Below, in pieces: positions 1 to 64,000 of a stretch of DNA of 64,000 bases. Origin of the DNA: Amycolatopsis endophytica (lineage in GTDB: Bacteria; Actinomycetota; Actinomycetes; Mycobacteriales; Pseudonocardiaceae); NCBI RefSeq assembly GCF_013410405.1, contig NZ_JACCFK010000001.1, forward strand, positions 3,720,001-3,784,000. The letters are read 5' to 3'. The translations under genes were made by a program, and so were the position numbers. How positions within the stretch are numbered: the stretch's first letter is position 1; every line of letters begins with the position of its first letter. The notes beneath the pieces were generated by a model. It did no database searches. It had not been told where the DNA came from and worked only from the letters and a program-made list of their open reading frames with translations.

Positions 1-1383
1 GGCACGGACTACATCCTGTTCCTGATGTTCCGGTTCCGGGAACGGCTGCGAGCCGGGGACGAACCGAAACAGGCCATGGTGACGGCCGTCAGCCGGGTGG
101 GGGAGGCGATCACGTCCGCGGCGGCGGTGGTGATCATCGCGTTCCTGTCGATGGCGTTGTCGTTGTTCGGGTTCTTCCGGTCGATGGGCCCGTCGCTGGC
201 GATCGCGGTCGCGGTGACGCTGCTGGCCGGGCTGACCCTGGTGCCCGCCGTGGTGTCCCTGCTGGGCGCCAGGGTGTTCTGGCCGTCGAAGTCGTGGCGG
301 TCCGAGCCCACGGGCGCCCGGTTCGCGGCGATCGGCCGCGGTCTGGGGCGCAAACCGGCGGTGTTCGCGGCGGTGTCCGGGATCGTGATGGCCGCGCTGG
401 CGTCCGGTCTGGCCGGTTTCAACCCGACGTTCGATCTGGCGTCGGGCTCGATGCCGGACAGCGCCGAATCGCAGGTCGGCCTGCGGCAGCTGGAGCGCGG
501 GCTGCCGCCGGGCACGACGTCGCCGACGAACGTCTACCTGCACAGCGACAGCGGTGCGCTGGACGCGTCGGCTCTGCCGTCGTTCGGCGAGCGGCTGCGG
601 ACGGTGCCGGGCGTCGGGCAGGTCGGGCAGCCGCAGGTCAGCGCGGACGGCGCGACGGCCAACTTCGCGGTCACGCTGACCGACGACCCCAGCTCCGACG
701 CGGCGATCGACACCGTGGCGGGCCCGCTGCGGACGGCCGCGCACGATGCCGCCCCGCCGGGTGCGAAGGCGCTGGTCGGCGGTGAGACGGCGGTGTACGT
801 CGACATCCAGGACACGATGAACCGCGACTACCGGGTGGTGTTCCCGGTGGCGGCGGTGCTGATCATGCTGGTGCTGGCGGTGCTGCTGCGGAGCGTGGTG
901 TCGCCGTGGTACGTGATGGCGTCGGTGGGCCTCGGCTTCGCCGCGACGCTGGGCGCGACGACGCTGTTGTTCCAGGTCGTGATCGGCGAGAACGGCCTGA
1001 TCTTCATGATCCCGCTGATCATCTACATGTTCGTGGTGGCGCTCGGGACGGACTACAACATCCTGATGATGGCGCGGCTGCGCGAGGAGGCGAAGAACGG
1101 GCACACCCCGCGTGAGGCGGCGGCACTGGCGGTGCGTCACACGGGCCCGACAATCGCCGCGGCGGGCGTCATCCTCGCGGGTTCGCTGGGCGCGCTGATG
1201 CTGGCGGGCAACTCGCTGCTGGCCGAGATGGGGTTCGCCCTGTCATTCGGGATCCTGGTGGCGGCGTTCGTCATGGCGATGTTCTTCGTGCCGAGCCTGA
1301 CGGCGCTCATCGGCCGCGCCGCGTGGTGGCCCGGCCACGGTGACCGCGCGGAGCCGGAGCCCGAGCGCGTGCGGCAGGGCTGA
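1..1383 (+). CDS. MMPL family transporter (5' end outside window)
   Basis: The reading frame is open from base 1, so the gene begins upstream; about 460 C-terminal residues are visible. MMPL proteins are RND-type membrane proteins that export lipids or siderophores in mycolate-producing and related actinomycetes. The signature GTDYILF starts at the window edge and a second copy, GTDYNILMMARLREE, lies near base 1050, marking the two pseudo-repeated halves. Several hydrophobic helices flank a soluble extracytoplasmic loop (about bases 430-830). The protein ends in a short charged tail. Family is certain; substrate cannot be inferred. It is followed after 66 bp by aroG, with no clear terminator between them. 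Confidence 0.93.
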   Translation, partial: GTDYILFLMFRFRERLRAGDEPKQAMVTAVSRVGEAITSAAAVVIIAFLSMALSLFGFFRSMGPSLAIAVAVTLLAGLTLVPAVVSLLGARVFWPSKSWRSEPTGARFAAIGRGLGRKPAVFAAVSGIVMAALASGLAGFNPTFDLASGSMPDSAESQVGLRQLERGLPPGTTSPTNVYLHSDSGALDASALPSFGERLRTVPGVGQVGQPQVSADGATANFAVTLTDDPSSDAAIDTVAGPLRTAAHDAAPPGAKALVGGETAVYVDIQDTMNRDYRVVFPVAAVLIMLVLAVLLRSVVSPWYVMASVGLGFAATLGATTLLFQVVIGENGLIFMIPLIIYMFVVALGTDYNILMMARLREEAKNGHTPREAAALAVRHTGPTIAAAGVILAGSLGALMLAGNSLLAEMGFALSFGILVAAFVMAMFFVPSLTALIGRAAWWPGHGDRAEPEPERVRQG

Positions 1384-2844
<1,461 letters not shown>

Positions 2845-2934
2845 TGTTGTAGCCGCTGCGGGTGTGGGCGTTACGGATGTAGCCGCTGCGCCGGGCGTTT
2901 GGCGCCGCGCGCGTTGTTGCGCTGCGCGCGGCTT

Positions 2935-2970
2935 CAGGCGCCGGCTTCGCAAGCTACGCCCCGGCGCCTG
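2935..2970. repeat. 10-bp perfect inverted repeat
   Basis: CAGGCGCCGG (2935-2944) is mirrored by CCGGCGCCTG (2961-2970) around a 16-nt loop. It sits 90 bp after the aroG stop in a gene-free stretch between two convergent genes. A second GC-only dyad (GCCGCGCG / CGCGCGGC) lies just upstream at about 2903-2931. Plausible transcript-end hairpins, although no U-tract follows. Confidence 0.6.
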
Positions 2971-3020
2971 GGCGCTGCGCGCCCGGCGTCGTGGCCCTCC
3001 CGTACCCGATCTTTCAGTGT

Positions 3021-3086
3021 TTTGGCGGCCGAGTAGACGCGTCAAGGCGGGAAAGAGTACCTTGACCCGCCTGATCGACCGCCAAA
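3021..3086. repeat. 66-bp imperfect inverted repeat with nested stem-loop
   Basis: The outer arms TTTGGCGG (3021-3028) and CCGCCAAA (3079-3086) are perfect, continue imperfectly inwards, and close on a second perfect arm pair, GTCAAGG (3041-3047) and CCTTGAC (3060-3066), around a 12-nt loop. On RNA this gives a long interrupted hairpin. It resembles REP-like structured intergenic elements, but no second copy was found in this window. Function unknown. Confidence 0.6.
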
Positions 3087-3168
3087 GCTGGCTGGGGATC
3101 GGGTTGCGGGACAGGGCTGGTTCGGGAGGTGGGTTGCGTTCCGTTGCCGGGCGCCGGTCCCGGAGCAG

Positions 3169-3315
3169 CAAACACGGCGCCCCCAACGGCAAACACGGCG
3201 CCCGGAGCGGCAAACACGGCGCCCGGAGCGGCAAACACGGCGCGTGGGCGCCGTGTTTGCCGCTCCCGCTGGCGTGTTGGCTGTTCGCGGCGCCGTGTTG
3301 GCCGTTCGCGGCAGC
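3169..3315. repeat. 21-bp tandem repeat family A, head-to-head array (site 1)
   Basis: Four units carrying CAAACACGGC start at 3169, 3190, 3211 and 3232, exactly 21 bp apart. They are followed by three units in opposite orientation (GTGTTTG or GTGTTGG) starting at 3253, 3274 and 3295, again 21 bp apart. The inner units form a perfect 19-bp stem (3225-3243 with 3248-3266) around a 4-nt loop. The array lies between convergent aroG and the RNA-ligase-like gene. The same family occurs near 18.98 kb and 56.47 kb. Because 21 is a multiple of 3, spurious frames stay open across it. Confidence 0.88.
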
Positions 3316-3384
3316 ACAACCGCCGCCCGGCCCTCTCCCACACCCCGATCCGCAGAAACAAATCAAAAATCGGGGCGGCCCCAA

Positions 3385-3975
3385 TCAACTGCGAGCTTGC
3401 GAGCCCGGCGCTTGAGCCACGCGCGTAGCGCCAGCCACGGCGGACCGCGCCGGCGCAGGCAACTCGAACTCCGCCACCGTCCGCCAGGGCCCCTCCGCAT
3501 CGTCCCCGGCCACCAGGCGCACCCGCGAAATCCGGGCCGCGATCGGGAGTGCCTCAGCCAGGACGGCGGCCGCCTGTCGCCGGGTGTGCGGATCGCTCGT
3601 GCGGTGGTCGGCCACGGTCAGGTGCGGCACCGTGTCCGGGTGCTCGCCGCCGTAGGGCGGGTGCGCGGGGAAACGCTCGCACACCGCCTGCGTCAGCATC
3701 CGGAAGTGCTCGTCCGGCTCCGGCGCCAGCCACACCACATCCTGCCCGAACCAGCCGACCTGCGAGAACGCGCAGTCGAACGATTCGATCCCGACCAGCG
3801 CGGCCTCCAGGTCCGCGACCGTTCCCGCGTCGATGCTGGCCGGCGGCACGAACGGGTACAGCACCGTCACGTGTGCGGGCACGGAATGCCGGACCAGGTG
3901 GTCGGTCTCCGGAACGGGGACGACGATGGCACTCTTCGTGGCACGGCGAAGCCACTGCGCGTCGGGGACCGGCAT
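3385..3975 (-). CDS. 2'-5' RNA ligase family (2H phosphoesterase) protein
   Basis: A 196-residue cytosolic protein of the 2H superfamily, which acts on 2'-5' phosphodiester or 2',3'-cyclic phosphate bonds of RNA or nucleotides. The two defining HxT motifs are present: HVT at residues 35-37 and HLT at 118-120, spaced as in LigT/YjcG-like members. The C-terminal 15-20 residues are low in complexity and reach into the repeat-bearing intergenic region. The physiological substrate is not predictable. It is transcribed on the minus strand, 33 bp after the end of the acyltransferase gene, and could share its transcript. Confidence 0.85.
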   Translation of the reverse strand: MPVPDAQWLRRATKSAIVVPVPETDHLVRHSVPAHVTVLYPFVPPASIDAGTVADLEAALVGIESFDCAFSQVGWFGQDVVWLAPEPDEHFRMLTQAVCERFPAHPPYGGEHPDTVPHLTVADHRTSDPHTRRQAAAVLAEALPIAARISRVRLVAGDDAEGPWRTVAEFELPAPARSAVAGATRVAQAPGSQARS

Positions 3976-4007
3976 GGCTTCATCATGACGGAAACCGCCG
4001 TGATCGC

Positions 4008-5327
4008 CTAGATCGACCGCTCGTACAGAGCAGCGGCCGATTTCAGCACGGCGTCGCGCAGTGAACCGGTGTCCGGCGCCGCGTCACCGTTCAACTGTAG
4101 TCCGATGTGGACGTGGTCGGCGTACGTCGCGGCCGCGATGCCGACCGCGTGCCGTGACGCCAACGGGACGAACGGGTAGATCTCGCTCAACCGGGCCCCG
4201 TCCAGGGTGAGGTCCAGCTTCGGCAACGGCACGTTCGTGATCACCGTGTCGAACAGGACACCCGCCGCGCGTCCGGCGACCTTCGTCGCCATCCGGTGCA
4301 GCCCCGGCGGGAGCCGGTCGGCCAGCACCGGCAGCGCACCGGCCCCGCGCTGCGGCCCCGACGCCTTGTTCCGGTTCATCGACCACCGGATCTCCCGCAG
4401 CCGCCGCACCGGATCGTCCAGGTGAACCGGCAGATCGCACAGGTACCCGGACAGCTGGTTGGACCCCCAGCCACCCGCACGCGCCCGCATGCTGACCGGG
4501 ATCAGCGCGCGCAACGTGCGGGCGTTCGGACGCTGCCCGCGGTTGATCATCCACTCGCGCAGCGCGCCCGCCAGCACCGCGAGGACTACGTCGTTCGGCG
4601 TACCGCCGTGGGCACTTCGGACGGTGCGGATGTCCGACACCGGCAACCGGACGAACCCGAGCCGCCTGCTGGCGGACTGCGGTGCGCCCAACGGCGAGGT
4701 CGGGTACGGGCGCGCGGCCCGCAGGACCGCCGACGCGATCGCCGCGTTCTCGCCCGCCTGGCTGATCGCCCCGGTCACCCCGTCCCGCAACGCCTCCAGC
4801 GGCGAACGCGGATCGACGGGCCGGTCGGCGGCGTCGATGAGTGCCCGCGTGATCGGCAGTTCGTCCAGCAGCCCCGCGGCGACGGCGAACGCGCCCGCGC
4901 CGTCGGTGAACGCGTGGTGCAGTTTCAGCAGCAAGGCGAAACGGTTTTCCGGAAGTCCGGTGACCAGGTGAAGATCCCACAACGGACGGCCCATTGGCAG
5001 CGGCTGTTCGATCCATTCCGCCGCATATGCGGCGAGAGGATCATCGGCGTAGAACTCCGTGAGCCGGTGCACGTGCACGTGCCGGTGCGGATCGAATTCC
5101 GGATCCTCGGCCCACGTCGCGCCTCCCGGCGGCAACAGCGCCGGGCGGACCCGCTGCCGCAGGCGCGGGATCCGGGCCGCCCGCCGCACCAGCAGTCCGG
5201 CCATTGCACGGGGATCGATCGGTCCGTCCGGTTGGAGAATCACCGCGGCCCCCATGTGCATGGGGGTGGATTCCCCTTCCAGGCAAAGGAAAGCGACGTC
5301 CAGCCCACTGAGCTGACGACCAGCCAT
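4008..5327 (-). CDS. Wax ester synthase / diacylglycerol acyltransferase (WS/DGAT)
   Basis: A 439-residue acyl-CoA-dependent O-acyltransferase making triacylglycerol or wax esters. The catalytic HHxxxDG motif is intact (His137-His138 to Asp142-Gly143), preceded by a PLWDLHLV block, and the NDVVLAVLAGALREW block typical of the family's second half is present. The start at 5327 is preferred to an ATG at 5354 because GAGGGGCAG lies just upstream of it. WS/DGAT genes are multi-copy in lipid-storing actinomycetes such as Mycobacterium, Rhodococcus and Amycolatopsis, so this copy cannot be assigned to one substrate. Confidence 0.93.
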   Translation of the reverse strand: MAGRQLSGLDVAFLCLEGESTPMHMGAAVILQPDGPIDPRAMAGLLVRRAARIPRLRQRVRPALLPPGGATWAEDPEFDPHRHVHVHRLTEFYADDPLAAYAAEWIEQPLPMGRPLWDLHLVTGLPENRFALLLKLHHAFTDGAGAFAVAAGLLDELPITRALIDAADRPVDPRSPLEALRDGVTGAISQAGENAAIASAVLRAARPYPTSPLGAPQSASRRLGFVRLPVSDIRTVRSAHGGTPNDVVLAVLAGALREWMINRGQRPNARTLRALIPVSMRARAGGWGSNQLSGYLCDLPVHLDDPVRRLREIRWSMNRNKASGPQRGAGALPVLADRLPPGLHRMATKVAGRAAGVLFDTVITNVPLPKLDLTLDGARLSEIYPFVPLASRHAVGIAAATYADHVHIGLQLNGDAAPDTGSLRDAVLKSAAALYERSI

Positions 5328-5493
5328 AGACTGCCCCTCTACGGTCGGTGGCACGGGATTGCCTGCTACTTGAGCAAACGGACGTGACGAAACGGTAGTC
5401 CATTTGTTTCGGCAGCGCTAACGGCTCCCATTTCTCACTCGAATGGGGTATCGGTCCTTTATGGACGTAACGCTCGCGGGTTCACCTTGTTGA

Positions 5494-7479
5494 TCAAGGG
5501 AAAATCTCGAGCTTCACCTTCTTGCCGCGCTCGACCCGTTCGCCCGGTTCCGGGTCCTGGCCGATCACGATCGAGAAATTGCGCGTCTTGCCTTCGACGT
5601 CGGCCTGCAGGCCCGCGTCCGAGAGCAGCTGGATCGCGTCCTGCACCGGGCGCCCGACGACGGTCGGGACGTCCACCGCGTTGTTCGTGTAGACGCCGAC
5701 CCTCAGGTCGCTCTGGCCCTCGATGGTGCTTCCGGCTGCCGGAGTGGTGCGGGTGACGCTGCCGCTCGGCACGTCGTCGGAAAATTCGGTGCCGGCATCG
5801 TAGGGCTCGAATCCGGCGCTCTTCAACCGCTGGAAGGCGTCATCCCGGCTCAACCCGGCCACACTGGGCACCGGCGTCGGCGGCGCGCCCTTGGACAGGG
5901 CGATTTTCACCGCGGACCCGATGGGCAGTTGCGTTCCGGGCTGCGGGTTCACCGAGAGCACCTTGCCCTCGGGCACCGAAGCGCTGTAGGCGTCGGCGCT
6001 CGCGTCCCGCTGCGGGGTCAGCCCGGCGTCCCTGATGGCCGTCTCCGCCTGCTCCAGCCCGGTGCCCTGGCTGATGTCGGGGACGGTCGGGCGGCCCGAG
6101 GACAGCGTGACGGTGACGGTGCTGCCCTTCTCCGCCGACGCGCCCGCGATCGGATCGGTGCCGATGACCTGGCCTGCCGGGACGGAGTTGTGCCGCTCCC
6201 GCACGATCGTCGACGCCAGTCCGGCGTCGTGCAGGGTCTTCTCGGCGGTGGCCTGATCCATGCCGGTCAGCGTCGGGACGGCGACGGCCTGCGCGGCGTC
6301 CTGGCCGACGGTGAACCACCAGACGCCGGTGCCCAGCACCGCGGCGATGAGCACGGCGATGACGGTCCAGAGCACGACCGGGCGGCGCCGGACCATGGTG
6401 GGCGGTTCTTGGCCCGGCGGAGCCTGCGGGGGAGGCGGCGCGCTGTGCGGTCGCATCAGGGCCTGCGTGCCGCGCGGGCCGGTGACCGGTCCCGTCGCGG
6501 CGACCGGCGAGAACGCGGGCACGGTCTTCTCCGGATCGGCGGGCGGCGGCGCCACGGGTGGCGCGGGGAGCTGCTTGGCGGGCAGCACCGGAATCGGCGC
6601 GGGCGCGATGCCCAGCGCCGCCCGCACGCGCCGCAGCTCCTGCAGGAACGCGCCGGCGTCCGCGGGCCGGGCCTCCGGATCGCGTCGCGTGGCGCGCAGC
6701 ACCAGGTCGTCCAGCACCGCGGGGATACCCGGCTCGACCGTGCTGGGGGCCGGGACGTCGTCGTTCACGTGCCGGTAGGCGACCGAGATGGCGGTGTCGC
6801 CGGTGTAGGGGACCTTGCCGGTGAGCATCTCGTAGAACACGATCCCGGCCGAGTAGACGTCGCCCGGTTCGTCGGCGGCACCGGTGGTGACCTGCTCGGG
6901 CGCCAGATAGGAGACGGTGCCGAGGATGATGCTGGAGCTGGTGGTGCCCGCGCTGGCCACGGCGCGCACGAGACCGAAGTCGGCGACCTTGACCACCCCG
7001 GCCGGTGGGTGGCCGGTGTGCCCGATCAGCACGTTCTCGGGCTTCACGTCGCGGTGCACGAGCCCGGCCTGATGCGCGGCCGACAACGCGGAGAGCATCT
7101 GCTCGGCCACGCTCAGTGCCAGTGGGACGTCGAGCTTGCCCCGCTGCTCCAGCAGGTCCCGCAGGGTGCCGCCGTCGACCAGTTCCATCACCAGGAACAC
7201 GTGCGACCGGTCACCGGCCACGTCGACGCCCTGGTCGTGCACCGTGACCACGTTCGGGTGGTGCAGCTTCGCCGCGAGACGCGCCTCGCGCTCGAACCGG
7301 TCGACGAACGACCGGTCGTCGGCGAACCGCGGGTCCATGATCTTGATCGCGACCGGACGGTCCAGCCTCGTGTCCGACCCCCGGTAGACGGCCGACATGC
7401 CGCCTCGCGCGAGGAGGCCGTCGACCCGGTAACGCCGCTCCAGGAGCGCTCCGGCCAGGCTGGTTTCCGTGCTCGTCAC
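5494..7479 (-). CDS. Membrane Ser/Thr protein kinase with four PASTA domains
   Basis: A 661-residue receptor-type kinase. The kinase domain (about 15-285) has Lys46, an HRD motif at 142-144, DFG at 167-169 and a Thr/Ser-rich activation loop (about 176-188) ending before APEQ. A Pro-rich juxtamembrane linker (about 290-362) leads to one transmembrane helix (368-390). Four extracytoplasmic PASTA repeats (about 398-661, each opening with V-P-x-hydrophobic) presumably sense peptidoglycan fragments. The start GTG at 7479 directly precedes the conserved N-terminus. It is divergent from the Rv2175c-like gene, exactly as pknL is in M. tuberculosis; there, however, PknL lacks PASTA repeats. This copy may therefore be a PknB/PknL hybrid in role. 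Confidence 0.95.
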   Translation of the reverse strand: MTSTETSLAGALLERRYRVDGLLARGGMSAVYRGSDTRLDRPVAIKIMDPRFADDRSFVDRFEREARLAAKLHHPNVVTVHDQGVDVAGDRSHVFLVMELVDGGTLRDLLEQRGKLDVPLALSVAEQMLSALSAAHQAGLVHRDVKPENVLIGHTGHPPAGVVKVADFGLVRAVASAGTTSSSIILGTVSYLAPEQVTTGAADEPGDVYSAGIVFYEMLTGKVPYTGDTAISVAYRHVNDDVPAPSTVEPGIPAVLDDLVLRATRRDPEARPADAGAFLQELRRVRAALGIAPAPIPVLPAKQLPAPPVAPPPADPEKTVPAFSPVAATGPVTGPRGTQALMRPHSAPPPPQAPPGQEPPTMVRRRPVVLWTVIAVLIAAVLGTGVWWFTVGQDAAQAVAVPTLTGMDQATAEKTLHDAGLASTIVRERHNSVPAGQVIGTDPIAGASAEKGSTVTVTLSSGRPTVPDISQGTGLEQAETAIRDAGLTPQRDASADAYSASVPEGKVLSVNPQPGTQLPIGSAVKIALSKGAPPTPVPSVAGLSRDDAFQRLKSAGFEPYDAGTEFSDDVPSGSVTRTTPAAGSTIEGQSDLRVGVYTNNAVDVPTVVGRPVQDAIQLLSDAGLQADVEGKTRNFSIVIGQDPEPGERVERGKKVKLEIFP

Positions 7480-7603
7480 GCGCCCGATCGTACGGACATC
7501 GGCGGAGGGTGTGGACCCGCCCCGGCGGCGCGCGGTTGAGGTTTCGTTACGCCGTTCGCGCGACATTGCGGACAACCAGGCCAGATGTGGCACCCTGTTC
7601 TGC

Positions 7604-7972
7604 GTGAGTGCGATCCCAGTCGCTGATGACATCCTCGGCCCCGACGTCGCTGTGCTGTCGCTGACGGAAGTGGCCCAGCAGATCGGCCTGTCGGTGAACA
7701 AGGTCCGGCAGTTGCTGCGTGACGGCCACCTGCTCGCGGTGCGCCGCGACGGCGACCTGATGGTCCCGGCCGATTTCCTCGTCGACGGCCAGGCCGTCAA
7801 GGGCCTCACCGGCCTGCTGACGGTGCTCTCCGACGCAGGCTTCAGCCGCACGGAGATGCTGCGCTGGCTCTACGAGGCCGACGAGTCGCTGCCCGGCACC
7901 ACGCCGGTCAACGCCCTGCGCACCAACCACGGCACCGAAGTCAAGCGCCGCGCCCAAGCCATGGCCTTCTGA
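7604..7972 (+). CDS. Rv2175c-like winged-helix DNA-binding protein
   Basis: A 122-residue protein with an N-terminal excisionase/MerR-like helix-turn-helix (LTEVAQQIGLSVNKVRQLLRDG, residues about 18-39) and a C-terminal region matching the Rv2175c family. In M. tuberculosis Rv2175c is a DNA-binding substrate of the kinase PknL. The start GTG (7604) was chosen because the conserved region begins directly after it and upstream in-frame codons are intergenic. The 124-bp divergent spacer to the PASTA kinase suggests shared control. The phosphorylatable N-terminal Thr of Rv2175c has no obvious equivalent in the first 17 residues, so kinase targeting here is inference only. Confidence 0.88.
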   Translation: MSAIPVADDILGPDVAVLSLTEVAQQIGLSVNKVRQLLRDGHLLAVRRDGDLMVPADFLVDGQAVKGLTGLLTVLSDAGFSRTEMLRWLYEADESLPGTTPVNALRTNHGTEVKRRAQAMAF

Positions 7973-7974
7973 GG

Positions 7975-8000
7975 GATGGGGGCGGCGCGCCGCCCCCATC
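7975..8000. terminator. Bidirectional hairpin terminator
   Basis: GATGGGGGCGGC (7975-7986) pairs perfectly with GCCGCCCCCATC (7989-8000) immediately after the Rv2175c-like stop codon and 5 bp before the stop of the convergent LLM gene. The position and GC-rich 12-bp stem indicate a shared terminator; no U-tract follows, as is usual in this group. Confidence 0.8.
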
Positions 8001-8005
8001 GTCGC

Positions 8006-8785
8006 TCAGCCGTTCTGGGCGTCGCGCCAGGAGATCCATTTCTTGAGCAGGTCGAGGTCGTAGTCGGGGCCGCCCACGCCGACCGTGAAGGTGCTCACGC
8101 CCAGCTCGCGCAGCTTCGGGCCGACCTCGTCCGGCTCGCCCTGCACGCCGGTGGAGATCTCGATCTCCGAGGCGTCCCGGCCGACGTCGGCGCAGTGCTG
8201 CTTGAGGATGCCGACCTTGCGCTCGACGGTCTCCGCGTCCCCGAAGCCGTGCCAGATGTCGGCGTGTTTCGCGACGAGCTTGAGCGTCTTCTTCTCGCCG
8301 CCACCGCCGATCAGCACCGGGATCTTGCGGGTGGGCGCGGGGTTCAGCTTGCCCAGCCGCGATTCGATGCGCGGCAGCGCCTCGGCCAGGTCGTCCAGCC
8401 GTCCGCCCGCGGTGCCGAACTCGTAGCCGTACTCGTCGTAGTCCTTCTCGAACCAGCCGGAGCCGATGCCCAGGATCAGGCGGCCGTCGCTGATGTGGTC
8501 CACGGTGCGGGCCATGTCGGCGAGCAGCTCCGGGTTGCGGTAGCTGTTGCAGGTGACCAGCGCGCCGATCTCGACCCGCGAGGTGGATTCGGCCCACGCG
8601 CCGAGCATCGTCCAGCACTCGAAGTGCAGGCCGTCGGGGTCGCCGTAGAGCGGGTAAAAATGATCCCAGTTGAAGATGATGTCCACGCCGAGGTTTTCGG
8701 CGGCGGACGCGGTGTTGCGGATGGTCTTGTAATCGGCGTGCTGCGGCTGCAGCTGCAGGCCGATGCGGATCGGTGTGGTGGTCAT
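8006..8785 (-). CDS. LLM class F420-dependent oxidoreductase
   Basis: A 259-residue TIM-barrel enzyme of the luciferase-like monooxygenase superfamily; the actinobacterial subgroup uses deazaflavin F420. Typical features are the N-terminal RIGLQLQPQHADY strand, NWDHFYPLYGDPDG, the RVEIGALVTCNSYRNPELLADMA block and the SDGRLILGIGSGWFEKDYDEYG motif that binds the phosphate of the cofactor. The substrate cannot be predicted. It ends against the terminator shared with the Rv2175c-like gene and is 108 bp from the prenyl synthase start; the two minus-strand genes may be co-transcribed. Confidence 0.9.
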   Translation of the reverse strand: MTTTPIRIGLQLQPQHADYKTIRNTASAAENLGVDIIFNWDHFYPLYGDPDGLHFECWTMLGAWAESTSRVEIGALVTCNSYRNPELLADMARTVDHISDGRLILGIGSGWFEKDYDEYGYEFGTAGGRLDDLAEALPRIESRLGKLNPAPTRKIPVLIGGGGEKKTLKLVAKHADIWHGFGDAETVERKVGILKQHCADVGRDASEIEISTGVQGEPDEVGPKLRELGVSTFTVGVGGPDYDLDLLKKWISWRDAQNG

Positions 8786-8893
8786 GGCGCCAGCCTATCC
8801 ACAGTCGACGGAAGCGTGCAGCGCGTGGAAGGCTTGCCGCGTAGGGACTTGCACTCGGGATCGCACTCCACGCGAAAGTCCACTGTGTACCGT

Positions 8894-9964
8894 TCAGGAG
8901 GTGCGCTGGGTGGCCAGCTCGGCGAGTTCGGCCAGCCGGGTCGCCGCCGGTTCGGCCAGCCCGGCCCGTTCGAGCGCGTCCAGCGCGGTCGCGGTGAGCG
9001 CGGTGATGCGGTCCTCGACCGCGTCGACGGCGCCGACCTCGGTCAGCGTCCGCCGCACGGTGTCGACCTCGTCGTCGCCGAGGTCGGCACCGATCGCGTC
9101 GGCGATCAGCTTGTGCTGCTCCGGGTCCGCGGCCAGTTGCAGGCCGAGCGCGACGAGCAGCGTGCGCTTGCCCTCGCGCAGGTCGTCGCCCGCGGGTTTG
9201 CCGGTGACCGACGGGTCGCCGAACACGCCGAGGAGGTCGTCGCGCAGCTGGAACGCCACGCCCAGCTCGTCGCCGAACTCACGCAGCGTCGCGATCCGCC
9301 GGGCGTCCGCGCCGGCCAGTGCGGCGCCCAGGTGCAGCGGCCGCTGGACCGTGTAGGCGGCGGTCTTGAGGCGGCACACCTGCAGCGCGGCCTCGGGCGA
9401 GGTGTCGCCGGTCGCCTGCGTGCGCACGTCGAGGTACTGGCCGGCCAGTACCTCGGTCCGCATCGCCCGCCACGCCGGGCGCGCGGCGTCCAGGGTCGCG
9501 GCGGGCAGCGGGGCGCTGCCGAACATGTCGTCGGCCCAGGCCAGCGCGAGATCGCCGATGAGGACGGCGGCGGCCAGCCCGAACGTTTCCGGCGCGCCGA
9601 GCCAGCCGTTCGCGCGGTGTTCGCGCGCGTAGGAGACGTGCACCGTGGGGCGGCCGCGGCGGGAGTCGGACGAGTCGATGAGGTCGTCGTGGATCAGCGC
9701 GCACGCCTGCACCAGTTCCAGGCTCGCGACTGCCTGCAGGACCCCTTCCGCGTCCGCGCCGTCCGGATCGCCGCCCGCGCCGCGCCAGGCCCACCACGCG
9801 AACGTCGGCCGCAGCCGCTTGCCGCCACCGAGGACGAACCCGGTGAGCGAGTCGACGCCCGGCCCGAACGCGGGCTCGTCCGCCCGGACGGCCGCGCCCG
9901 CCTCGGCGAGGAACGCGGCCAGGTGCCGCTCGAGGTGCTGGGGCAGGCCGGCGTCGAAGTCCAT
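8894..9964 (-). CDS. Trans-polyprenyl diphosphate synthase (GGPP-synthase type)
   Basis: A 356-residue cytosolic isoprenyl transferase extending allylic diphosphates with isopentenyl diphosphate. It has the first aspartate-rich motif (DDLID, from Asp93) followed by RRGRP, and a second motif RDDLLGVFGD. The GGGKRLRP block near residues 46-53 is the usual diphosphate-binding site. The second motif reads DDLLG rather than DDxxD, as in mycobacterial IdsA-type enzymes. Its place beside the PASTA kinase and Rv2175c-like genes parallels Rv2173 (idsA2). Likely product is GGPP for carotenoid, menaquinone or lipid-carrier synthesis. The start ATG at 9964 gives the family N-terminus. Confidence 0.92.
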   Translation of the reverse strand: MDFDAGLPQHLERHLAAFLAEAGAAVRADEPAFGPGVDSLTGFVLGGGKRLRPTFAWWAWRGAGGDPDGADAEGVLQAVASLELVQACALIHDDLIDSSDSRRGRPTVHVSYAREHRANGWLGAPETFGLAAAVLIGDLALAWADDMFGSAPLPAATLDAARPAWRAMRTEVLAGQYLDVRTQATGDTSPEAALQVCRLKTAAYTVQRPLHLGAALAGADARRIATLREFGDELGVAFQLRDDLLGVFGDPSVTGKPAGDDLREGKRTLLVALGLQLAADPEQHKLIADAIGADLGDDEVDTVRRTLTEVGAVDAVEDRITALTATALDALERAGLAEPAATRLAELAELATQRTS

Positions 9965-10043
9965 GCGCCTATCGTCGGTGACAGCGGCCCGGCGCGCCGG
10001 GCGGGGTGGCCGCGATGTGATCGGCGCCCGTAGGCTCGGAGGG

Positions 10044-10838
10044 GTGGCGACCCTGGTGACGTTCCATGCCCATCCCGACGACGAGTGCATCGCCTGCGGC
10101 GGTGTCATGCGCAAGGCGTTCGAGGAGGGGCACCGTGTGGTGCTCGTCGTCGCGACCCGCGGTGAGCACGGCGAGATCCCGCCCGGTTTCCTGGCCGACG
10201 GCGAACCGCTGTGGCAGCGCCGGGTCGCGGAGACCGAGGCGGCGGCGGAGATCCTCGGCGCGAAACGCCTGGAGTTCCTGGGCTACACCGACTCCGGGAT
10301 GATGGGCACGCCGGAAAACGACCTGCCCGGCTCGTTCTGGCAGGCGCCGGTCGAGGAGGCCGCGCAGCGGCTCGCGGCGATCCTGCGCGAGGAACGGGCC
10401 GACGTGCTGACCGTGTACGACGACTTCGGCACCTACGGCCACCCGGACCACATCCAGGTGCACCGCGTCGGCCTGCGTGCCGCCGAGCTGGCGGGCACGC
10501 CGCGGGTCTACCAGAACACCAGCAACCGCGACCACCTGCACGCCGGGCTCGATCTGTTCGCCGCGCAGGCCGCCGAGACCGGGGCGGAGATTCCCGGTCT
10601 CGAGGGGATGGACGAGCTGGGCAAGCCCGCCGCGGAGATCACCGCCGCGGTCGACGTGACGCCGTGGCTGGACGTCAAGCGCGCGGCGATGCGCGCGCAC
10701 GGCAGCCAGATCAGTGCAGAGTCGATGTTCCTCGCGATGTCGGACGAGGCGTTCGCCTACACCTTCGGCACCGAGTGGTTCATCCGTGCCGGGCAGGGGC
10801 CGGGCATCACCGAAACCGACCTGCTGGCCGGGCTGTAG
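10044..10838 (+). CDS. PIG-L family zinc deacetylase (MshB/Mca-like)
   Basis: A 264-residue LmbE/PIG-L metallo-deacetylase. The zinc site is complete: AHPDDE at residues 9-14 and HPDHxxVH at 133-140 (His133, His136, His140). Relatives include MshB (mycothiol synthesis) and Mca (mycothiol conjugate amidase). This protein is about 25-40 residues shorter than either, so a specialised or unassigned N-acetyl-sugar deacetylase is equally possible. The GTG start lies 79 bp from the divergent prenyl synthase. The next gene begins 3 nt after its stop, indicating co-transcription with the AraC regulator. Confidence 0.88.
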   Translation: MATLVTFHAHPDDECIACGGVMRKAFEEGHRVVLVVATRGEHGEIPPGFLADGEPLWQRRVAETEAAAEILGAKRLEFLGYTDSGMMGTPENDLPGSFWQAPVEEAAQRLAAILREERADVLTVYDDFGTYGHPDHIQVHRVGLRAAELAGTPRVYQNTSNRDHLHAGLDLFAAQAAETGAEIPGLEGMDELGKPAAEITAAVDVTPWLDVKRAAMRAHGSQISAESMFLAMSDEAFAYTFGTEWFIRAGQGPGITETDLLAGL

Positions 10839-10841
10839 GAG

Positions 10842-11567
10842 ATGGCCGCCGCGCCGGTCTACCGCGAACGGCCGGGTGCCGGCGCCGTCCGCTGCTGGTG
10901 GACGCAGCGCGTGCCGGGTGGCCGGGTGCAGCGGGTGGTGCCGGACGCGGCGGCGGACGTGATCGTGGCGGCGACCGGTGCGGCGTACCTGGTGGGGCCG
11001 ACGCTGCGGCCCGCGCTGCACTCTTTGCCGCCTGGGACGGAACTGCGCGGGCTGCGGTTGCGCACCGAGGCCGTGGCGGCGGTGCTGCGCCTGCCGGGAC
11101 ACGAGGTACGGGACGCGGTCGTGCCGTTGTCCGCGGTGCTGACAGACGCGCAGGCCCGGACGGTCGCGGAATCGGTGTGGCGCGGGAAGTTCCCGCGCGC
11201 GCTCAGGACCGGGCCGGGGGAGGACCGGGTCCGGTACGCGGTGAGGCGCCTTGGGGACGGCGCGCCGCTCGACACGGTTTCGGCGGAGGTCGCGGTCACC
11301 GGCCGCCAGCTGCGCCGGCTGTTCACCGAGCAGACCGGCCTCGGCCCGAAGGCGTTGCAGCGCGTCGCCCGGTTCCAGCGGTTCGTACGGCGCGCCGACG
11401 CGGGTCCGGTGCCGCTCGCGGAGGCGGCGATGACGGCCGGGTACGCGGACCAGGCGCATCTGACGCGGGAGGTGCGTGAGCTGGCGGGAGTGACGCCCGC
11501 GGTACTGGTGCGGGAACGGCGTGGGCTGGTGGCGCCGGATCGCGCGGGGGCGTCGGCGTTGTTCTAG
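10842..11567 (+). CDS. AraC family transcriptional regulator
   Basis: A 241-residue protein whose last 100 residues hold the two-helix AraC/XylS DNA-binding domain (LDTVSAEVAVTGRQLRRLFTEQTGLGPKALQRVARFQ, then EAAMTAGYADQAHLTREVRELAGVTPAVL). The N-terminal part resembles the short beta-rich sensor found with actinobacterial AraC proteins. It starts 3 nt after the PIG-L gene stop, so the pair is one transcription unit, and the regulator probably controls that unit. Its stop codon overlaps the stop of the convergent XRE gene by 4 bp. Confidence 0.88.
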   Translation: MAAAPVYRERPGAGAVRCWWTQRVPGGRVQRVVPDAAADVIVAATGAAYLVGPTLRPALHSLPPGTELRGLRLRTEAVAAVLRLPGHEVRDAVVPLSAVLTDAQARTVAESVWRGKFPRALRTGPGEDRVRYAVRRLGDGAPLDTVSAEVAVTGRQLRRLFTEQTGLGPKALQRVARFQRFVRRADAGPVPLAEAAMTAGYADQAHLTREVRELAGVTPAVLVRERRGLVAPDRAGASALF

Positions 11568-12121
11568 CTGTGCTCGGAGACGAGCACCGCGCGGGTGCCG
11601 GGTTCGAGGGCCTGGAAGATGTGCGGCACGTCGCCGGGGTAGGCGATGTAGTCGCCGGGCGCGAGTTCGACCGGTTCGTCGGTCAGGCCGACCAGCGCGC
11701 GGCCCGCGCTCAGCACCACGTGTTCGACCACGCCGGGCATGTGCGGGTCGGAGGCTCGCGGCGGGCCGGGTTCGGCGGCGACCCGGAACAGGTCGCGGCG
11801 CGTGTTCGGCGGGCAGGACGCCACGAGCGTCGCCACGTAGTCCGAGCGTTCCGAGTAGAACGTGGGGCCCTCGTCGGCGCGGATCACCTGCACCCGGGGC
11901 CGCGTGGGTTCGACGAGCCGGGCGAACGGCACGTCGAGGACCACGCTCAGCGCCCACAGCGTTTCCACACTCGGGTTGCCGGTGCCGGCTTCCAGCTGGG
12001 ACAGGGTCGACTTGGCGATACCGGCCCGCTTCGCCAGTTCGGTGAGGGACAACCCGATGCGGGCGCGCTCGCGCCGCAGCGAGGCCGCGATCAGGTCGAG
12101 GGGTGCACCGCGATCGGCCAT
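11564..12121 (-). CDS. XRE-type regulator with C-terminal cupin
   Basis: A 185-residue regulator with an N-terminal lambda-repressor-like helix-turn-helix (RIGLSLTELAKRAGIAKSTLSQLEAG, about 16-42) and a C-terminal cupin-2 sensor (about 110-180, with a PGVVEHVVLSAGRALVGL strand pair). Proteins of this build repress transporters or amino-acid catabolic genes in response to a small ligand. It is divergent from azlCD with 70 bp between starts, and dyads lie in that gap, so it very probably controls the branched-chain amino acid exporter. The stop overlaps the stop of the AraC gene. Confidence 0.9.
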   Translation of the reverse strand: MADRGAPLDLIAASLRRERARIGLSLTELAKRAGIAKSTLSQLEAGTGNPSVETLWALSVVLDVPFARLVEPTRPRVQVIRADEGPTFYSERSDYVATLVASCPPNTRRDLFRVAAEPGPPRASDPHMPGVVEHVVLSAGRALVGLTDEPVELAPGDYIAYPGDVPHIFQALEPGTRAVLVSEHS

Positions 12122-12146
12122 GCTTGTTCGCTCCAGAAGTCCGGTT

Positions 12147-12183
12147 GTTCGGCTTGACGAACGCTCGCGTTCCTGTTCAGTAT
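12147..12183. promoter_or_regulatory. Overlapping dyads and promoter in the XRE/azlC divergent gap
   Basis: GTTCG (12147-12151) and CGAAC (12158-12162) form a dyad with a 6-nt spacer; GAACG (12159-12163) and CGTTC (12168-12172) form a second dyad sharing the central arm. TTGACG (12154-12159) and CAGTAT (12178-12183), 18 bp apart, could be the azlC -35 and -10 boxes. Binding over the -35 region would repress azlCD. The core differs from the LexA consensus because the arms are inverted in order. Confidence 0.55.
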
Positions 12184-12191
12184 AGAAGGCG

Positions 12192-12854
12192 ATGCGTACG
12201 ATTTACCGAACACTCGATCGCGACCTGCTGCGGGACGTCGCGCTTGTGGCGCTGGCCGACGGCCTCGTCGGCGTCTCCTACGGCGCGATCAGCACCGGTT
12301 CCGGCTTCGGCACCTGGCTGCCGGTGGTGCTGTCACTGGTGGTTTTCGCCAGTGCCGCCCAGTTCCTGTTCGTCGGGGTGGTCGCCGCGGGTGGCAGCCC
12401 GTTCGCCGCGGCGGTCGCCGGGCTGCTGGTCAACAGCAGGCACCTGCCGTTCGGGATGGCGGTCGCCGACGTCCTCGGCCGCCGGGGGCGCGTCCTCGGC
12501 AGTCACCTGATGACCGACGAGAACGTGGCGTTCGCGATGGCGCAGGACACCGCCGAGCGCCGTCGCGCCGCGTACTGGGCCTGCGGGATCGCGATCTTCG
12601 TGTGCTGGAACGTCGGCGTCGTGGCCGGCGCGTTCGCCGGCACGGTCATCGGCGACACCGACGCGTTCGGCCTGGACGCCGCCTTCCCGGCCGTGTTGCT
12701 CGCGCTCGTGCTGCCGTCGCTGAAGGACCGCGAGACGCGCAACGCGGCACTGGCCGGAGCGGCGGTCGCGCTCGTGGCGACGCCGTTCCTGCCCGCGGGC
12801 CTGCCCGTGTTGCTCGCACTGACCGGGCTGCTCGTCCTGGTGGTGCGGCGATGA
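12192..12854 (+). CDS. azlC: AzlC family branched-chain amino acid exporter large subunit
   Basis: A 220-residue integral membrane protein with several hydrophobic helices and the family pattern GVSYGAISTGSGFGTWLPV near the N-terminus plus LLVNSRHLPFGMAVADVL. AzlC and AzlD together export leucine, valine, isoleucine or analogues (BrnFE-type). It follows AAGG just upstream of the ATG. The last codon overlaps the azlD start (ATGA arrangement), showing translational coupling. It is divergent from an XRE-cupin regulator, as in other azl loci. Confidence 0.93.
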   Translation: MRTIYRTLDRDLLRDVALVALADGLVGVSYGAISTGSGFGTWLPVVLSLVVFASAAQFLFVGVVAAGGSPFAAAVAGLLVNSRHLPFGMAVADVLGRRGRVLGSHLMTDENVAFAMAQDTAERRRAAYWACGIAIFVCWNVGVVAGAFAGTVIGDTDAFGLDAAFPAVLLALVLPSLKDRETRNAALAGAAVALVATPFLPAGLPVLLALTGLLVLVVRR

Positions 12855-13168
12855 CAGGGCAGCTGCTGATCGCGATCGCGGTCCTGGCCGCAGGCACGTT
12901 CGCGTTCCGGTTCGCCGGGCCCTCGTTGCGGACCCGGATGCAGGTGCCGGAGCGGGTGCGGAAGCTCAGCGTGATCGGCGCGGCGGTCCTGCTCAGCGCG
13001 GTGGTCGCGACCAACGCGCTGATGGACGGCCACTCCTTCGCCGGGTACGCGAAGCCGCTCGGGGTGGCGGTCGCGGGCGTGCTGGCGTGGCGGAAGGCGC
13101 CGTTCCTGGTGGTCGTCGTGTCGGCCGCGCTGGTCACCGCACTGCTGCGGCTGGCGGGCCTGCCCTAA
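12851..13168 (+). CDS. azlD: AzlD domain protein (branched-chain amino acid exporter small subunit)
   Basis: A 105-residue protein with three or four hydrophobic helices (residues about 3-22, 40-58, 66-82, 86-104) and the conserved RFAGPSLRTR segment after the first helix. It is the small partner of AzlC. Its ATG overlaps the azlC stop by 4 nt. The stop codon overlaps by 4 bp that of the convergent haemoglobin gene, leaving no room for a terminator between them. Confidence 0.9.
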   Translation: MTGQLLIAIAVLAAGTFAFRFAGPSLRTRMQVPERVRKLSVIGAAVLLSAVVATNALMDGHSFAGYAKPLGVAVAGVLAWRKAPFLVVVVSAALVTALLRLAGLP

Positions 13169-13917
13169 CCCTGCCAGGGGCGCACCGAACCCCAGCCCCA
13201 CACCGGCATCGGCTCGTCCGCGGCGGGCTCCGCGCCCGGCCGCGAGAAGAGCACCGCCAGCCGCGTGCCCCACTCCAGGTAGGCGACGAACGCCGAGCGG
13301 AACTCCGGATCCGCGGGCAGGCCGACGTCGTCGGCGGTTTCCTGCAGCAGCGTGACCCAGCGGCGGCGCTGCTGCTCGGTGATCGCCCTGCCGAGGTGCT
13401 TCGACACCATGTGGCGGTGGCCGCCGCGCTTCTCGCTGTAGGTCTTCGGGCCCCCGAACACTTCGCCGACCCACACCGCGACGTGCCGCGCGTGCTCGGG
13501 ATCCATGCCCGCGAACAGCGGCGCCAGCAGCTCGTCCTCGGGAACCCGCTGGTAGAAGGTGTGGAACAGCTTCTCCAGCGCGTCGGCGCCGCCGGCCCAC
13601 TCGTACAGGCTCGGCACCGGACTGCCGATGTCGACCGGCTCGTAGTGGCGCATCTCCTCGATGGCGTCGACGAACCCGCGGACCTCCGCGAAGAACGGCG
13701 GGAAGTGCGGCCCCGTGCGGAAGCCGGTCAGATGCGCGTCGGCGGAGGTCCAGGTCAGCCGGACGACGTAGCATTCGGGTTCGTCGATGCAGCGGGTCAT
13801 CTCGAAGTCGTGGCATTCGGGAGCCGCCGCGAGGTGCACGGCCGCGCGCCGGTACGCCTCCTCGAACTCCGCGCCCTGCCCGGCGGGAACCCGGTACCGG
13901 ATGTATTCGGTGAGCAC
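13165..13917 (-). CDS. ABM monooxygenase domain fused to group II truncated haemoglobin
   Basis: A 250-residue two-domain protein. Residues 1-100 form an antibiotic-biosynthesis-monooxygenase (ABM) fold (MLTEYIRYRVPAGQGAEFEEAY start). Residues about 105-235 form a group II truncated globin: likely proximal His174 within MVSKH, preceded by the GGP and GGH turns, and Trp187 at the G8 position diagnostic for group II. This chimera has been described in Streptomyces avermitilis; a role in oxidation of aromatic or quinone compounds or in NO/O2 chemistry is inferred. It is divergent from an HxlR regulator, which often senses quinones or aldehydes, and a palindrome lies between them. Confidence 0.9.
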   Translation of the reverse strand: MLTEYIRYRVPAGQGAEFEEAYRRAAVHLAAAPECHDFEMTRCIDEPECYVVRLTWTSADAHLTGFRTGPHFPPFFAEVRGFVDAIEEMRHYEPVDIGSPVPSLYEWAGGADALEKLFHTFYQRVPEDELLAPLFAGMDPEHARHVAVWVGEVFGGPKTYSEKRGGHRHMVSKHLGRAITEQQRRRWVTLLQETADDVGLPADPEFRSAFVAYLEWGTRLAVLFSRPGAEPAADEPMPVWGWGSVRPWQG

Positions 13918-13950
13918 GCGATCAGTCGAGCACCTGCCGCGCGCCGCGGC

Positions 13951-13962
13951 AAGTACGTACTT
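13951..13962. promoter_or_regulatory. 12-bp perfect palindrome, probable HxlR operator
   Basis: AAGTACGTACTT is its own reverse complement and lies 33 bp upstream of the ABM-globin start and 8 bp upstream of the hxlR-type GTG. HxlR/YodB regulators bind short AT-edged dyads of TACT/AGTA type. The location would allow one site to control both genes. Confidence 0.6.
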
Positions 13963-13970
13963 TGTGGTGC

Positions 13971-14315
13971 GTGAGCGTACGCAGAACCCGCTACCACTGC
14001 CCGGTCGAGCTGGCGGTCGACGTGATCGGCGGCAAGTGGGCGGTGGTGATCCTGGCCCATCTGAAGGAAAGCGAGCACCGGTACGGCGAACTGCGCCGCC
14101 GCCTGCCCGGTATCAGCGAGAAGATGCTGACCACGCGGCTGCGCGAGCTGGAGGCCGCCGGGCTGGTCGAGCGGATCGCGGCGGAGGGAAAGGTGCCGGC
14201 GGTGACCTACCGGCTGGCGCCGGAGGGCCGGGAGCTGGCACCGGCTCTGCAGATCCTCTACGACTGGGGCGAGCGGCGCGCGAAGCGTGAGGGGGTGCCG
14301 ATCGAACCGGTTTAG
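13971..14315 (+). CDS. HxlR family transcriptional regulator
   Basis: A 114-residue winged-helix protein with the HxlR signature: Cys near the N-terminus (RRTRYHCPVELAVDVIGGKW), the GELRRRLPGISEKMLTTRLRELEAAGLVER recognition region, and the YRLAPEGRELAP wing. The N-terminal Cys is the thiol used by YodB/HypR-type members for redox or electrophile sensing. The GTG at 13971 is chosen since codons before it would overlap the palindrome. It is divergent from the ABM-globin gene, its most likely target. Its stop overlaps that of the convergent LysR gene. Confidence 0.9.
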   Translation: MSVRRTRYHCPVELAVDVIGGKWAVVILAHLKESEHRYGELRRRLPGISEKMLTTRLRELEAAGLVERIAAEGKVPAVTYRLAPEGRELAPALQILYDWGERRAKREGVPIEPV

Positions 14316-15172
14316 CCGTGCAACCGGCTGGCCTCGGCGCGGATCGCGTCCGACAGGGCCGCCGTCGGGCCCCTGGGCGTCGTCGAGCGGGTGGTCAGCA
14401 GGAACTGCACCTCGCCGGGATCGGGCAGGCCGTGACCGGGCGGGAGTTCTGCCAGGCCGGCCGGGATCAGGCTCCGCGCGAACACCACGACACCCAGCCC
14501 GGCCAGCGCCGCGGCGCGCAGGCCGTTGAGGCTGCCGCTCGTGCACACCACCCGCCACGGTTTCCCGTTGTCGTGCAACGATTCCAGCGCACGGGCACGG
14601 GTGATGCTCGGCGGCGGGTAGGCGATCAGCGGCACCGGGCCGTCGTCCACGGTGAACCCTTCGCGGCCCACCCACACCAGCGGGTCAGTCCACAGCGGAC
14701 TGCCCGTTTCGTCGCCCGCGCGGCGCTTGCCCAGCACCAGGTCCAGCTCACCCGCGCGCAGTTTCTCGTGCAGCACACCGGAAAGGTCGACCGTCAGCTC
14801 CAGATCGACCAGCGGGTGCAGGCGGCGGAACTCACGCAGGATCTCCGGCAACGGGCCCACCACGAAGTCCTCCGACGCGCCGAACCGCACCCGGCCCCGC
14901 AGCTCCGGCCCTGTGAAGTACGCCAGCGCGCGTTCGATGTCCTCCAGGATCGTGGACGCGAAACCGATCATCGCCTCGCCGTCCGGCGTCAGCTCGACCG
15001 AGTGCGTGTCGCGCGACAACAACTGCTGCGACGTGGCCTCTTCCAGTTTGCGGACGTGCTGGCTGACCGTCGACTGCCGCAACCCGAGCCGCTGCCCGGC
15101 GCGGGTGAAACTGCGCGTCTCGGCGACGGTGAGGAACGTCCGCAGCCATACGGGATTCAGCACGACCCTCAT
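14312..15172 (-). CDS. LysR family transcriptional regulator
   Basis: A 286-residue regulator with an N-terminal winged helix (LRTFLTVAETRSFTRAGQRLGLRQSTVSQHVRKLEE, about 9-43) and a LysR substrate-binding domain behind it. It is divergent from the SBF-like transporter with 75 bp between starts, the classic arrangement for a LysR regulator and its target, so it probably activates that transporter in response to the transported organic anion. No specific ligand can be read from the sequence. Confidence 0.92.
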   Translation of the reverse strand: MRVVLNPVWLRTFLTVAETRSFTRAGQRLGLRQSTVSQHVRKLEEATSQQLLSRDTHSVELTPDGEAMIGFASTILEDIERALAYFTGPELRGRVRFGASEDFVVGPLPEILREFRRLHPLVDLELTVDLSGVLHEKLRAGELDLVLGKRRAGDETGSPLWTDPLVWVGREGFTVDDGPVPLIAYPPPSITRARALESLHDNGKPWRVVCTSGSLNGLRAAALAGLGVVVFARSLIPAGLAELPPGHGLPDPGEVQFLLTTRSTTPRGPTAALSDAIRAEASRLHG

Positions 15173-15247
15173 CGCAATCCGTGATAGCAGTTATGTTGCT
15201 CATCATACTTCACAATCGGCCCGGCCGGGCGCACGATCGGTGAGGTG

Positions 15248-16246
15248 ATGAGTCCCTTCGCGCTGCTGGCCAAGCTCAGGATCGACCCGTTCATCGTCGG
15301 CATCCTCGCCGCGGTCGGGGTCGCCTGCCTGGTCCCGGCCCGCGGTCAGGGTGCCGAGATCGCCTCCTGGGTGACCACGATCGGCGTCGGCGCGCTGTTC
15401 TTCCTCTACGGCGCGCGGCTGTCCACGGCCGAGGCGGTGGCCGGGCTCAAGCACTGGCGGCTGCACGTGGTGATCCTGCTCGCCACCTTCGTGCTGTTCC
15501 CGCTGCTCGGGCTCGCCTCGAAACTGCTGGTGCCGTCCGTGCTCACCCCGGCGCTGGCCGCAGGCGTCATCTTCCTGTGCACGCTGCCCTCGACGGTCAA
15601 CTCGTCGATCGCGTTCACCTCGATCGCCAAGGGCAACGTGGCCGCCGCGATCTGCGCCGCGTCCTTCTCCAGCCTGCTGGGCATCGTGATCACGCCGCTG
15701 CTGGTCGGGCTGCTGCTGCGGACCACCGGGCACGGGTTCTCACTCGACGCGGTCACCTCGATCGTGCTGCAGCTGCTGGTGCCGTTCGTCGCGGGCCAGA
15801 TCGCGCGGCGCTGGATCGGCGGGTTCATCACGCGCCACAAGAAGATCCTCGGCCGTGCCGACCGCACCGTGATCCTGGCCGTCGTCTACACGGCCTTCAG
15901 CGAGGGCGTCGTCGCCGGCATCTGGCACCAGCTGACCCCGCTCGCGCTCGGCGGTCTCGTCGTGGTCAACCTCGCGCTGTTCTACGTGGTGTTCTGGATC
16001 CTCAAACTCGGCACGCGCAAACTGGGCTTCGACCGCGCGGACCGCGTCGCGATCATCTTCGCCGGGTCCAAGAAGAGCCTGGCCAGCGGTCTGCCGATGG
16101 CCGCGGTGCTGTTCCCGGCCCAGACGGTCGGCCTGATCGTGCTGCCGCTGATGCTGTTCCACCAGGCCCAGCTCATGATCTGCGCCGTGCTCGCCCGGCG
16201 GTGGGGTGCACGGGCGGAGGTGGCCCAGCCCGCGCGCGTCGGATAG
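15248..16246 (+). CDS. SBF-like (bile acid:sodium symporter fold) transporter
   Basis: A 332-residue membrane protein with about ten hydrophobic helices. It matches the SBF-like group: ALFFLYGARLSTAEAVAGLKHWRLH, the LCTLPSTVNSSIAFTSIAKGN crossover motif, and FAGSKKSLASGLPMAAVLFP near the end. Family members import bile acids, pantoate or other organic anions with sodium; actinobacterial substrates are mostly unknown. ATG (15248) is preferred to the GTG immediately before it because GGTGAG then has spacing. A divergent LysR gene is the likely controller. Confidence 0.9.
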   Translation: MSPFALLAKLRIDPFIVGILAAVGVACLVPARGQGAEIASWVTTIGVGALFFLYGARLSTAEAVAGLKHWRLHVVILLATFVLFPLLGLASKLLVPSVLTPALAAGVIFLCTLPSTVNSSIAFTSIAKGNVAAAICAASFSSLLGIVITPLLVGLLLRTTGHGFSLDAVTSIVLQLLVPFVAGQIARRWIGGFITRHKKILGRADRTVILAVVYTAFSEGVVAGIWHQLTPLALGGLVVVNLALFYVVFWILKLGTRKLGFDRADRVAIIFAGSKKSLASGLPMAAVLFPAQTVGLIVLPLMLFHQAQLMICAVLARRWGARAEVAQPARVG

Positions 16247-16306
16247 GCCCGTCCCAGGTCGCGGACCTCACATCCCACGTTTCGGACACCGGCTACGATT
16301 GTTCCC

Positions 16307-17191
16307 ATGACGTCGGTGATCGAGCGCCTGCGAGGGGAGACCACGGCGTTCTCCATTGAGTTCTTCCCGCCCCGCGACACCGCCGACGAAGCGGTGCTGT
16401 GGCGGTCGGTGCGGGAACTGGAGCCGTTGGACCCCGCGTACATGTCGATCACCTACGGCGCGGGCGGATCGAGCCGGGACGGCACGATCCGCAATATCGC
16501 GCGGGTGGCCACCGAGACGACGCTGACGCCGATGGCGCACCTCACCGCGGTCGACCACTCCGTCGCCGAGCTGCGCAACGTCATCGGCTGGTACGCCGCG
16601 GTCGGCGTGCGCAACATCCTCGCGCTGCGCGGCGACCCGCCGGGCGACCCGTACGGCGACTGGGTGCCGCACCCGCAGGGCCTGCGCTACGCCGAGGAAC
16701 TGGTGTCGCTGGTCCGTTCGCTCGGCGACTTCTGCGTCGGCGTGTCCGCGTTCCCCTACGGCCACCCGCGCTCGCCGGACCTGGACAGCGACACGAAGTA
16801 CCTGGTGCGCAAGTTCAACGCCGGAGCGGACTTCGGCATCGCGCAACTGTTCTTCCAGCCCGAGGACTTCCTCCGGCTGCGTGACCGGGTCGCCGCGGCG
16901 GGCTGCGACGCGCTGGTCATCCCCGGCGTGATGCCGCTGACCACGCCCCGCACCCTGCACACCACGATCCGGCTGTCCGGGGCCGAGGCCCCGCAGGGGT
17001 TGCTGGACCGGCTGGAGCCGCTGGCAGGCGATCCCAAGGCGTTCCGCGCCGAGGGCCTGGACGTGGTCACCGAACTGTGTGAGCGGCTCATCGCCGAAGG
17101 TGTACCGGACCTGCACTTCTACACGTTCAACCGATCCAAGGCCACGCGCGAGGTGGTCCGCAGGCTCGGTCTGGTGCCCGCGCGCGCGTAA
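16307..17191 (+). CDS. metF: Methylenetetrahydrofolate reductase
   Basis: A 294-residue FAD-dependent TIM-barrel enzyme reducing 5,10-methylene-THF to 5-methyl-THF for methionine synthesis. Conserved blocks: SIEFFPPRDTADE (about 16-28), YMSITYGAGGSSRDGT, LTAVDHS and the NILALRGDPP nucleotide/folate loop, plus FQPEDFLRLRD. Length equals that of the bacterial single-domain enzymes. A TACGAT box lies about 12 bp upstream of the ATG and may be the -10 of a short-leader promoter. It is followed after 30 bp by the DUF885 gene on the same strand. Confidence 0.96.
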   Translation: MTSVIERLRGETTAFSIEFFPPRDTADEAVLWRSVRELEPLDPAYMSITYGAGGSSRDGTIRNIARVATETTLTPMAHLTAVDHSVAELRNVIGWYAAVGVRNILALRGDPPGDPYGDWVPHPQGLRYAEELVSLVRSLGDFCVGVSAFPYGHPRSPDLDSDTKYLVRKFNAGADFGIAQLFFQPEDFLRLRDRVAAAGCDALVIPGVMPLTTPRTLHTTIRLSGAEAPQGLLDRLEPLAGDPKAFRAEGLDVVTELCERLIAEGVPDLHFYTFNRSKATREVVRRLGLVPARA

Positions 17192-17221
17192 TTGCGTTGC
17201 CGCGTTCGGTAGGTTGCGTGC

Positions 17222-18883
17222 ATGGGCGTGCACCAGATCTGTGACCAGTTCGTCGAGGACTTCGCCGCCGCGCACCCGGTCGCCGCGACCGAGATGGGCA
17301 TTCCGGGGTACGAGGACCAGCTGACCGACTATTCGCCGGAGGGTCACGCCGCGCGTGCCGCGATCGCCCGGCGCGCGCTGGACGCGGTCGCCGCGGCGGA
17401 GCCTGCCGACGCCGGTGAGCGCGCCGCGAAGGCCGTGTTCACCGAGCGGACCGGTCTGGACCTGGAACTCCACGAGGCCGGCCAGGACGTGGCGGCGTTC
17501 AACGTCATCGCGGGCCCGGTGCAGGACCTGCGCATGGTGTTCGACCTGATGCCCACGGACACGCCGGAAGACTGGGCGAACATCGCGAAGCGCCTGGCCA
17601 AGGTGCCGGACGCGGTCGACGGTATCCGCGCCTCGCTGCTGGCCGCGGTCGAGGCGGGCAACGCACCGGCGCTGCGGCAGGTGACGAAGGTCGCGGGGCA
17701 GGCGGAGACGTGGGCCGGGCTTTCCGGGGAGACGGGCTACTTCGAGAACCTGGTCTCGGGCGCGCCGGAGGGGGCCCCGCGCGGGGACCTCGACCGCGGC
17801 GCCCGCGCGGCCCAGGAGTCCTACGCCGAGCTGGCCGGGTTCCTCCGCGCCGAGCTGGCGCCGAAGGCCCGTGCCAAGGACGCCGTCGGCGAGGACGTCT
17901 ACCGGCTCTGGTCGCGGTACTTCATCGGCGCGAAGCTCGACCCGCGCGAGTCCTACGAATGGGGCTGGGCCGAGTTCCTGCGGCTGGAGGCGGAGATGAA
18001 GGCCGTCGCCGAGCGCATCGCGCCGGGCGGCACTCTCGCCGACGCGGCCGCGGCACTCGACGCGAACCCGCGATACCGCGTGCAGGGCCGCGACGCGTTC
18101 CAGCGGTGGATGCAGGAACTGTCCGACACCGCGCTGGCCGACCTGCGCGGCAGGCACTTCGACATCCCCGACGCACTGATGGCGCTGGACTGCCGGATCG
18201 CGCCCCCGGGCGGCGGCGCGGGTGCCTACTACACCGGCCCGAACGAGGACTTCACCCGCCCCGGCACGATGTGGTTCTCGCTGCCGCCGGGCCGTGACGA
18301 GTTCTCCACGTGGCGCGAGGTCAGCACCGTCTACCACGAGGGTGTGCCAGGGCACCACCTGCAGATCGCGACGGCGGTGTACCAGAGTTCGCTCAACCGG
18401 TACCAGCGGCTGCTGGCGTTCACGTCCGGTCACGGCGAGGGCTGGGCCCTCTACGCCGAACGGCTGATGCAGGACCTGGGCTATCTCGCCGACGACGGTG
18501 ACCTGCTCGGCATGCTGTCCGAGCAGCTGTTCCGCGCCGCGCGGGTGGTGGTGGACTTCGGTATGCACCTGGAGCTGGAAATCCCGTCCGGCACCGGATT
18601 CCACGAGGGCGAGCGGTGGACCCCCGACCTCGGCCTGGAGTTCATGCTGACCCGCACCATCACCGACGAGCCACTGGTGCGCGACGAGATCGACCGCTAC
18701 CTCGGCTGGCCCGGGCAGGCCCCGGCGTACAAGCTGGGGGAGCGCCTGTGGATCGAGGCGCGCGAGGACGCCCGCAAGCGCCAGGGCGACGCCTTCGACC
18801 TCAAGGACTTCCACACCCGCGCCCTGCGCCTCGGCGGCATGGGCCTGGACACGCTGCGCGAGCAGCTCACCGAGCTCGACTGA
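17222..18883 (+). CDS. DUF885 family putative metallo-hydrolase
   Basis: A 553-residue soluble protein of the DUF885 family, widespread in actinomycetes and proteobacteria. The zinc-peptidase-like motif HEGVPGHH is at residues 372-379, followed by GHGEGWALYAERLM, the arrangement seen in M2/M3-like gluzincins. No signal peptide is visible, so it appears cytosolic. Substrate unknown; peptide or ester hydrolysis is likely. It lies 30 bp after metF and may share its transcript. The region downstream is the second 21-bp repeat array. Confidence 0.88.
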   Translation: MGVHQICDQFVEDFAAAHPVAATEMGIPGYEDQLTDYSPEGHAARAAIARRALDAVAAAEPADAGERAAKAVFTERTGLDLELHEAGQDVAAFNVIAGPVQDLRMVFDLMPTDTPEDWANIAKRLAKVPDAVDGIRASLLAAVEAGNAPALRQVTKVAGQAETWAGLSGETGYFENLVSGAPEGAPRGDLDRGARAAQESYAELAGFLRAELAPKARAKDAVGEDVYRLWSRYFIGAKLDPRESYEWGWAEFLRLEAEMKAVAERIAPGGTLADAAAALDANPRYRVQGRDAFQRWMQELSDTALADLRGRHFDIPDALMALDCRIAPPGGGAGAYYTGPNEDFTRPGTMWFSLPPGRDEFSTWREVSTVYHEGVPGHHLQIATAVYQSSLNRYQRLLAFTSGHGEGWALYAERLMQDLGYLADDGDLLGMLSEQLFRAARVVVDFGMHLELEIPSGTGFHEGERWTPDLGLEFMLTRTITDEPLVRDEIDRYLGWPGQAPAYKLGERLWIEAREDARKRQGDAFDLKDFHTRALRLGGMGLDTLREQLTELD

Positions 18884-18975
18884 GAGGTACTCAGATGCAC
18901 CGGGTATTCCTGGTCACCCCACCGCCCCCGGCCTAGCGGGGCGGATCCACCCCAGACACACCCACCACCGCCGCG

Positions 18976-19085
18976 AGCGGCCAACACGCTGCCGCGAGCG
19001 GCCAACACGGTGGCGGTTGCCGTGTTTGCCGTTCCGGGCAGCGTGTTTGCCGTTGCGGGCGGTGTGTTTGCTGTTCGCGGCGGGC
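18976..19085. repeat. 21-bp tandem repeat family A, head-to-head array (site 2)
   Basis: Two units with GGCCAACAC start at 18979 and 19000; three inverted units with GTGTTTG start at 19022, 19043 and 19064, each 21 bp apart. As at 3.2 kb, one orientation is followed by the other. The array occupies the 307-bp gap between the DUF885 stop and the EamA start. Apart from a 13-codon frame (18895-18936), nothing else is recognisable in this gap. Confidence 0.85.
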
Positions 19086-19190
19086 CGCTGGGGTGGTTGT
19101 GGTGGTCTGGTCATCGCTGTGCGTGCGCACGGCATCGCATCGCCCCGCGTCTTCGGTCTCTGTCCACAGTTGACGCTGGAGCGGTTTCCC

Positions 19191-20084
19191 ATGTCTGTTT
19201 CCCTCGGCGCGTCGAGGCGCGTCCGATCGTCGTTCACCTTGTTGCTGGCCGGGGTCCTCTGGGGCACCGGCGGCCTGTCCGGTTCCCTGCTCGGCAGCCG
19301 CGGCGGTCTGCACCCGATTTCCGTTGCCGCGTACCGGTTGTTGCTCGGTGGTGCCGCGGTCGTGCTGTTCGTGTGGTTGTCCGGCGGCCTCCGCCGCATG
19401 ATCTGGACCAAACCGGTGATGTGCCGGATCGTGGCGGCGGGTGGGCTGCTCGGCTCGTTCCAGGCCGCGTACTTCGCCGCGGTCGGGCTGACCTCGGTCG
19501 GCACCGCGACCATGGTGACCATCGGCAGCGTGCCGGTGTTCGTCACCGCCGCCACTGCCGTCCGGACGCGACGGATGCCCTCGCGGGTCACCCTGGTGTC
19601 GGTCGTCCTGGCGGTGGCCGGTCTGGTGCTGCTGTCCGCCGCACCGGGCGGCGGTGGCGGGCAGCTGTTCGGCGGGGTCGCCTTCGCCCTGGCCGCCGGC
19701 GCCGGGTTCGCCACGCTGACGCTGATGATGCGCCGTCCCGTCGAGGGTCTGGATTACCAGCGCACGACCGCGTTCGGCCTGCTCACCGGCGGTGTCGTGC
19801 TGCTGCCTGCCGGGCTGGTCCTCGGGATGGCGCTGCCGCCGCGGCTCGACGTCCTCGCGGTCGCGCTCTACTTCGGTGTCGTCCCGACGGGGCTCGGCTA
19901 CGCGGCCTACTTCCGCGTGCTGAGGGTCACCCACCCGGTGATCGCGGCGCTGGCGACCCTGCTGGAACCACTCACCGCCGCGCTCCTGTCCGCCGTCCTC
20001 TTCCACGAGGGGCTCGGCGTGCAGGGGTGGTGCGGCGCCGCGCTGCTGGCCGCCGGGCTGCTGGTGGGCTACTCGCGGACCTGA
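19191..20084 (+). CDS. EamA family (DMT superfamily) transporter
   Basis: A 297-residue protein with ten predicted helices in two EamA repeats: the first begins LLAGVLWGTGGLSGSLLG, the second FGGVAFALAAGAGFATLTLMMRR, and the GLGYAAYFRVLRVTHPVIAALATLLEPLTAALLS block is characteristic. Family members usually export amino acids or metabolites. The ATG at 19191 has GGAG about 10 nt upstream; longer in-frame starts would lie in the repeat array. Its 3' end overlaps the convergent GNAT gene by 16 bp. Confidence 0.9.
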   Translation: MSVSLGASRRVRSSFTLLLAGVLWGTGGLSGSLLGSRGGLHPISVAAYRLLLGGAAVVLFVWLSGGLRRMIWTKPVMCRIVAAGGLLGSFQAAYFAAVGLTSVGTATMVTIGSVPVFVTAATAVRTRRMPSRVTLVSVVLAVAGLVLLSAAPGGGGGQLFGGVAFALAAGAGFATLTLMMRRPVEGLDYQRTTAFGLLTGGVVLLPAGLVLGMALPPRLDVLAVALYFGVVPTGLGYAAYFRVLRVTHPVIAALATLLEPLTAALLSAVLFHEGLGVQGWCGAALLAAGLLVGYSRT

Positions 20085-20638
20085 GGCTCCAGGGGCAGGG
20101 TGCGGCCGAGGATCGCGAACGGGCGCGGGTCACCGGCGAAGTGGTAGTCGCGCAGCGCGTCGACGAACCCCACGCGCCGGTACAGCTTCCACGCCCGGCT
20201 CGGCCCCTCCGGCGTCGACAACAGCACGCGCCGGTTGGGCACGCCATCGAGCAGGCGGCGCAGCAGGTCCTCGCCGATCCCGCGGGCCTGGCTCGCGGGG
20301 CGGACGTGGATCTCGGTCAGTTCGAAGTAGTCGGTGAGCCACTCCTGCGCGAGCTGTTCGCCACCGGAGGACGCCAGCCCGCGCCGCACCTGCTCGTGCC
20401 ACCACTGGCCGGGCGCGCCCCGATAGCCGTACGCGACGCCGAGCATCGTGCCCTCGGCGTCCAGCGCCGCGATGCAGCGCCAGCCCTCCCGCAGCGCATG
20501 GGTGAGCCACATCGGCGCGCGTTGTTCCGCGGTACCCGGTGGGTAGCGCATCGCGTCGACGTAGATCGCGAGCGCTTCCCGCAACCGGGTGCGGAAATCG
20601 TCGGGGGACAGCCGCGCGTAGTGCAGGGCGGTGGTCAC
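20069..20638 (-). CDS. GNAT family N-acetyltransferase
   Basis: A 189-residue acetyltransferase with the acetyl-CoA-binding block LTEIHVRPASQARGIGEDLLRRLLDG (Q-x-x-G-I-G form) and a C-terminal LYRRVGFVDAL strand. Substrate unknown. Its GTG start overlaps the stop of the upstream YbaK gene (GTGA), so the two are translationally coupled on the minus strand. The 3' end overlaps the EamA gene by 16 bp. Confidence 0.88.
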   Translation of the reverse strand: MTTALHYARLSPDDFRTRLREALAIYVDAMRYPPGTAEQRAPMWLTHALREGWRCIAALDAEGTMLGVAYGYRGAPGQWWHEQVRRGLASSGGEQLAQEWLTDYFELTEIHVRPASQARGIGEDLLRRLLDGVPNRRVLLSTPEGPSRAWKLYRRVGFVDALRDYHFAGDPRPFAILGRTLPLEPQVRE

Positions 20639-21135
20639 GACGCCACGTCCGCGGGTTTGCCGCCGGTGACGGCGACGAGGTCGGCGAACGTGGTCGGGAA
20701 GACCGACTTGGCGTGCCCGGCCGCTGCCCACACCGTGTCGTGGGCGCGCAGCGCGGTGTCGACGAGGGTGAGCACCGGCTCCGGGTGCCCGAGCGGGGCG
20801 ACACCGCCGATGGCCTGGCCGGTGTGCTCCCGCACGAACGCCGGGTCGGCCTTCTCGACCGACTCCGCGCCGACGAGTGCCGCGAGCGTGTCCGTGCTGG
20901 CCCGGTGCGCGCCCGAGGTCAGTGCCAGCAGCGGCGCGATCCGGTCGGCGAAGACCGCGCGGAAGACGAGGCTGTTGGCGATCGCGCCCACCTCGACGCC
21001 GAGCGCTTCGGCGGCCAGCGCGGCGGTGCGTGCCTCGCCCGGCAGGATGCGGATGCCGGCAGCGGCTTCGTGGCGGCCCGCCTCGGCGAGCGCGGCAGCG
21101 ACCTTGGCCACCGCCGGATGGTCCAGGCTGCTCAT
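20635..21135 (-). CDS. YbaK/EbsC family aminoacyl-tRNA deacylase
   Basis: A 166-residue single-domain protein of the INS/YbaK superfamily, which hydrolyses mischarged aminoacyl-tRNAs (for example Cys- or Ala-tRNA-Pro) in trans. Visible: VGAIANSLVFRA, the KADPAFVREHTGQAIGGVAPLGHPEP loop forming the active-site pocket, and a C-terminal VWAAAGHAKSVFPTTFADL strand. Which amino acid is removed cannot be told from sequence alone. It is the first gene of a two-gene minus-strand unit with the GNAT gene. Confidence 0.9.
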   Translation of the reverse strand: MSSLDHPAVAKVAAALAEAGRHEAAAGIRILPGEARTAALAAEALGVEVGAIANSLVFRAVFADRIAPLLALTSGAHRASTDTLAALVGAESVEKADPAFVREHTGQAIGGVAPLGHPEPVLTLVDTALRAHDTVWAAAGHAKSVFPTTFADLVAVTGGKPADVAS

Positions 21136-21292
21136 ACCGATATGAGATCACGGCTGCCGCGGGCGGGCGACGCGCGTCCCCGCTGAGTCGTCGGAACGGC
21201 CCCCGGAGTTCCCCGCGCGAAGCAGAAGCAATCCTTCTCACGCGTGCCCGCCACGGGGTCTTTTCCTTGCCCGTCAACAGTATCGTGAGCGA

Positions 21293-21874
21293 ATGTTCGC
21301 CTCGCCCGCCTGGCTCGGCTGGTCGCTCGCCGCCCTGTTCGTGGTGCTCGCGGTCTACTCGCTGTGGCTGGCGCTGACGTCCGGCACGAGGTGCGCCGAC
21401 GGCGTGACCGGCGACCGGTCCTCCGGTCTGGCGCACGCCGTGATGTCCGTGGGCATGGCCGTGATGTTCGCGCCCTGGGGCTCCGCCGTGCCCGCGCTGG
21501 TGTGGAACACGGTGTTCGTGGCGATGGCCGCCTGGTTCGCGGCGGCCCTGTTCCGCGCCGCGCCCGGTGAGCCGCGGTGGCGCTCGGCCGCGACGCACCA
21601 CGTGCTGGGCGCGGTCGCGATGCTCGCGATGGTCAGCGCGATGAGCGGCGCCCCGGCGGCGGGTGGCGACCACGCCGGTCACGCCGGCCACTCCGCGGCT
21701 TCGGGCGGGTTCCTCCTGCCCGTCCTGCTGACCGGTCTGGTGGTCTACTTCGCGGCCGACTTCGGCCTGTCCGGCTGGCGCGCGGTGCGTGGCGGCCCCG
21801 GCGGGCGTGCCTCCGGCGCCGCACGCGCCGTGATGGGTGCCGGTATGGCGGCGATGCTGGTCCCGATGCTCTAG
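21293..21874 (+). CDS. DUF5134 domain membrane protein
   Basis: A 193-residue membrane protein with about five helices, matching the actinobacterial DUF5134 family (AHAVMSVGMAVMFAPWG near residue 47; RAVMGAGMAAMLVPML at the C-terminus). A short His-rich loop GGDHAGHAGHS (about 124-134) could bind Cu or Zn. Function unknown. Convergent to it is the remnant of a membrane-anchored gene, suggesting that a partner has been lost. Confidence 0.8.
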   Translation: MFASPAWLGWSLAALFVVLAVYSLWLALTSGTRCADGVTGDRSSGLAHAVMSVGMAVMFAPWGSAVPALVWNTVFVAMAAWFAAALFRAAPGEPRWRSAATHHVLGAVAMLAMVSAMSGAPAAGGDHAGHAGHSAASGGFLLPVLLTGLVVYFAADFGLSGWRAVRGGPGGRASGAARAVMGAGMAAMLVPML

Positions 21875-22074
21875 GAACCGCCTCCCGCGGAGCGCGAAGG
21901 CGGCGGTGAGCGCCACCGCGATGGTGATCCAGCCCCAGACGGGAAGGCCGCCAGCCGACGGGGCGGACGACGAGACGCTGATCCGCCCGCTCACGGCGCG
22001 GCCGTCCACGGGGACGTTCCGATCGGTGAGGACGGCAACCGAGCCAGCGGCACGGCGAGACGCCAGAAGACCAT
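21873..22074 (-). pseudogene. Remnant of a secreted, membrane-anchored protein
   Basis: An ATG at 22074 with AAAGGA just upstream opens with a signal-like MVFWRLAVPLARLP, but that frame stops after 27 codons. In another frame the same DNA continues as VPVDGRAVSGRISVSSSAPS, then a hydrophobic helix LPVWGWITIAVALTAAFALRGRR, a typical C-terminal anchor. I read this as a gene whose middle was deleted and whose frame is broken. The original family is uncertain; a CopC/YtkA-like exported protein is a guess. Confidence 0.4.
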
Positions 22075-22273
22075 GGACGTTCCTTTCATCAGGCATGGGA
22101 ACCGTTTCCCGGATCGTTGTACCGGAGGGGTGTGACAATCGGGAGGCGGTCTTGGCGGGCCTGACCCCGTGCAGGTGGGCGGGTCACCGGAAAGTGTGCC
22201 CAGCGCAGTCGCGATACCAGTCGATCGTGTGATCGAAGTCGTGGAAGTGCGGCACACCACGTCATTCGAGGAC

Positions 22274-22327
22274 TTGAACGAACACGTGTTCGAAGCTACT
22301 CTGGAACACGATCGAACAAGAGTTCGA
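22274..22327 (+). promoter_or_regulatory. LexA-type SOS promoter with two boxes
   Basis: TTGAAC (22274-22279) and TACTCT (22297-22302) are separated by exactly 17 bp, a good promoter. An SOS-like box, ACGAAC-N4-GTTCGA (22278-22293), fills the spacer, and a perfect actinobacterial SOS box, TCGAAC-N4-GTTCGA (22312-22327), covers the predicted start site. The recA promoter in this window carries the same kind of box in the same place. The downstream gene is the HEPN protein at 22429. Confidence 0.8.
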
Positions 22328-22428
22328 CATCCGGTGAGTGCTCGCCGGTCAGGTCATCCGGTGCCGGGGCGGGGGAAGCGCCTCGGCACCGGATGCCGCC
22401 ACCGCACGTTGTCCGCAAGGGAGGGGCA

Positions 22429-22935
22429 ATGTCCATTGCCGTCGCGTCCCGCGCCGAGGAGCAGCAGCCCTCGCTGCCGTTCCCGGTCCGTCCTCCGGCG
22501 GCGCCCGCCGCCACGGCCCTGCTCGCCGACGCCAGGCGGGGCATCGCCGAAGCCCGGCACGCGGCCCAGCCCGCGCCCAGGTTCATCGCGGCCTACCTGG
22601 CGGCGCTCCGCGCGGGTGCCGCGGTGCTCGCCGCCAGCGGTCGCCCGCACCGCGGCCGGGCCCGTCCGGCCAGCGTGTGGGTGCTGCTCGAAGCGGCGGC
22701 GCCCGAGCTGAGCGAGTGGACGGCCTACTTCGCCGCGCACTCGGCCGCGCGGGCCGCGGCCCAGGCAGGCAACACCCGCCGCGTCACCGCGGCCAGGGCC
22801 GACGAGCTGCTGAGCCAGTCCGCGCTGTTCGTCGAGCTCGCGCGTGACTTCGTCCACGGCCGCCCGTCCGGGCAGCCGAGCCGGGTGCGGCAGTGCGACG
22901 CGCCGCCGACCCTGGGGAAGGCGCCACGAAGGTAA
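22429..22935 (+). CDS. SAV_6107-type HEPN domain protein, LexA-controlled
   Basis: A 168-residue, Ala-rich, all-helical protein resembling the SAV_6107 group of HEPN proteins of actinomycetes. The helical core runs from about residue 25 to 150 (TALLADARRGIAEARHA, FIAAYLAALRAGAAVLAAS, VWVLLEAAAPELSEWTAYFAAHSA). A canonical Rx4-6H RNase motif is not evident at the usual place, so RNase activity is uncertain. The ATG follows GGGAGGGG. Two SOS boxes lie about 100 bp upstream, so induction by DNA damage is likely. The stop TAA overlaps the next gene's ATG (TAATG), coupling the two. I recall this family occurring near error-prone polymerase genes, which should be checked. Confidence 0.82.
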   Translation: MSIAVASRAEEQQPSLPFPVRPPAAPAATALLADARRGIAEARHAAQPAPRFIAAYLAALRAGAAVLAASGRPHRGRARPASVWVLLEAAAPELSEWTAYFAAHSAARAAAQAGNTRRVTAARADELLSQSALFVELARDFVHGRPSGQPSRVRQCDAPPTLGKAPRR

Positions 22936-23699
22936 TGGCCGGGCAAGCACTCATCGACCACGGGCGCCTGCTGGACGTGCTGGGCATCGAGGTCGAGCTG
23001 ATGATGTCGACCGCGCTGTCGGCGCCGGCGGACACCCCGGTGCCGACCACGCCCGGTCTCACGATCGGCGAGGTCATCCGCCATGTCGGCGGCGTCTACC
23101 GGGTCGCCACGGGCTGGATGACCGAGGGGCACCGGCCCCGGGGCTGGCAGGAGAACCCGGCGCCCGGCCAGAGCGGCGAGGAGTACCTGCGGGAGGGGCT
23201 GGCGTCGCTGCACCGCGAACTGACCTCGCACGATCCGGCCGAGTACGCGGCGGGCTGGTGGCCCGCGGACCGCACCTACGGGTTCTGGTGCCGCCGCATG
23301 GCGCACGAGACCACCGTGCACCGGATCGACCTCCAGAACGCGGCGAACCGGATCGTCGACGAGGTCGCCGAGGACGTCGCGCTCGACGGCATCGACGAGA
23401 TCCTGGCGCTGTGGTTCGCCCAGCGGCTGCCGATGCTCGGGCTGTCCGGCACGTCGACGGGCACCGTGGGCATCCGCACTGGTGGGCACAACTGGATCGC
23501 CAGGGCCGGTCCCGGCGAGACCATCGCCTGGCACTGCTCGGCGGAGGAGGCCGGCCGGGCCGACGGCCTGGTCACCGGATCGCCGATGGCGGTCTACGAG
23601 TGGCTGTGGGGCCGCCGCGGGCACGACGCCGTGACCTGGCAGCACAGCGACGACGCGATCGGCCAGTTCTGGGCTCTGCTGCGACTGGCGACGAGATAA
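22935..23699 (+). CDS. Mycothiol-dependent maleylpyruvate isomerase-like (DinB-fold) protein
   Basis: A 254-residue protein of the MDMPI/TIGR03083 type: an N-terminal four-helix DinB-fold metal domain and a C-terminal SCP-2-like domain. Candidate metal ligands are His in GEVIRHVGGVYRVATGWM and the HETTVHR pair in CRRMAHETTVHRIDLQNA. The C-terminal half includes GTVGIRTGGHNW and DGLVTGSPMAVYEWLWGRRG. Family members use mycothiol in isomerisation or transferase reactions. Its start overlaps the HEPN stop by 1 nt, so it shares the LexA promoter. DinB itself is damage-inducible in Bacillus, which makes the SOS link notable. Confidence 0.88.
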   Translation: MAGQALIDHGRLLDVLGIEVELMMSTALSAPADTPVPTTPGLTIGEVIRHVGGVYRVATGWMTEGHRPRGWQENPAPGQSGEEYLREGLASLHRELTSHDPAEYAAGWWPADRTYGFWCRRMAHETTVHRIDLQNAANRIVDEVAEDVALDGIDEILALWFAQRLPMLGLSGTSTGTVGIRTGGHNWIARAGPGETIAWHCSAEEAGRADGLVTGSPMAVYEWLWGRRGHDAVTWQHSDDAIGQFWALLRLATR

Positions 23700-23738
23700 T
23701 CCGGGACGTGGGGAAGCGTTGCCGGATATCGTCGCCTC

Positions 23739-24473
23739 ATGACGAGCCGACTGGTCAGCCTCGTGATCGACGCGAACCGCCCGCGGGAGCTCGCGGAGTT
23801 CTGGGCCGCGCTGCTGGACTGGACGATCACGTTCGAGGACCACGAGGAGGTCGACGTCGAGCCGCCCGAGGAGGACGGCAGCGACCTCGAATTCGTCTTC
23901 GGCACGGTGCCCGAGGCCAAGGATCCCGGCCGGAAGAACCGGGTGCACCTCGACCTGCCCAGCACCTCGCTCGAAGACCAGGCCGCGAAGGTGGACCGGG
24001 CCCTGTCCCTGGGCGCGCGCAAGCGTGACATCGGACAGGGCACGGTCCCCTGGGTGGTGCTCGCGGACCCGGAGGGCAACGAGTTCTGCGTGCTCGAACC
24101 CCGGCCCGGCTACACGACGACGGAAGCCGTGGCCGCGATCGTCGTGGACACGCACGACCCGCTCGCGTTGGCCACCTTCTGGGCGGAGGCCGCGGGCTGG
24201 CGGATCGGGAACCAGGAACCGGTGATCGTCGGACTGCGTGCCCCGACCGGCCGCGGTCCGTGGCTGGAGTTCCTGCGCGCCGGGGACACCAAGACGATCA
24301 AGAACCGCCTGCACCTCGACGTGGCACCGTTCGCGGACGGCGACACGGCCGCGGAGTCCGCGCGGTTGTGCGGGCTCGGTGCCCACCGCATCGACATCGG
24401 GCAGCGCGACGTCCCGTGGGAGGTGCTCGCGGACCCGGAGGGCAACGAGTTCTGCGTCCTCTCGCCGCGCTGA
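23739..24473 (+). CDS. VOC family protein with two glyoxalase-like domains
   Basis: A 244-residue protein made of two vicinal-oxygen-chelate units with parallel sequence: each starts with a V-x-D-x-x-x-P-x-x-L-A-x-FW segment (residues about 7-22 and 128-143) and ends in VLADPEGNEFCVL. Such tandem VOC proteins in actinomycetes are often called glyoxalase/bleomycin-resistance-like; catalytic function is unknown. It begins 39 bp after the MDMPI-like gene and may belong to the same damage-inducible transcript, though a separate promoter cannot be excluded. Confidence 0.86.
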   Translation: MTSRLVSLVIDANRPRELAEFWAALLDWTITFEDHEEVDVEPPEEDGSDLEFVFGTVPEAKDPGRKNRVHLDLPSTSLEDQAAKVDRALSLGARKRDIGQGTVPWVVLADPEGNEFCVLEPRPGYTTTEAVAAIVVDTHDPLALATFWAEAAGWRIGNQEPVIVGLRAPTGRGPWLEFLRAGDTKTIKNRLHLDVAPFADGDTAAESARLCGLGAHRIDIGQRDVPWEVLADPEGNEFCVLSPR

Positions 24474-24567
24474 GTGTTTCGGTGCGGTTGCGGTCGGCGC
24501 GGGCGCCCTGACACGGGCGAAACGCGGGCGTCCACGACCGGCAACAACCGCGCGCGATCGTGGCCGC

Positions 24568-25671
24568 ATGGAGCTTCGTACTCGAAGAACGCAGACGTTG
24601 CCGCGCCTGGCAGCGGACAGTGCGGAGTCGGTCGTCTGGCGGGTTCGCATCCGCATGCGCGACCACCCCGGCATGCTCGCCAGGATCGCGATCCGGATGG
24701 CCGACCTGGAGTGCAACATCCTGGGACTGAACGTGCTCCCGGTGCCCGGCGGCGTCCTCGACGAGGTCGTGATCCGGCCCGCGACCGGCCTGACCAAGCA
24801 ACACCTGGTGCGGGCGATCCGGGCCGAGGGCTGCGACGGCACCGTCCTGACCGACGCCGATCTGCGTGAGCTGGTGGACGCCTCCACCGCGACGCTCACT
24901 GCCGCCGCCCGCGCGGTCGACGATCCGGCCCGCCGCGCCGAGGTGCTGCGCGAGGTGCTCACCGCGGATCTGGTGACGGTCGTGCCCCGCGCCGAAGCCA
25001 ACCCGGCCCGCGTCGAGGGCGGTCACCGCGTGGTGTTCGCCGTGGACGGGGAAACCGCGCTGGTGGCGCGTCGTCGCTGGGCGCCGTTCGTGCAGCTGGA
25101 ACTGGCCCGCGCGGAAGCGCTGCTGGGACTGCTCGACCGCGCCTGCAGCACGGTGTCCGGTCCGGCGGCCGCGACCTGCGCAGACGGTGCCGCGATCGTG
25201 CTACGGGAGGGCAGGCCGGCTGACGCGGAGGCGCTGTCCGCACTGCACACCCGATGCTCACCGGACACGCTCTTCGCCCGATATCACACCGGAATGCGCA
25301 CGATGCCGCGCCGTCGGCTGCACCGGGTGCTGGTGCCGCCGCGCGGGATGAGCCTGCTGGCGATGTGCGGGCGCGACACCGTCGGCGTGGGACAACTCAT
25401 CCCCGGCGCGACGGGAGAGATCGCCGAGATCTCGCTCCTGGTCGAGGACGCCTGGCAGCGCAACGGCGTCGGCACCGCGCTACTGGCCAGGCTCGCCCGC
25501 ATCGCCGGCTCGCGGGGCGCCCACCGTCTGGTGGCGATGTCCCTGCCCGGGCGGGACGCGGTCTACCGCACGGCCGTGCGTGCGGGTTTGGCGCCCGAAC
25601 CGCCGGAGGAGGAGGGGCTGCTGCGCATCGGCCTTCCGCGGACGGCGCCGCATGTGCTCAGCGAACTCTGA
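24568..25671 (+). CDS. ACT domain - GNAT acetyltransferase fusion
   Basis: A 367-residue protein with an N-terminal ACT domain (about 20-95: VRIRMRDHPGMLARIAIRMADLECNILGLNV) and a C-terminal GNAT domain (about 205-350; acetyl-CoA loop VEDAWQRNGVGTALLARLARIAGS). Actinobacterial ACT-GNAT enzymes, such as that of Micromonospora aurantiaca, are lysine acetyltransferases regulated by free amino acids; the same is inferred here. The ATG at 24568 directly precedes the conserved region. Its last 95 bp were copied in the tandem duplication that follows. Confidence 0.9.
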   Translation: MELRTRRTQTLPRLAADSAESVVWRVRIRMRDHPGMLARIAIRMADLECNILGLNVLPVPGGVLDEVVIRPATGLTKQHLVRAIRAEGCDGTVLTDADLRELVDASTATLTAAARAVDDPARRAEVLREVLTADLVTVVPRAEANPARVEGGHRVVFAVDGETALVARRRWAPFVQLELARAEALLGLLDRACSTVSGPAAATCADGAAIVLREGRPADAEALSALHTRCSPDTLFARYHTGMRTMPRRRLHRVLVPPRGMSLLAMCGRDTVGVGQLIPGATGEIAEISLLVEDAWQRNGVGTALLARLARIAGSRGAHRLVAMSLPGRDAVYRTAVRAGLAPEPPEEEGLLRIGLPRTAPHVLSEL

Positions 25672-26045
25672 CCGGGCGATTCGCGCCGTGGGCAGTGGGT
25701 TCGGGCTGGGGTTAGCGGTTGCAGAGCCGGTTCTTGTCCCTGGTCTGCTTCAGTGTCTCCCGTTTGCGGTCCGTGTCTAGCCGGTGGAGGTAGGGCGTGG
25801 AGTGCGTGCGGGTTTGGTGCGCGAGTCGCTGGAGGGCCGGCTTTCGGCGGACGGGGGCCGATGACCTCGAACTGGTGCCGGTCGACCCGGACGCGGGGGC
25901 GCATGTGCTCAGCGAACTGGATGATTCGCGCCGTGGGCAGCGGGTTCGGGCCGGAGTCAGCGGTTCCAGAACCAGTCCTTGTCCCTGGCCTGCTTCAGCG
26001 CCTCCCGCTTGCGGTCCTTCTCCAGCCGGTCGAGGTAGAGCGTGC
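25576..26045. repeat. Decayed tandem duplication of the GNAT/def convergent junction
   Basis: Copy 1 (25576-25800) holds the true 3' end of the ACT-GNAT gene and a broken copy of the def 3' end; copy 2 (25802-26045) holds a broken copy of the GNAT 3' end and the true def 3' end. Anchors: GTGCGTGCGGGTTTGG at 25576 and 25802; CATGTGCTCAGCGAACT at 25651 and 25902; GATTCGCGCCGTGGGCAG at 25678 and 25923. Copy 2 carries about 25 extra bases near 25862-25890. Offset varies from 226 to 251 bp because of small indels. Confidence 0.85.
25676..25800 (-). pseudogene. Duplicated C-terminal fragment of peptide deformylase
   Basis: Read on the minus strand, the segment ending at 25712 encodes DRKRETLKQTRDKNRLCNR, clearly a mutated copy of the genuine deformylase C-terminus DRKREALKQARDKDWFWNR at 25957. 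It has no start, no catalytic motifs and is interrupted upstream. Product of the local tandem duplication. Confidence 0.8.
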
Positions 26046-26457
26046 CGTCGAGGTGGTCGGTCTCGTGCTGGAGGCACTGCGCCATCACGCCTTCGCCCTC
26101 GACCGTCACCGGCTCGTTGCGCAGGTCGACGCCGCGAACCACTGCGCGCGTCGCCCGGCGGGTCGGGAACCACAGCTCCGGAACGGACAGGCAGCCCTCG
26201 TTGATCTCGTGTGTCTCCTCGGACAGCTCGACGATCTCCGGGTTGATCACGTACCCGAACAGGTTGTCCACCTCGTAGCTGAACACCCGCAGGCTCACCC
26301 CGATCTGTGGCGCCGCCAGCCCGGCGCGCCCGGCCGGGCGCACGGTGTCCAGCAGGTCGGTCACCAGCTGGTCGAGGGTGTTGTCGAACCTGGTCACGGG
26401 ATCACAGACCGTCTTGAGCACCGGGTCGCCGAAGTACCGCAGCTCCCGCAACGCCAT
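25957..26457 (-). CDS. def: Peptide deformylase
   Basis: A 166-residue metalloenzyme removing the N-terminal formyl group from nascent proteins. All three motifs are visible: GLAAPQIG (about 46-53), EGCLSVPE (about 91-98) and QHETDHLDG (about 132-140; Cys and two His bind the metal). The C-terminus is a charged helix. The gene reads towards the ACT-GNAT gene, and the intervening DNA is a decayed duplication of both 3' ends. The protein itself is intact. Confidence 0.96.
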   Translation of the reverse strand: MALRELRYFGDPVLKTVCDPVTRFDNTLDQLVTDLLDTVRPAGRAGLAAPQIGVSLRVFSYEVDNLFGYVINPEIVELSEETHEINEGCLSVPELWFPTRRATRAVVRGVDLRNEPVTVEGEGVMAQCLQHETDHLDGTLYLDRLEKDRKREALKQARDKDWFWNR

Positions 26458-26526
26458 CAGGTCGTCCTCTCACTCGTTCGGGCTACGAAGAGTAAACCGT
26501 GTGCCGATCGAGTGGGTTCATCAAGG

Positions 26527-29500
26527 TCACGCTCGCAGCCTCAGCCCCTTCGGCGTCGCACGGAAGCCCGCGTCACGCAGGACGTCGGCCAGCGCCGAGG
26601 TCAATGCCTGTTCACCATCGGCGCGCTGGACCGCCAGCTGCCCCAGCCAGCCCTCCCGCACCGCGCGGGACAGGGCGTGCGCGGCTGCCTTCAACGACGG
26701 CTTGTCCTCGGTGAAGGACAGCAGCGACCGCCCGCCCCGTTCGACGTACAGCGCGGGCACACCGTCGACCAGCACCACGAGCGCACCCGCCTTGCGTGCC
26801 GGACGGTGCTTGGTGTCACCCAGCGCCGCCGGCCACGACAACGCCGCGCCGTAGGGCTGGGCCGGATCACTGGCCGCGAGCACGACCGCGTCGGTGAGCG
26901 TGTCCGGCCGCCGGGTGCCGCCCGGATCGGACAGCGCCCGCAACCGGTCCACCGCTCCGCGCGCGGCGAACTGCGCGGCTCCCAGGCCCTCCACGACGTA
27001 GCCGCGGATCACCTGCCCCGAGTCTTCCATAGCCCGCAGCACCTTGTAGATCCCGGAGAACCCACCGGTGACCCGCTCGGTCTCCAGCGCGCCCCGCGTG
27101 AGCACACCGTGCCGCTCCAGGAACGCCTCGGTGCGCGCGTGGGTGCGCCGCGTCGGATCGGACTCGCGGGCCGGCGCCAGCGCCCACCGCCCGGCCACCG
27201 TCGGCGGCCCGGTGCGGGACGGCATCGCGGGCCGCCCCGCCCGCATCCGCCCGTACCGGCTGCGCGGCGTGGCCTGGCGTGGTTTGTGCGCCGCGCCCTT
27301 GCCCGACACCAGCGCCCGCAGCGGTGCCAGTGTGTCGCCGGTGACCGTGCCCGCCCACACCAGGTCCCACACCGCGCCCACCACGTCCGCGTCGCCCGGC
27401 GCGGCCTCGACCAGCGGCGTCACCCGGTCGACCAGCTGGCGGAAGAACAACGCGCCACCGTCGAGCGCCGCGACGACCGCCTCGTGCAGCGGACTCGTCG
27501 GCGCCTCCTCGTCGGCCTCCGGCAGCAGCAGATCGGCCACGTCGGCGGGCGCCAGCGATATCCACCCGTCGCCCCCGGCCAGCGCTCCCGCACCGCACCA
27601 GACGACCTCGCCCGCGGTCATCAGCTCGTCCATCAGCGCCGGGTAGTAGCCGGGCAGACGGCTCGGCAGGATCAGCGATTCGAGCGCGCTCGCCGGCAGC
27701 GGGGCGCCCGCCAGCTGCTCCACCACCGACAGCACGTCGTCGATGGTCGGCGCGGCCCGCATCCGCGCCCCGATCCCGTGCCACGACGGCAGGAACCGGC
27801 CCAGGGCCGCGGGTTCCACGGGCTCGACCTCGGCCCGCAGCCGGGCCAGCGACGCCCGGCGCAACCGCCGCAGCACACCGGCGTCGCAGTACTCCGTGCC
27901 CGCGCCGTGGGTCTCCGGATGACCGACCGGCCGCAGCTCGCCCCGCACCAGCCGCCCCTCGGCGGTGAGCCTGTCGAGCACCCCGGTGACCACGGCGGGC
28001 CCGAGCCCGAACCGGTTCGCGGCCTCGTGCGCGGAGAACGGCCCGCGGGACCGGGCGTAGCGGGACAGCAGATCGCCGAGCGGATCGGCCACCGGCTCGG
28101 TGAACGCCTCCGGCACCCCGATCGGCAGTGCCACGCCCAGCGCGTCCCGCACCCGGCCCGCGTCCTCGATGGACAGGTTGCGGTCCTCACCCGCGATCCG
28201 CACCCGGATGACCCGCCGCTGCGCGATCAGATCGGTGAGCCACTCCGGTTCGACGCCACGGGCCGCGGCCTCGTCGTCGGACAGATCACCCAGGAACCGC
28301 AACAGATCCGCGGTCTCCTCGGCGTTGCGGGCATGCCGGTCGGGTTCGAGCCGTTGCAGCGACCGCTCGACCTCGTCGACCACCTCGGCGTCCAGCAGCT
28401 CCCGGATCGCCTCGGTGCCCAGCAGTTCCGCGAGCAGCGTGGAATCCAGCGCCAGCGCCGCCGCGCGCCGTTCCGCCAGCGGGGCGTCCGTCTCGTACAG
28501 GAACATACCGACGTAGCCGAACATCAGGCTGCGCGCGAACGGCGACGGCTGCGGGGTCTCGACCTCCGCGACCTTGACGCGGCGAGCCCGCACGTCGGCC
28601 ATCAGCTCCCGCAGCCCGCCCACGTCGTAGACGTCCTGCAGGCACTCCCGCATCGCCTCCAGCACCACCGGGAACCGCTCGTACTTCGCCGCCACCGCGA
28701 GCAGCTGCGAGGCCCGCTGACGCTGCTGCCACAACGGGGTGCGCCGCCGCGGATCGCGCCGGGGCAGCAGCAGCGACCGGGCCGCGCACTCCCGGAACCG
28801 CGCGGCGAACAGGGCCGAACCGCCGACCTCGCCGACGATGACCTGCTCGACCTCCTCCGGTTCGATCAGCACGTCGTCGGCGCCGATCGTCACCTCGGCG
28901 CCCTCGCTGTCCAGCGCCTCGGGCAGGCGCAGCACGATCCCGTCGTCGGAGTGCATCACCTGGGCGTCCACCCCGCGCTGCTCGCGCAGCCGCGCCGCGA
29001 TCGCCAGTGCCCACGGCGCGTTGACCTGCGCCCCGAACGGCGAATGCAGCACCACCCGCCAGTCGCCGAGCTCGTCGCGGAAGCGTTCGAGCAGGATCGT
29101 GCGGTCGTTGGGCACGTGCCGCGTCGCCGACTTCTGCTCGGACAGGTAGGTCAGCAGGTTGTCGCACGCCTTCTCGTCCAGACCCGCCCGCGCGGCCCGC
29201 GTACGCGCCCTGTCATCGTCCGAACCGGACAGTTCACGGACGAACGCGCCCAGCGCCCTGCCCAGCTCCAGCGGGCGGCCCGGCGCGTCGCCCTTCCAGA
29301 ACGGCATCCGCGCCGGCTCACCCGGCGCCGGGACCACGATGACGCGGTCGTGCGTGATGTCGGTGATCCGCCACGACGACGTGCCCAGCAGGATCGTGTC
29401 GCCCACCCGCGACTCGTAGACCATCTCCTCGTCCAGCTCGCCCACACGGGAACCGGGGCTGCCCTCGCCGCCCGGCGTCATCACGGTGAACAGGCCGCGG

Positions 29501-31146
29501 TCGGGGATCGTGCCGCCGGAGGTGACGGCCAGCCGCTGCGACCCCGGCCGCCCGCGCAGCTCACCCGCCACCCGGTCCCATGTGATGCGCGGCCGCAGCT
29601 CGCCGAACTCCTCGCTCGGGTACCGCCCGGCCAGCATGTCCAGCACCGCCAGCAGCGCGTCGTCGGGCAGCGCGGTGAACGGCGCCGCGCGGCGGACCGT
29701 CGCCGCCAGGTCCTCCACCGACCACGGCTCCAGCGCGACCATCGACACGACGTGCTGCGCCAGCACGTCGAGCGGATTGCGCGGGTACCGGACCGCCTCG
29801 ATCGCCCCCGCCGTCATCCGCTCCGACACCACCGCGCACGAAACCAGGTCGCCGCGGAACTTCGGGAACATCACCCCGGTGGACACCGCGCCCACGTGGT
29901 GACCGGCGCGGCCCACCCGCTGCAGCCCGGAGGCGACCGTCGGCGGCGCCTCGATCTGCACCACCAGGTCGACCGCGCCCATGTCGATGCCCAGCTCCAG
30001 CGACGAGGTCGCGACCACGCACGGCAGGAGCCCGGACTTGAGCTCCTCCTCAACCCGGGTGCGCTGCTCGCGCGACATCGACCCGTGGTGCGCCTTCGCG
30101 ACGGTGGCCTCGGCGCCCGTGGTGAGCCCCGACTCGCCGATGGCCTCTGCCGGGAAGCGCTGGTCGGCGGTCAGTTCGGTCTGCTCGGCCGCCAGCTCGT
30201 TCAGCCGCGCCGTCATCCGCTCGGCCAGCCGCCGCGAGTTGGCGAACACGATGGTGGAGCGGTGCTGCCGGATCAGCTCCAGCACCCGCTGCTCGACCGA
30301 CGGCCAGATCGACGGCCTGCGGACGGCCGCGGGTTCGTCCGGCGGGCCGTCGTCGGAGGGCAGCAGCGAGTCGAGCCGCTCCAGCGGGCTCGGCGCCGGG
30401 CCGTCCAGGTTCGCCATGTCCTCGACCGGGACCTCGACCCGCACCTCGACCGTCTTGGGCGTCTTCGGCTGCACGATCCGCACCGGGCGGCCACCGGTGA
30501 GGAACGAGCCCACCTCGTCGATCGGCCGCACGGTGGCGGACAGGCCGATGCGCTGTGCCGGCTCCGGCAGCAGCGCGTCCAGCCGCTCCAGCGACAGCGC
30601 CAGATGGGCGCCGCGCTTGCCGCCCGCCACCGCGTGCACCTCGTCCAGGATCACCGTCTCGACGCCCCGCAGGGACTCCCGCGCCGACGAGGTGAGGATG
30701 AGGAACAGCGACTCCGGCGTGGTCACCAGGATGTCCGGCGGCGACTTGAGGAACGTGCGGCGCTCGGCCGCGGACGTGTCACCCGTGCGCATGCCCACCG
30801 TGATCTCCGGCGGCGTCCGCCCGAGACGGTGGCTGGCCTGCCGGATCCCGGCCAGCGGCGCGCGCAGGTTGCGTTGCACGTCGACCGCCAGCGCCTTCAA
30901 CGGCGAGACGTAGAGGACGCGGCAGCGGCGCTGCTTCTCGGCGGCGGGCGGCTCCACCGCGAGCCGGTCCAGCGCCCACAGGAACGCGGCCAGCGTCTTG
31001 CCCGAGCCGGTGGGCGCCACGACCAGCGCGTGCTCACCCGCCTGCGCCGCCTCCCACGCGCCGGCCTGCGCCTCGGTGGGCGCGGCGAAAGCACCCGCGA
31101 ACCAGTCGCGGGTGGCGGGCGAGAACAGGTCGAGCACTTCGGTCAC
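26527..31146 (-). CDS. lhr: Lhr family ATP-dependent DNA helicase
   Basis: A 1539-residue superfamily-2 helicase of the large Lhr type found in actinomycetes, acting in DNA repair (3'-5' translocation on ssDNA, unwinding RNA:DNA hybrids). Walker A is PTGSGKT at residues 45-51; a DEVH box lies near residue 165; helicase C motifs (SSLELGIDMGAVDLVVQIEAPPTVASGLQRVGRAGHHVG) are intact, followed by the winged-helix and Lhr-core regions and a long C-terminal domain ending LRLRA. GTG at 31146 begins the conserved N-terminus; longer starts overlap the divergent Hsp70-like gene. It is not preceded by a recognisable SOS box. Confidence 0.95.
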   Translation of the reverse strand: MTEVLDLFSPATRDWFAGAFAAPTEAQAGAWEAAQAGEHALVVAPTGSGKTLAAFLWALDRLAVEPPAAEKQRRCRVLYVSPLKALAVDVQRNLRAPLAGIRQASHRLGRTPPEITVGMRTGDTSAAERRTFLKSPPDILVTTPESLFLILTSSARESLRGVETVILDEVHAVAGGKRGAHLALSLERLDALLPEPAQRIGLSATVRPIDEVGSFLTGGRPVRIVQPKTPKTVEVRVEVPVEDMANLDGPAPSPLERLDSLLPSDDGPPDEPAAVRRPSIWPSVEQRVLELIRQHRSTIVFANSRRLAERMTARLNELAAEQTELTADQRFPAEAIGESGLTTGAEATVAKAHHGSMSREQRTRVEEELKSGLLPCVVATSSLELGIDMGAVDLVVQIEAPPTVASGLQRVGRAGHHVGAVSTGVMFPKFRGDLVSCAVVSERMTAGAIEAVRYPRNPLDVLAQHVVSMVALEPWSVEDLAATVRRAAPFTALPDDALLAVLDMLAGRYPSEEFGELRPRITWDRVAGELRGRPGSQRLAVTSGGTIPDRGLFTVMTPGGEGSPGSRVGELDEEMVYESRVGDTILLGTSSWRITDITHDRVIVVPAPGEPARMPFWKGDAPGRPLELGRALGAFVRELSGSDDDRARTRAARAGLDEKACDNLLTYLSEQKSATRHVPNDRTILLERFRDELGDWRVVLHSPFGAQVNAPWALAIAARLREQRGVDAQVMHSDDGIVLRLPEALDSEGAEVTIGADDVLIEPEEVEQVIVGEVGGSALFAARFRECAARSLLLPRRDPRRRTPLWQQRQRASQLLAVAAKYERFPVVLEAMRECLQDVYDVGGLRELMADVRARRVKVAEVETPQPSPFARSLMFGYVGMFLYETDAPLAERRAAALALDSTLLAELLGTEAIRELLDAEVVDEVERSLQRLEPDRHARNAEETADLLRFLGDLSDDEAAARGVEPEWLTDLIAQRRVIRVRIAGEDRNLSIEDAGRVRDALGVALPIGVPEAFTEPVADPLGDLLSRYARSRGPFSAHEAANRFGLGPAVVTGVLDRLTAEGRLVRGELRPVGHPETHGAGTEYCDAGVLRRLRRASLARLRAEVEPVEPAALGRFLPSWHGIGARMRAAPTIDDVLSVVEQLAGAPLPASALESLILPSRLPGYYPALMDELMTAGEVVWCGAGALAGGDGWISLAPADVADLLLPEADEEAPTSPLHEAVVAALDGGALFFRQLVDRVTPLVEAAPGDADVVGAVWDLVWAGTVTGDTLAPLRALVSGKGAAHKPRQATPRSRYGRMRAGRPAMPSRTGPPTVAGRWALAPARESDPTRRTHARTEAFLERHGVLTRGALETERVTGGFSGIYKVLRAMEDSGQVIRGYVVEGLGAAQFAARGAVDRLRALSDPGGTRRPDTLTDAVVLAASDPAQPYGAALSWPAALGDTKHRPARKAGALVVLVDGVPALYVERGGRSLLSFTEDKPSLKAAAHALSRAVREGWLGQLAVQRADGEQALTSALADVLRDAGFRATPKGLRLRA

Positions 31147-31257
31147 GAGTCCATGATGACCGGGGGGTACGACAATTTCTCGCGGGTGCGCACGCGCGGC
31201 CACGGGACGCGTGGCAGCATCACGTCCTGGCCTGGGTGGTTCGTGAGGGGAAGAGCT

Positions 31258-33111
31258 GTGCGCATCCTGTCGGTGGATCTCGGTACGTCCAACACCGTGG
31301 CGGTACTGTCCGCGCACGGACGGCCGCCGAGAGTGGTCGAGGTGGACGGCTCCGCCACCATGCCCTCGGCCGTGTTCGCGGAGGAGAACGGCACCCTCGT
31401 CGTCGGCCGCGACGCCGAGCGCCGCGCCCGCCTGGACCCCACCCGCTTCGAACCCAACCCGAAGCGCCGCGTCGACGAGCAGACGCTGCTGCTCGGCCAG
31501 GACATCGTGCCGGTCAACGAGGCGCTGGCCGGCGTGCTGCGGCGCGTGCTCGACGAGACCACCCGCCAGCTCGGCGGCGAGATGCCCGACGAGATCCGCC
31601 TCACCCACCCCGCGCAGTGGGGCCCGACCCGCCGCAACGTGCTGCTGTCGGCGGCCCGGCTGGCCGGGCTGACCGGCCCGCTGCTGCTCGTGCCCGAACC
31701 CGTCGCGGCGGCCGCGCACTTCGCGTCACTGGCGGGCCGCGCGCCCGCCCCCGGCCAGGCGCTCGCGGTCTACGACCTGGGTGCGGGCACGTTCGACGTC
31801 GCGGTCGTCGGCGCCACCCGGAACGGGTTCGGCGTGCTCGCCGAGGACGGCCTGCCCGATCTCGGCGGGCTCGACGTCGACCAGGCGCTGATGGTGCACG
31901 TCGGTCGCGAGGTCTCGCACTCCGACCCGCAGCGCTGGCAGCGGCTGCTGCGCCCGGAGTCCACCGCCGACCGGCGCACCCGCCGGGCGCTGCAGGAGGA
32001 CGTCAAGGCCGCGAAGGAGGCCCTGTCCCGGCTGCCGCAGACCGAAGTGCCGATGCCCGAGCCATTCAGCGACGTCCTGGTGACGCGCGGCGAGCTGGAG
32101 GCGCTGGTCCGGCCGGCGCTGCTGCGCAGTGTCGAGCTGCTGGGCCGCACGATCGCCGCGGCCGGGCTGTCCCCGGACCGGCTGGCCGGGATCTACCTGG
32201 TCGGCGGGTCGAGCAGGCTGCCGCTGGTCGGATCGATGATCTCGGAGAAGCTCGGGGTCGTGCCCTCCAGCCTCGACCAGCCGGAGACCGCGGTCGCGCT
32301 CGGCGCGCACCACGTGGCCCGCGACGGCATCAACATGCGCACCCAGAACGTCGAGGGGCAGACCGCGGCCACCGGCATCCCGCCCGGGTTCCCGCCGCCC
32401 CCGGTCGCGGCCGTGCCCGCCACGCCGCCCGGCGGCTACCCCGGCGCCTCGCCCTATCCGCAGGCCGGGTTCCAGCCCGCGCCGACGAACTTCCCGGCAC
32501 TGCCGCCGTCCCGGCCGGAACCGCCGAAGAACCGGAAGAAGCTGTTCGCGGGCATCGCCGCGGCCGTCGTCGTGCTGCTGGCCGCGGGCGCGACCTACCT
32601 GTTCTGGCCCTCGTCCAGCTCGTCGGCCACCACATTCAGCGCCGCCGAGTGCCAGCAGCCCGGCGCCGCCGACCCGCAGGGCTTCACCGGCTGCCTGCGC
32701 CAGCTGGCCGGCAAGATCGCCGAGACCGGCTGCTCGGCCGGTGCGGGCACCGGGGACATCGCGCCGCCGGAGAGCGAGGACATCGGCGTGCTGGCCACCT
32801 GCCCGGCACCCGCGCTGGCCGGTGCCCAGGTCACCTACCTGCACGGTGTGACGACGGACAAGGTCAAGGACTACGCCGAGCGGCTGCTCGGCTCGGTCGG
32901 CGGCGACCAGGTCCAGGCACCGTGGAAGGGCAACGGCCTGGACGGCAGCTATTCGGCGGCGTCCGGGCGGACCTCGGCGGTGCTGGTGTTCACCGTCGCC
33001 GACCGGCCGCTGGCCGGCGTGGTCTACCAGAAGGCGGGCAACGGGCAGACCCCGCTGACGGCGGCGCGGATGGCCGACTACTTCGAGCAGAACGTGCAGC
33101 CGGGGGAGTAA
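31258..33111 (+). CDS. Hsp70-like ATPase with transmembrane helix and exported C-terminal domain
   Basis: A 617-residue protein. The N-terminal 365 residues are an actin/Hsp70 ATPase: VDLGTSNTVAVL phosphate-1 loop, YDLGAGTFDVAVVG phosphate-2 loop and YLVGGSSRLPLV adenosine loop. No Hsp70 substrate-binding domain follows; instead a Pro/Gly-rich linker (about 370-425) and one transmembrane helix (about 429-450) lead to an extracytoplasmic domain with several Cys residues (AECQQPG, GCLRQL, TGCSAG, ATCPAP). The start GTG has GAGGGGAAG upstream. It is divergent from lhr with 111 bp between starts. Function unknown; signalling or envelope assembly is possible. Confidence 0.88.
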   Translation: MRILSVDLGTSNTVAVLSAHGRPPRVVEVDGSATMPSAVFAEENGTLVVGRDAERRARLDPTRFEPNPKRRVDEQTLLLGQDIVPVNEALAGVLRRVLDETTRQLGGEMPDEIRLTHPAQWGPTRRNVLLSAARLAGLTGPLLLVPEPVAAAAHFASLAGRAPAPGQALAVYDLGAGTFDVAVVGATRNGFGVLAEDGLPDLGGLDVDQALMVHVGREVSHSDPQRWQRLLRPESTADRRTRRALQEDVKAAKEALSRLPQTEVPMPEPFSDVLVTRGELEALVRPALLRSVELLGRTIAAAGLSPDRLAGIYLVGGSSRLPLVGSMISEKLGVVPSSLDQPETAVALGAHHVARDGINMRTQNVEGQTAATGIPPGFPPPPVAAVPATPPGGYPGASPYPQAGFQPAPTNFPALPPSRPEPPKNRKKLFAGIAAAVVVLLAAGATYLFWPSSSSSATTFSAAECQQPGAADPQGFTGCLRQLAGKIAETGCSAGAGTGDIAPPESEDIGVLATCPAPALAGAQVTYLHGVTTDKVKDYAERLLGSVGGDQVQAPWKGNGLDGSYSAASGRTSAVLVFTVADRPLAGVVYQKAGNGQTPLTAARMADYFEQNVQPGE

Positions 33112-33237
33112 CTACTTCCGGTTGCGCAGATGCCAGAGGGCGCGGAGCGCGACCACGATGACCGCGACCAGCGCGGCGATCGCGGCCACGGTCATCAGGG
33201 CCGGGCCCCAGGAGGGCATTCCCTGGGCGGACAACAT
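33112..33237 (-). CDS. Small single-pass membrane protein
   Basis: A 41-residue protein with one hydrophobic helix (GPALMTVAAIAALVAVIVVAL) followed by RALWHLRNRK, a positive-inside tail. It starts at the stop codon of the convergent Hsp70-like gene (adjacent bases) and is divergent from the DUF3046 gene 42 bp away. No family recognised. A clear ribosome-binding site is lacking before the ATG, so the start is uncertain. Confidence 0.55.
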   Translation of the reverse strand: MLSAQGMPSWGPALMTVAAIAALVAVIVVALRALWHLRNRK

Positions 33238-33279
33238 GCCGTCACGGTACCCGGGGCGCGGGTCGCTACGCTGGGTCCG

Positions 33280-33474
33280 ATGCGCATCACCGTGTTCCGC
33301 AACCTGATGGCCGAGGAGTTCGGGCCCGGCAGGTCCGAGATGCTGGCGAAGGATCACGTGTTCAGCGGCCTGGGCGGGCGCACCGTCGAGCAGGCGCTCG
33401 AGCAGGGGGTCCCGGCGAAGGAGATCTGGCGGCAGGTCTGCGCCGAGTTCGACGTGCCGCCGGAACGACGGTGA
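33280..33474 (+). CDS. DUF3046 family protein
   Basis: A 64-residue protein (MRITVFRNLMAEEFGPGRSE start, VFSGLGGRTVEQALEQGVP core) of the DUF3046 family, conserved immediately upstream of recA in actinomycetes (Rv2738c in M. tuberculosis). Function unknown. It ends 42 bp before the recA promoter, so read-through into recA is possible. Confidence 0.9.
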   Translation: MRITVFRNLMAEEFGPGRSEMLAKDHVFSGLGGRTVEQALEQGVPAKEIWRQVCAEFDVPPERR

Positions 33475-33516
33475 CCCCGCTTCGCGGAAAGTTCCCCGGC
33501 CGGGGCGTGTCGCTGC

Positions 33517-33544
33517 TTGCCTCGAACAGGTGTTCGGCTATTGT
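33517..33544 (+). promoter_or_regulatory. recA promoter with LexA box
   Basis: A -35-like TTGCCT (33517-33522) and -10-like TATTGT (33539-33544) are 16 bp apart. The SOS box TCGAAC-N4-GTTCGG (33522-33537) fills the spacer and differs from the consensus TCGAAC-N4-GTTCGA by one base. It is the same layout as the HEPN promoter at 22.3 kb. Confidence 0.82.
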
Positions 33545-33681
33545 GGTGTCCACATCGGGGTCAGCGATCCACAGCTTCGTCTCCGCGCCCGGAATTGTCG
33601 GACCCCGCCCGTAGTGTCGGGCCACAGCGAACAAACCCGAATACGGCCTCCACAGGCTCCCGAACGACGAGGTGGATTTCC

Positions 33682-34722
33682 ATGCCAGCAGCACCCGACA
33701 AGGACAAGGCGCTCGAGCTCGCCCTGGCCCAGATCGACAAGCAGTACGGCAAGGGCTCGGTCATGCGCCTGGGCGAGGACACGCGCCCGCCCATCGCCGT
33801 GATCCCGACCGGCGCCATCGCGCTCGACATCGCACTGGGCATCGGCGGCCTGCCGCGCGGCCGGGTCGTCGAGATCTACGGCCCGGAGTCCTCCGGTAAG
33901 ACGACGGTCGCCCTGCACGCGGTCGCCAACGCGCAGAAGAACGGCGGTATCGCGGCGTTCGTCGACGCCGAGCACGCGCTCGACCCGGAGTACGCCAAGG
34001 CGCTGGGCGTCGACACCGACGCGCTGCTGGTGTCCCAGCCGGACACCGGTGAGCAGGCGCTGGAGATCGCGGACATGCTGATCCGGTCCGGCGCGCTCGA
34101 CATCCTGGTCATCGACTCGGTGGCCGCGCTCGTGCCGCGCGCCGAGATCGAGGGCGAGATGGGTGACTCGCACGTGGGTCTGCAGGCCCGGCTGATGAGC
34201 CAGGCGCTGCGCAAGATCACCGGTGCGCTGTCCAACTCCGGCACCACCGCGATCTTCATCAACCAGCTGCGCGAGAAGGTCGGCGTCATGTTCGGTTCGC
34301 CGGAGACCACCACCGGTGGCAAGGCGCTCAAGTTCTACGCCTCCGTCCGGCTCGACGTGCGCCGCATCGAGACGCTCAAGGACAGCGGCGAGGCGGTCGG
34401 CAACCGCACCCGCGTCAAGGTCGTGAAGAACAAGGTCGCGCCGCCGTTCAAGCAGGCCGAGTTCGACATCCTCTACGGCCAGGGCGTGTCCCGTGAGGGT
34501 TCGCTCATCGACATGGGTGTCGACCAAGGCATCCTGCGCAAGTCCGGTGCCTGGTACACCTACGAGGGCGACCAGCTCGGCCAGGGCAAGGAGAACGCGC
34601 GGAAGTTCCTGCGCGACAACCCGGACATCGCCAACGAGATCGAGAAGCGGATCAAGGAGAAGCTCGGCATCGGGCCGCAGCTCGACGCCGAGGCCGCCGA
34701 ACCGGCCCCGGTCGACTTCTGA
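33682..34722 (+). CDS. recA: Recombinase RecA
   Basis: A 346-residue DNA-dependent ATPase for strand exchange and LexA co-proteolysis. Walker A GPESSGKT is at residues 67-74; [10 protein letters not shown], the L1/L2 loops ([43 protein letters not shown]) and the acidic C-terminus are intact. No intein is present, unlike in M. tuberculosis. ATG at 33682 follows ACGAGGTGG. The 5' leader from the predicted start site is about 130 nt. recX begins 3 nt after the stop. Confidence 0.99.
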
Positions 34723-34725
34723 TCG

Positions 34726-35262
34726 ATGCCCAGGTTCGACCCGGCGGAGCTGTCCAGGGACGAGGCGTGGAAGAAGGCCAAGGAGATCTGTTTCGATCTC
34801 CTGGCCATCCGCGCCCGCACCAAGGACGAACTCCGGCAGACCTTGCGCCGCAAGGGCTTCGACGACGAGATCCGCGAGCAGCTGCTCGGCAAGCTCGACG
34901 ACGCCGGCCTGATCGACGACGCCGCGTTCGCCGAGCAGTGGGTGCGCTCGCGCCACGCCTACCAGGGGCTGGCGCGCACCGCGCTGGTCGCCGAGCTGAA
35001 GCGCAAGGGCGTCGACGCGGACGTGGCGGCGCAGGCGGCGGGGGAGATCGACCGCGAGTCCGAGGAACAGCGGGCGCGTGAGCTAGTGCGCAAGCGCCTG
35101 CGTTCGATGACGTCCCTGGACGAGCAGACCGCGACCCGTCGCCTGCTCGGCACGCTCGCGCGCAAGGGCTACCCGCAGGGCCTGTCCTACACCGTGGTGC
35201 GCGACGAACTCCACAACGCCGGCGCCGACGCCACCCCCCTGGACGACGCCACCCTCGACTGA
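34726..35262 (+). CDS. recX: Regulatory protein RecX
   Basis: A 178-residue helical protein that binds RecA filaments and limits recombinase activity. The three-helix repeats of the family are visible (AKEICFDLLAIRARTKDELRQTLRRKGF; LDDAGLIDDAAFAEQWVRSR; ELKRKGVDADVAAQAAGEID). It starts 3 nt after recA, in the same LexA-controlled operon. Directly downstream the DNA changes to 21-bp repeats and gene debris. Confidence 0.96.
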   Translation: MPRFDPAELSRDEAWKKAKEICFDLLAIRARTKDELRQTLRRKGFDDEIREQLLGKLDDAGLIDDAAFAEQWVRSRHAYQGLARTALVAELKRKGVDADVAAQAAGEIDRESEEQRARELVRKRLRSMTSLDEQTATRRLLGTLARKGYPQGLSYTVVRDELHNAGADATPLDDATLD

Positions 35263-35268
35263 CCCCCC

Positions 35269-35438
35269 GCGAGCCCCGGAGTTCGCCGCGCACGAGCACC
35301 CGCTCGCCCCGCGCGAGTCCCCCGTTCCGGCGGGCGAGTCCCCCGTTCCGGTGGGCGAGTCCCCCGTTCCCGACCGCGAGTTCCGCGTTCGGGGCCGCGA
35401 GTTCTGCGTTGCCGACCCCGAGTTCCGCGTTCGCGCGC
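35269..35438. repeat. 21-bp tandem repeat family B (GCGAGT core)
   Basis: Units beginning GCGAG start at 35313, 35334, 35355, 35376 and 35397, with a variant (CCGAG) at 35418, all 21 bp apart; two looser units (from 35269 and about 35290) precede them. Typical cores are GCGAGTCCCCCGTTCC and GCGAGTTCCGCGTTC. The period is the same as in family A but the sequence is unrelated. The array starts 7 bp after the recX stop. Confidence 0.82.
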
Positions 35439-35589
35439 GGGAGCTCCCGCGAAGCGCGCGGGCGTCCGCCCCACGGCGCAGCGTGCTTACGGGCGTAGCG
35501 TCTCCCATCAGGGCCAGCGCTTCGGGCGGCCGGGGGATCGGTTCGTGGCGATGGTGAGAGGCGCACGCAACAAAACGCCCCACCGTCCG

Positions 35590-36413
35590 CCGGATCCAGG
35601 ACACCCGCGGCGAATGCCGCTCCACGCCCGTCGTGATCAGCACCTCGTCCGCGGACGCTCCGAGCCGCGCGCCCCGCAATTCGCGGTCACCGGCCGAAGT
35701 GTCCTACGCCAAGGGAACTTCACCAGCCGCTCCACGTCGGCCAGGTCGTACCGGAGAACCTGATCCAGCAGGCTCGTCGTCGCGCTCGGCGGAAATTTCG
35801 CATGCGGCGTCCTTGACTCCCCGATAGTCCGCCCACGCCAGCCGCCGCACGGCTTCGGACAGCGCATCTCGCGGCAGTGCGAACGGGAACCTGATGCGTT
35901 CACCGCTGGACTCGTGGGCAGCCAGCGAGGTGCCCTCCAGCAACGCCACGCCGTACCACGAACGTGAACCGGCGCGAGCCGACGCCCGGCAGCCGGATCC
36001 ACAACCTCCGCCCGCCCGACGGGACGCGGAACTCCCACGACGGCAGCGCCGCCCGGAGGTCGGACACCGTCTGGTCGTGGCTCTCGCGCAGCTCCCGCTG
36101 CCGGTCGAGGCGCAGCGACCCGAGCCCGATCGCCTGCGCGACCACGTCCGTCCCGAGGTCGGCGACGGACGTGGTCTCGCCAGGTAGGCCGCCGTCCGCG
36201 GATCCGCTCTGATCCAGCCGATCCGCACCCCGCCCCAGATCAGCTCGACCGCGAGCGCCCGCTCGGTCGGGAGCCGCCCGTCGGCGGGGATCTCACCGCG
36301 CTCGATCAGCGACTCCAGCCGTCCGGTCAGTTCAGGTAGAGGGCGTCACCGCCGCTGGATTACCGCCCGAGCAGCTTCGCGAGCCGGTGCGGGTACAGGG
36401 CGGCCGCGGTCAT
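35590..36413 (-). pseudogene. Scrambled remnants of a MocR-type (GntR-aminotransferase) regulator
   Basis: On the minus strand from 36413: a start MTAAALYPHRLAKLLGR, stop codons, then a GntR stretch LESLIERGEIPADGRLPTERALAVEL joined directly to VRIGWIRADPRTAAYL, which belongs near the end of the aminotransferase domain. The C-terminal part (SWEFRVPSGGRRLWIRLPGVG; RIRFPFALPRDALSEAVRRLAWADYRG) alternates between two frames. Beyond the C-terminus, 35590-35770 carries RGARLGASADEVLITTGVER, resembling an earlier part of the same domain. So an internal block of 200 or more codons is missing or displaced. Non-functional. Confidence 0.7.
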
Positions 36414-36447
36414 GCGGCCATCCTGACACCGCCCGCCCCGGCACGTC

Positions 36448-37071
36448 TCAGCGCAGGGCGGCGGCCTCGCGCGCCAGCTGCTCGATGCGGGCGAAGTCAC
36501 CGGAGGCGATCGCGTCCGCGGGGGTCAGCCACGAGCCGCCGACGCAGCCCACAGTGGACAGTGCCAGGTACTTCGGCGCGTTCTCCGTCGAGATGCCGCC
36601 GGTGGGGCAGAACCGCAGGTGCGGCAACGGTCCCGCGAGCGCCTTCAAGTACGGCACGCCGCCGCTGGCCTCGGCGGGGAAGAACTTCAGCGCGGTGATC
36701 CCGCGCTCGGCCGCGCGCATCGCCTCCGACACCGTGCTCGCGCCCGGCAGGAACGGCAGCCCGGTGCCCGTCACGGCCTCCAGCAGCCGGTCCGTGCAGC
36801 CCGGTGTGACGAGGAACGCCGATCCCGCGTCCGCGGCCTGGCGGGCCTGCTCCGGACTGACCACGGTGCCCGCGCCGACCACGATCTCCGGCACCTCCGC
36901 CGCCACCCGCTCGATCGCGGCCAGCCCGGCCGGCGTGCGCAGCGTCAGCTCGATCGCCCGGATCCCGCCCGCGACCAGCGCCCGCGCCAGCGGCACCGCG
37001 ACGGCGGCGTCGTCCACCACGACCACCGGCAGCACCGGCGACAACTCGAGCACGTCATGCCCTGTCTTCAC
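36448..37071 (-). CDS. eda: 2-dehydro-3-deoxyphosphogluconate aldolase (KDPG aldolase)
   Basis: A 207-residue class I aldolase cleaving KDPG to pyruvate and glyceraldehyde 3-phosphate, the second Entner-Doudoroff step. The Schiff-base lysine is in ALKFFPAE; the [16 protein letters not shown] and [27 protein letters not shown] blocks are typical. GTG at 37071 is preferred because GAGGAGA lies just upstream; the gene starts 8 bp after the edd stop, so both are one operon. Confidence 0.94.
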
Positions 37072-37079
37072 GTCTCTCC

Positions 37080-38948
37080 TCACACTCGGACCGTGGCACC
37101 GAAGTGCCCCGGGGTCATCGGGCCGAACACGCCGGCGCCCTGGTCGGCCGGCCCGACCGCGCGGCGCAGCGCGGTGAACAGTTCGCGGCCGGTCCCGGTC
37201 CAGGATGCCTCATCCGGCGGTGCGTCCTCCACCGGCCGGGCAGCCAGCAAAGCCGCGTCGACCAGCACGTTCAGCCGTCCGGCCACCGCGTCGACCTCGA
37301 CGAGATCGCCATCCCGGACCCGCGCGAGCGGACCACCCGTGGCGGCCTCGGGGGTCACCTGGATCGCGGCCGGGATCTTGCCCGACGCCCCGGACATCCG
37401 GCCGTCGGTGACCAGCGCGACGCGGTGCCCGCGGTCCATCAGCACACCCAGCGCCGGGGTAAGGCCGTGCAGTTCCGGCATCCCGTTGGCCTGCGGCCCC
37501 TGGTTGCGGATCACCACGACCACGTCCCGGTCCAGCTCACCGGCACGGAACGCCGAAGTGAACCCCTCCTGCGACGTGAAGACCCGCGCGGGTGCCCGGA
37601 CCACGCGATGCTCCGGCGCGACCGCCGACACCTTGATCACGGCCCGGCCGAGCGAGCCGGACAGCATCCGCAGCCCGCCGTCGGCGGCGAACGGGTTGTG
37701 CGCGGGCCGAAGCACGTCCTCGTCGAGGCTGCGTGCCGGGACCTCGCGCCAGGTCAGCACGCCGTCCTCCAGGATCGGCTCGGACCGGTAGTGCGACAGC
37801 CCGTTCCCGGCCACCGTGCGGACGTCCTCGTGCAGCAGCCCGGCGTCCAGCAGCGTGCCGACGAGGACCTGCACGCCACCGGCGGCGTGGAAGTGGTTGA
37901 TGTCCGCGCTGCCGTTGGGGTAGACGCTGGCCAGCAGCGGCACCACCGCCGACAGATCGGAGAAGTCGTCCCAGGTCAGCTGGATGCCCGCGCCCGCGGC
38001 GATGGCCACCAGGTGCATGGTGTGGTTGGTCGACCCACCGGTGGCGAGCAGCGACACCACAGCGTTGACCACCGAGCGCTCGCTGACCACCTCGGCCAGC
38101 GGCGTGTAGGAGTCGTCACGGGACAACGCGACGGCGCGCCTGGCCGCTTCTTCCGTCAGCGCCTTCCGCAGCGGCGTTCCCGGGTGGACGAAGCTCGCGC
38201 CGGGCAGGTGCAGTCCCATGACCTCGACGACCAGCTGGTTGGAATTGGCGGTGCCGTAGAACGTGCAGGTGCCCGCCGAGTGGTACGACGCCGACTCGGC
38301 CGCCAGCAGGTCCTCCCGGGTCGCGCGGCCCTCGGCGTAGAGCTGCCGCACGCGCGCCTTCTCCTTGTTCGGCAGCCCCGACGTCATCGGCCCGGCCGGG
38401 ACCAGGATCGCGGGCAGGTGTCCGAAGGCCAGCGCGCCGATCAGCAGGCCGGGCACGATCTTGTCGCACACGCCGAGCAGCAGCGCGCCGTCGAACATCT
38501 CGTGCGACAGGGCGATGCCGGTGGCCATCGCGATGACCTCGCGGCTGAACAGGGACAGCTCCATCCCGGCGCGCCCCTGGGTGATGCCGTCGCACATCGC
38601 GGGCACGCCACCGGCGAACTGCGCGACGCCGCCGGCCTCGCGCGCCGCGTCCTTGATCCACGCGGGGAACTCGTCCAGCGGCTGGTGCGCGGACAGCAGG
38701 TCGTTGTAGGCGGACACGATCGCGACACCGGGCTTGCGCAGCCCGCGCAGCGCGATGCGGTCTTCGCCGCCGCACGCGGCGAAGCCGTGGGCGAGGTTGC
38801 TGCACGCGAGGCCGGCCCTGGCGGGCCCTTCGGCGCGGGCGGCGGCCATCCGTGCCAGGTAGGCGCTGCGGGTGGCGGCACTGCGCGCGGCGATGCGCTC
38901 GGTGACTTCCTCGACGACGGAGTGGACGGGTGTTCGGGCTTTTCGCAC
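37080..38948 (-). CDS. edd: Phosphogluconate dehydratase
   Basis: A 622-residue [4Fe-4S] dehydratase of the IlvD/Edd family converting 6-phosphogluconate to KDPG. Cluster-region motifs are AMCDGITQG and [24 protein letters not shown] and [18 protein letters not shown] are strongly Edd-like, and length fits Edd (about 600) rather than IlvD. GTG at 38948 follows AGGTGG. It is the first gene of edd-eda and is divergent from the succinate dehydrogenase operon; a promoter and CRP-like sites lie between. Confidence 0.94.
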
Positions 38949-39009
38949 GGGAGAACCACCTGGAACTCGTCGGCTGGTCCGGCTGACGACTTCGCTGGCG
39001 TCGCACGGT

Positions 39010-39050
39010 CGTGACAGTGAGCACAGTAGCCGCTGTATCGCTCGGATCAA
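39010..39050 (-). promoter_or_regulatory. Probable edd promoter with weak CRP-like site
   Basis: On the minus strand TTGATC (39045-39050) and TACTGT (39023-39028) are 16 bp apart. A CRP-like half-matching dyad, GTGA-N6-GCAC (within 39010-39025), overlaps the -10 box, which would suit repression. It deviates at two positions from TGTGA-N6-TCACA. Confidence 0.45.
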
Positions 39051-39072
39051 AATCGATTAAGAAGATCGTTTC

Positions 39073-39118
39073 AGGTGACCCCGATCACAACATCAACCTA
39101 GGGTGTGCTACTTGTCAC
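39073..39118. promoter_or_regulatory. Two CRP/GlxR-type sites upstream of the sdh operon
   Basis: GGTGA-N6-TCACA (39073-39088) and TGTGC-N6-TCACA (39103-39118) each differ by one base from the actinobacterial CRP/GlxR consensus TGTGA-N6-TCACA. Their centres are exactly 30 bp apart, about three helical turns. A -10-like TAGGGT (39098-39103) with an upstream GTGACC lies among them. cAMP-dependent control of sdh is known in Corynebacterium and plausible here. Confidence 0.65.
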
Positions 39119-39184
39119 ATTGCATGCGGAACGGCAGAGTCGGTAGCAGCCCCGGCTCGCCGCCGAACTGACCCGGAGGTAGCA

Positions 39185-39475
39185 ATGACCACCACCGAAC
39201 TCGCCGAACTCCGCCGCACGATCGGCCAGCTCAAGCAATGCGTCGGAGCCCTGCGATCGCGCTACGGTGACGCCTCCGCGGTCCGCCGCCTCGCCAACGA
39301 CGTCGACCGGCTCGACATCGACGCGGCCGATCTGGACCAGCCCAGCGTGCCGGCCCAGCCCAAGCCGCTCGACCCGTCGGCCGTCGTGAAGATCCCCGAC
39401 GGACCGTACGACCCCGCCCTGTGGCAGGGGGCCGACGACGAAGGGGTCGGCGGATACCACCGTGACCAGCGGTGA
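39185..39475 (+). CDS. Small conserved protein heading the sdh operon (Rv0250c-like position)
   Basis: A 96-residue soluble protein: an N-terminal amphipathic helix (LAELRRTIGQLKQCVGALRSRYGD, about 7-30), a second helix with VRRLANDVDRLDIDAADLDQ, and a tail VVKIPDGPYDPALWQGADDEGVGG. A GGAGG sequence precedes the ATG. The stop overlaps the GTG of the membrane anchor gene (GTGA). M. tuberculosis has a small protein of similar size, Rv0250c, at the same place in its Sdh1 operon. Function unknown; an assembly or accessory factor is a reasonable inference. Confidence 0.85.
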   Translation: MTTTELAELRRTIGQLKQCVGALRSRYGDASAVRRLANDVDRLDIDAADLDQPSVPAQPKPLDPSAVVKIPDGPYDPALWQGADDEGVGGYHRDQR

Positions 39476-40272
39476 GCGCGCCCGCCACCGAAGCCGGCCG
39501 CGCCCGGATCAGCGGGCGGACCCTGCGCACCGACCGCTGGTGGGTCCCCCCGCTGATCACCACGCTCGGGCTGGCCACGTTCGTGATCTACGCCGGCATC
39601 CGCTCGTTCGTCCGCGCCGCGTACTACGTGCCGGAGTACCACTACCTGACGCCGTTCTACTCGCCGTGCCTGAGCGATTCGTGCGTGCCCGGGTCGAGCC
39701 ACTTCGGCACGCCGTTCGGTGAGCTGCCGGGCTGGATCCCGCTGGCGTTCCTGTCGCTGCCGTTCCTGCTCGGCTTCCGGCTGACCTGCTACTACTACCG
39801 CAAGGCCTACTACCGGTCGGTGTGGTTCTCCCCGCCCGCCTGCGCGGTCACCGAACCGCACGGGCGCTACACCGGGGAAACCCGCCTGCCGCTGATCCTG
39901 CAGAACGCGCACCGCTATTTCTTCTACGTGGCGGTCCTCATCTCCGTCGTCAACACCTACGACGCGATCGTGGCGTTCCACGGGGAGACCGGCGGGTTCG
40001 GGTTCGGGCTGGGGAACCTGGTCCTGCTCGGCAACGTGATCATGCTCTGGGCCTACACCGTGTCCTGCCACTCGTGCCGTCACGTGGTCGGCGGCAGGCT
40101 CAAGCACTTCTCCCGCCATCCGGTCCGGTACTGGATGTGGACCCAGGTGACCAGGCTCAACAACCGGCACATGATGCTCGCGTGGATCACCCTCGGCACC
40201 CTGGTGATCACCGATCTCTACGTGATGCTGGTGGCGAGCGACACGATTCCCGATCTGCGCTTCGTGGACTGA
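39472..40272 (+). CDS. sdhC: Succinate dehydrogenase membrane anchor, Sdh1 type
   Basis: A 266-residue membrane anchor with about five helices, much longer than classic SdhC/SdhD, matching the single-anchor Sdh1 class of mycobacteria (Rv0249c). In M. smegmatis Sdh1 this subunit holds a membrane-embedded Rieske-type [2Fe-2S] cluster. Candidate ligands here are Cys66, Cys71, His77, Cys106, Cys124 and the CHSCRH motif at 199-204; His147 is a possible haem or cluster ligand. Electrons from succinate pass to menaquinone. It is coupled to the upstream gene by a GTGA overlap. Confidence 0.88.
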   Translation: MSAPATEAGRARISGRTLRTDRWWVPPLITTLGLATFVIYAGIRSFVRAAYYVPEYHYLTPFYSPCLSDSCVPGSSHFGTPFGELPGWIPLAFLSLPFLLGFRLTCYYYRKAYYRSVWFSPPACAVTEPHGRYTGETRLPLILQNAHRYFFYVAVLISVVNTYDAIVAFHGETGGFGFGLGNLVLLGNVIMLWAYTVSCHSCRHVVGGRLKHFSRHPVRYWMWTQVTRLNNRHMMLAWITLGTLVITDLYVMLVASDTIPDLRFVD

Positions 40273-40291
40273 GCGCGTTAGGTGGCGATGG

Positions 40292-42205
40292 ATGACCGAG
40301 GTCGAGCGGCACAGCTATGACGTGGTGGTGATCGGCGCGGGTGGCGCCGGCCTGCGAGCGGTGATCGAGGCGCGGCAGCGCGGGCTGTCGGTGGCGGTGG
40401 TGTGCAAGTCGCTGTTCGGCAAGGCGCACACGGTCATGGCCGAGGGCGGGTGCGCCGCCGCGATGGGCAACGCCAACGAGCGGGACAGCTGGCAGGTGCA
40501 CTTCCGGGACACCATGCGCGGCGGGAAGTTCCTCAACAACTGGCGAATGGCGGAGCTGCACGCGAAGGAGGCGCCGGACCGCGTCTGGGAGCTGGAGACC
40601 TACGGCGCGCTGTTCGACCGCACCAAGGACGGCCGCATCAGCCAGCGCAACTTCGGCGGGCACACCTACCCCCGCCTGGCGCACGTCGGCGACCGCACCG
40701 GGCTCGAGCTGATCCGCACGATGCAGCAGAAGATCGTGTCGCTGCAACAGGAGGACCTGCGCGACCACGGCGACTACGAGGCCAAGCTCAAGGTGTTCGC
40801 CGAGTGCACGATCACCGAGCTGCTCAAGGACGGCGACCGCATCGCCGGCGCGTTCGGGTACTGGCGGGAAAGCGGCCGGTTCATCCTGTTCGAGGCGCCG
40901 GCCGTGGTGCTCGCGACCGGCGGAATCGGCAAGTCGTTCAAGGTCACGTCGAACTCGTGGGAGTACACCGGCGACGGGCACGCGCTCGCGCTGCGTGCCG
41001 GGGCGGACCTGATCAACATGGAGTTCGTCCAGTTCCACCCGACCGGTATGGTCTGGCCGCCGAGCGTCAAGGGCATCCTCGTCACCGAGGGCGTGCGCGG
41101 TGACGGTGGCGTGCTCAAGAACTCCGAGGACAAGCGGTTCATGTTCGACTACGTGCCGGACGTGTTCAAGGGTCAGTACGCCGACTCCGAGGAGGAGGCC
41201 GACCGCTGGTACACCGACCAGGAGGCCAACCGCCGGACGCCGGACCTGCTGCCGCGTGACGAGGTGGCGCGGGCGATCAACTCGGAGGTCAAGGAGGGGC
41301 GCGGATCGCCGCACGGCGGCGTGTTCCTGGACATCGCCAGCAGGCTGACGCCGGAGGAGATCCGCAGGCGGCTGCCGTCGATGTACCACCAGTTCAAGGA
41401 ACTGGCCGATGTGGACATCACGGCCGAGGCGATGGAGGTCGGGCCGACCTGCCACTACGTGATGGGCGGCATCGAGGTCGACCCGGACACCGCGGCTTCC
41501 AGTGTGCGCGGGCTGTTCGCGGCCGGTGAGTGTTCCGGCGGGATGCACGGGTCGAACCGGCTGGGCGGCAACTCGCTGTCGGACCTGCTGGTGTTCGGCC
41601 GTCGCGCCGGACTCGGCGCTTCGTCCTATGTGGAGGGTCTGGAGACCCGTCCGTCGGTGGCGCAGGCCGACATCGACAACGCGGCGCGCACCGCGCTCGT
41701 CCCGTTCGACCCGCCCGCCGAGGGTGTCGAGGAGAATCCGTACACGCTGCACAGCGAGCTGCAGCAGTCGATGAACGACCTCGTCGGCATCATCCGCAAG
41801 GCCGAGGAGATCGAGCAGGCGCTGGCGAAGCTGGAGGAGATCAAGAAGCGCATCCGCAACGTCACCGTCGAGGGGCACCGGCAGTTCAACCCGGGCTGGC
41901 ACCTGGCCGTGGACCTGCGCAACATGCTGCTGGTCAGCGAGTGCGTGGCGCGGGCGGCACTGCTGCGCACCGAAAGCCGCGGCGGGCACACCCGCGACGA
42001 CTACCCGCAGATGGATTCGGTGTGGCGCAACAGGTTGCTGGTGTGCAGCGCCTCCGGTGAGGATCCGCTGGCGCTGGAGGTCGACGTCACGCCGAAGGAC
42101 CAGGAGCCGATGCGCGCCGAGCTGCTGGAGCTGTTCGAGCTGTCGGAGCTGGAGAAGTACTACACCGACGACGAGCTGGCCGGGCACCCGGGGAGGCAAT
42201 CGTGA
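40292..42205 (+). CDS. sdhA: Succinate dehydrogenase flavoprotein subunit
   Basis: A 637-residue FAD subunit oxidising succinate. The N-terminal VVVIGAGGAGLRAVIEA dinucleotide fold, HTVMAEGGCAAAMGN (the HTxxAxGG His for covalent FAD), FVQFHPTGM and HGSNRLGGNSLSDLLVFGRRAG are all intact, together with the catalytic-arginine region DYPQMD. The gene is the third of the operon; its stop overlaps the sdhB start (GTGA). Confidence 0.97.
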   Translation: MTEVERHSYDVVVIGAGGAGLRAVIEARQRGLSVAVVCKSLFGKAHTVMAEGGCAAAMGNANERDSWQVHFRDTMRGGKFLNNWRMAELHAKEAPDRVWELETYGALFDRTKDGRISQRNFGGHTYPRLAHVGDRTGLELIRTMQQKIVSLQQEDLRDHGDYEAKLKVFAECTITELLKDGDRIAGAFGYWRESGRFILFEAPAVVLATGGIGKSFKVTSNSWEYTGDGHALALRAGADLINMEFVQFHPTGMVWPPSVKGILVTEGVRGDGGVLKNSEDKRFMFDYVPDVFKGQYADSEEEADRWYTDQEANRRTPDLLPRDEVARAINSEVKEGRGSPHGGVFLDIASRLTPEEIRRRLPSMYHQFKELADVDITAEAMEVGPTCHYVMGGIEVDPDTAASSVRGLFAAGECSGGMHGSNRLGGNSLSDLLVFGRRAGLGASSYVEGLETRPSVAQADIDNAARTALVPFDPPAEGVEENPYTLHSELQQSMNDLVGIIRKAEEIEQALAKLEEIKKRIRNVTVEGHRQFNPGWHLAVDLRNMLLVSECVARAALLRTESRGGHTRDDYPQMDSVWRNRLLVCSASGEDPLALEVDVTPKDQEPMRAELLELFELSELEKYYTDDELAGHPGRQS

Positions 42206-42957
42206 GTTACAAGGCGTCTTTCCGGGTCTGGCGCGGGGATTCGGCGGGCGGTGGGCTGCAGGACTTCACCGTGGAGGTCAACGAGGGTGAGGTCGTGCTC
42301 GACATCATCCACCGGTTGCAGGCCACGCAAGCCTCGGACCTGGCCGTGCGGTGGAACTGCAAGGCGGGCAAGTGCGGTTCGTGCTCGGCGGAGATCAACG
42401 GCCGCCCGCGGCTGCTGTGCATGACGCGGATGTCGGTGTTCGACGAGGACGAGGTCATCACCGTGACGCCGATGCGGACGTTCCCGGTGATCCGCGACCT
42501 GGTCACGGACGTCTCCTACAACTACACCAAGGCGCGCGAAATCCCCGCGTTCACGCCGCCGGCGGACCTGAAACCGGGCGAGTACCGGATGAAGCAGGTC
42601 GACGTGGAGCGCTCGCAGGAGTTCCGCAAGTGCATCGAGTGCTACCTGTGCCAGAACACCTGCCACGTGATCCGCGACCACGACGAGAACAAGGAGAACT
42701 TCGCCGGGCCGCGCTACCTGATGCGGATCGCGGAGCTGGAAATGCACCCGCTCGACGTGGCCGACCGGCGGCACGCCGCCCAGGACGAGCACGGGCTCGG
42801 GTACTGCAACATCACGAAGTGCTGCACGGAGGTCTGCCCGGAGGGCATCCACATCACGGACAACGCGCTGATCCCGATGAAGGAGCGCGTGGCGGACCGC
42901 CGCTACGATCCGGTGGTCTGGCTGGGCAGCAAGATCTTCCGCCGCACGAGCGACTGA
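42202..42957 (+). CDS. sdhB: Succinate dehydrogenase iron-sulfur subunit
   Basis: A 251-residue electron-transfer subunit. Cys53, 58, 61 and 73 fit a [2Fe-2S] ferredoxin site; Cys144/147/150 with Cys212 and Cys202/208/154 fit the 4Fe-4S and 3Fe-4S sites (CIECYLCQNTCH and CNITKCCTEVCPEG). It starts inside the sdhA stop. The last 104 bp are overlapped on the opposite strand by the ROK gene, so the two transcripts would be complementary there. Confidence 0.97.
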   Translation: MSYKASFRVWRGDSAGGGLQDFTVEVNEGEVVLDIIHRLQATQASDLAVRWNCKAGKCGSCSAEINGRPRLLCMTRMSVFDEDEVITVTPMRTFPVIRDLVTDVSYNYTKAREIPAFTPPADLKPGEYRMKQVDVERSQEFRKCIECYLCQNTCHVIRDHDENKENFAGPRYLMRIAELEMHPLDVADRRHAAQDEHGLGYCNITKCCTEVCPEGIHITDNALIPMKERVADRRYDPVVWLGSKIFRRTSD

Positions 42958-44119
42958 GCTGACCCGTCATCGCGTCCACGGTGGCCGGGGACAGGATCTC
43001 GTCCGCGACCAGCCCCGCGATGCCCGTCAGGGTGGTGTTGACGCCGACCGCGCACGGGCCGATGTCGAGGCTGTCCAGTGAGCTGGTGTGCGCGTTCGAC
43101 AGCACCACCTCGCGCAGGCCCTCCAGGAACGGCGGCAGCACGCCGATCGCGCCGCCGACCCGCAGGAACCGGGGGTTGACGATGGTCACGACGGTCGCCA
43201 GCACGGTGCCGACCAACCGCCCCGCCTCGCGCGTCACCCGCAGCGCCTCCGGGTGACCGGCCCGCACCCGGCGCAGCACGTCGTCCGCCGTGCGCACCCC
43301 GGACGGCCGCAGTGAGCGGATCACCGCCTGTCCGCTCGCGATCGCCGACACGCAGCCGCGCCGCCCGCAGTCGCAGCGCAGGTCGGAGCCCTCGATGCGG
43401 ATGTGCCCGACCTCGCCCGCGCATCCGGTCTCACCGCGGTGCACCCGGCCCGAGATGACCATCCCGGCGCCGATCCCGGTGCCGACCTTGACCCCGACCA
43501 GTGCGGCCCGCGGACGCCCCATCTCGCAGAACGCCCCGAAGGCCAGTGCGTTCGCGTCGTTCTCCAGGAACACCGGCACCGACAACGCGTCGGCGAACGT
43601 GTCGCGCAGCCGGACGCCCAGCCATTCCGCCATCGACGGCGGCGCGATCGTCGTGCCCGCGTCGTGGTCGATCTGCCCGGGCACGCTGAGGCCGACCGCG
43701 CACAGGCTGTCCGCCCGCCCGGCCCCGGCCAGCAGTTCGCGCCCGGTCGCCAGCAGGAACGACAGCGTCTCCGCCGGATGGTGTCCCGCGGGCAACGGCC
43801 GGTGCACCTGACCGAACACGGTGCCGCGCAGGTCGGCCACGGCGATCGTGGCGTGCCGCTGGCCGATGTCGGCCACCAGCGCGGTGCGGCCGGTGTCGTC
43901 GGCGGCCAGTACCTCCGCCGGACGGCCGCCGCTGGACGCGCGATGTCCTTCCTGCCGCAGCAGCCGCAGGCGGTGCAGCACGTCGAGCCGCTCGACCATC
44001 GTCGCGCGGGACAGGCCGGTGCGGTCCTGCAGCTGCTGCCGGGTGAGCGGACCTTCGGCACGCAGGATCGCCAGGATGTGGCCGGCCGAGGTGGGTGAGC
44101 CGGGGTGGGCCGGGGGCAT
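42854..44119 (-). CDS. ROK family transcriptional regulator
   Basis: A 421-residue regulator with an N-terminal winged helix (ILAILRAEGPLTRQQLQDRTGLSRATMVERLDVL, about 15-50) and a ROK sugar-kinase-like domain with the zinc motif CDCGRRGCVSAIAS and GEVGHIRIEG. The normal ROK ending (EILSPATVDAM) is followed by about 35 extra residues of arginine/serine/proline-rich sequence that run antisense to sdhB, suggesting loss of the original stop. The ATG at 44119 has GGGAGA upstream and is preferred to a GTG at 44137. It is divergent from the sugar ABC operon, its likely target. Confidence 0.9.
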   Translation of the reverse strand: MPPAHPGSPTSAGHILAILRAEGPLTRQQLQDRTGLSRATMVERLDVLHRLRLLRQEGHRASSGGRPAEVLAADDTGRTALVADIGQRHATIAVADLRGTVFGQVHRPLPAGHHPAETLSFLLATGRELLAGAGRADSLCAVGLSVPGQIDHDAGTTIAPPSMAEWLGVRLRDTFADALSVPVFLENDANALAFGAFCEMGRPRAALVGVKVGTGIGAGMVISGRVHRGETGCAGEVGHIRIEGSDLRCDCGRRGCVSAIASGQAVIRSLRPSGVRTADDVLRRVRAGHPEALRVTREAGRLVGTVLATVVTIVNPRFLRVGGAIGVLPPFLEGLREVVLSNAHTSSLDSLDIGPCAVGVNTTLTGIAGLVADEILSPATVDAMTGQLSRSCGGRSCCPARPPDRSGGPPRAPSSGSARCP

Positions 44120-44120
44120 G

Positions 44121-44168
44121 TTGACAGGGTCTCCCACGGGGACTTATGTTCAATGACCTGACAGAAGT
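44121..44168. promoter_or_regulatory. Promoter and probable ROK operator of the sugar ABC operon
   Basis: TTGACA (44121-44126), a full consensus -35, is followed 18 bp later by TATGTT (44145-44150). An imperfect dyad, ACTTATGTTCA (44142-44152) and TGACAGAAGT (44159-44168), covers the -10 box and predicted start site, where a repressor would block transcription. The -35 lies next to the ROK start codon, so autoregulation is possible. Confidence 0.65.
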
Positions 44169-44196
44169 GTAGACGCCGACCTCGGGATGGAACTGG

Positions 44197-45516
44197 ATGC
44201 GCGCGGCCCGCCTGCCCGGCAGCGGCCCCTCCCGTCGTACCGTCCTCAAGGGCGCTTTCCTCGCCGGTGCCGCCTCGATGGCCGCCGGGTGCGTCGGGTT
44301 CACCACGACCGGCGGCAACGGGATGGTCTTCCTGTCGACCCAGTTCCGGCCGGTCGCGGAGGCCGAGCGATTCCGCGGAACTCTGGCGAAGACTTTCCCG
44401 GGCGCGGTGAGCTACGTCACGATCGAGGAGGGGCCCTTCGCCAGTCAGGTGCAGAGCCAGGTCGGCGCCGGGCGCACCCAGGTCGCCCTGCTCGGCGGTT
44501 CGCACAGCGATCTCGCACCGCTCGCGGGCGAGTACCTGGAGGACGTCTCGGGCGTCCTCGCGGGCAGCGGGTACCCCGAGGAGTTCCTGACGCTGGCCAA
44601 GGCCGGCACCCAGCAGTCGTGGTACGTGCCGTGGGCGCAGGCCAGCTTCGTGCTCGCCGCGCACGAGGACGCGTTGGCGCACCTGCCTCCCGGCGCGGAC
44701 CCGGACTCGTTGACCTACGACCAGTTCCTCGACTGGGCCATCGCCGCCCGCCGCGCGGGCGGCAACCAGCCCGCGCTCGGCCTGCCGTGCGGACCGAAGG
44801 GCCTGATCCACCGGTTCCTGCAGGGCTATCTGCTGCCCTCGTTCACCGGCGGCCAGATCACCACCTTCCGCTCGCCCGAGGCCGTGACGGCGTGGCAGTA
44901 CCTCAAGGAACTGTGGGCCAACACCAGCCCGTCCAGCACCACCTACGACTTCATGCAGGAGTCGCTGCGGTCCGGCGCCGTGCGGATCGGCTGGGACCAC
45001 GTGGCGCGGCTGGTGGACGCGCCCGGCGACGCGCCGAAGCGGTGGCGCATGCTGCCCGCGCCCCGCGGCGACAAGGGCCTTGGCTACATGGCCGTCGTGC
45101 TCGGGCTCGCGATTCCGCAGGGCAGCACCGACCGGCAGCAGGCCGAGCAGGTCATCCGGGCGCTGTCGACCCCGGAGGCGCAGATCGAAACGCTGCGCTC
45201 GAACGGTTTCTTCCCGGTGGTGGACGCGAAGATCCCGGACGACCTGCCGCCCGCGCTGCAACTGGAAGCCGGTGCCGTGCAGCGCCAGCGGGACGCGCCG
45301 GGCGCGATCCTGTCGTTGCTGCCGGTCGGCCTCGGCACCCGCGAAGGCGAGGTGACCAAGGCGTTCAAGGATTCCTTCCAGGCGATCGTGCTCGACGGCG
45401 CCGACATCCGGTCCACCCTGGACAGTCAGGCGCAGGTGCTGGAGAAGGTGTTCGACGATCTGGAGGTGCCGTGCTGGGCGCCCGATCCGCCCGCCGCCCG
45501 CTGCGAGGTGGCCTGA
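44197..45516 (+). CDS. Sugar ABC transporter substrate-binding lipoprotein (Tat-type signal)
   Basis: A 439-residue binding protein of ABC cluster CUT1. The N-terminus combines a twin-arginine stretch SRRTVLKG (about 12-19) with a lipobox-like MAAGC (Cys about 35), so export by Tat followed by lipid anchoring is predicted. The body has the usual extracellular solute-binding pattern. First gene of a five-gene operon ending in a glycoside hydrolase; the ligand is therefore probably a small glucoside such as glucosylglycerate. Confidence 0.88.
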   Translation: MRAARLPGSGPSRRTVLKGAFLAGAASMAAGCVGFTTTGGNGMVFLSTQFRPVAEAERFRGTLAKTFPGAVSYVTIEEGPFASQVQSQVGAGRTQVALLGGSHSDLAPLAGEYLEDVSGVLAGSGYPEEFLTLAKAGTQQSWYVPWAQASFVLAAHEDALAHLPPGADPDSLTYDQFLDWAIAARRAGGNQPALGLPCGPKGLIHRFLQGYLLPSFTGGQITTFRSPEAVTAWQYLKELWANTSPSSTTYDFMQESLRSGAVRIGWDHVARLVDAPGDAPKRWRMLPAPRGDKGLGYMAVVLGLAIPQGSTDRQQAEQVIRALSTPEAQIETLRSNGFFPVVDAKIPDDLPPALQLEAGAVQRQRDAPGAILSLLPVGLGTREGEVTKAFKDSFQAIVLDGADIRSTLDSQAQVLEKVFDDLEVPCWAPDPPAARCEVA

Positions 45517-45517
45517 C

Positions 45518-46384
45518 GTGACCGCTGTCGGAACACCGGTGAAGCGCCGTCCGGCCGGCTCACCGTGGCTGCTGCTCGCGCCGTCGATCGTGTTCATGCT
45601 GGCGCTGTTCGGCTGGCCGGTCGTGCAGGCACTCATCTCGGCGTTCACCGACGACTCCGGGGTCAGCCTGGCGGCGTGGGAACGGCTCTTCGGCGATCCG
45701 TACTTCGTCAAGGCACTGCGCAACACGCTGCTGCTGATCGTCATCGTGGTGCCGGTCCAGCTGGTGCTCGCGGTGGCGATGGCGTTGCTCGTGCAGGCGC
45801 GGCCGCGGTTCCTGTCCGGCCACTTCTACCTGTGGACCATCCCGCTCGCGGTGTCCGAGCTGGCCGCGGGCCTGGTGTGGCTGTCGGTGTTCGACAGTCG
45901 TGGCTACCTCAACTCGTTGCTGGTGTCGTGGGGCTTCTCCGACACCGGCGTGCAGTGGCTGAGTTACACCAACACCGGCACCATGCTGCTGGCCGTGGTG
46001 ATCGCGGAGATCTGGCGCGCCACGTCGCTGGTGTTCGTCATCGTCGTCGCCGGGATCCAGATGGTGCCGAAGGACTTCGACGAGGCCGCGCAGGTGTTCG
46101 GCGCGAGCGCGTGGCAGCGGCTGTGGCACGTGACGCTGCCGCAGCTCAAACCGAGCCTGCAGGTCGCCCTGATCCTGCGCACGATCCTGGCGCTGCAGGC
46201 GTTCGCGGTCGCCCAGGCGCTGACCGGGCGCGACTTCCCGCTGCTCGTCGGCGAGACCTACCAGTGGTACGTCAATCTGCAGAACCCGGCCGTGGCGAGC
46301 GCCGCGGCCCTCGTCGTCCTCGTGCTGTCCCTGGCCACCGCGTTGTTCTACCTGCGCACGATGCGGCAGCGGGAGGCACGATGA
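45518..46384 (+). CDS. Sugar ABC transporter permease (MalF-like)
   Basis: A 288-residue membrane protein with six helices and the EAA motif EAAQVFGASAWQRLWHVTLPQLKP that contacts the ATPase. The start GTG is 1 nt after the binding-protein stop. The stop overlaps the next permease's ATG (ATGA). Confidence 0.92.
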   Translation: MTAVGTPVKRRPAGSPWLLLAPSIVFMLALFGWPVVQALISAFTDDSGVSLAAWERLFGDPYFVKALRNTLLLIVIVVPVQLVLAVAMALLVQARPRFLSGHFYLWTIPLAVSELAAGLVWLSVFDSRGYLNSLLVSWGFSDTGVQWLSYTNTGTMLLAVVIAEIWRATSLVFVIVVAGIQMVPKDFDEAAQVFGASAWQRLWHVTLPQLKPSLQVALILRTILALQAFAVAQALTGRDFPLLVGETYQWYVNLQNPAVASAAALVVLVLSLATALFYLRTMRQREAR

Positions 46385-47226
46385 CGACGTTGCCGCCGGT
46401 CGACCGGGCGCCCCTGCGCCGCCGTCGCCGCCGGGCGATCGCCGTCCAGATCGCGTGCGTGCTGGTCAGCCTGTTCATGGCCGTGCCGATGATCCTGATC
46501 GGGCTCGCCGCCGTGTCATCACGGGACGCGCTGCTGGAGTTCCCGAAACCGCTCATCCCGAGCAGCTTCTCGGCCGACACGCTGCTGGCGTTCGTCCAGG
46601 CCACCGGCACGATCCCGGCGCTGGGCAACTCGCTGCTCGCCGGCGTCTACACCGTCGTGCTGTCGCTGCTGGTCGGCGCGCCCGCCGGATACGCGCTGGC
46701 GCGCCAGGTGTTCCGCGGCAAGGACGCCTACCAGGTGTTCATGCTGCTGGCGCGGGCGCTGCCGATCGTCGTGCTGTCCGTGCCGCTGGCCACGATGTTC
46801 CTCGGTTTCGGCGTCTACGACACGGTGTTCTCGGTGACGTTGCTGCACACCACACTCGCGATGCCGACCACCGTGCTGATCAGCGCGAGCATCTTCGTGT
46901 CGGTGCCCGCCGATGTCGAAGAGGCGGCGCGCGTGTTCGGCTGCAGCCGCTTCGAGGCGGCGCGCCGGGTCGTGTTCCCGATGGCGCTGCCCGGGCTGGC
47001 GGCGTCCTCGATCTTCACGTTCGTGTTGTCCTGGAACGAGATCCTCGGCGCCGCCGTGATCACGCTCGGGCACCGGACGCTGCCGGCCCAGGTGCTGGCC
47101 TCGCTCGGGGAGGCGCCGCAGGCCTACCGGTTCGCCGGCGGGTTCGCGCTGATCCTGCCCGCGCTGGTGTTCATCCTCGTGATGCGCCGGTACCTGGTGA
47201 ACATGTGGGGGACGACGTTGCGATGA
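46381..47226 (+). CDS. Sugar ABC transporter permease (MalG-like)
   Basis: A 281-residue second permease with six helices and the EAA loop EEAARVFGCSRFEAARRVVFPMALPG. The ATG at 46381 overlaps the preceding stop; the N-terminus is basic (RAPLRRRRRRAIA), consistent with a cytoplasmic start. Forms the transmembrane pore with the preceding subunit. Confidence 0.92.
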   Translation: MTTLPPVDRAPLRRRRRRAIAVQIACVLVSLFMAVPMILIGLAAVSSRDALLEFPKPLIPSSFSADTLLAFVQATGTIPALGNSLLAGVYTVVLSLLVGAPAGYALARQVFRGKDAYQVFMLLARALPIVVLSVPLATMFLGFGVYDTVFSVTLLHTTLAMPTTVLISASIFVSVPADVEEAARVFGCSRFEAARRVVFPMALPGLAASSIFTFVLSWNEILGAAVITLGHRTLPAQVLASLGEAPQAYRFAGGFALILPALVFILVMRRYLVNMWGTTLR

Positions 47227-47235
47227 GGGGGCGAA

Positions 47236-48303
47236 ATGGCTGAGGTCGTCTTGCACGAGCTCGTGAAGACCTACCCTGGCGGCACCGCGCGGGCCACCGA
47301 CGAGGTGTCGCTCGAAGTCGCCGACGGCGAGTTCATGGTCCTGCTCGGCCCGAGCGGCTGCGGCAAGACCACGCTGCTGCGCATGGTCGCCGGTCTCGAG
47401 ACGCCCGACTCGGGGCAGATCGTCATCGGCGGCCGTGACGTCACCTACCTGGAACCGCGGCGGCGCAACCTGTCCATGGTCTTCCAGTCCTACGCGGTGT
47501 TCCCGAACAAGAAGGTCGCCGACAACATCGGATTCGGACTGCGGGTGCACGGCGTGCCCGCGGACGAGGTGCGCCGCAAGGTCGACTGGGCCGCGGACCT
47601 GCTGCAGCTGACCCCCTACCTGGACCGGTATCCGGCGAAGCTGTCCGGCGGCCAGCGGCAGCGCGTCGCCGTGGCGCGCGCGATCGTGATGGACGCCGAC
47701 GTACTGCTGATGGACGAGCCACTGTCCAACCTGGACGCGCTGCTGCGCCTGTCCTTCCGCGCCGAGCTGAAGAAGCTGGTCAACGAGATCGGCGTGACGA
47801 CGCTGTACGTGACGCACGATCAGGTCGAGGCGCTGTCGCTGGGGGACCGGGTCGCGGTGATGCGCGAGGGCCGGATCGCGCAGTGCGGCGATCCGGTGGC
47901 CGTCTACACCGAGCCCGCCGACCAGTTCGTCGGCGGTTTCCTGGGCAGCCCGCCGATGAACTTCCTCACCGGATCGGTCACCAGCGACGGCACGCGGATC
48001 GACCTCGGCGGGCAGACGCTGCCGCTCCCGCGTGCCCTGGAATCCTTCCGGGACTCCGAGCTCCGGCTCGGCATCCGCCCGGAGGCGATCACCATCGGCG
48101 ACGGCCTGCGCTGCGAGGTGCAGGTGTTCGAGCCACTGGGGTCGTCGACCCTGCTCACCACGAAGCTGTGCGGGCAGGTGCTGAAGGTTCAGGCACCGGC
48201 GAGCTTCCGCGCCGAACCCGGCCAGACCCTGCGGCTGAGGCTGCCGCCGGAGCAGTGCCGGTGGTACGACCCCGAAACCCAGCTCCTGGTGGAGGCGAAG
48301 TAG
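47236..48303 (+). CDS. Sugar ABC transporter ATP-binding protein (MsmK/UgpC-like)
   Basis: A 355-residue ATPase with Walker A GPSGCGKTT, signature LSGGQRQRVAVARAI, Walker B VLLMDEPLSNLD and a C-terminal TOBE-type regulatory domain (about 240-350). The ATG lies 9 bp after the permease stop with GAGGGGG upstream. Having its own ATPase means that the operon does not depend on a shared MsiK-like protein. Confidence 0.93.
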   Translation: MAEVVLHELVKTYPGGTARATDEVSLEVADGEFMVLLGPSGCGKTTLLRMVAGLETPDSGQIVIGGRDVTYLEPRRRNLSMVFQSYAVFPNKKVADNIGFGLRVHGVPADEVRRKVDWAADLLQLTPYLDRYPAKLSGGQRQRVAVARAIVMDADVLLMDEPLSNLDALLRLSFRAELKKLVNEIGVTTLYVTHDQVEALSLGDRVAVMREGRIAQCGDPVAVYTEPADQFVGGFLGSPPMNFLTGSVTSDGTRIDLGGQTLPLPRALESFRDSELRLGIRPEAITIGDGLRCEVQVFEPLGSSTLLTTKLCGQVLKVQAPASFRAEPGQTLRLRLPPEQCRWYDPETQLLVEAK

Positions 48304-49683
48304 ATGACCGTGGACGTGACGCGCCCGCCCGGCGACGGACGCCCGGTCCGCTACGCCAGGGCCGCCCTGGCCGCGCGGGCCGCCCGGGTGCTGCGCGACA
48401 ACGACACCGGTTCCGTGATCACCGCGGCGCCACGGCTCTATCCGCACATGTGGAGCTGGGATGCCGCGTTCATCTCGATCGGGCTGGCGCGCCTGGACCT
48501 GCCCCGCGCGGTCACCGAGCTGGAAACCCTGTTCAAAGCGCAGTGGCGCAACGGCATGGTGCCGCACATCGTCTTCACCGACGACGACGCGTACTTCCCC
48601 GGTCCGGACCGGTGGGGCACCGACTCCGCGGTCGACGGGCCGCACGGTGTGCGCACCTCGGGTATCTGCCAGCCGCCGGTGCACGCCATCGCGGTGCAGC
48701 GCATGCTGGAGATCGCCCGCACCTCGTCCCCGGAGGAGCGGGGCGACGCCGAACGGTTCGCCCGGTCCATCTGGCCCGCGCTGTACTCGTGGCACCGCTG
48801 GCTCGTCGAGTACCGCACACCGGGGTCGAGCGGGCTCGTCGCGATCGTGCACGGCTGGGAGTCCGGAATGGACAACTCGCCGCGCTGGGACGTGCCCTAC
48901 GCCGCGGTGAACCCCGGCGACGAGCTGCCGCCGTACGTGCGCAAGGACGTGCGCATCGTCGGCGATCCGAGCGAGCGGCCGACCGACAAGGAGTACGACC
49001 GCTACCTGTGGCTCATCGAGGAGATGCGCCGCGCGGGCTACGACCAGCGGGAGATCGTCCGCACGTCGAGTTTCCTGGTCGGCGACGTGTTCATCACCGC
49101 GTTGTTCGCGGTCTCCTGCGACGTGCTGGTCGAGCTGGGCACCGAGTTCGGAATGCCGGCCGATCGGCTGGCGGACCTGGCGGAGTGGGCCGCGCGGGCG
49201 CGTGCCGCGGTGGCCGGCAGCTGCCACTCGGTGTCCGGCATGGCCCGTGACCGCGATCTGCGGGCCAACCGGTGGCTGGACACCCAGACCATCGCCGGGT
49301 TCTCGCCGCTGCTGTGCGGGGGAGCGCCGGACGAGGTCCAGTTGCGCCTGCTGTCCCTGCTGGACAGCGATCGCTGGTGCGGGCACCCGGACCTGCTCGC
49401 CCCGGTGCCGCCGTCGGTCTCGCCGATGCGCCCCGGCTTCACCCCGCGACAGTACTGGCGGGGTCCACAGTGGCCGGTGGTGAACTGGCTGTTCGGGTGG
49501 GCCTTCGAGCGCCGCGGCTGGTACGAGCGGGCTCGCGAACTGCGGGCGGCGGGCCTGCGCCTCACCGACGACGGCGCGTTCGGCGAGTACTACGAGCCCT
49601 TCACCGGCGAACCACTGGGCAGCACCGACCAGTCCTGGACGGCGGCCGTCGTGCTGGACTGGCTCTGCGACGACGCTGACTGA
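48304..49683 (+). CDS. Glucosylglycerate/mannosylglycerate hydrolase-like GH63 family enzyme
   Basis: A 459-residue (alpha/alpha)6-barrel hydrolase resembling the GH63 glucosylglycerate hydrolase of mycobacteria (GgH, about 446 residues). Motifs: HMWSWDAAF (about 46), HGWESGMDNSPRWD with Asp190 as likely acid, QYWRGPQWPVVNWLF, and GEYYEPFTGEPLGSTDQSWTAA with Glu428 or Glu431 as likely base. No signal peptide, so it acts on imported substrate in the cytosol. It starts directly after the ATPase stop. Release of glucose or mannose and glycerate is inferred. Confidence 0.82.
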   Translation: MTVDVTRPPGDGRPVRYARAALAARAARVLRDNDTGSVITAAPRLYPHMWSWDAAFISIGLARLDLPRAVTELETLFKAQWRNGMVPHIVFTDDDAYFPGPDRWGTDSAVDGPHGVRTSGICQPPVHAIAVQRMLEIARTSSPEERGDAERFARSIWPALYSWHRWLVEYRTPGSSGLVAIVHGWESGMDNSPRWDVPYAAVNPGDELPPYVRKDVRIVGDPSERPTDKEYDRYLWLIEEMRRAGYDQREIVRTSSFLVGDVFITALFAVSCDVLVELGTEFGMPADRLADLAEWAARARAAVAGSCHSVSGMARDRDLRANRWLDTQTIAGFSPLLCGGAPDEVQLRLLSLLDSDRWCGHPDLLAPVPPSVSPMRPGFTPRQYWRGPQWPVVNWLFGWAFERRGWYERARELRAAGLRLTDDGAFGEYYEPFTGEPLGSTDQSWTAAVVLDWLCDDAD

Positions 49684-49691
49684 GCACACGA

Positions 49692-49729
49692 AAGAGGGGC
49701 GTGACGGCCGATGCCGTCACGCCCCTCTT
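49692..49729. terminator. Strong bidirectional terminator
   Basis: AAGAGGGGCGTGACGGC (49692-49708) pairs perfectly over 17 bp with GCCGTCACGCCCCTCTT (49713-49729) around a CGAT loop. It lies 8 bp after the hydrolase stop and 12 bp from the end of the convergent gluD, serving both. Confidence 0.92.
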
Positions 49730-49741
49730 GTCGTTGGTGGC

Positions 49742-50602
49742 TCAGGCCACGCCCACGACATCCTCGGTCATCGGCGGACGCTGGATTTCCAGGTGCTTCT
49801 TGTTGCGCCGCTGGCGCTTCTCGATGAAGTTGGCCAGCGCGGTGAGCAGCAGGCACAGTGCGATGTAGATCGCGGCGATCACGATGGTCGAGGGGACGAT
49901 CGGTCGTCCGAAGTCGCCCTGGGAGCCGATGTAGCGGGCGTAGTAGAGCAGCTCGGGGTAGGTGACCAGGAAGCCGAGTGCGGTGTCCTTGAGCAGGACC
50001 ACGAGCTGGCTGATGATGGTCGGCAGCATCGACCGGATCGCCTGCGGGATCAGGACGAGGGTCATCACCTGGGTTTTGCGCATGCCCAGCGCGTAGGCGG
50101 CTTCGCTCTGCCCCTTGGGCAGGGCCTGGATGCCGGCGCGGAACACCTCCGCCAGTACCGAGCCGTTGTAGAGGGTCAGGCCCAGTACCACGGCGGTCAG
50201 TGGTGGCAGGGAGATTCCGACGGCGGGGCCGCCGTAGTAGAACAGGAACATCAGGATCAGCAGTGGGATGGCGCGGAAGAACTCGACGATGAACGTCGAG
50301 ATGCCGCGCAGCCATGCATGATCCGAGAGCCGTCCCGCAGCGAAGATCGCGCCGAAGATCAGCGCGAGCACGGCCCCGAGCGCGAACGCCTCCAGCGTGG
50401 CCAGCAGTGCGTTGGCGAGGTCGGTCTGGACCTGGGTGTACTGCAGCCACTCCCACTTGCGCGCGGTGAACTGGCCGCTGTCGATGAAGCGGTAGACGAT
50501 GTAGGCGAGGATGGCGGCGACGACCAGGATGCCGAGCACCGCCATGGCCCGGTGCCGGGCGCGCGCCTTCGGCCCGGGAACGTCGAACAGCACATTGCTC
50601 AT
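49742..50602 (-). CDS. gluD: Glutamate ABC transporter permease GluD
   Basis: A 286-residue permease of the HisM/GlnP type with an N-terminal helix and the loop GQSEAAYALGMRKTQVMTLVLIPQAIR. It pairs with GluC for glutamate uptake; the order gluABCD and proximity to recA-recX match Corynebacterium glutamicum. The start ATG overlaps the gluC stop (ATGA). The C-terminus (KRQRRNKKHLEIQRPPM) is a charged cytosolic tail. Confidence 0.92.
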   Translation of the reverse strand: MSNVLFDVPGPKARARHRAMAVLGILVVAAILAYIVYRFIDSGQFTARKWEWLQYTQVQTDLANALLATLEAFALGAVLALIFGAIFAAGRLSDHAWLRGISTFIVEFFRAIPLLILMFLFYYGGPAVGISLPPLTAVVLGLTLYNGSVLAEVFRAGIQALPKGQSEAAYALGMRKTQVMTLVLIPQAIRSMLPTIISQLVVLLKDTALGFLVTYPELLYYARYIGSQGDFGRPIVPSTIVIAAIYIALCLLLTALANFIEKRQRRNKKHLEIQRPPMTEDVVGVA

Positions 50603-51246
50603 CGCGCCACGCTCCAGCGCTTCTCGAGGGACCGCTGGATCAGCGACAGGACGGCCACCAGGATGATGAAGCCCAGCGCGACCCACAGCAGGCCGATCAG
50701 CTGGTTGTCACCGCGTTCGGACAGGTACTGCCGGATCGCGCCTGCCTCGGCGACGGAAAACCCGGCCGCGATGGTGGTGTTCTTCAACAGCGCGATGAGC
50801 ATGCTCATCAGCGGCGGCACCACCGAGCGGATCGCCTGCGGCAGCACGATCTGGCCGAGGATCTGACCGAAGCCGAGTCCGAGCGCGCGGGCGGCTTCGG
50901 CCTGCCCGACGGGCACGGTGTTGATGCCCGAGCGCACGACCTCGCAGATGAACGCCGAGGTGTACAGCGTCAGCGCGACGACGGCGGCGACGAAGTAGGA
51001 CAGCTCGAGGATCTCGAGCAATGGGTAGGCGAACACCAGGAACACGAACACCAGGGTCAACGGCGTGTTGCGCAGCAGCGTCACATAGGCGGTGCCGACC
51101 GCCCGGAACACCGGGACCGGGCTGACCCGCAGGCCCGCCAGGAACGTGCCGAAGATCAGGCTGGCCACCGCCGAGATCAGGAACAGCTTGATCGTGGTCC
51201 AGAAGAACGGACCGTAGAGGTCCAGATTGTCGAGCAGGACGTCCAT
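50599..51246 (-). CDS. gluC: Glutamate ABC transporter permease GluC
   Basis: A 215-residue permease with five or six helices and the loop GQAEAARALGLGFGQILGQIVLPQAIR. It forms a heterodimeric channel with GluD. An intercistronic hairpin separates it from gluB, which may set lower expression of the permeases than of the binding protein. Confidence 0.92.
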   Translation of the reverse strand: MDVLLDNLDLYGPFFWTTIKLFLISAVASLIFGTFLAGLRVSPVPVFRAVGTAYVTLLRNTPLTLVFVFLVFAYPLLEILELSYFVAAVVALTLYTSAFICEVVRSGINTVPVGQAEAARALGLGFGQILGQIVLPQAIRSVVPPLMSMLIALLKNTTIAAGFSVAEAGAIRQYLSERGDNQLIGLLWVALGFIILVAVLSLIQRSLEKRWSVAR

Positions 51247-51287
51247 CGGGCCTTCCCCGCCGCGGTTGAGGGACTAGTGGAAAGGGA

Positions 51288-51322
51288 GTGGCCGGTGAGC
51301 GCGGGTCACGCTCACCGGCCAC
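51288..51322 (-). terminator. Intercistronic hairpin between gluB and gluC
   Basis: GTGGCCGGTGAGCG (51288-51301) and CGCTCACCGGCCAC (51309-51322) form a 14-bp perfect stem with a 7-nt loop, 10 bp after the gluB stop. Such hairpins stabilise the upstream message or terminate part of the transcripts. Confidence 0.75.
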
Positions 51323-51331
51323 GGAGGAGGA

Positions 51332-52243
51332 TCAGTAGCGCTGGATCGCGGGCGGCTGCGCGGCCGAACCCGACTTGCCCAGGGTGGCGTCGTAGATCTT
51401 CTGCCACGTGCCGTCGTCGATCGCGGCCTGCAGCAGGTCGTCGACCTTGTTGCGCAGGGCGGAGTCGTTGAGGTTCAGGCCGATGCCGTAGGGCTCCTGC
51501 GAGAACGTCTTGCCGACGACCTTGAGGTTGTCCGGGTCCTGCGCGGCGAAGCCCTTGAGGATCGCGTCGTCGGTGGTGACGGCGTCGACCTCCTTGGTGA
51601 GGAGCTTGTCGACGCACTGCGAGTACTTCTGGAACTCGACGATGTTCTCCGGCTCGGTGAGCTGCTGGTCACGCACCCGCTGGATCGGGGTGGAACCGGT
51701 GACCGAGCAGACCTTCTTGCCCTTCAGCGTCTCCGGGCCGGCGATCGAGGTGTCGTCGGCGCGCACGAGGAGGTCCTGACCGGCCATGAAGTACGGGCCG
51801 GCGAAGGAGACCTGGGTCTTGCGCTTGTCGGTGATCGTGTAGGTACCGACGTAGTAGTCGACGTTGCCGTTGGTGATCGCGGCCTCACGCGCGGCCGAGT
51901 CGACCGTGGTGAAGGTGATCTGGCTCTTGTCGAAACCGAGGCCCGCGGCGACCAGCTTGGCGATCTCGATGTCGAAGCCCTCGAACTCGCCGTTCGTCGC
52001 GTTCTTCGAGCCCAGACCGGGCTGGTCGTCCTTGACACCGATCGTGAGCTTGCCCGCGCCCTTGATCTTGGCGAAGGTCGCCGAGCCGGGCACGTCCACG
52101 TTCTGCGCCACGGTGTAGGTGGGCAGGGCGGCCGCGTTCGCGCCGGTGTCCCCGGCGCTGTCCGCGGGCGTGCCCTCCTTGCCGCATGCGGTCAGCGTCA
52201 GCGCGCCGACCAGCAGCCCCGCTGCCAGGGTGCGGATCTTCAT
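51332..52243 (-). CDS. gluB: Glutamate-binding lipoprotein GluB
   Basis: A 303-residue periplasmic-type solute-binding protein with a lipoprotein signal (LLVGALTLTACGKEG; Cys about 20). The SBP-bac-3 fold is evident: GKLTIGVKDDQPGLGS, FEGFDIEIAKLVAAGLGF, and the FQKYSQCVDKLLTKEVDAVTTDDAILKGFA hinge. It delivers glutamate (or aspartate/glutamine) to GluCD. Confidence 0.93.
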   Translation of the reverse strand: MKIRTLAAGLLVGALTLTACGKEGTPADSAGDTGANAAALPTYTVAQNVDVPGSATFAKIKGAGKLTIGVKDDQPGLGSKNATNGEFEGFDIEIAKLVAAGLGFDKSQITFTTVDSAAREAAITNGNVDYYVGTYTITDKRKTQVSFAGPYFMAGQDLLVRADDTSIAGPETLKGKKVCSVTGSTPIQRVRDQQLTEPENIVEFQKYSQCVDKLLTKEVDAVTTDDAILKGFAAQDPDNLKVVGKTFSQEPYGIGLNLNDSALRNKVDDLLQAAIDDGTWQKIYDATLGKSGSAAQPPAIQRY

Positions 52244-52297
52244 CTGAATTCCTGTTCTCCTGGGTCGAGCGGCGCCGAGCGACGCCGCGGGAACTGA

Positions 52298-53050
52298 TTA
52301 GTGCGTCAGGATCTTGCCGAGGAAGTCCTTGGCCCGGTCCGACTTCGGCTTCGTGAAGAACTCGTCCGGCGAGGCGTCCTCGACGATTTCCCCGTCGGAC
52401 ATGAACACGACGCGGTTGGCCGCGCGGCGGGCGAAGCCCATCTCGTGCGTGACCACGAGCATCGTCATGCCGTCCTTGGCCAGCCCGGTCATGGTGTCCA
52501 GCACCTCCTGGACCATTTCCGGGTCCAGCGCCGAGGTGGGTTCGTCGAACAGCATCACCTTCGGCTTCATCGCCAGTGCACGCGCGATCGCCGCACGCTG
52601 CTGCTGGCCGCCGGAGAGCTGCGCCGGGTACTTCTGTGCCTGGTTGGCGATGCCCACCCGCTCCAGCAGTTCCATCGCCGTCCTGCGCGCCTCGTCCTGG
52701 CCCAGCTTGCGGACCTTGACCGGCGCGAGCATGACGTTCTCGACGATGGTCTTGTGCGCGAACAGGTTGAACGACTGGAACACCATGCCCACCTCGGCGC
52801 GCAGCGCGGCCAGCGCCTTGCCCTCGGCGGGCAGCGGCTGCCCGTCCACCGAGATCTCGCCGGAGTTGATCGGCTCCAGCCGGTTGATCGCGCGGCACAG
52901 CGTGGACTTGCCCGACCCCGACGGCCCGAGCACGACCACCACCTGGCCCCTGGGCACCTCGAGGTTGATGTCCTTGAGCACGTGCAGGTCACCGAAGAAC
53001 TTGTTCACGCCCGCAGCCTTGATCATCGCTGGTGACGTAGGTGTGCTCAT
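52298..53050 (-). CDS. gluA: Glutamate ABC transporter ATP-binding protein GluA
   Basis: A 250-residue polar amino acid ABC ATPase. Walker [10 protein letters not shown], signature [16 protein letters not shown], Walker [13 protein letters not shown] and switch His in VVTHEMGFA are intact. ATG at 53050 has GGAGGG five bases upstream. First gene of gluABCD; its promoter region (53051-53280) is shared with the divergent small secreted protein. Confidence 0.95.
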
Positions 53051-53280
53051 CTGCCCTCCATTGCCCGGCTCACTCGGCGATCTAACACCGTGACGCGGCC
53101 CCGCGCCCGTAAATCGAATCAAACGCAACCTAGGTGTCATCCGTTCTGCCCGTTCTCGACGGACGGTGACCCCGGGTGCCGGTTACTGTAGTCAGGCGGT
53201 CGGCCCAGCTCGGACGGGGTCGCTTCCCTCGAAAGGGGCATACCGCTGCGCTCGGGGTCATCACAGCCGATACTCGGCTC

Positions 53281-53517
53281 GTGACCGTACGCAACCTCCG
53301 CACCGTCGCCGCCGGGCTCGCGCTGGGCGCGGCGCTGTGCACACTCGCCGCTCCCGCCGCCCACGCCGACGGGGTGAGCCTCAAAGCCGGCCCCTATCCG
53401 ACGCAGGCGGACTGCCAGTCGCAACTGCCGTCCTGGCCGGGGCACATCTGCACGTTCATCCCGGATCTCCTCCCCGGCCCGATCCCGGAGGGCTGGTACG
53501 TCGCGCAGCAGACCTGA
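53281..53517 (+). CDS. Small secreted protein
   Basis: A 78-residue protein with a clear Sec signal peptide (VRNLRTVAAGLALGAALCTLAAPAAHA, likely cut before DGVSL) and a mature part of about 49 residues containing two Cys (ADCQSQLPSW, GHICTFIP) that could form a disulfide. No family recognised. It is divergent from gluA and ends 46 bp before the miaB leader ORF. Confidence 0.72.
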   Translation: MTVRNLRTVAAGLALGAALCTLAAPAAHADGVSLKAGPYPTQADCQSQLPSWPGHICTFIPDLLPGPIPEGWYVAQQT

Positions 53518-53563
53518 CGCGCGCGAAGGCGGGCAACCTCGAAGAGCTACGCTGGGAGCCGTC

Positions 53564-53599
53564 ATGGCTTGTCTTACCAGCGAACACGGTGCCCGATGA
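53564..53599 (+). CDS. Possible 11-codon leader ORF coupled to miaB
   Basis: An ATG at 53564 with GGGAG six bases upstream opens a frame [11 protein letters not shown] whose TGA (53597-53599) overlaps the miaB ATG (53596-53598) in an ATGA arrangement. The miaB ATG itself has no good ribosome-binding site, so translation by re-initiation is plausible. An alternative is that miaB uses an in-frame TTG at 53569. Confidence 0.45.
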
Positions 53600-55080
53600 A
53601 CGGTGGCAAAAGTTACCAGATCCGTACGTTCGGCTGCCAGATGAACGTGCACGACTCCGAGCGCCTCGCGGGGCAGCTGGAGGCGGCGGGCTACGTTCCG
53701 GCGGCCGCGGACGACGCGCCCGACCTCGTCGTGTTCAACACGTGCGCGGTGCGGGAGAACGCGGACAACAAGCTCTACGGCACCCTCGGGCACCTCCGCC
53801 CGGCCAAGGACGCCAACCCCGGTATGCAGATCGCGGTCGGCGGCTGCCTGGCGCAGAAGGACCGCGGCGAGATCGTCAAGCGCGCGCCGTGGGTCGACGT
53901 CGTGTTCGGCACCCACAACCTGGGTGCGCTGCCGGTGCTGCTGGAGCGAGCGCGGCACAACGCCGAGGCCGAGGTGGAGATCCTCGAATCGCTCGAGACG
54001 TTCCCCTCGACGCTGCCCGCCCGGCGCGAGTCGGCGTATTCCGGTTGGGTCTCGATTTCCGTGGGCTGCAACAACACCTGCACGTTCTGCATCGTGCCCT
54101 CGCTGCGGGGCAAGGAACGCGACCGGCGGCCCGGTGAGATCCTGTCCGAGGTCGAGGCGCTCGTCGCCGAGGGCGTGCTGGAAGTGACGTTGCTGGGTCA
54201 GAACGTCAACTCCTACGGCGTCGAGTTCGGTGAGCGGGACGCGTTCTCCCAGCTGCTGCGGGCCTGCGGCACGATCGACGGACTGGAGCGGGTCCGGTTC
54301 ACCTCACCGCACCCGGCCGCGTTCACCGACGACGTCATCGACGCGATGGCCGACACTCCGAACGTCTGCCCGCAGCTGCACATGCCGCTGCAGTCCGGTT
54401 CCGACCGGGTGCTGCGCGAAATGCGCCGCTCCTACCGGTCCGCCCGGTTCCTGTCCATTCTGGACAAGGTGCGCGCGCGGATCCCGGACGCCGCCATCAC
54501 CACCGACATCATCGTCGGGTTCCCCGGCGAGACCGAAGAGGACTTCCAGGCCACCCTCGACGTCGTGCGTGCGGCCCGGTTCTCCAGCGCGTTCACCTTC
54601 CAGTACTCGAAGCGCCCCGGCACACCGGCCGCGGAGCTGCCGGACCAGCTGCCCAAGCAGGTCGTGCAGGAGCGCTACGACCGGCTGGTCGAGCTGGTCA
54701 ACGAGATCGCCTGGGACGAGAACAAGAAGCTGGTGGGGCGCAAGGTCGAGCTGCTCGTCGCCGAGGGCGAGGGCCGCAAGGACTCCGAGACGCGGCGGAT
54801 GAGCGGGCGGGCCCGCGACGGCCGTCTCGTGCACTTCACCCCCGCCGGGAGCGCGATCGACCGCGCGGTGCGGCCGGGCGACATCGTCGAAACCGTGATC
54901 ACCTACGGCGCGCCGCACCATCTGGTCGCCGACGGTGAGCTGTTGTCACACCGGCGCACGCGAGCCGGCGACAACGTGGAGGCGGGACGACGGCCCAGGA
55001 CCGACGGGGTGAGCCTCGGGCTGCCCTCGTTCGGTGCCCCGGCGCCCCAGCCGGTGACGACGGGCGGGTGCGGACGGTGA
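53596..55080 (+). CDS. miaB: tRNA-2-methylthio-N6-dimethylallyladenosine synthase
   Basis: A 494-residue radical-SAM methylthiotransferase adding the 2-methylthio group to i6A37 of tRNA. The N-terminal UPF0004 cluster uses Cys14, Cys50 and Cys84; the radical SAM CxxxCxxC is Cys158, Cys162, Cys165 (GCNNTCTFC). A TRAM domain (about 380-445) and a long variable tail follow. ATG at 53596 gives the usual [12 protein letters not shown] beginning. MiaA, the preceding enzyme of this pathway, is encoded at 60.65 kb. Confidence 0.96.
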
Positions 55081-55532
55081 GCGAGTACGAGCAGCTGGGC
55101 TCCGACGTCGATGAGGTCGTGACGAAGGCATCCCGGACAGTCGAGCTGGGCAGGCGCGGCTTCGTCATCGCCGTGCTGGTGTTCGTGCTGCTCGTGGGAC
55201 AGCTGCTGCCGTGGGTCGGCGATCACGTCGGCTGGCAGGTGCTGCTCGGGCAGGGTGGCGGTATCCCGCAGCTGTTCGCGGTCACCTCCAGCGGGATCGG
55301 CGTGCTGGCCTCGGCGCTGACCCTGATGACCCGGCGCTGGTGGCTGTCGTGGGTGTGCGCGATGGGCGGCTGGTTCGCCTCCGTCGACGGGCTGCTGGCG
55401 ATCTGGTCGCAGCAGTCGTCAGTGGCCAACGGCGCGACCGGCGGCGGCCCCGGCATCGGCATGGTCATCGCCCTGGTCGCGATGATCCTGCTCGCCGCCC
55501 AGTGGATGCGCACCGCCTGGTCCCGCACCTGA
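55077..55532 (+). CDS. Rv2732c-like membrane protein
   Basis: A 151-residue protein: a short acidic N-terminus ([29 protein letters not shown]) and four hydrophobic helices. It matches the position of M. tuberculosis Rv2732c directly after miaB. The GTG overlaps the miaB stop (GTGA). Its last 114 bp are covered on the opposite strand by the tail of the LysR gene. Function unknown. Confidence 0.8.
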
Positions 55533-56411
55533 CGCGAACCGCGGCGCCAGTGCCCGCGCGAGCCTGCGGAACAGGGTGACGTGCGGGTTGCGGTCCCCGG
55601 CCCTGGTCGCGAGCACGCTGTGCTCCCACGACGCGTCCACGACCGGCACGCACACCGTGCCCGGCCAGCGGTAGAAGCGCGCGAACGAGCTGAGCGCCGA
55701 GCCCGCGCCGCGCCCGGCGGCCGCGCTCATCAGGACCTCCTGCGGCGTCACCGCGTGGTCGGGTCCCGGCCGCGGCGCCTCGCCGCCGCGCGCCTCGGTG
55801 AAGTACAGGTAGTCGCTGAACGGCTGTGGCGTGTGCGACGGCAAGGCGACGAACGGCAGGTCCAGGACGTCGGCCAGCCGCAGCTCGGGCGCCGTGGCCA
55901 GGTCGGAACGCGCCCCGATGACCACGATGCGGGCCTCGGTCGTCAGCACGTCGACGGTGACCCGCTCGTCGGTCACCGCGGGGCGCACGAAGGCGACGTC
56001 GACCCGGTGCTCCAGCAGGGCGCTCGTGTGCTGGGTGAAGGTGAGCGCCTCCAGCCTGAGGTCGACGTGCGGGCGCAGGTGCCGGAACGCGGCGATCACG
56101 GCCGGGGTCAGCTCGGCCGAACCGTGCCCCATCACGCCGATGCGCAGGGTGTTCTCGTCGGTGAGGGTGGCCAGGTCCTCGATCGCGGCGTTGGCGGCGT
56201 CGACCAGGCCACGCGCGTGCCCCAGGAAGCGCTGGCCCGCCGGGGTGAGCCGCACGGGGGAGCGCTCGAACAGCGGGACGCCCAGCTCGCGTTCCAGCTG
56301 CTGGACGTGGGCGGTCACCGCGGGCGGGGACAGGAACAGGCGCGCCGCGGCCCGGCCGAAGTGCCCTTCCTCGGCCACCGCCAGGAAGGACGAAAGGCGG
56401 CGCAGATCCAC
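55419..56411 (-). CDS. LysR family transcriptional regulator
   Basis: A 330-residue regulator with the N-terminal winged helix DLRRLSSFLAVAEEGHFGRAAARLFLSPPAVTAHVQQLERELG and a substrate-binding domain. GTG at 56411 is the conserved start. The last 35 or so residues (after [12 protein letters not shown]) are His/Gly/Asp-rich, not LysR-like, and lie antisense to the Rv2732c-like gene. It is divergent from the MFS gene, with the third 21-bp repeat array between them. Confidence 0.88.
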   Translation of the reverse strand: MDLRRLSSFLAVAEEGHFGRAAARLFLSPPAVTAHVQQLERELGVPLFERSPVRLTPAGQRFLGHARGLVDAANAAIEDLATLTDENTLRIGVMGHGSAELTPAVIAAFRHLRPHVDLRLEALTFTQHTSALLEHRVDVAFVRPAVTDERVTVDVLTTEARIVVIGARSDLATAPELRLADVLDLPFVALPSHTPQPFSDYLYFTEARGGEAPRPGPDHAVTPQEVLMSAAAGRGAGSALSSFARFYRWPGTVCVPVVDASWEHSVLATRAGDRNPHVTLFRRLARALAPRFASGAGPGGAHPLGGEQDHRDQGDDHADAGAAAGRAVGH

Positions 56412-56468
56412 CCCCCGACGGTAAGCCGCCACCCCCGCTCCCGCCAAGGTGATCTCGCCCGGCCCACC

Positions 56469-56594
56469 GTGTTGGCCGCCCCGGTCGCCGTGTTGGCCGT
56501 TCCCGGCGTCGTGTTGGCCGCCCCGGTCGTCGTGTTGGCCGTTGCGGTCGCCGTGTTGGCCGCTCCGGGCGCCGTGTTGGCCGTTCCGGGTGGT
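56469..56594. repeat. 21-bp tandem repeat family A, single-orientation array (site 3)
   Basis: Six units carrying GTGTTGGCCG start at 56469, 56490, 56511, 56532, 56553 and 56574, exactly 21 bp apart, all in one orientation. It lies between divergent LysR and MFS genes, so the family is not restricted to transcript ends. Confidence 0.88.
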
Positions 56595-56671
56595 GGCCGG
56601 GGCCGGGCACCGGCGTTCGGGAATCGTGAACGGGCCGGTTCGCGCGCGCCCGTGCGGGTTAGAACCTGGGC

Positions 56672-57874
56672 ATGACCGAGAGTGCCGTGCTGCCCGCGAC
56701 CCGGCGGGCGTGGCCGAGGGCGGCCTGGCTGATCACCGCCGCGGGCTGGGGCGCCAACCAGTTCTCGCCGCTGCTGGGTGCCTACCGCCGGGAGATGGGC
56801 CTGTCCGCGGCGACGGTGACGGGGTTGTTCGCGATCTACGTCGTCGGGCTGGTGCCCGGCCTGCTGATGGGCGGCCCTGGCGCGGACCGCTACGGGCGGC
56901 GGCCGGTCGTGATCGGCGCGGTGGTCCTGTCGGTGCTGGCGACCGGCGCGCTGCTGCTGGGCGAGGTCGGCACGGTATGGCTGGGGGTGGGCCGGTTCGC
57001 GTCCGGCTTCGCGATGGGTGCGGTGCTGGCCGCCGGCAGCGCGTGGGTGAAGGAGCTGTCCCACCCGCCGCATGACGATGCCGTCGAGGGGACGGGCGCG
57101 CGGCGGGCCAGTCTGTTCCTGTCCGGCGGGTTCGGGATCGGCGGCCTGGTCGCGGCGCTGATCGCGCAGTGGGCGCCCCTGGACCTGGCCTACCTGCCGC
57201 ACCTCGTGTTGTCCGTGGTCGCGGTGGTGGCGGCGCTGCGTGTGCCCGAGACCGCGCCGTCGGTGGTGGCGGGGAAACGGGAAACCGGAATCCGGGACCC
57301 CCGGTTCCGGCGGATGGTCGTGCCGGTGGCGCCGTGGGTTTTCGCCGCGCCCGCCACCGGGTTCGCCATCCTGCCGTCGGTGGTCGAGTCACGTCTCGGG
57401 GATGCCGAGACCGTGTTCGCCGGCGTCGCGATCGCCGTGGTGCTGGGTTTCGGACTGCTGGTCCAGCCGGTCGGCAGGCAGCTCGCGGCACGGTCGATCC
57501 TGCTTCCGGCGCTGGCCGGGCTGGCCGCGACCGGAACGGGGATGCTGATCGGCGTCGCGGCGGCGGTGACCGAGCAGCCGGTGCTCGCGCTGGTCGCGGA
57601 CGCCGCGCTGGGCTGCGGCTACGGCCTGTGCGTCACGTTCGGGCTCACCGAGATCGCGCGGATCGCTCCACCCGGCGGCCTGGCCCGGCTCGCGTCGGTG
57701 TTCTGGGCGCTGACCTACATCGGGTTCTGCGCGCCGTACATCTTCGCGCTCCTGACGCAGGTCACGACGCCGCCGGTGATCCTGGGGTGCGCCGCGGCAC
57801 TGGCGTTCCTGACCGGCGCGGGTGTGGCGCTGCGCCACCGGAGCGCCACTACAGAACGCACCAACCGCGGGTGA
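56672..57874 (+). CDS. MFS transporter
   Basis: A 400-residue major facilitator with 12 helices and the loop 2-3 motif GGPGADRYGRRPVV. Probably a proton-coupled exporter or sugar/aromatic importer; substrate unknown. It is divergent from LysR, which may control it, although 260 bp with a repeat array separate the starts. Confidence 0.9.
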   Translation: MTESAVLPATRRAWPRAAWLITAAGWGANQFSPLLGAYRREMGLSAATVTGLFAIYVVGLVPGLLMGGPGADRYGRRPVVIGAVVLSVLATGALLLGEVGTVWLGVGRFASGFAMGAVLAAGSAWVKELSHPPHDDAVEGTGARRASLFLSGGFGIGGLVAALIAQWAPLDLAYLPHLVLSVVAVVAALRVPETAPSVVAGKRETGIRDPRFRRMVVPVAPWVFAAPATGFAILPSVVESRLGDAETVFAGVAIAVVLGFGLLVQPVGRQLAARSILLPALAGLAATGTGMLIGVAAAVTEQPVLALVADAALGCGYGLCVTFGLTEIARIAPPGGLARLASVFWALTYIGFCAPYIFALLTQVTTPPVILGCAAALAFLTGAGVALRHRSATTERTNRG

Positions 57875-57960
57875 CCCGGACCGAGGAACCCGGAACCGTG
57901 CCGCTCGGAAGACACGCACCGCGGTGGCCTTCCGGGGAATATGCCCACCGCCGAGGCACT

Positions 57961-58380
57961 GTGGGCATTGACGATTCGTGCGCGCTCGGCAGTTGCCCGT
58001 GGAGATGCGCACGGAGATTGCTGTTCGCGACGGACGCGTGGGCGAGCCGGACGGTCCTCGACGAGCCGATGCCGTACCACCGCTGGGGTCTGACACAGAC
58101 GTCGTACCCGGACCCCGGCTCGCTCGGCATCGACGTCGACGCCCGTCCCTCGCTCGACGAGGTGCTGGAAGCCCGCGCCGGCCGGATGTCCGTGGTACGC
58201 CGGATCGTCGGCACCCTGACCGACGCCGAACTGTCCCGCCTCTGCGCGCGACCACCGGCGCCCGGCTACCCCGGACAACCGCGTCCGGTGTCCCGCTGCC
58301 TGCGCGTGGTGATGAACGAGGAGTGCGAGCACCGCCGCTACGCCGAACGCGACCTCGCCGTCCTCGCAGCCCGCTCATGA
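57961..58380 (+). pseudogene. 5'-truncated DinB/DUF664-like gene
   Basis: From about base 58017 the frame encodes LLFATDAWASRTVLDEPMPYHRWGLTQTSYPDPGS and, to the end, RPSLDEVLEARAGRMSVVRRIVGTLTDAELSRL and NEECEHRRYAERDLAVL, the C-terminal half of a DinB-2 type protein. No fitting N-terminal half exists upstream. The metal-binding His that normally precedes LLFATDAW reads Arg, while the C-terminal His is kept. Probably a dead fragment. Confidence 0.6.
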
Positions 58381-58382
58381 CA

Positions 58383-58408
58383 ACGGCCCCTCCAGCGGGA
58401 GGGGCCGT
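58383..58408. terminator. Bidirectional hairpin terminator
   Basis: ACGGCCCCTCC (58383-58393) and GGAGGGGCCGT (58398-58408) form an 11-bp perfect stem with an AGCG loop, between the DinB remnant and the convergent DUF349 gene. Confidence 0.85.
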
Positions 58409-58421
58409 CATCACCACGAAA

Positions 58422-59729
58422 TCAGCGGTCCGCGACCGCCTGCTCGGCGGCCTGCATCCACTCCCGCCACTGGGCCGCCTGCTCGTCGGCCTTCTTCGCG
58501 CGTCGCTCGTCCCCGGCGGCCCTGGCCTTCGCGGCCTGCGCCTCGAACTGCTCGACCCGCTCCCGGAACTGGGCGGCGCGTGCCTGGGCTTCCGGGTCGG
58601 TCCGGCGCCACTGGCTCTCCTCGACCTCGCGGATCCGGTCCTGCACCGACTTCAACCTGCCGTCCAGCTCGCGGATCCGTTCCCGCGGCACCTTGCCGAT
58701 CTCGTCCCACTGCTCCTGGATCCGCCGCAGCTGCGCCTTCGCCCCGTCGAGGTTGGTGCCGGGGTCGATCTTCTCCGCCTCGACGAGCAGTTCCTCCTTG
58801 CGGGTCGCGTTCGTGGCGAACTCGGCGTCGCGCTCGGAGAAGGTCGCCGAGCGGCGGGAGAAGAACGCGTCCTGCGCGGCGCGGAACCGCTGCCACAGCG
58901 CGTCGTCGGCCTCCTTGGGCGCGCGGCCCGCGGCCTTCCACTCCGTCATGAGATCCTTGTAGCGCCCGGCGGTGGGGCCCCAGTCCGTCGAGTCCGACAG
59001 CGCCTCGGCCTCGGCGATCAGCTCCTCCTTGCGGACCTTCGCCGCCGCGCGCTGTTTGTCCAGCTCCGCGAAGTGGGAGCCACGGCGGCGGTTGAACGCC
59101 TCGCGGGCCTTGGAAAAGCGCTTCCACAGCTCGTCGTCGGTCTTGCGGTCGACGCCCTTGATCGTCTTCCACTCGTCGAGGATGGCGCGCAACCGGTCAC
59201 CCGCGGCCTTCCACTGCAGCGACTCGGCGGCGATCTGCTCGGCCTCTTCGGCGAGCCCCTGCTTGCGCCCGACCGCGGCCGCACGGGCCGTCTCGCGCTC
59301 CTGCTTCGCCGATGCCAGAGCCTTCTCCGCGTGCGCCACGATCTGCTCGATCCGCGACGAGAGCGCCGCCAGGTCACCGACGACCGCCGCGGTCGGCAGG
59401 CTCTCCCGCAGCTGCGTCGCGGTGGACAACGCGTGCTTGGGATCGCCCGCCCCGGACGAGAGGCGGGTGCCGAGCAGTTCGACCTCGGTGCGCAGGTCGT
59501 CGAAGCGCCGCGCGTAGTGCAGCAGCCCCTCCTCGGGCGAACCGGCCTGCCACACACCGACGGAGCGTTCCCCCTCGGCCGTCCGGACGTAGACGTTGCC
59601 CTCGTCGTCGACCCGGCCCCAGCGGGAGGGGTGCGGCTCGGCGGGCGGGACCGGCGCGCCGTGACCGGCGGGCGTGTGGCCGTGGGGCACCTGGTGGGGT
59701 GCCGGGGTGCCGGGGTTCTCGTCGGACAT
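58422..59729 (-). CDS. DUF349 repeat protein (Rv2731-like)
   Basis: A 435-residue, highly charged, coiled-coil-rich protein with several DUF349 units (WKTIKGVDRKTDDELWKRFSKAREAF; MTEWKAAGRAPKEADDALWQRFRAAQDAF; QLRRIQEQWDEIGKVPRERIRELDGRL). The N-terminus is Pro/His-rich, then WGRVDDEGNVYVRTAEGERSVG. ATG at 59729 has AAGGAG upstream. It corresponds to Rv2731 of M. tuberculosis, between the miaB and miaA genes. Function unknown; RNA or ribosome association has been proposed for the family. Confidence 0.88.
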   Translation of the reverse strand: MSDENPGTPAPHQVPHGHTPAGHGAPVPPAEPHPSRWGRVDDEGNVYVRTAEGERSVGVWQAGSPEEGLLHYARRFDDLRTEVELLGTRLSSGAGDPKHALSTATQLRESLPTAAVVGDLAALSSRIEQIVAHAEKALASAKQERETARAAAVGRKQGLAEEAEQIAAESLQWKAAGDRLRAILDEWKTIKGVDRKTDDELWKRFSKAREAFNRRRGSHFAELDKQRAAAKVRKEELIAEAEALSDSTDWGPTAGRYKDLMTEWKAAGRAPKEADDALWQRFRAAQDAFFSRRSATFSERDAEFATNATRKEELLVEAEKIDPGTNLDGAKAQLRRIQEQWDEIGKVPRERIRELDGRLKSVQDRIREVEESQWRRTDPEAQARAAQFRERVEQFEAQAAKARAAGDERRAKKADEQAAQWREWMQAAEQAVADR

Positions 59730-59976
59730 CGCAGGCTCCTTATCGCCTGTCGGCCCGCCGGGTGGCGGGCGCCCCGCGGGTGCGCGGGGCCGGGTCATGC
59801 GGGTATCGATCCCTCTGGCCGCATTCAAGCAGTTCAGCGCCGCTCGTGGTACTCGGTTGGGGAGTCGGAGCGGGTGATTCTACTTCCGGGCGGCGTGGGA
59901 TCGCTGTGATCGTCGGTCTCGCTGCTCTCCGTGTCCACGGTCTGCCCGAGAGTGGCTGCCGGTAACCTCGACGGGT

Positions 59977-60657
59977 GTGATCGTGCAAGCCGTGGTGGTA
60001 CCGCAGCCCCCGTTGCTCCTGCCGGCCTTGTCGCCGGGCGCGAACGCCGAGCTGGAGGCGTTGCGAGCGGCCTGCGTCCGCGCGGTCCGGGGTCTCGCCG
60101 CTGTCACCCGGGAGTGGGTCGCGGTCGGCGCCGGTGACCACGAACGGGTCATCGAAGGTGTCTGCGGGACGTTCCGCGGATACGGAGCGGACGTGCCGGT
60201 GCGCCTTTCGCGTGACGCCGTCACTCCCGAAGTCCTCCCGTTGCCCGCGCTCGTCGCGGGCTGGTTGCGTGAGCAGGCGGGCGCGGAATCCGTGCGCGTG
60301 CACCTGGCCGACGGCGATCCGGCCGACTGCGAGCGCCTGGGCAAACGCCTGGCCCACGGTGAGTGCACCGGCCTGCTCGTCCTCGCCGACGGCTCGAACC
60401 GGCACGGCCCGAAATCGCCTGGCAGCGAGGACGAACGAGCCCCCGGCTTCGACGACGCCATCGCCCGTGCGCTGGAGAACGCCGACACCGCCGCGCTGCG
60501 GGCGCTGGACCCGGCGCTCGCCACGGAGCTGGGCGCGGGCGGCCGGGCGCCGTGGCAGGCACTGGCCGGTACGGGCGATGACTGGCGCGGCGGACTGCTC
60601 TACTCCGCCGCCCCGTTCGGCGTCGGCTACCACGTCGCGGTGTGGGAGCGCGGGTGA
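59977..60657 (+). CDS. Class III extradiol dioxygenase-like (LigB/AmmeMemoRadiSam-B fold) protein
   Basis: A 226-residue cytosolic protein resembling Rv2728c, with the LigB-type N-terminus (VVVPQPPLLLPALSPGANAEL) and LLVLADGSNRHGPKSPGSED loop. The usual first metal-binding His of MEMO/LigB proteins (PHPP) reads PQPP here, so catalysis is doubtful. It precedes miaA with a GTGA overlap, as in mycobacteria. Confidence 0.8.
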   Translation: MIVQAVVVPQPPLLLPALSPGANAELEALRAACVRAVRGLAAVTREWVAVGAGDHERVIEGVCGTFRGYGADVPVRLSRDAVTPEVLPLPALVAGWLREQAGAESVRVHLADGDPADCERLGKRLAHGECTGLLVLADGSNRHGPKSPGSEDERAPGFDDAIARALENADTAALRALDPALATELGAGGRAPWQALAGTGDDWRGGLLYSAAPFGVGYHVAVWERG

Positions 60658-61553
60658 GGCCGATCGCCGTCGTCGGCCCCACCGCGACCGGGAAGTCCGA
60701 CCTCGCCATCACGATCGCCCGCGCGGTCGGCGGTGAGGTCGTCAACGCCGACGCCCTGCAGCTCTACCGCGGCATGGACATCGGGACCGCCAAGGTCCCC
60801 GAGCACGAGCGCCAAAGCGTCCCGCACCACCTGCTCGACGTACTGGACGTCACCGAGACCGCCTCCGTCGCGGCCTACCAGCGCGACGCCCGCGCCGTCA
60901 TCGAGCGCCTGCTGGAGCGCGGCACGGTGCCGGTGCTGACCGGCGGGTCCGGCCTCTACGTGCAGGCCGTGCTGGACGACCTGCGCTTCCCCGGCACCGA
61001 TCCGGCGGTGCGGGCGAGACTGGAAACCGAGGCGGCCGAGGCGGGCACCGGCGCCCTGTACAGCCGCCTGAGCACGCTCGACCCGGTCGCGGCCACGGCG
61101 ATCCTGCCGACCAACACGCGCCGGATCGTGCGGGCGCTGGAGGTCATCGAGATCACCGGAGAGCCGTTCTCCGCGAACATGCCCAAGCCCGGCCCGGCGC
61201 GCTACGGCACCGTGCTGGTCGGCGTCGACCGGGAGACCGCGGACCTCGACCGGCGGGTCGAGGTCCGCGTGGACCGCATGTTCGCCGCCGGTCTCGTCGG
61301 CGAGGTCGAGACACTCGTGGAGCGCGGGCTGCGCGAGGGCAGGACGGCTTCGCGGGCGCTGGGTTACCAGCAGGTGCTCGACGAGCTGGACGGCGAACGG
61401 GATTTCCCCGCCGCGGCCGGCGCGACTAAGCAGGCGACGCGGCGATTCGTTCGCAGGCAACGATCCTGGTTCCGCCGGGACGCCCGGATCCGCTGGTTCG
61501 ACGGCGCTGATCTCGACCTGGCCGAGCGGGTGCTCGCCGCGGCGGCCCAGTAG
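60654..61553 (+). CDS. miaA: tRNA dimethylallyltransferase
   Basis: A 299-residue enzyme transferring the dimethylallyl group to A37 of tRNAs reading UNN codons. P-loop GPTATGKS is at residues 8-15, followed by NADALQLYRGMDIGTAK and the RFVRRQRSWFRRD tRNA-binding segment. GTG at 60654 overlaps the stop of the preceding gene and begins VRPIAVVGPT. The product is the substrate for MiaB. Confidence 0.97.
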   Translation: MRPIAVVGPTATGKSDLAITIARAVGGEVVNADALQLYRGMDIGTAKVPEHERQSVPHHLLDVLDVTETASVAAYQRDARAVIERLLERGTVPVLTGGSGLYVQAVLDDLRFPGTDPAVRARLETEAAEAGTGALYSRLSTLDPVAATAILPTNTRRIVRALEVIEITGEPFSANMPKPGPARYGTVLVGVDRETADLDRRVEVRVDRMFAAGLVGEVETLVERGLREGRTASRALGYQQVLDELDGERDFPAAAGATKQATRRFVRRQRSWFRRDARIRWFDGADLDLAERVLAAAAQ

Positions 61554-61562
61554 TCTGATCGG

Positions 61563-62384
61563 GTGGCAATCGAGTTCCTCAAGGGGCATGGCACCCAGAA
61601 CGACTTCGTGGTGCTCCCCGACCCCGACGGCCGGCTGGACCTGACGGCCGGCCGGGTCGCGGCGTTGTGCGACCGGCAGCGCGGGCTCGGTGCCGACGGC
61701 GTCCTGCGGGTGGTCCGTACCGAGGCGATCGGCCTTGCCGGTGACGGCGAATGGTTCATGGACTACCGCAACGCCGACGGGTCCATCGCCGAGATGTGCG
61801 GCAACGGCACGCGGGTGTTCGCGCGGTACCTCGTCGACAACGGCCTGGTGCCGGCCCGCGAGTTCGTGATCGGTACCCGCGCGGGTGACCGGCCGGTGGT
61901 GGTGCACCCCGATCTGTCGGTGACGGTGCAGATGGGGCCCGCCACGATCACCGGCGCGTCCGTGGCGATCGTGGATGGGCGCAACTTCTCCGGCGTGGCC
62001 GTCGACGTGGGCAACCCGCACCTGGTGTCCGTTGTGGACGAAGACGTCGACGCGCTGGACCTGACCCGCGCGCCGCGCTACGACAACGACTTCTTCCCCG
62101 AGGGCGTGAACCTGGAGTTCATCAACCCGCTCGGCGAGCAGCGCCTCAAGATGCGGGTGTACGAACGGGGAGTGGGCGAGACCCGCGCGTGCGGCACCGG
62201 CACGGTCGCGGCGGTCGCGGCCGCGCTGCACCTGGCGGGCACCGACACCGGGAAGTCCGCTGTGGACATTCCCGGCGGCAGGGTCGAGGTCACCGTGGAG
62301 CGGGGGGCATCGACGCTGACGGGTCCGGCGGAGTTCGTGGCGCGGGGTGAGCTGGATCCGGCGTGGTGGGAGAAGGCGGGCTGA
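61563..62384 (+). CDS. dapF: Diaminopimelate epimerase
   Basis: A 273-residue PLP-independent epimerase making meso-diaminopimelate for peptidoglycan and lysine. The catalytic cysteines are Cys79 (MCGNGTR) and Cys210 (ACGTG). It starts 9 bp after miaA in the same operon. The last 95 bp are overlapped antisense by the tail of the convergent MFS gene. Confidence 0.97.
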   Translation: MAIEFLKGHGTQNDFVVLPDPDGRLDLTAGRVAALCDRQRGLGADGVLRVVRTEAIGLAGDGEWFMDYRNADGSIAEMCGNGTRVFARYLVDNGLVPAREFVIGTRAGDRPVVVHPDLSVTVQMGPATITGASVAIVDGRNFSGVAVDVGNPHLVSVVDEDVDALDLTRAPRYDNDFFPEGVNLEFINPLGEQRLKMRVYERGVGETRACGTGTVAAVAAALHLAGTDTGKSAVDIPGGRVEVTVERGASTLTGPAEFVARGELDPAWWEKAG

Positions 62385-63612
62385 CCGGCAGGTCCCGCAT
62401 CTTCCGCAACGGCGAGGCCAGCACCGGCAGCATCGTCACCGACATCAGCGCGCATCCGGTCCACACGGTGGCGCGGACGCCGATCAGCTCACCGAGCGCG
62501 CCGCCGGCCAGTCCGCCCAGCGGCATCGTGCCCCACACCACGAACCGGACGGTCGCGTTCATGCGCCCGAGCAGCCGTTCGGGGCAGATCGCCTGCCGGT
62601 AGCTGACCTGCGCGACGTTGTAGATGATGATGCCGTACCCGCTGGCGGCCAGGCCCAGCACGCCGAGCGTCACCGGCCAGCCGGGTTGCGACAGGGGCAG
62701 CAGGAGCTGCAGCGGCCAGGTCACCAGCGGCACCAGCCAGATCGCCCTGGCCTGGCCGATCATCCGCGTCCAGAACCCGGCGGTGAGCGCGCCGAGGACG
62801 GCGCCGGCGCCGCCGGCCGCGAGGACCAGGCCCACCGCGGACGGGCTCAGGCGCAGGTCCCTGGTGAGGAACAGGACCTGCATCGAGATCACGATCGTCC
62901 CGGCGAAGTTGCCGGTCGCCGTGCACAGCGTGATGGCCCGCAGCGTGGGGTTGCCGAACACGAACCGCAGACCCTCCGCGATCTGGGCCCGCAGCGGGGA
63001 GCCGTCGTGCGGTGCGGGTTCCGGTTCGGGGGTCCGGATGCGCAGCAGGAACAGCCCCGACGCGAGGTAGCCGAGCCCGGTCGCGAGCACCGCGTTCGCG
63101 GCGCCGGCCAGCTGCACCAGCCCACCCGCGATCCCCGGGCCGGTGACCTGTGCGACGGACTGGCTGGACTGCAGCTTCGCGTTGCCCTCCAGCAGGTGTT
63201 CCCGGCCGACCAGCGACGGCAGGTAGGACTGGTAGGAGATGTCGAAGAACACCGTGCCGACGCTGACCAGCAGCGCGATGACGACCAGGTGCGCCAGCGT
63301 GAGCGCCCCGGCCCACCAGGCCACCGGGATGGTCAGCAGCAGCGCGGCGCGGGCGAAGTCGGCGCGCAGCATCAGCGGGCGGCGCTTCACGCGGTCCACC
63401 CAGACCCCGGCGGGCAGGCCGATCAGCAGGAACGCGGCGTTCTCGGCCGCGGTGAGCAGGCCCATCTCGCCCGGGGTGGCGGCCAGGACGGTCGCGGCGA
63501 GCAGCGGGAGGACGGTCTGCCCGATGAAGTTGCCCGCCTGGCTGATCGTGTCACCGGCCCACAACAGCCGGAAGCCGGAGTGGAACCACAGGGAGTCTCT
63601 GCGAGGCACCAC
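62290..63612 (-). CDS. MFS exporter
   Basis: A 440-residue transporter of the MFS-3/enterobactin-exporter-like type with 12 helices (GFRLLWAGDTISQAGNFIGQTVLPLLA start; GVWVDRVKRRPLML loop). The Pro/Ser-rich tail after SPLRKMRDLPV is atypical and lies antisense to dapF. The start is one of two adjacent GTGs (63612 or 63609). A TTGACG/CACTCT promoter places the RNA start at about the GTG, so a leaderless message is likely. Divergent from an ArsR-type regulator. Confidence 0.87.
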   Translation of the reverse strand: MVPRRDSLWFHSGFRLLWAGDTISQAGNFIGQTVLPLLAATVLAATPGEMGLLTAAENAAFLLIGLPAGVWVDRVKRRPLMLRADFARAALLLTIPVAWWAGALTLAHLVVIALLVSVGTVFFDISYQSYLPSLVGREHLLEGNAKLQSSQSVAQVTGPGIAGGLVQLAGAANAVLATGLGYLASGLFLLRIRTPEPEPAPHDGSPLRAQIAEGLRFVFGNPTLRAITLCTATGNFAGTIVISMQVLFLTRDLRLSPSAVGLVLAAGGAGAVLGALTAGFWTRMIGQARAIWLVPLVTWPLQLLLPLSQPGWPVTLGVLGLAASGYGIIIYNVAQVSYRQAICPERLLGRMNATVRFVVWGTMPLGGLAGGALGELIGVRATVWTGCALMSVTMLPVLASPLRKMRDLPVSPPSPTTPDPAHPAPRTPPDPSASMPPAPR

Positions 63613-63625
63613 GACAGAGTGAACT

Positions 63626-63649
63626 AGTGATTGGAATCCGTCAATCACT
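63626..63649. promoter_or_regulatory. Inverted repeat, probable operator for MFS/ArsR-type pair
   Basis: AGTGATTG (63626-63633) and CAATCACT (63642-63649) form a perfect 8-bp dyad around 8 nt, midway between the divergent starts at 63612 and 63670. It covers the spacer of the MFS promoter (TTGACG at 63639-63644, CACTCT at 63616-63621). Confidence 0.75.
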
Positions 63650-63669
63650 GTTCGTCGTAAGCTGACGCC

Positions 63670-64000
63670 GTGCGAGAACAGCGACCCGCCACCGAGGCCG
63701 AAGCGAACGCCCTGGCCTCCGGAATACGTCTGCGCATCATCCGGTTGACCTATGCGGAAGCGCTGACCAACAAGGAGATCGCGCAGCGCCTGCGGCGGGA
63801 CCCGGCCACCACGCTGCACCATGTGCGCAAGCTGGTCGACACCGGTTTCCTGGCCCCGCAGCCGGTTCGCCGGGGCAACCGGGGCGCGAAGGAGATCCCG
63901 TACCTGTCCACCGGACTGTCCTGGAATCTCTGCGGCGGGCACGGCCGGGCGCTGTCCGAGGCGATGCTGGAGGCATACCTGGCCGAAATCGCCGAGGTCG
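63670..64000 (+). CDS. ArsR/winged-helix transcriptional regulator (3' end outside window)
   Basis: The frame is open from GTG 63670 to the window end (110 codons visible). It encodes a winged helix: ASGIRLRIIRLTYAEALTNKEIAQRLRRDPATTLHHVRKLVDTGFL, then a basic wing (APQPVRRGNRGAKEIPYLS). Typical of ArsR-like repressors of divergent efflux genes. It probably represses the MFS exporter through the dyad between them. Confidence 0.85.
   Translation, partial: MREQRPATEAEANALASGIRLRIIRLTYAEALTNKEIAQRLRRDPATTLHHVRKLVDTGFLAPQPVRRGNRGAKEIPYLSTGLSWNLCGGHGRALSEAMLEAYLAEIAEV

Follow-up and report, generated by a model that had tools for sequence, protein, structure and literature searches.

The 64-kb stretch of the Amycolatopsis endophytica genome analysed here (the window) carries an operon of a HEPN gene and an MDMPI-like gene, and the leader of this operon forms an RNA hairpin whose 7-nt loop is perfectly complementary (7/7 bases) to a loop in the leader of the SOS gene imuA'. 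Our preferred reading, to which we assign a probability of about 0.47, is that LexA represses this operon, an accessory to the mutasome, and that its G-rich loop pairs with a C-rich segment of the imuA' leader and thereby frees the imuA' Shine-Dalgarno sequence. The features of the locus are as follows.

22274-22302, + strand: sigma-70-type promoter, with -35 TTGAAC at 22274-22279, a 17-nt spacer and -10 TACTCT at 22297-22302
22278-22293: LexA box 1, ACGAACACGTGTTCGA, one mismatch to TCGAACN4GTTCGA, overlapping the end of the -35 element and the spacer
22312-22327: LexA box 2, TCGAACAAGAGTTCGA, no mismatches, near the predicted start site
22354-22396, + strand: leader RNA hairpin ("G-hairpin"), 17-bp stem, 7-nt loop GGGGAAG at 22372-22378
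22429-22935, + strand: HEPN ORF, HEPN_SAV_6107 (PF18726), 103.4 bits against a cut-off of 27.2 in a profile search
22935-23699, + strand: MDMPI_N/TIGR03083-like (DinB-fold) ORF, coupled to the HEPN ORF by TAATG at 22933-22937
23739-24473, + strand: tandem glyoxalase-like (VOC) ORF, 39 bp after the MDMPI-like ORF, a variable third gene

The promoter can be aligned across 11 relatives (alignment A1), nine of which have box 1 at the equivalent position. An earlier note on this DNA had described two SOS boxes in the promoter, and the letters bear this out, with one and zero mismatches. The window holds nine box matches at up to two mismatches, compared with a mean of 2.58 after shuffling (largest shuffle 7), and only three at up to one mismatch: box 1, box 2 and the recA box at 33522-33537. 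The latter had been offered as an internal control with the same box in the same place. It is indeed present, but it reads TCGAACAGGTGTTCGG, with one mismatch, and since it lies upstream of the likely -10 element its positional match is box 1 and not box 2. Across the whole A. endophytica genome the core pattern CGAACN4GTTCG occurs 43 times, against two for a control pattern. All 137 sampled same-family genomes that carry HEPN have, upstream of it, a box that departs from the consensus at no more than one position, and in 130 of them the box is perfect; the control pattern is found there in 0/137. The expected conservation of the boxes thus holds family-wide for at least one box, but two or more occur in just 19/137 genomes. 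Twin boxes at the HEPN promoter, which the earlier note took as a sign of tight repression, are mainly a trait of the genus (9/11 named relatives), in which the imuA' promoter is also twin-boxed at six of seven loci (L387-L392; not L393). Loci L028-L034 and L039, which we take to be Streptomyces-like, have neither a box with at most one mismatch nor such a hairpin. The proposed control of the HEPN-MDMPI operon by LexA is strongly supported by this conservation among relatives, and LexA presumably binds the A. endophytica boxes. In Corynebacterium glutamicum, cg2381, probably the ortholog of the window HEPN gene to judge from gene order, belongs to the LexA regulon and is induced by ciprofloxacin (PMC5055667).

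The HEPN protein is a clear member of the HEPN-M (SAV_6107) family, PF18726. The source table for this group gives 'No' for the RNase catalytic motif and lists no gene context (PMC3710099); the present analysis supplies such a context, with the mutasome, LexA and the MDMPI-like gene. The RX4-6H active-site motif is likewise not conserved in an alignment of 55 HEPN proteins, which contains one wrongly read gene (g201_G397) that is MDMPI-like rather than HEPN. The earlier suggestion of an RNase or toxin therefore finds no support, and its RNase part was rejected because the motif is missing. Toxicity as such is still conceivable, because HEPN proteins lacking the catalytic motif may be toxic, and RNA binding has been proposed for them as well (PMC3710099). 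Within the mutasome the protein probably has no catalytic role and binds RNA or protein.

The coupling of the HEPN and MDMPI-like genes by TAATG and the VOC gene 39 bp further on can both be read in the letters, as had been reported. Against the profiles of the mycothiol-dependent maleylpyruvate isomerase family, the MDMPI-like protein scores 56.4 bits for MDMPI_N (PF11716; cut-off 24.2), falls below the cut-off for MDMPI_C (PF07398; 26.4 against 29.5) and is a marginal TIGR03083 member (51.6 against 50). Its gene adjoins HEPN in 11/11 named relatives and lies downstream of it in 26/30 same-family loci, while the VOC gene directly follows it in some relatives only. The earlier note had linked the DinB fold to the damage response; two genomes without a HEPN match retain a LexA box and a G-hairpin before the MDMPI-like gene. 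In the comparison of these two genomes, rows labelled HEPN are the misread g201_G397 protein.

HEPN is present in 137 of 150 sampled same-family genomes and largely coincides with ImuA': 132 genomes have both, 10 have neither and eight are discordant (132/5/3/10; p = 6.6e-10, a value that ignores the relatedness of the genomes). At L060, a locus of another family, HEPN is followed by imuA' and then dnaE2 (HEPN-imuA'-...-dnaE2), and at L059 a dnaE2-like gene comes after HEPN. Genome comparison thus shows HEPN in one gene row with mutasome genes, behind LexA boxes as they are, and co-occurring with ImuA', which makes it a candidate accessory of the ImuA'-ImuB-DnaE2 mutasome (NF058630, NF004225). 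To our knowledge HEPN is not among the known parts of the mutasome, and a search of open-access texts found no paper that contains both ImuB and HEPN; on kissing leaders in the actinobacterial SOS response the same texts yielded a toxin-antitoxin review.

The G-hairpin, which the earlier note missed along with the tie to imuA'-imuB-dnaE2, follows box 2 and precedes the HEPN ORF. It is the only hairpin in the window (stem of at least 5 bp) with a GGGGAAG loop or its complement, and a search of the A. endophytica genome with model R1 ranks it first at 61.5 bits, with the next match at 26.4. The loop word occurs in 121/137 same-family HEPN leaders and GGGGAAGC in 120/137, a constancy that is partly built in, because the leaders were counted by loop sequence; G305 has a G-hairpin that the word count missed, and G428 reads GGGGAAAC. 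Across 31 distinct sequences, both partners vary at 10 of the 14 stem pairs, a level reached by 0/500 shuffles, in an alignment (A3) whose rows, one per genus plus the window, were picked for the stem (at least 12/13 pairs) and the loop. For 120 leaders taken without stem selection, 1560 cells comprise 1261 Watson-Crick and 108 GU pairs against 23 AC and 168 other combinations. The excess over AC argues that the conserved entity is the sense-strand RNA, and the comparison supports the G-hairpin as a conserved leader RNA of a LexA-boxed operon. The loop is predicted to be exposed (unpaired 0.99-1.00), and, as regards an intrinsic terminator, no T-run is seen in the letters 3' of the hairpin. 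A search of the whole order with model R2 yields many weaker matches outside the family that lack the GGGGAAG loop and a nearby box; two of the R2 matches (L354 and L357) do adjoin a box.

The A. endophytica imuA' leader belongs to a separate message that also lies behind LexA boxes, and displays the complementary loop CUUCCCC. Of 35 LexA-box sites examined in this genome outside the window, only the imuA' site precedes a C- or G-hairpin. Among the best-scoring 30 same-family imuA' loci, the leaders carry boxes in 30/30 and the CUUCCCC motif in 28/30, counting L402 and also L393, whose motif is 1.2 kb upstream of the match and was not folded; the two others read CTCCCC (L409) and CTTCGCC (L415). 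GGGGAAG is found in none of these 30 leaders. (Loci L068-L097, L290-L319 and L387-L416 are each the best-scoring 30 of their searches and not random draws.) In the other imuA' set the word precedes the start in 2/20 leaders (G296 and G371), by eye as the ribosome-binding sequence. The stems of 34 C-hairpins with a 7-nt loop (33 distinct) give 133 Watson-Crick, 24 GU, 0 AC and 8 other combinations in 165 cells.

The C-segment of imuA' can alternatively cover the imuA' Shine-Dalgarno sequence, usually GGGGAGG. In silico blocking of the C-loop raises Shine-Dalgarno exposure by a mean of 0.325, compared with 0.009 for other 7-nt windows; the C-loop is the best window to block in 19/26 imuA' leaders, and the gain is 0.1 or less in 4/26. 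The fold predicted for the A. endophytica leader buries the C-loop together with the Shine-Dalgarno sequence (unpaired 0.13). Freeing it is predicted to cost 9.6 kcal/mol against -11.2 for the 7-bp duplex, so that invasion by the G-loop would be only marginally favourable.

In many genera the G- and C-hairpins both lie within the HEPN leader. CTTCCCC follows the G-loop within 60 nt in 52/121 leaders (1.16 expected from shuffling; control word 0), a close variant does so in 12 further leaders, and the pair recurs within leaders of families f79 and f82. Three genera, g237, g238 and g241, have neither a G-hairpin at HEPN nor a C-hairpin at imuA' (7/7 genomes); the HEPN tree places them apart, the position of g241 being weak. 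CTTCCCC occurs near the start of two g241 HEPN genes, probably as coding sequence. The genus table of joint presence and absence reads 16/0/1/3 (p = 0.0035; 0.012 if g244, represented by the unjudgeable L429, is counted against, and 0.088 if variant loops are treated as absent). This table was compiled by hand and omits g221 and g227, whose examined genomes all lack HEPN and have variant C-loops. Exceptions are g218, with C-hairpins in both leaders and the G-hairpin absent (6 HEPN and 4/4 imuA' leaders), G436, which has no G-hairpin and retains the C-motif at imuA', and three HEPN-less genomes with an imuA' C-motif (exact in G362, variant in G317 and G324). No compensatory change between the G-loop and the C-loop is seen; both are nearly invariant, and covariation therefore leaves their pairing unproven.

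We propose that on DNA damage LexA would leave its one or two boxes and the HEPN operon would be transcribed, its message opening with a rigid hairpin that displays GGGGAAG. The imuA' leader would either form its CUUCCCC hairpin or fold onto the imuA' Shine-Dalgarno sequence and hide it. Because the G-loop is both the complement of the C-loop and a mimic of the Shine-Dalgarno sequence, it most likely binds the C-segment, which would free the imuA' start site. The RNA-RNA contact, its action in trans and its activating direction are suggested by these features; the contact would be made between two messages in Amycolatopsis but, in many other genera, inside a single leader. Translation of the mutasome would be tied to full SOS induction. 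More tentatively, and with some doubt, the HEPN-MDMPI leader may be a trans-acting anti-anti-Shine-Dalgarno element that activates the ImuA'-ImuB mRNA, perhaps touches the mraW mRNA, and derives from a cis pair whose members parted when an ancestral HEPN-imuA'-imuB-dnaE2 operon split.

Ribosome binding sites are also opened or closed by RNA-RNA pairing in IstR-tisB, an SOS-linked antisense pair with a tie to LexA, and in DsrA-rpoS, in which a small RNA frees the Shine-Dalgarno sequence. Unlike in those systems, both partners here would be leaders of LexA-controlled mRNAs, contact would be from one 7-nt loop to another, and activation is predicted. Accounts of how LexA controls mutagenic polymerases usually confine it to transcription. 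If the proposal is true, an RNA step would time the synthesis of error-prone repair proteins in the actinobacterial SOS response, an uncharacterised HEPN protein would be placed within the mutasome, and messages of the damage response may contact and regulate each other.

The loop CUUCCCC is also that of the mraW RNA (RF01746), another actinobacterial leader hairpin. Against Rfam the G-hairpin scores as a reverse-strand mraW RNA (28.2 bits, E 0.0002, positions 32-72 of 107). The HEPN leader was rejected as an mraW RNA, as the score is below the gathering threshold of 50 bits and the match is to the opposite strand and the apical part alone; it also precedes another gene and lies behind LexA boxes. 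The mraW RNA of A. endophytica carries the CUUCCCC loop, and the word lies in a hairpin at 43/45 mraW loci. Joint loss of HEPN and the mraW RNA was considered and discarded: five of 13 HEPN-less genomes, all of g236, lack an mraW RNA match and the other eight keep it. Genomes of genus g2, which we presume to be Mycobacterium-like, likewise have the mraW RNA and no HEPN. The C-loop must thus have another use. A 2010 table goes no further than to call the mraW RNA probable, both as an RNA and as a cis-regulator; loop complementarity gives a testable idea for its loop.

Four other explanations were weighed against pairing with the imuA' leader. Both hairpins could be sites for one protein, for instance HEPN itself, the complementarity being a by-product with no contact between RNAs. 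The near-invariant loops and closing pairs are what protein sites would show, HEPN and hairpin share an operon, and RNA binding has been proposed for motif-less HEPN proteins (PMC3710099). We consider this unlikely, as a single protein would need to bind loops that are opposite in composition, the perfect match of 7 bases would have arisen by chance, the two genomes without a HEPN match retain the G-hairpin before the MDMPI gene, and g237, g238 and g241 have HEPN without either hairpin. It seems improbable, too, that the G-hairpin acts in trans on the mraW RNA, through which DNA damage would repress or otherwise affect the dcw cell-division operon: g237 (L140, L141) keeps the mraW RNA loop without a G-hairpin, HEPN-less genomes have the mraW RNA, and coupled absence is seen for the imuA' partner and not for the mraW RNA. 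The idea draws on the reverse-strand Rfam match, the CUUCCCC word in the genome's own mraW RNA and in 43/45 loci, the exposure of both loops in predicted folds, the HEPN gene near mraZ in three f2 genomes, and the lowering of mraZ by ciprofloxacin as cg2381 rises in C. glutamicum (PMC5055667).

An ordinary LexA-controlled stress operon, with a HEPN RNase or toxin, a DinB-fold enzyme and a hairpin that only stabilises the message, would account for the boxes and the HEPN and MDMPI domains. A strong 5' hairpin could protect mRNA, and a HEPN protein need not have the motif to be toxic (PMC3710099). However, RX4-6H is not conserved, and a stabiliser needs neither a constant loop (GGGGAAGC in 120/137) nor a complementary partner, so there is little to recommend this account. 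Finally, the hairpins might act in cis only, as a switch of the HEPN operon, with the G- and C-hairpins of Amycolatopsis as leftovers of a split leader. We regard this as very improbable, even though both motifs share one leader in 52/121 family leaders and also in f79 and f82. A leftover should decay, yet 56/57 leaders with GGGAAGC and no nearby C-motif read GGGGAAGC (a figure partly built in by counting by sequence), and the imuA' C-loops persist in genera without a C-motif near the G-loop.

The earlier note described a promoter with two LexA boxes ahead of the HEPN-MDMPI-VOC operon, and the sequence letters bear this out. The elements are as follows:

22274-22302, promoter
22278-22293, LexA box 1
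22312-22327, LexA box 2
22354-22396 (+), RNA hairpin with loop GGGGAAG (G-hairpin)
First gene of the operon, HEPN_SAV_6107 protein (profile match)
Gene coupled to the HEPN gene by TAATG, MDMPI/TIGR03083 protein, a marginal member (profile match)
Third gene, tandem glyoxalase-like protein

The genome carries one PF18726 gene; its best named relative is A. thermalba, with 86% identity in the HEPN protein. Conservation of both boxes, one of the checks proposed for this operon, holds in 9 of 11 named relatives (10 Amycolatopsis and one Allokutzneria), where they lie in register at a spacing of 34 bp (33 in A. suaedae); the other two have a single box. Across the Pseudonocardiaceae sample, 137 of 150 genomes contain the HEPN gene. 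Searching 1.5-1.7 kb upstream of the gene finds a box with no more than one mismatch in every one of these 137 and a perfect box in 130 (control pattern, 0). In the wider order, a box differing at one position or none is present at 29 of the 30 best-scoring loci; the boxless locus (L300) is shortened by its contig end. C. glutamicum cg2381 is reported as a LexA regulon member that rises strongly with ciprofloxacin, and mraZ drops (PMC5055667). We infer that cg2381 belongs to the same family as the HEPN protein of the window, because its gene order (HEPN, DUF3040-like gene, mraZ, with cg2377 as mraW) matches that of locus L064. The recA LexA box (33522-33537) lies upstream of a likely -10, as does box 1. 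Downstream of recA, a recX-like frame begins near 34728.

The leader alignment reveals a second conserved element 3' of box 2, the long G-hairpin. It is the top match of its covariance model R1 in its own genome, with 61.5 bits against 26.4 for the runner-up. R1 matches 63 of the 150 family genomes once each, always upstream of the HEPN gene (two listings compared by eye). Counted by loop sequence, 121 of 137 leaders contain the hairpin, at a distance of 20 to 145 nt 3' of the box. Two-sided changes occur at 10 of 14 stem pairs in selected rows, a value reached by none of 500 shuffles. Without stem selection, 120 leaders contain 108 GU versus 23 AC pairs; the structure is therefore one of the sense RNA. 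The LexA box, G-hairpin and MDMPI gene are retained in two genomes that lack a HEPN match (G316 and G362, loci L366 and L365), which ties the leader to the operon as a whole and not just to HEPN. G316 lacks an ImuA' match too. Locus L360 (G321) has a second LexA-like box (TCGAACACATGTTCTA) near position 1550. A GGGGAAG hairpin follows it, and downstream lie what look by eye like a GNAT frame and the 3' end of a tRNA; this is perhaps a mobile element that has borrowed the leader design.

The own genome contains 43 box-pattern sites, three of them inside the window, and 35 outside it were examined for following hairpins. Only one of these 35, a perfect box, has either hairpin behind it, namely one with the complementary loop CUUCCCC (C-hairpin). 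The gene behind it encodes ImuA' (NF058630, 184.7 bits, cut-off 65), and an ImuB-like frame, named from sequence rather than profile, lies 3'. The 30 imuA' loci that score best in the family all have a LexA box; 28 have the CUUCCCC motif and none has GGGGAAG in the leader. The C-hairpin loop is 7 nt long, and the 165 stem cells comprise 133 Watson-Crick, 24 GU, 0 AC and 8 other pairs (34 imuA' loci with the motif near the box, 33 distinct). At 6 of 7 loci of the own genus (L387-L392, not L393), two LexA boxes with a spacing of 31 bp lie in the imuA' promoter.

Many HEPN leaders of other genera contain a second hairpin, with loop CUUCCCC, directly 3' of the G-hairpin. The word lies within 60 nt of the G-loop in 52 of 121 leaders (1.16 expected from shuffles; control word, 0), and 12 more have a close variant. 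By eye, families f79 and f82 show the same word pair in hairpin-like settings of leaders.

HEPN and ImuA' occur together in 132 of the 150 family genomes and are both missing from 10, with 8 discordant (p = 6.6e-10, uncorrected for kinship). Locus L060 shows the row box-HEPN-imuA'-...-dnaE2; its divergent neighbors are YbaK-like and GNAT-like, named from sequence, as in the window. L059 reads box-DUF6504-HEPN-dnaE2-like, its polymerase passing the superfamily cut-off only, and L062 and L065 look similar by sequence. In the window itself, a YbaK/ProX-like gene (20635-21135, -) and a GNAT-like gene (20069 onward, -), both named by eye, lie upstream of the operon and resemble those flanking the L060 row. 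HEPN, ImuA' and mraW RNA matches are all absent from the five genomes of genus g236 (G333, G367, G392, G412, G429). We found no paper containing both ImuB and HEPN in the open-access literature.

The two hairpins tend to be absent together. In genera g237, g238 and g241, the G-hairpin is absent from HEPN leaders, and the imuA' leaders have LexA boxes and no C-hairpin (7 of 7 genomes); the three lie apart in the HEPN tree, the position of g241 being weak. The exceptions are g218, where C-hairpins are present in both leaders and the G-hairpin is absent (4 of 4 imuA' leaders examined), and G436 (g214), which retains the C-motif without the G-hairpin. By hand tally of 50 imuA' leaders, G-hairpin presence coincides with an exact C-loop in 30, a variant in 5 and an unjudged state in one (G341); G-hairpin absence coincides with C absent in 7 and exact in 5. 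The remaining two leaders, from the HEPN-less G317 and G324, have variant C-loops and fall in neither G class. The genus table of joint presence gives p = 0.0035 (0.012 with g244 counted against), and p = 0.088 once variant loops count as absent.

The imuA' Shine-Dalgarno sequence, usually GGGGAGG, is able to pair with CUUCCCC. Folding of 26 leaders predicts it to be hidden (mean exposure 0.08), rising to 0.40 with the C-loop blocked. The gain exceeds 0.1 in 22 of the 26 and averages 0.325, versus 0.009 when other windows are blocked. In the likeliest scheme, both messages would be made upon SOS induction, and the G-loop would compete with the Shine-Dalgarno sequence for the C-segment, the former pairing perfectly and the latter with one GU. 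G-loop binding would then free the imuA' start site. The 7-bp loop-loop duplex is predicted at -11.2 kcal/mol, with the G-loop fully exposed. The own imuA' leader is predicted to fold with its C-loop buried in the Shine-Dalgarno helix (0.13 unpaired), and opening this loop would cost 9.6 kcal/mol (-47.5 to -37.9), which the duplex energy would only just cover. The activating direction is our inference; loop-loop pairing could repress instead, or both loops could be bound by a protein. Regulating ribosome access through RNA-RNA contacts is an established principle, and matched loops on a pair of LexA-controlled leaders would make a new form of it. As for HEPN itself, the HEPN_SAV_6107 group is described as lacking the RNase motif, in a table that gives no context (PMC3710099), and the main text of an S. 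venezuelae LexA study nowhere mentions HEPN (PMC9380542).

Rfam scores the G-hairpin as mraW RNA on the opposite strand because the apical loop of that motif, CUUCCCC, is the exact complement of GGGGAAG. The own genome has a genuine mraW RNA (64.2 bits; L056 1501-1608). A script located the loop in 43 of 45 mraW loci and located none in L143 and L154, where contig ends perhaps shifted its search range. The motif has been classed as probably an RNA and probably cis-regulatory (PMC2864571), and in C. diphtheriae it precedes the start site of mraW (PMC5784534). Its loop might pair with the G-rich ribosome-binding sequence upstream of mraW which, if true, would be a possible explanation of the Rfam motif.
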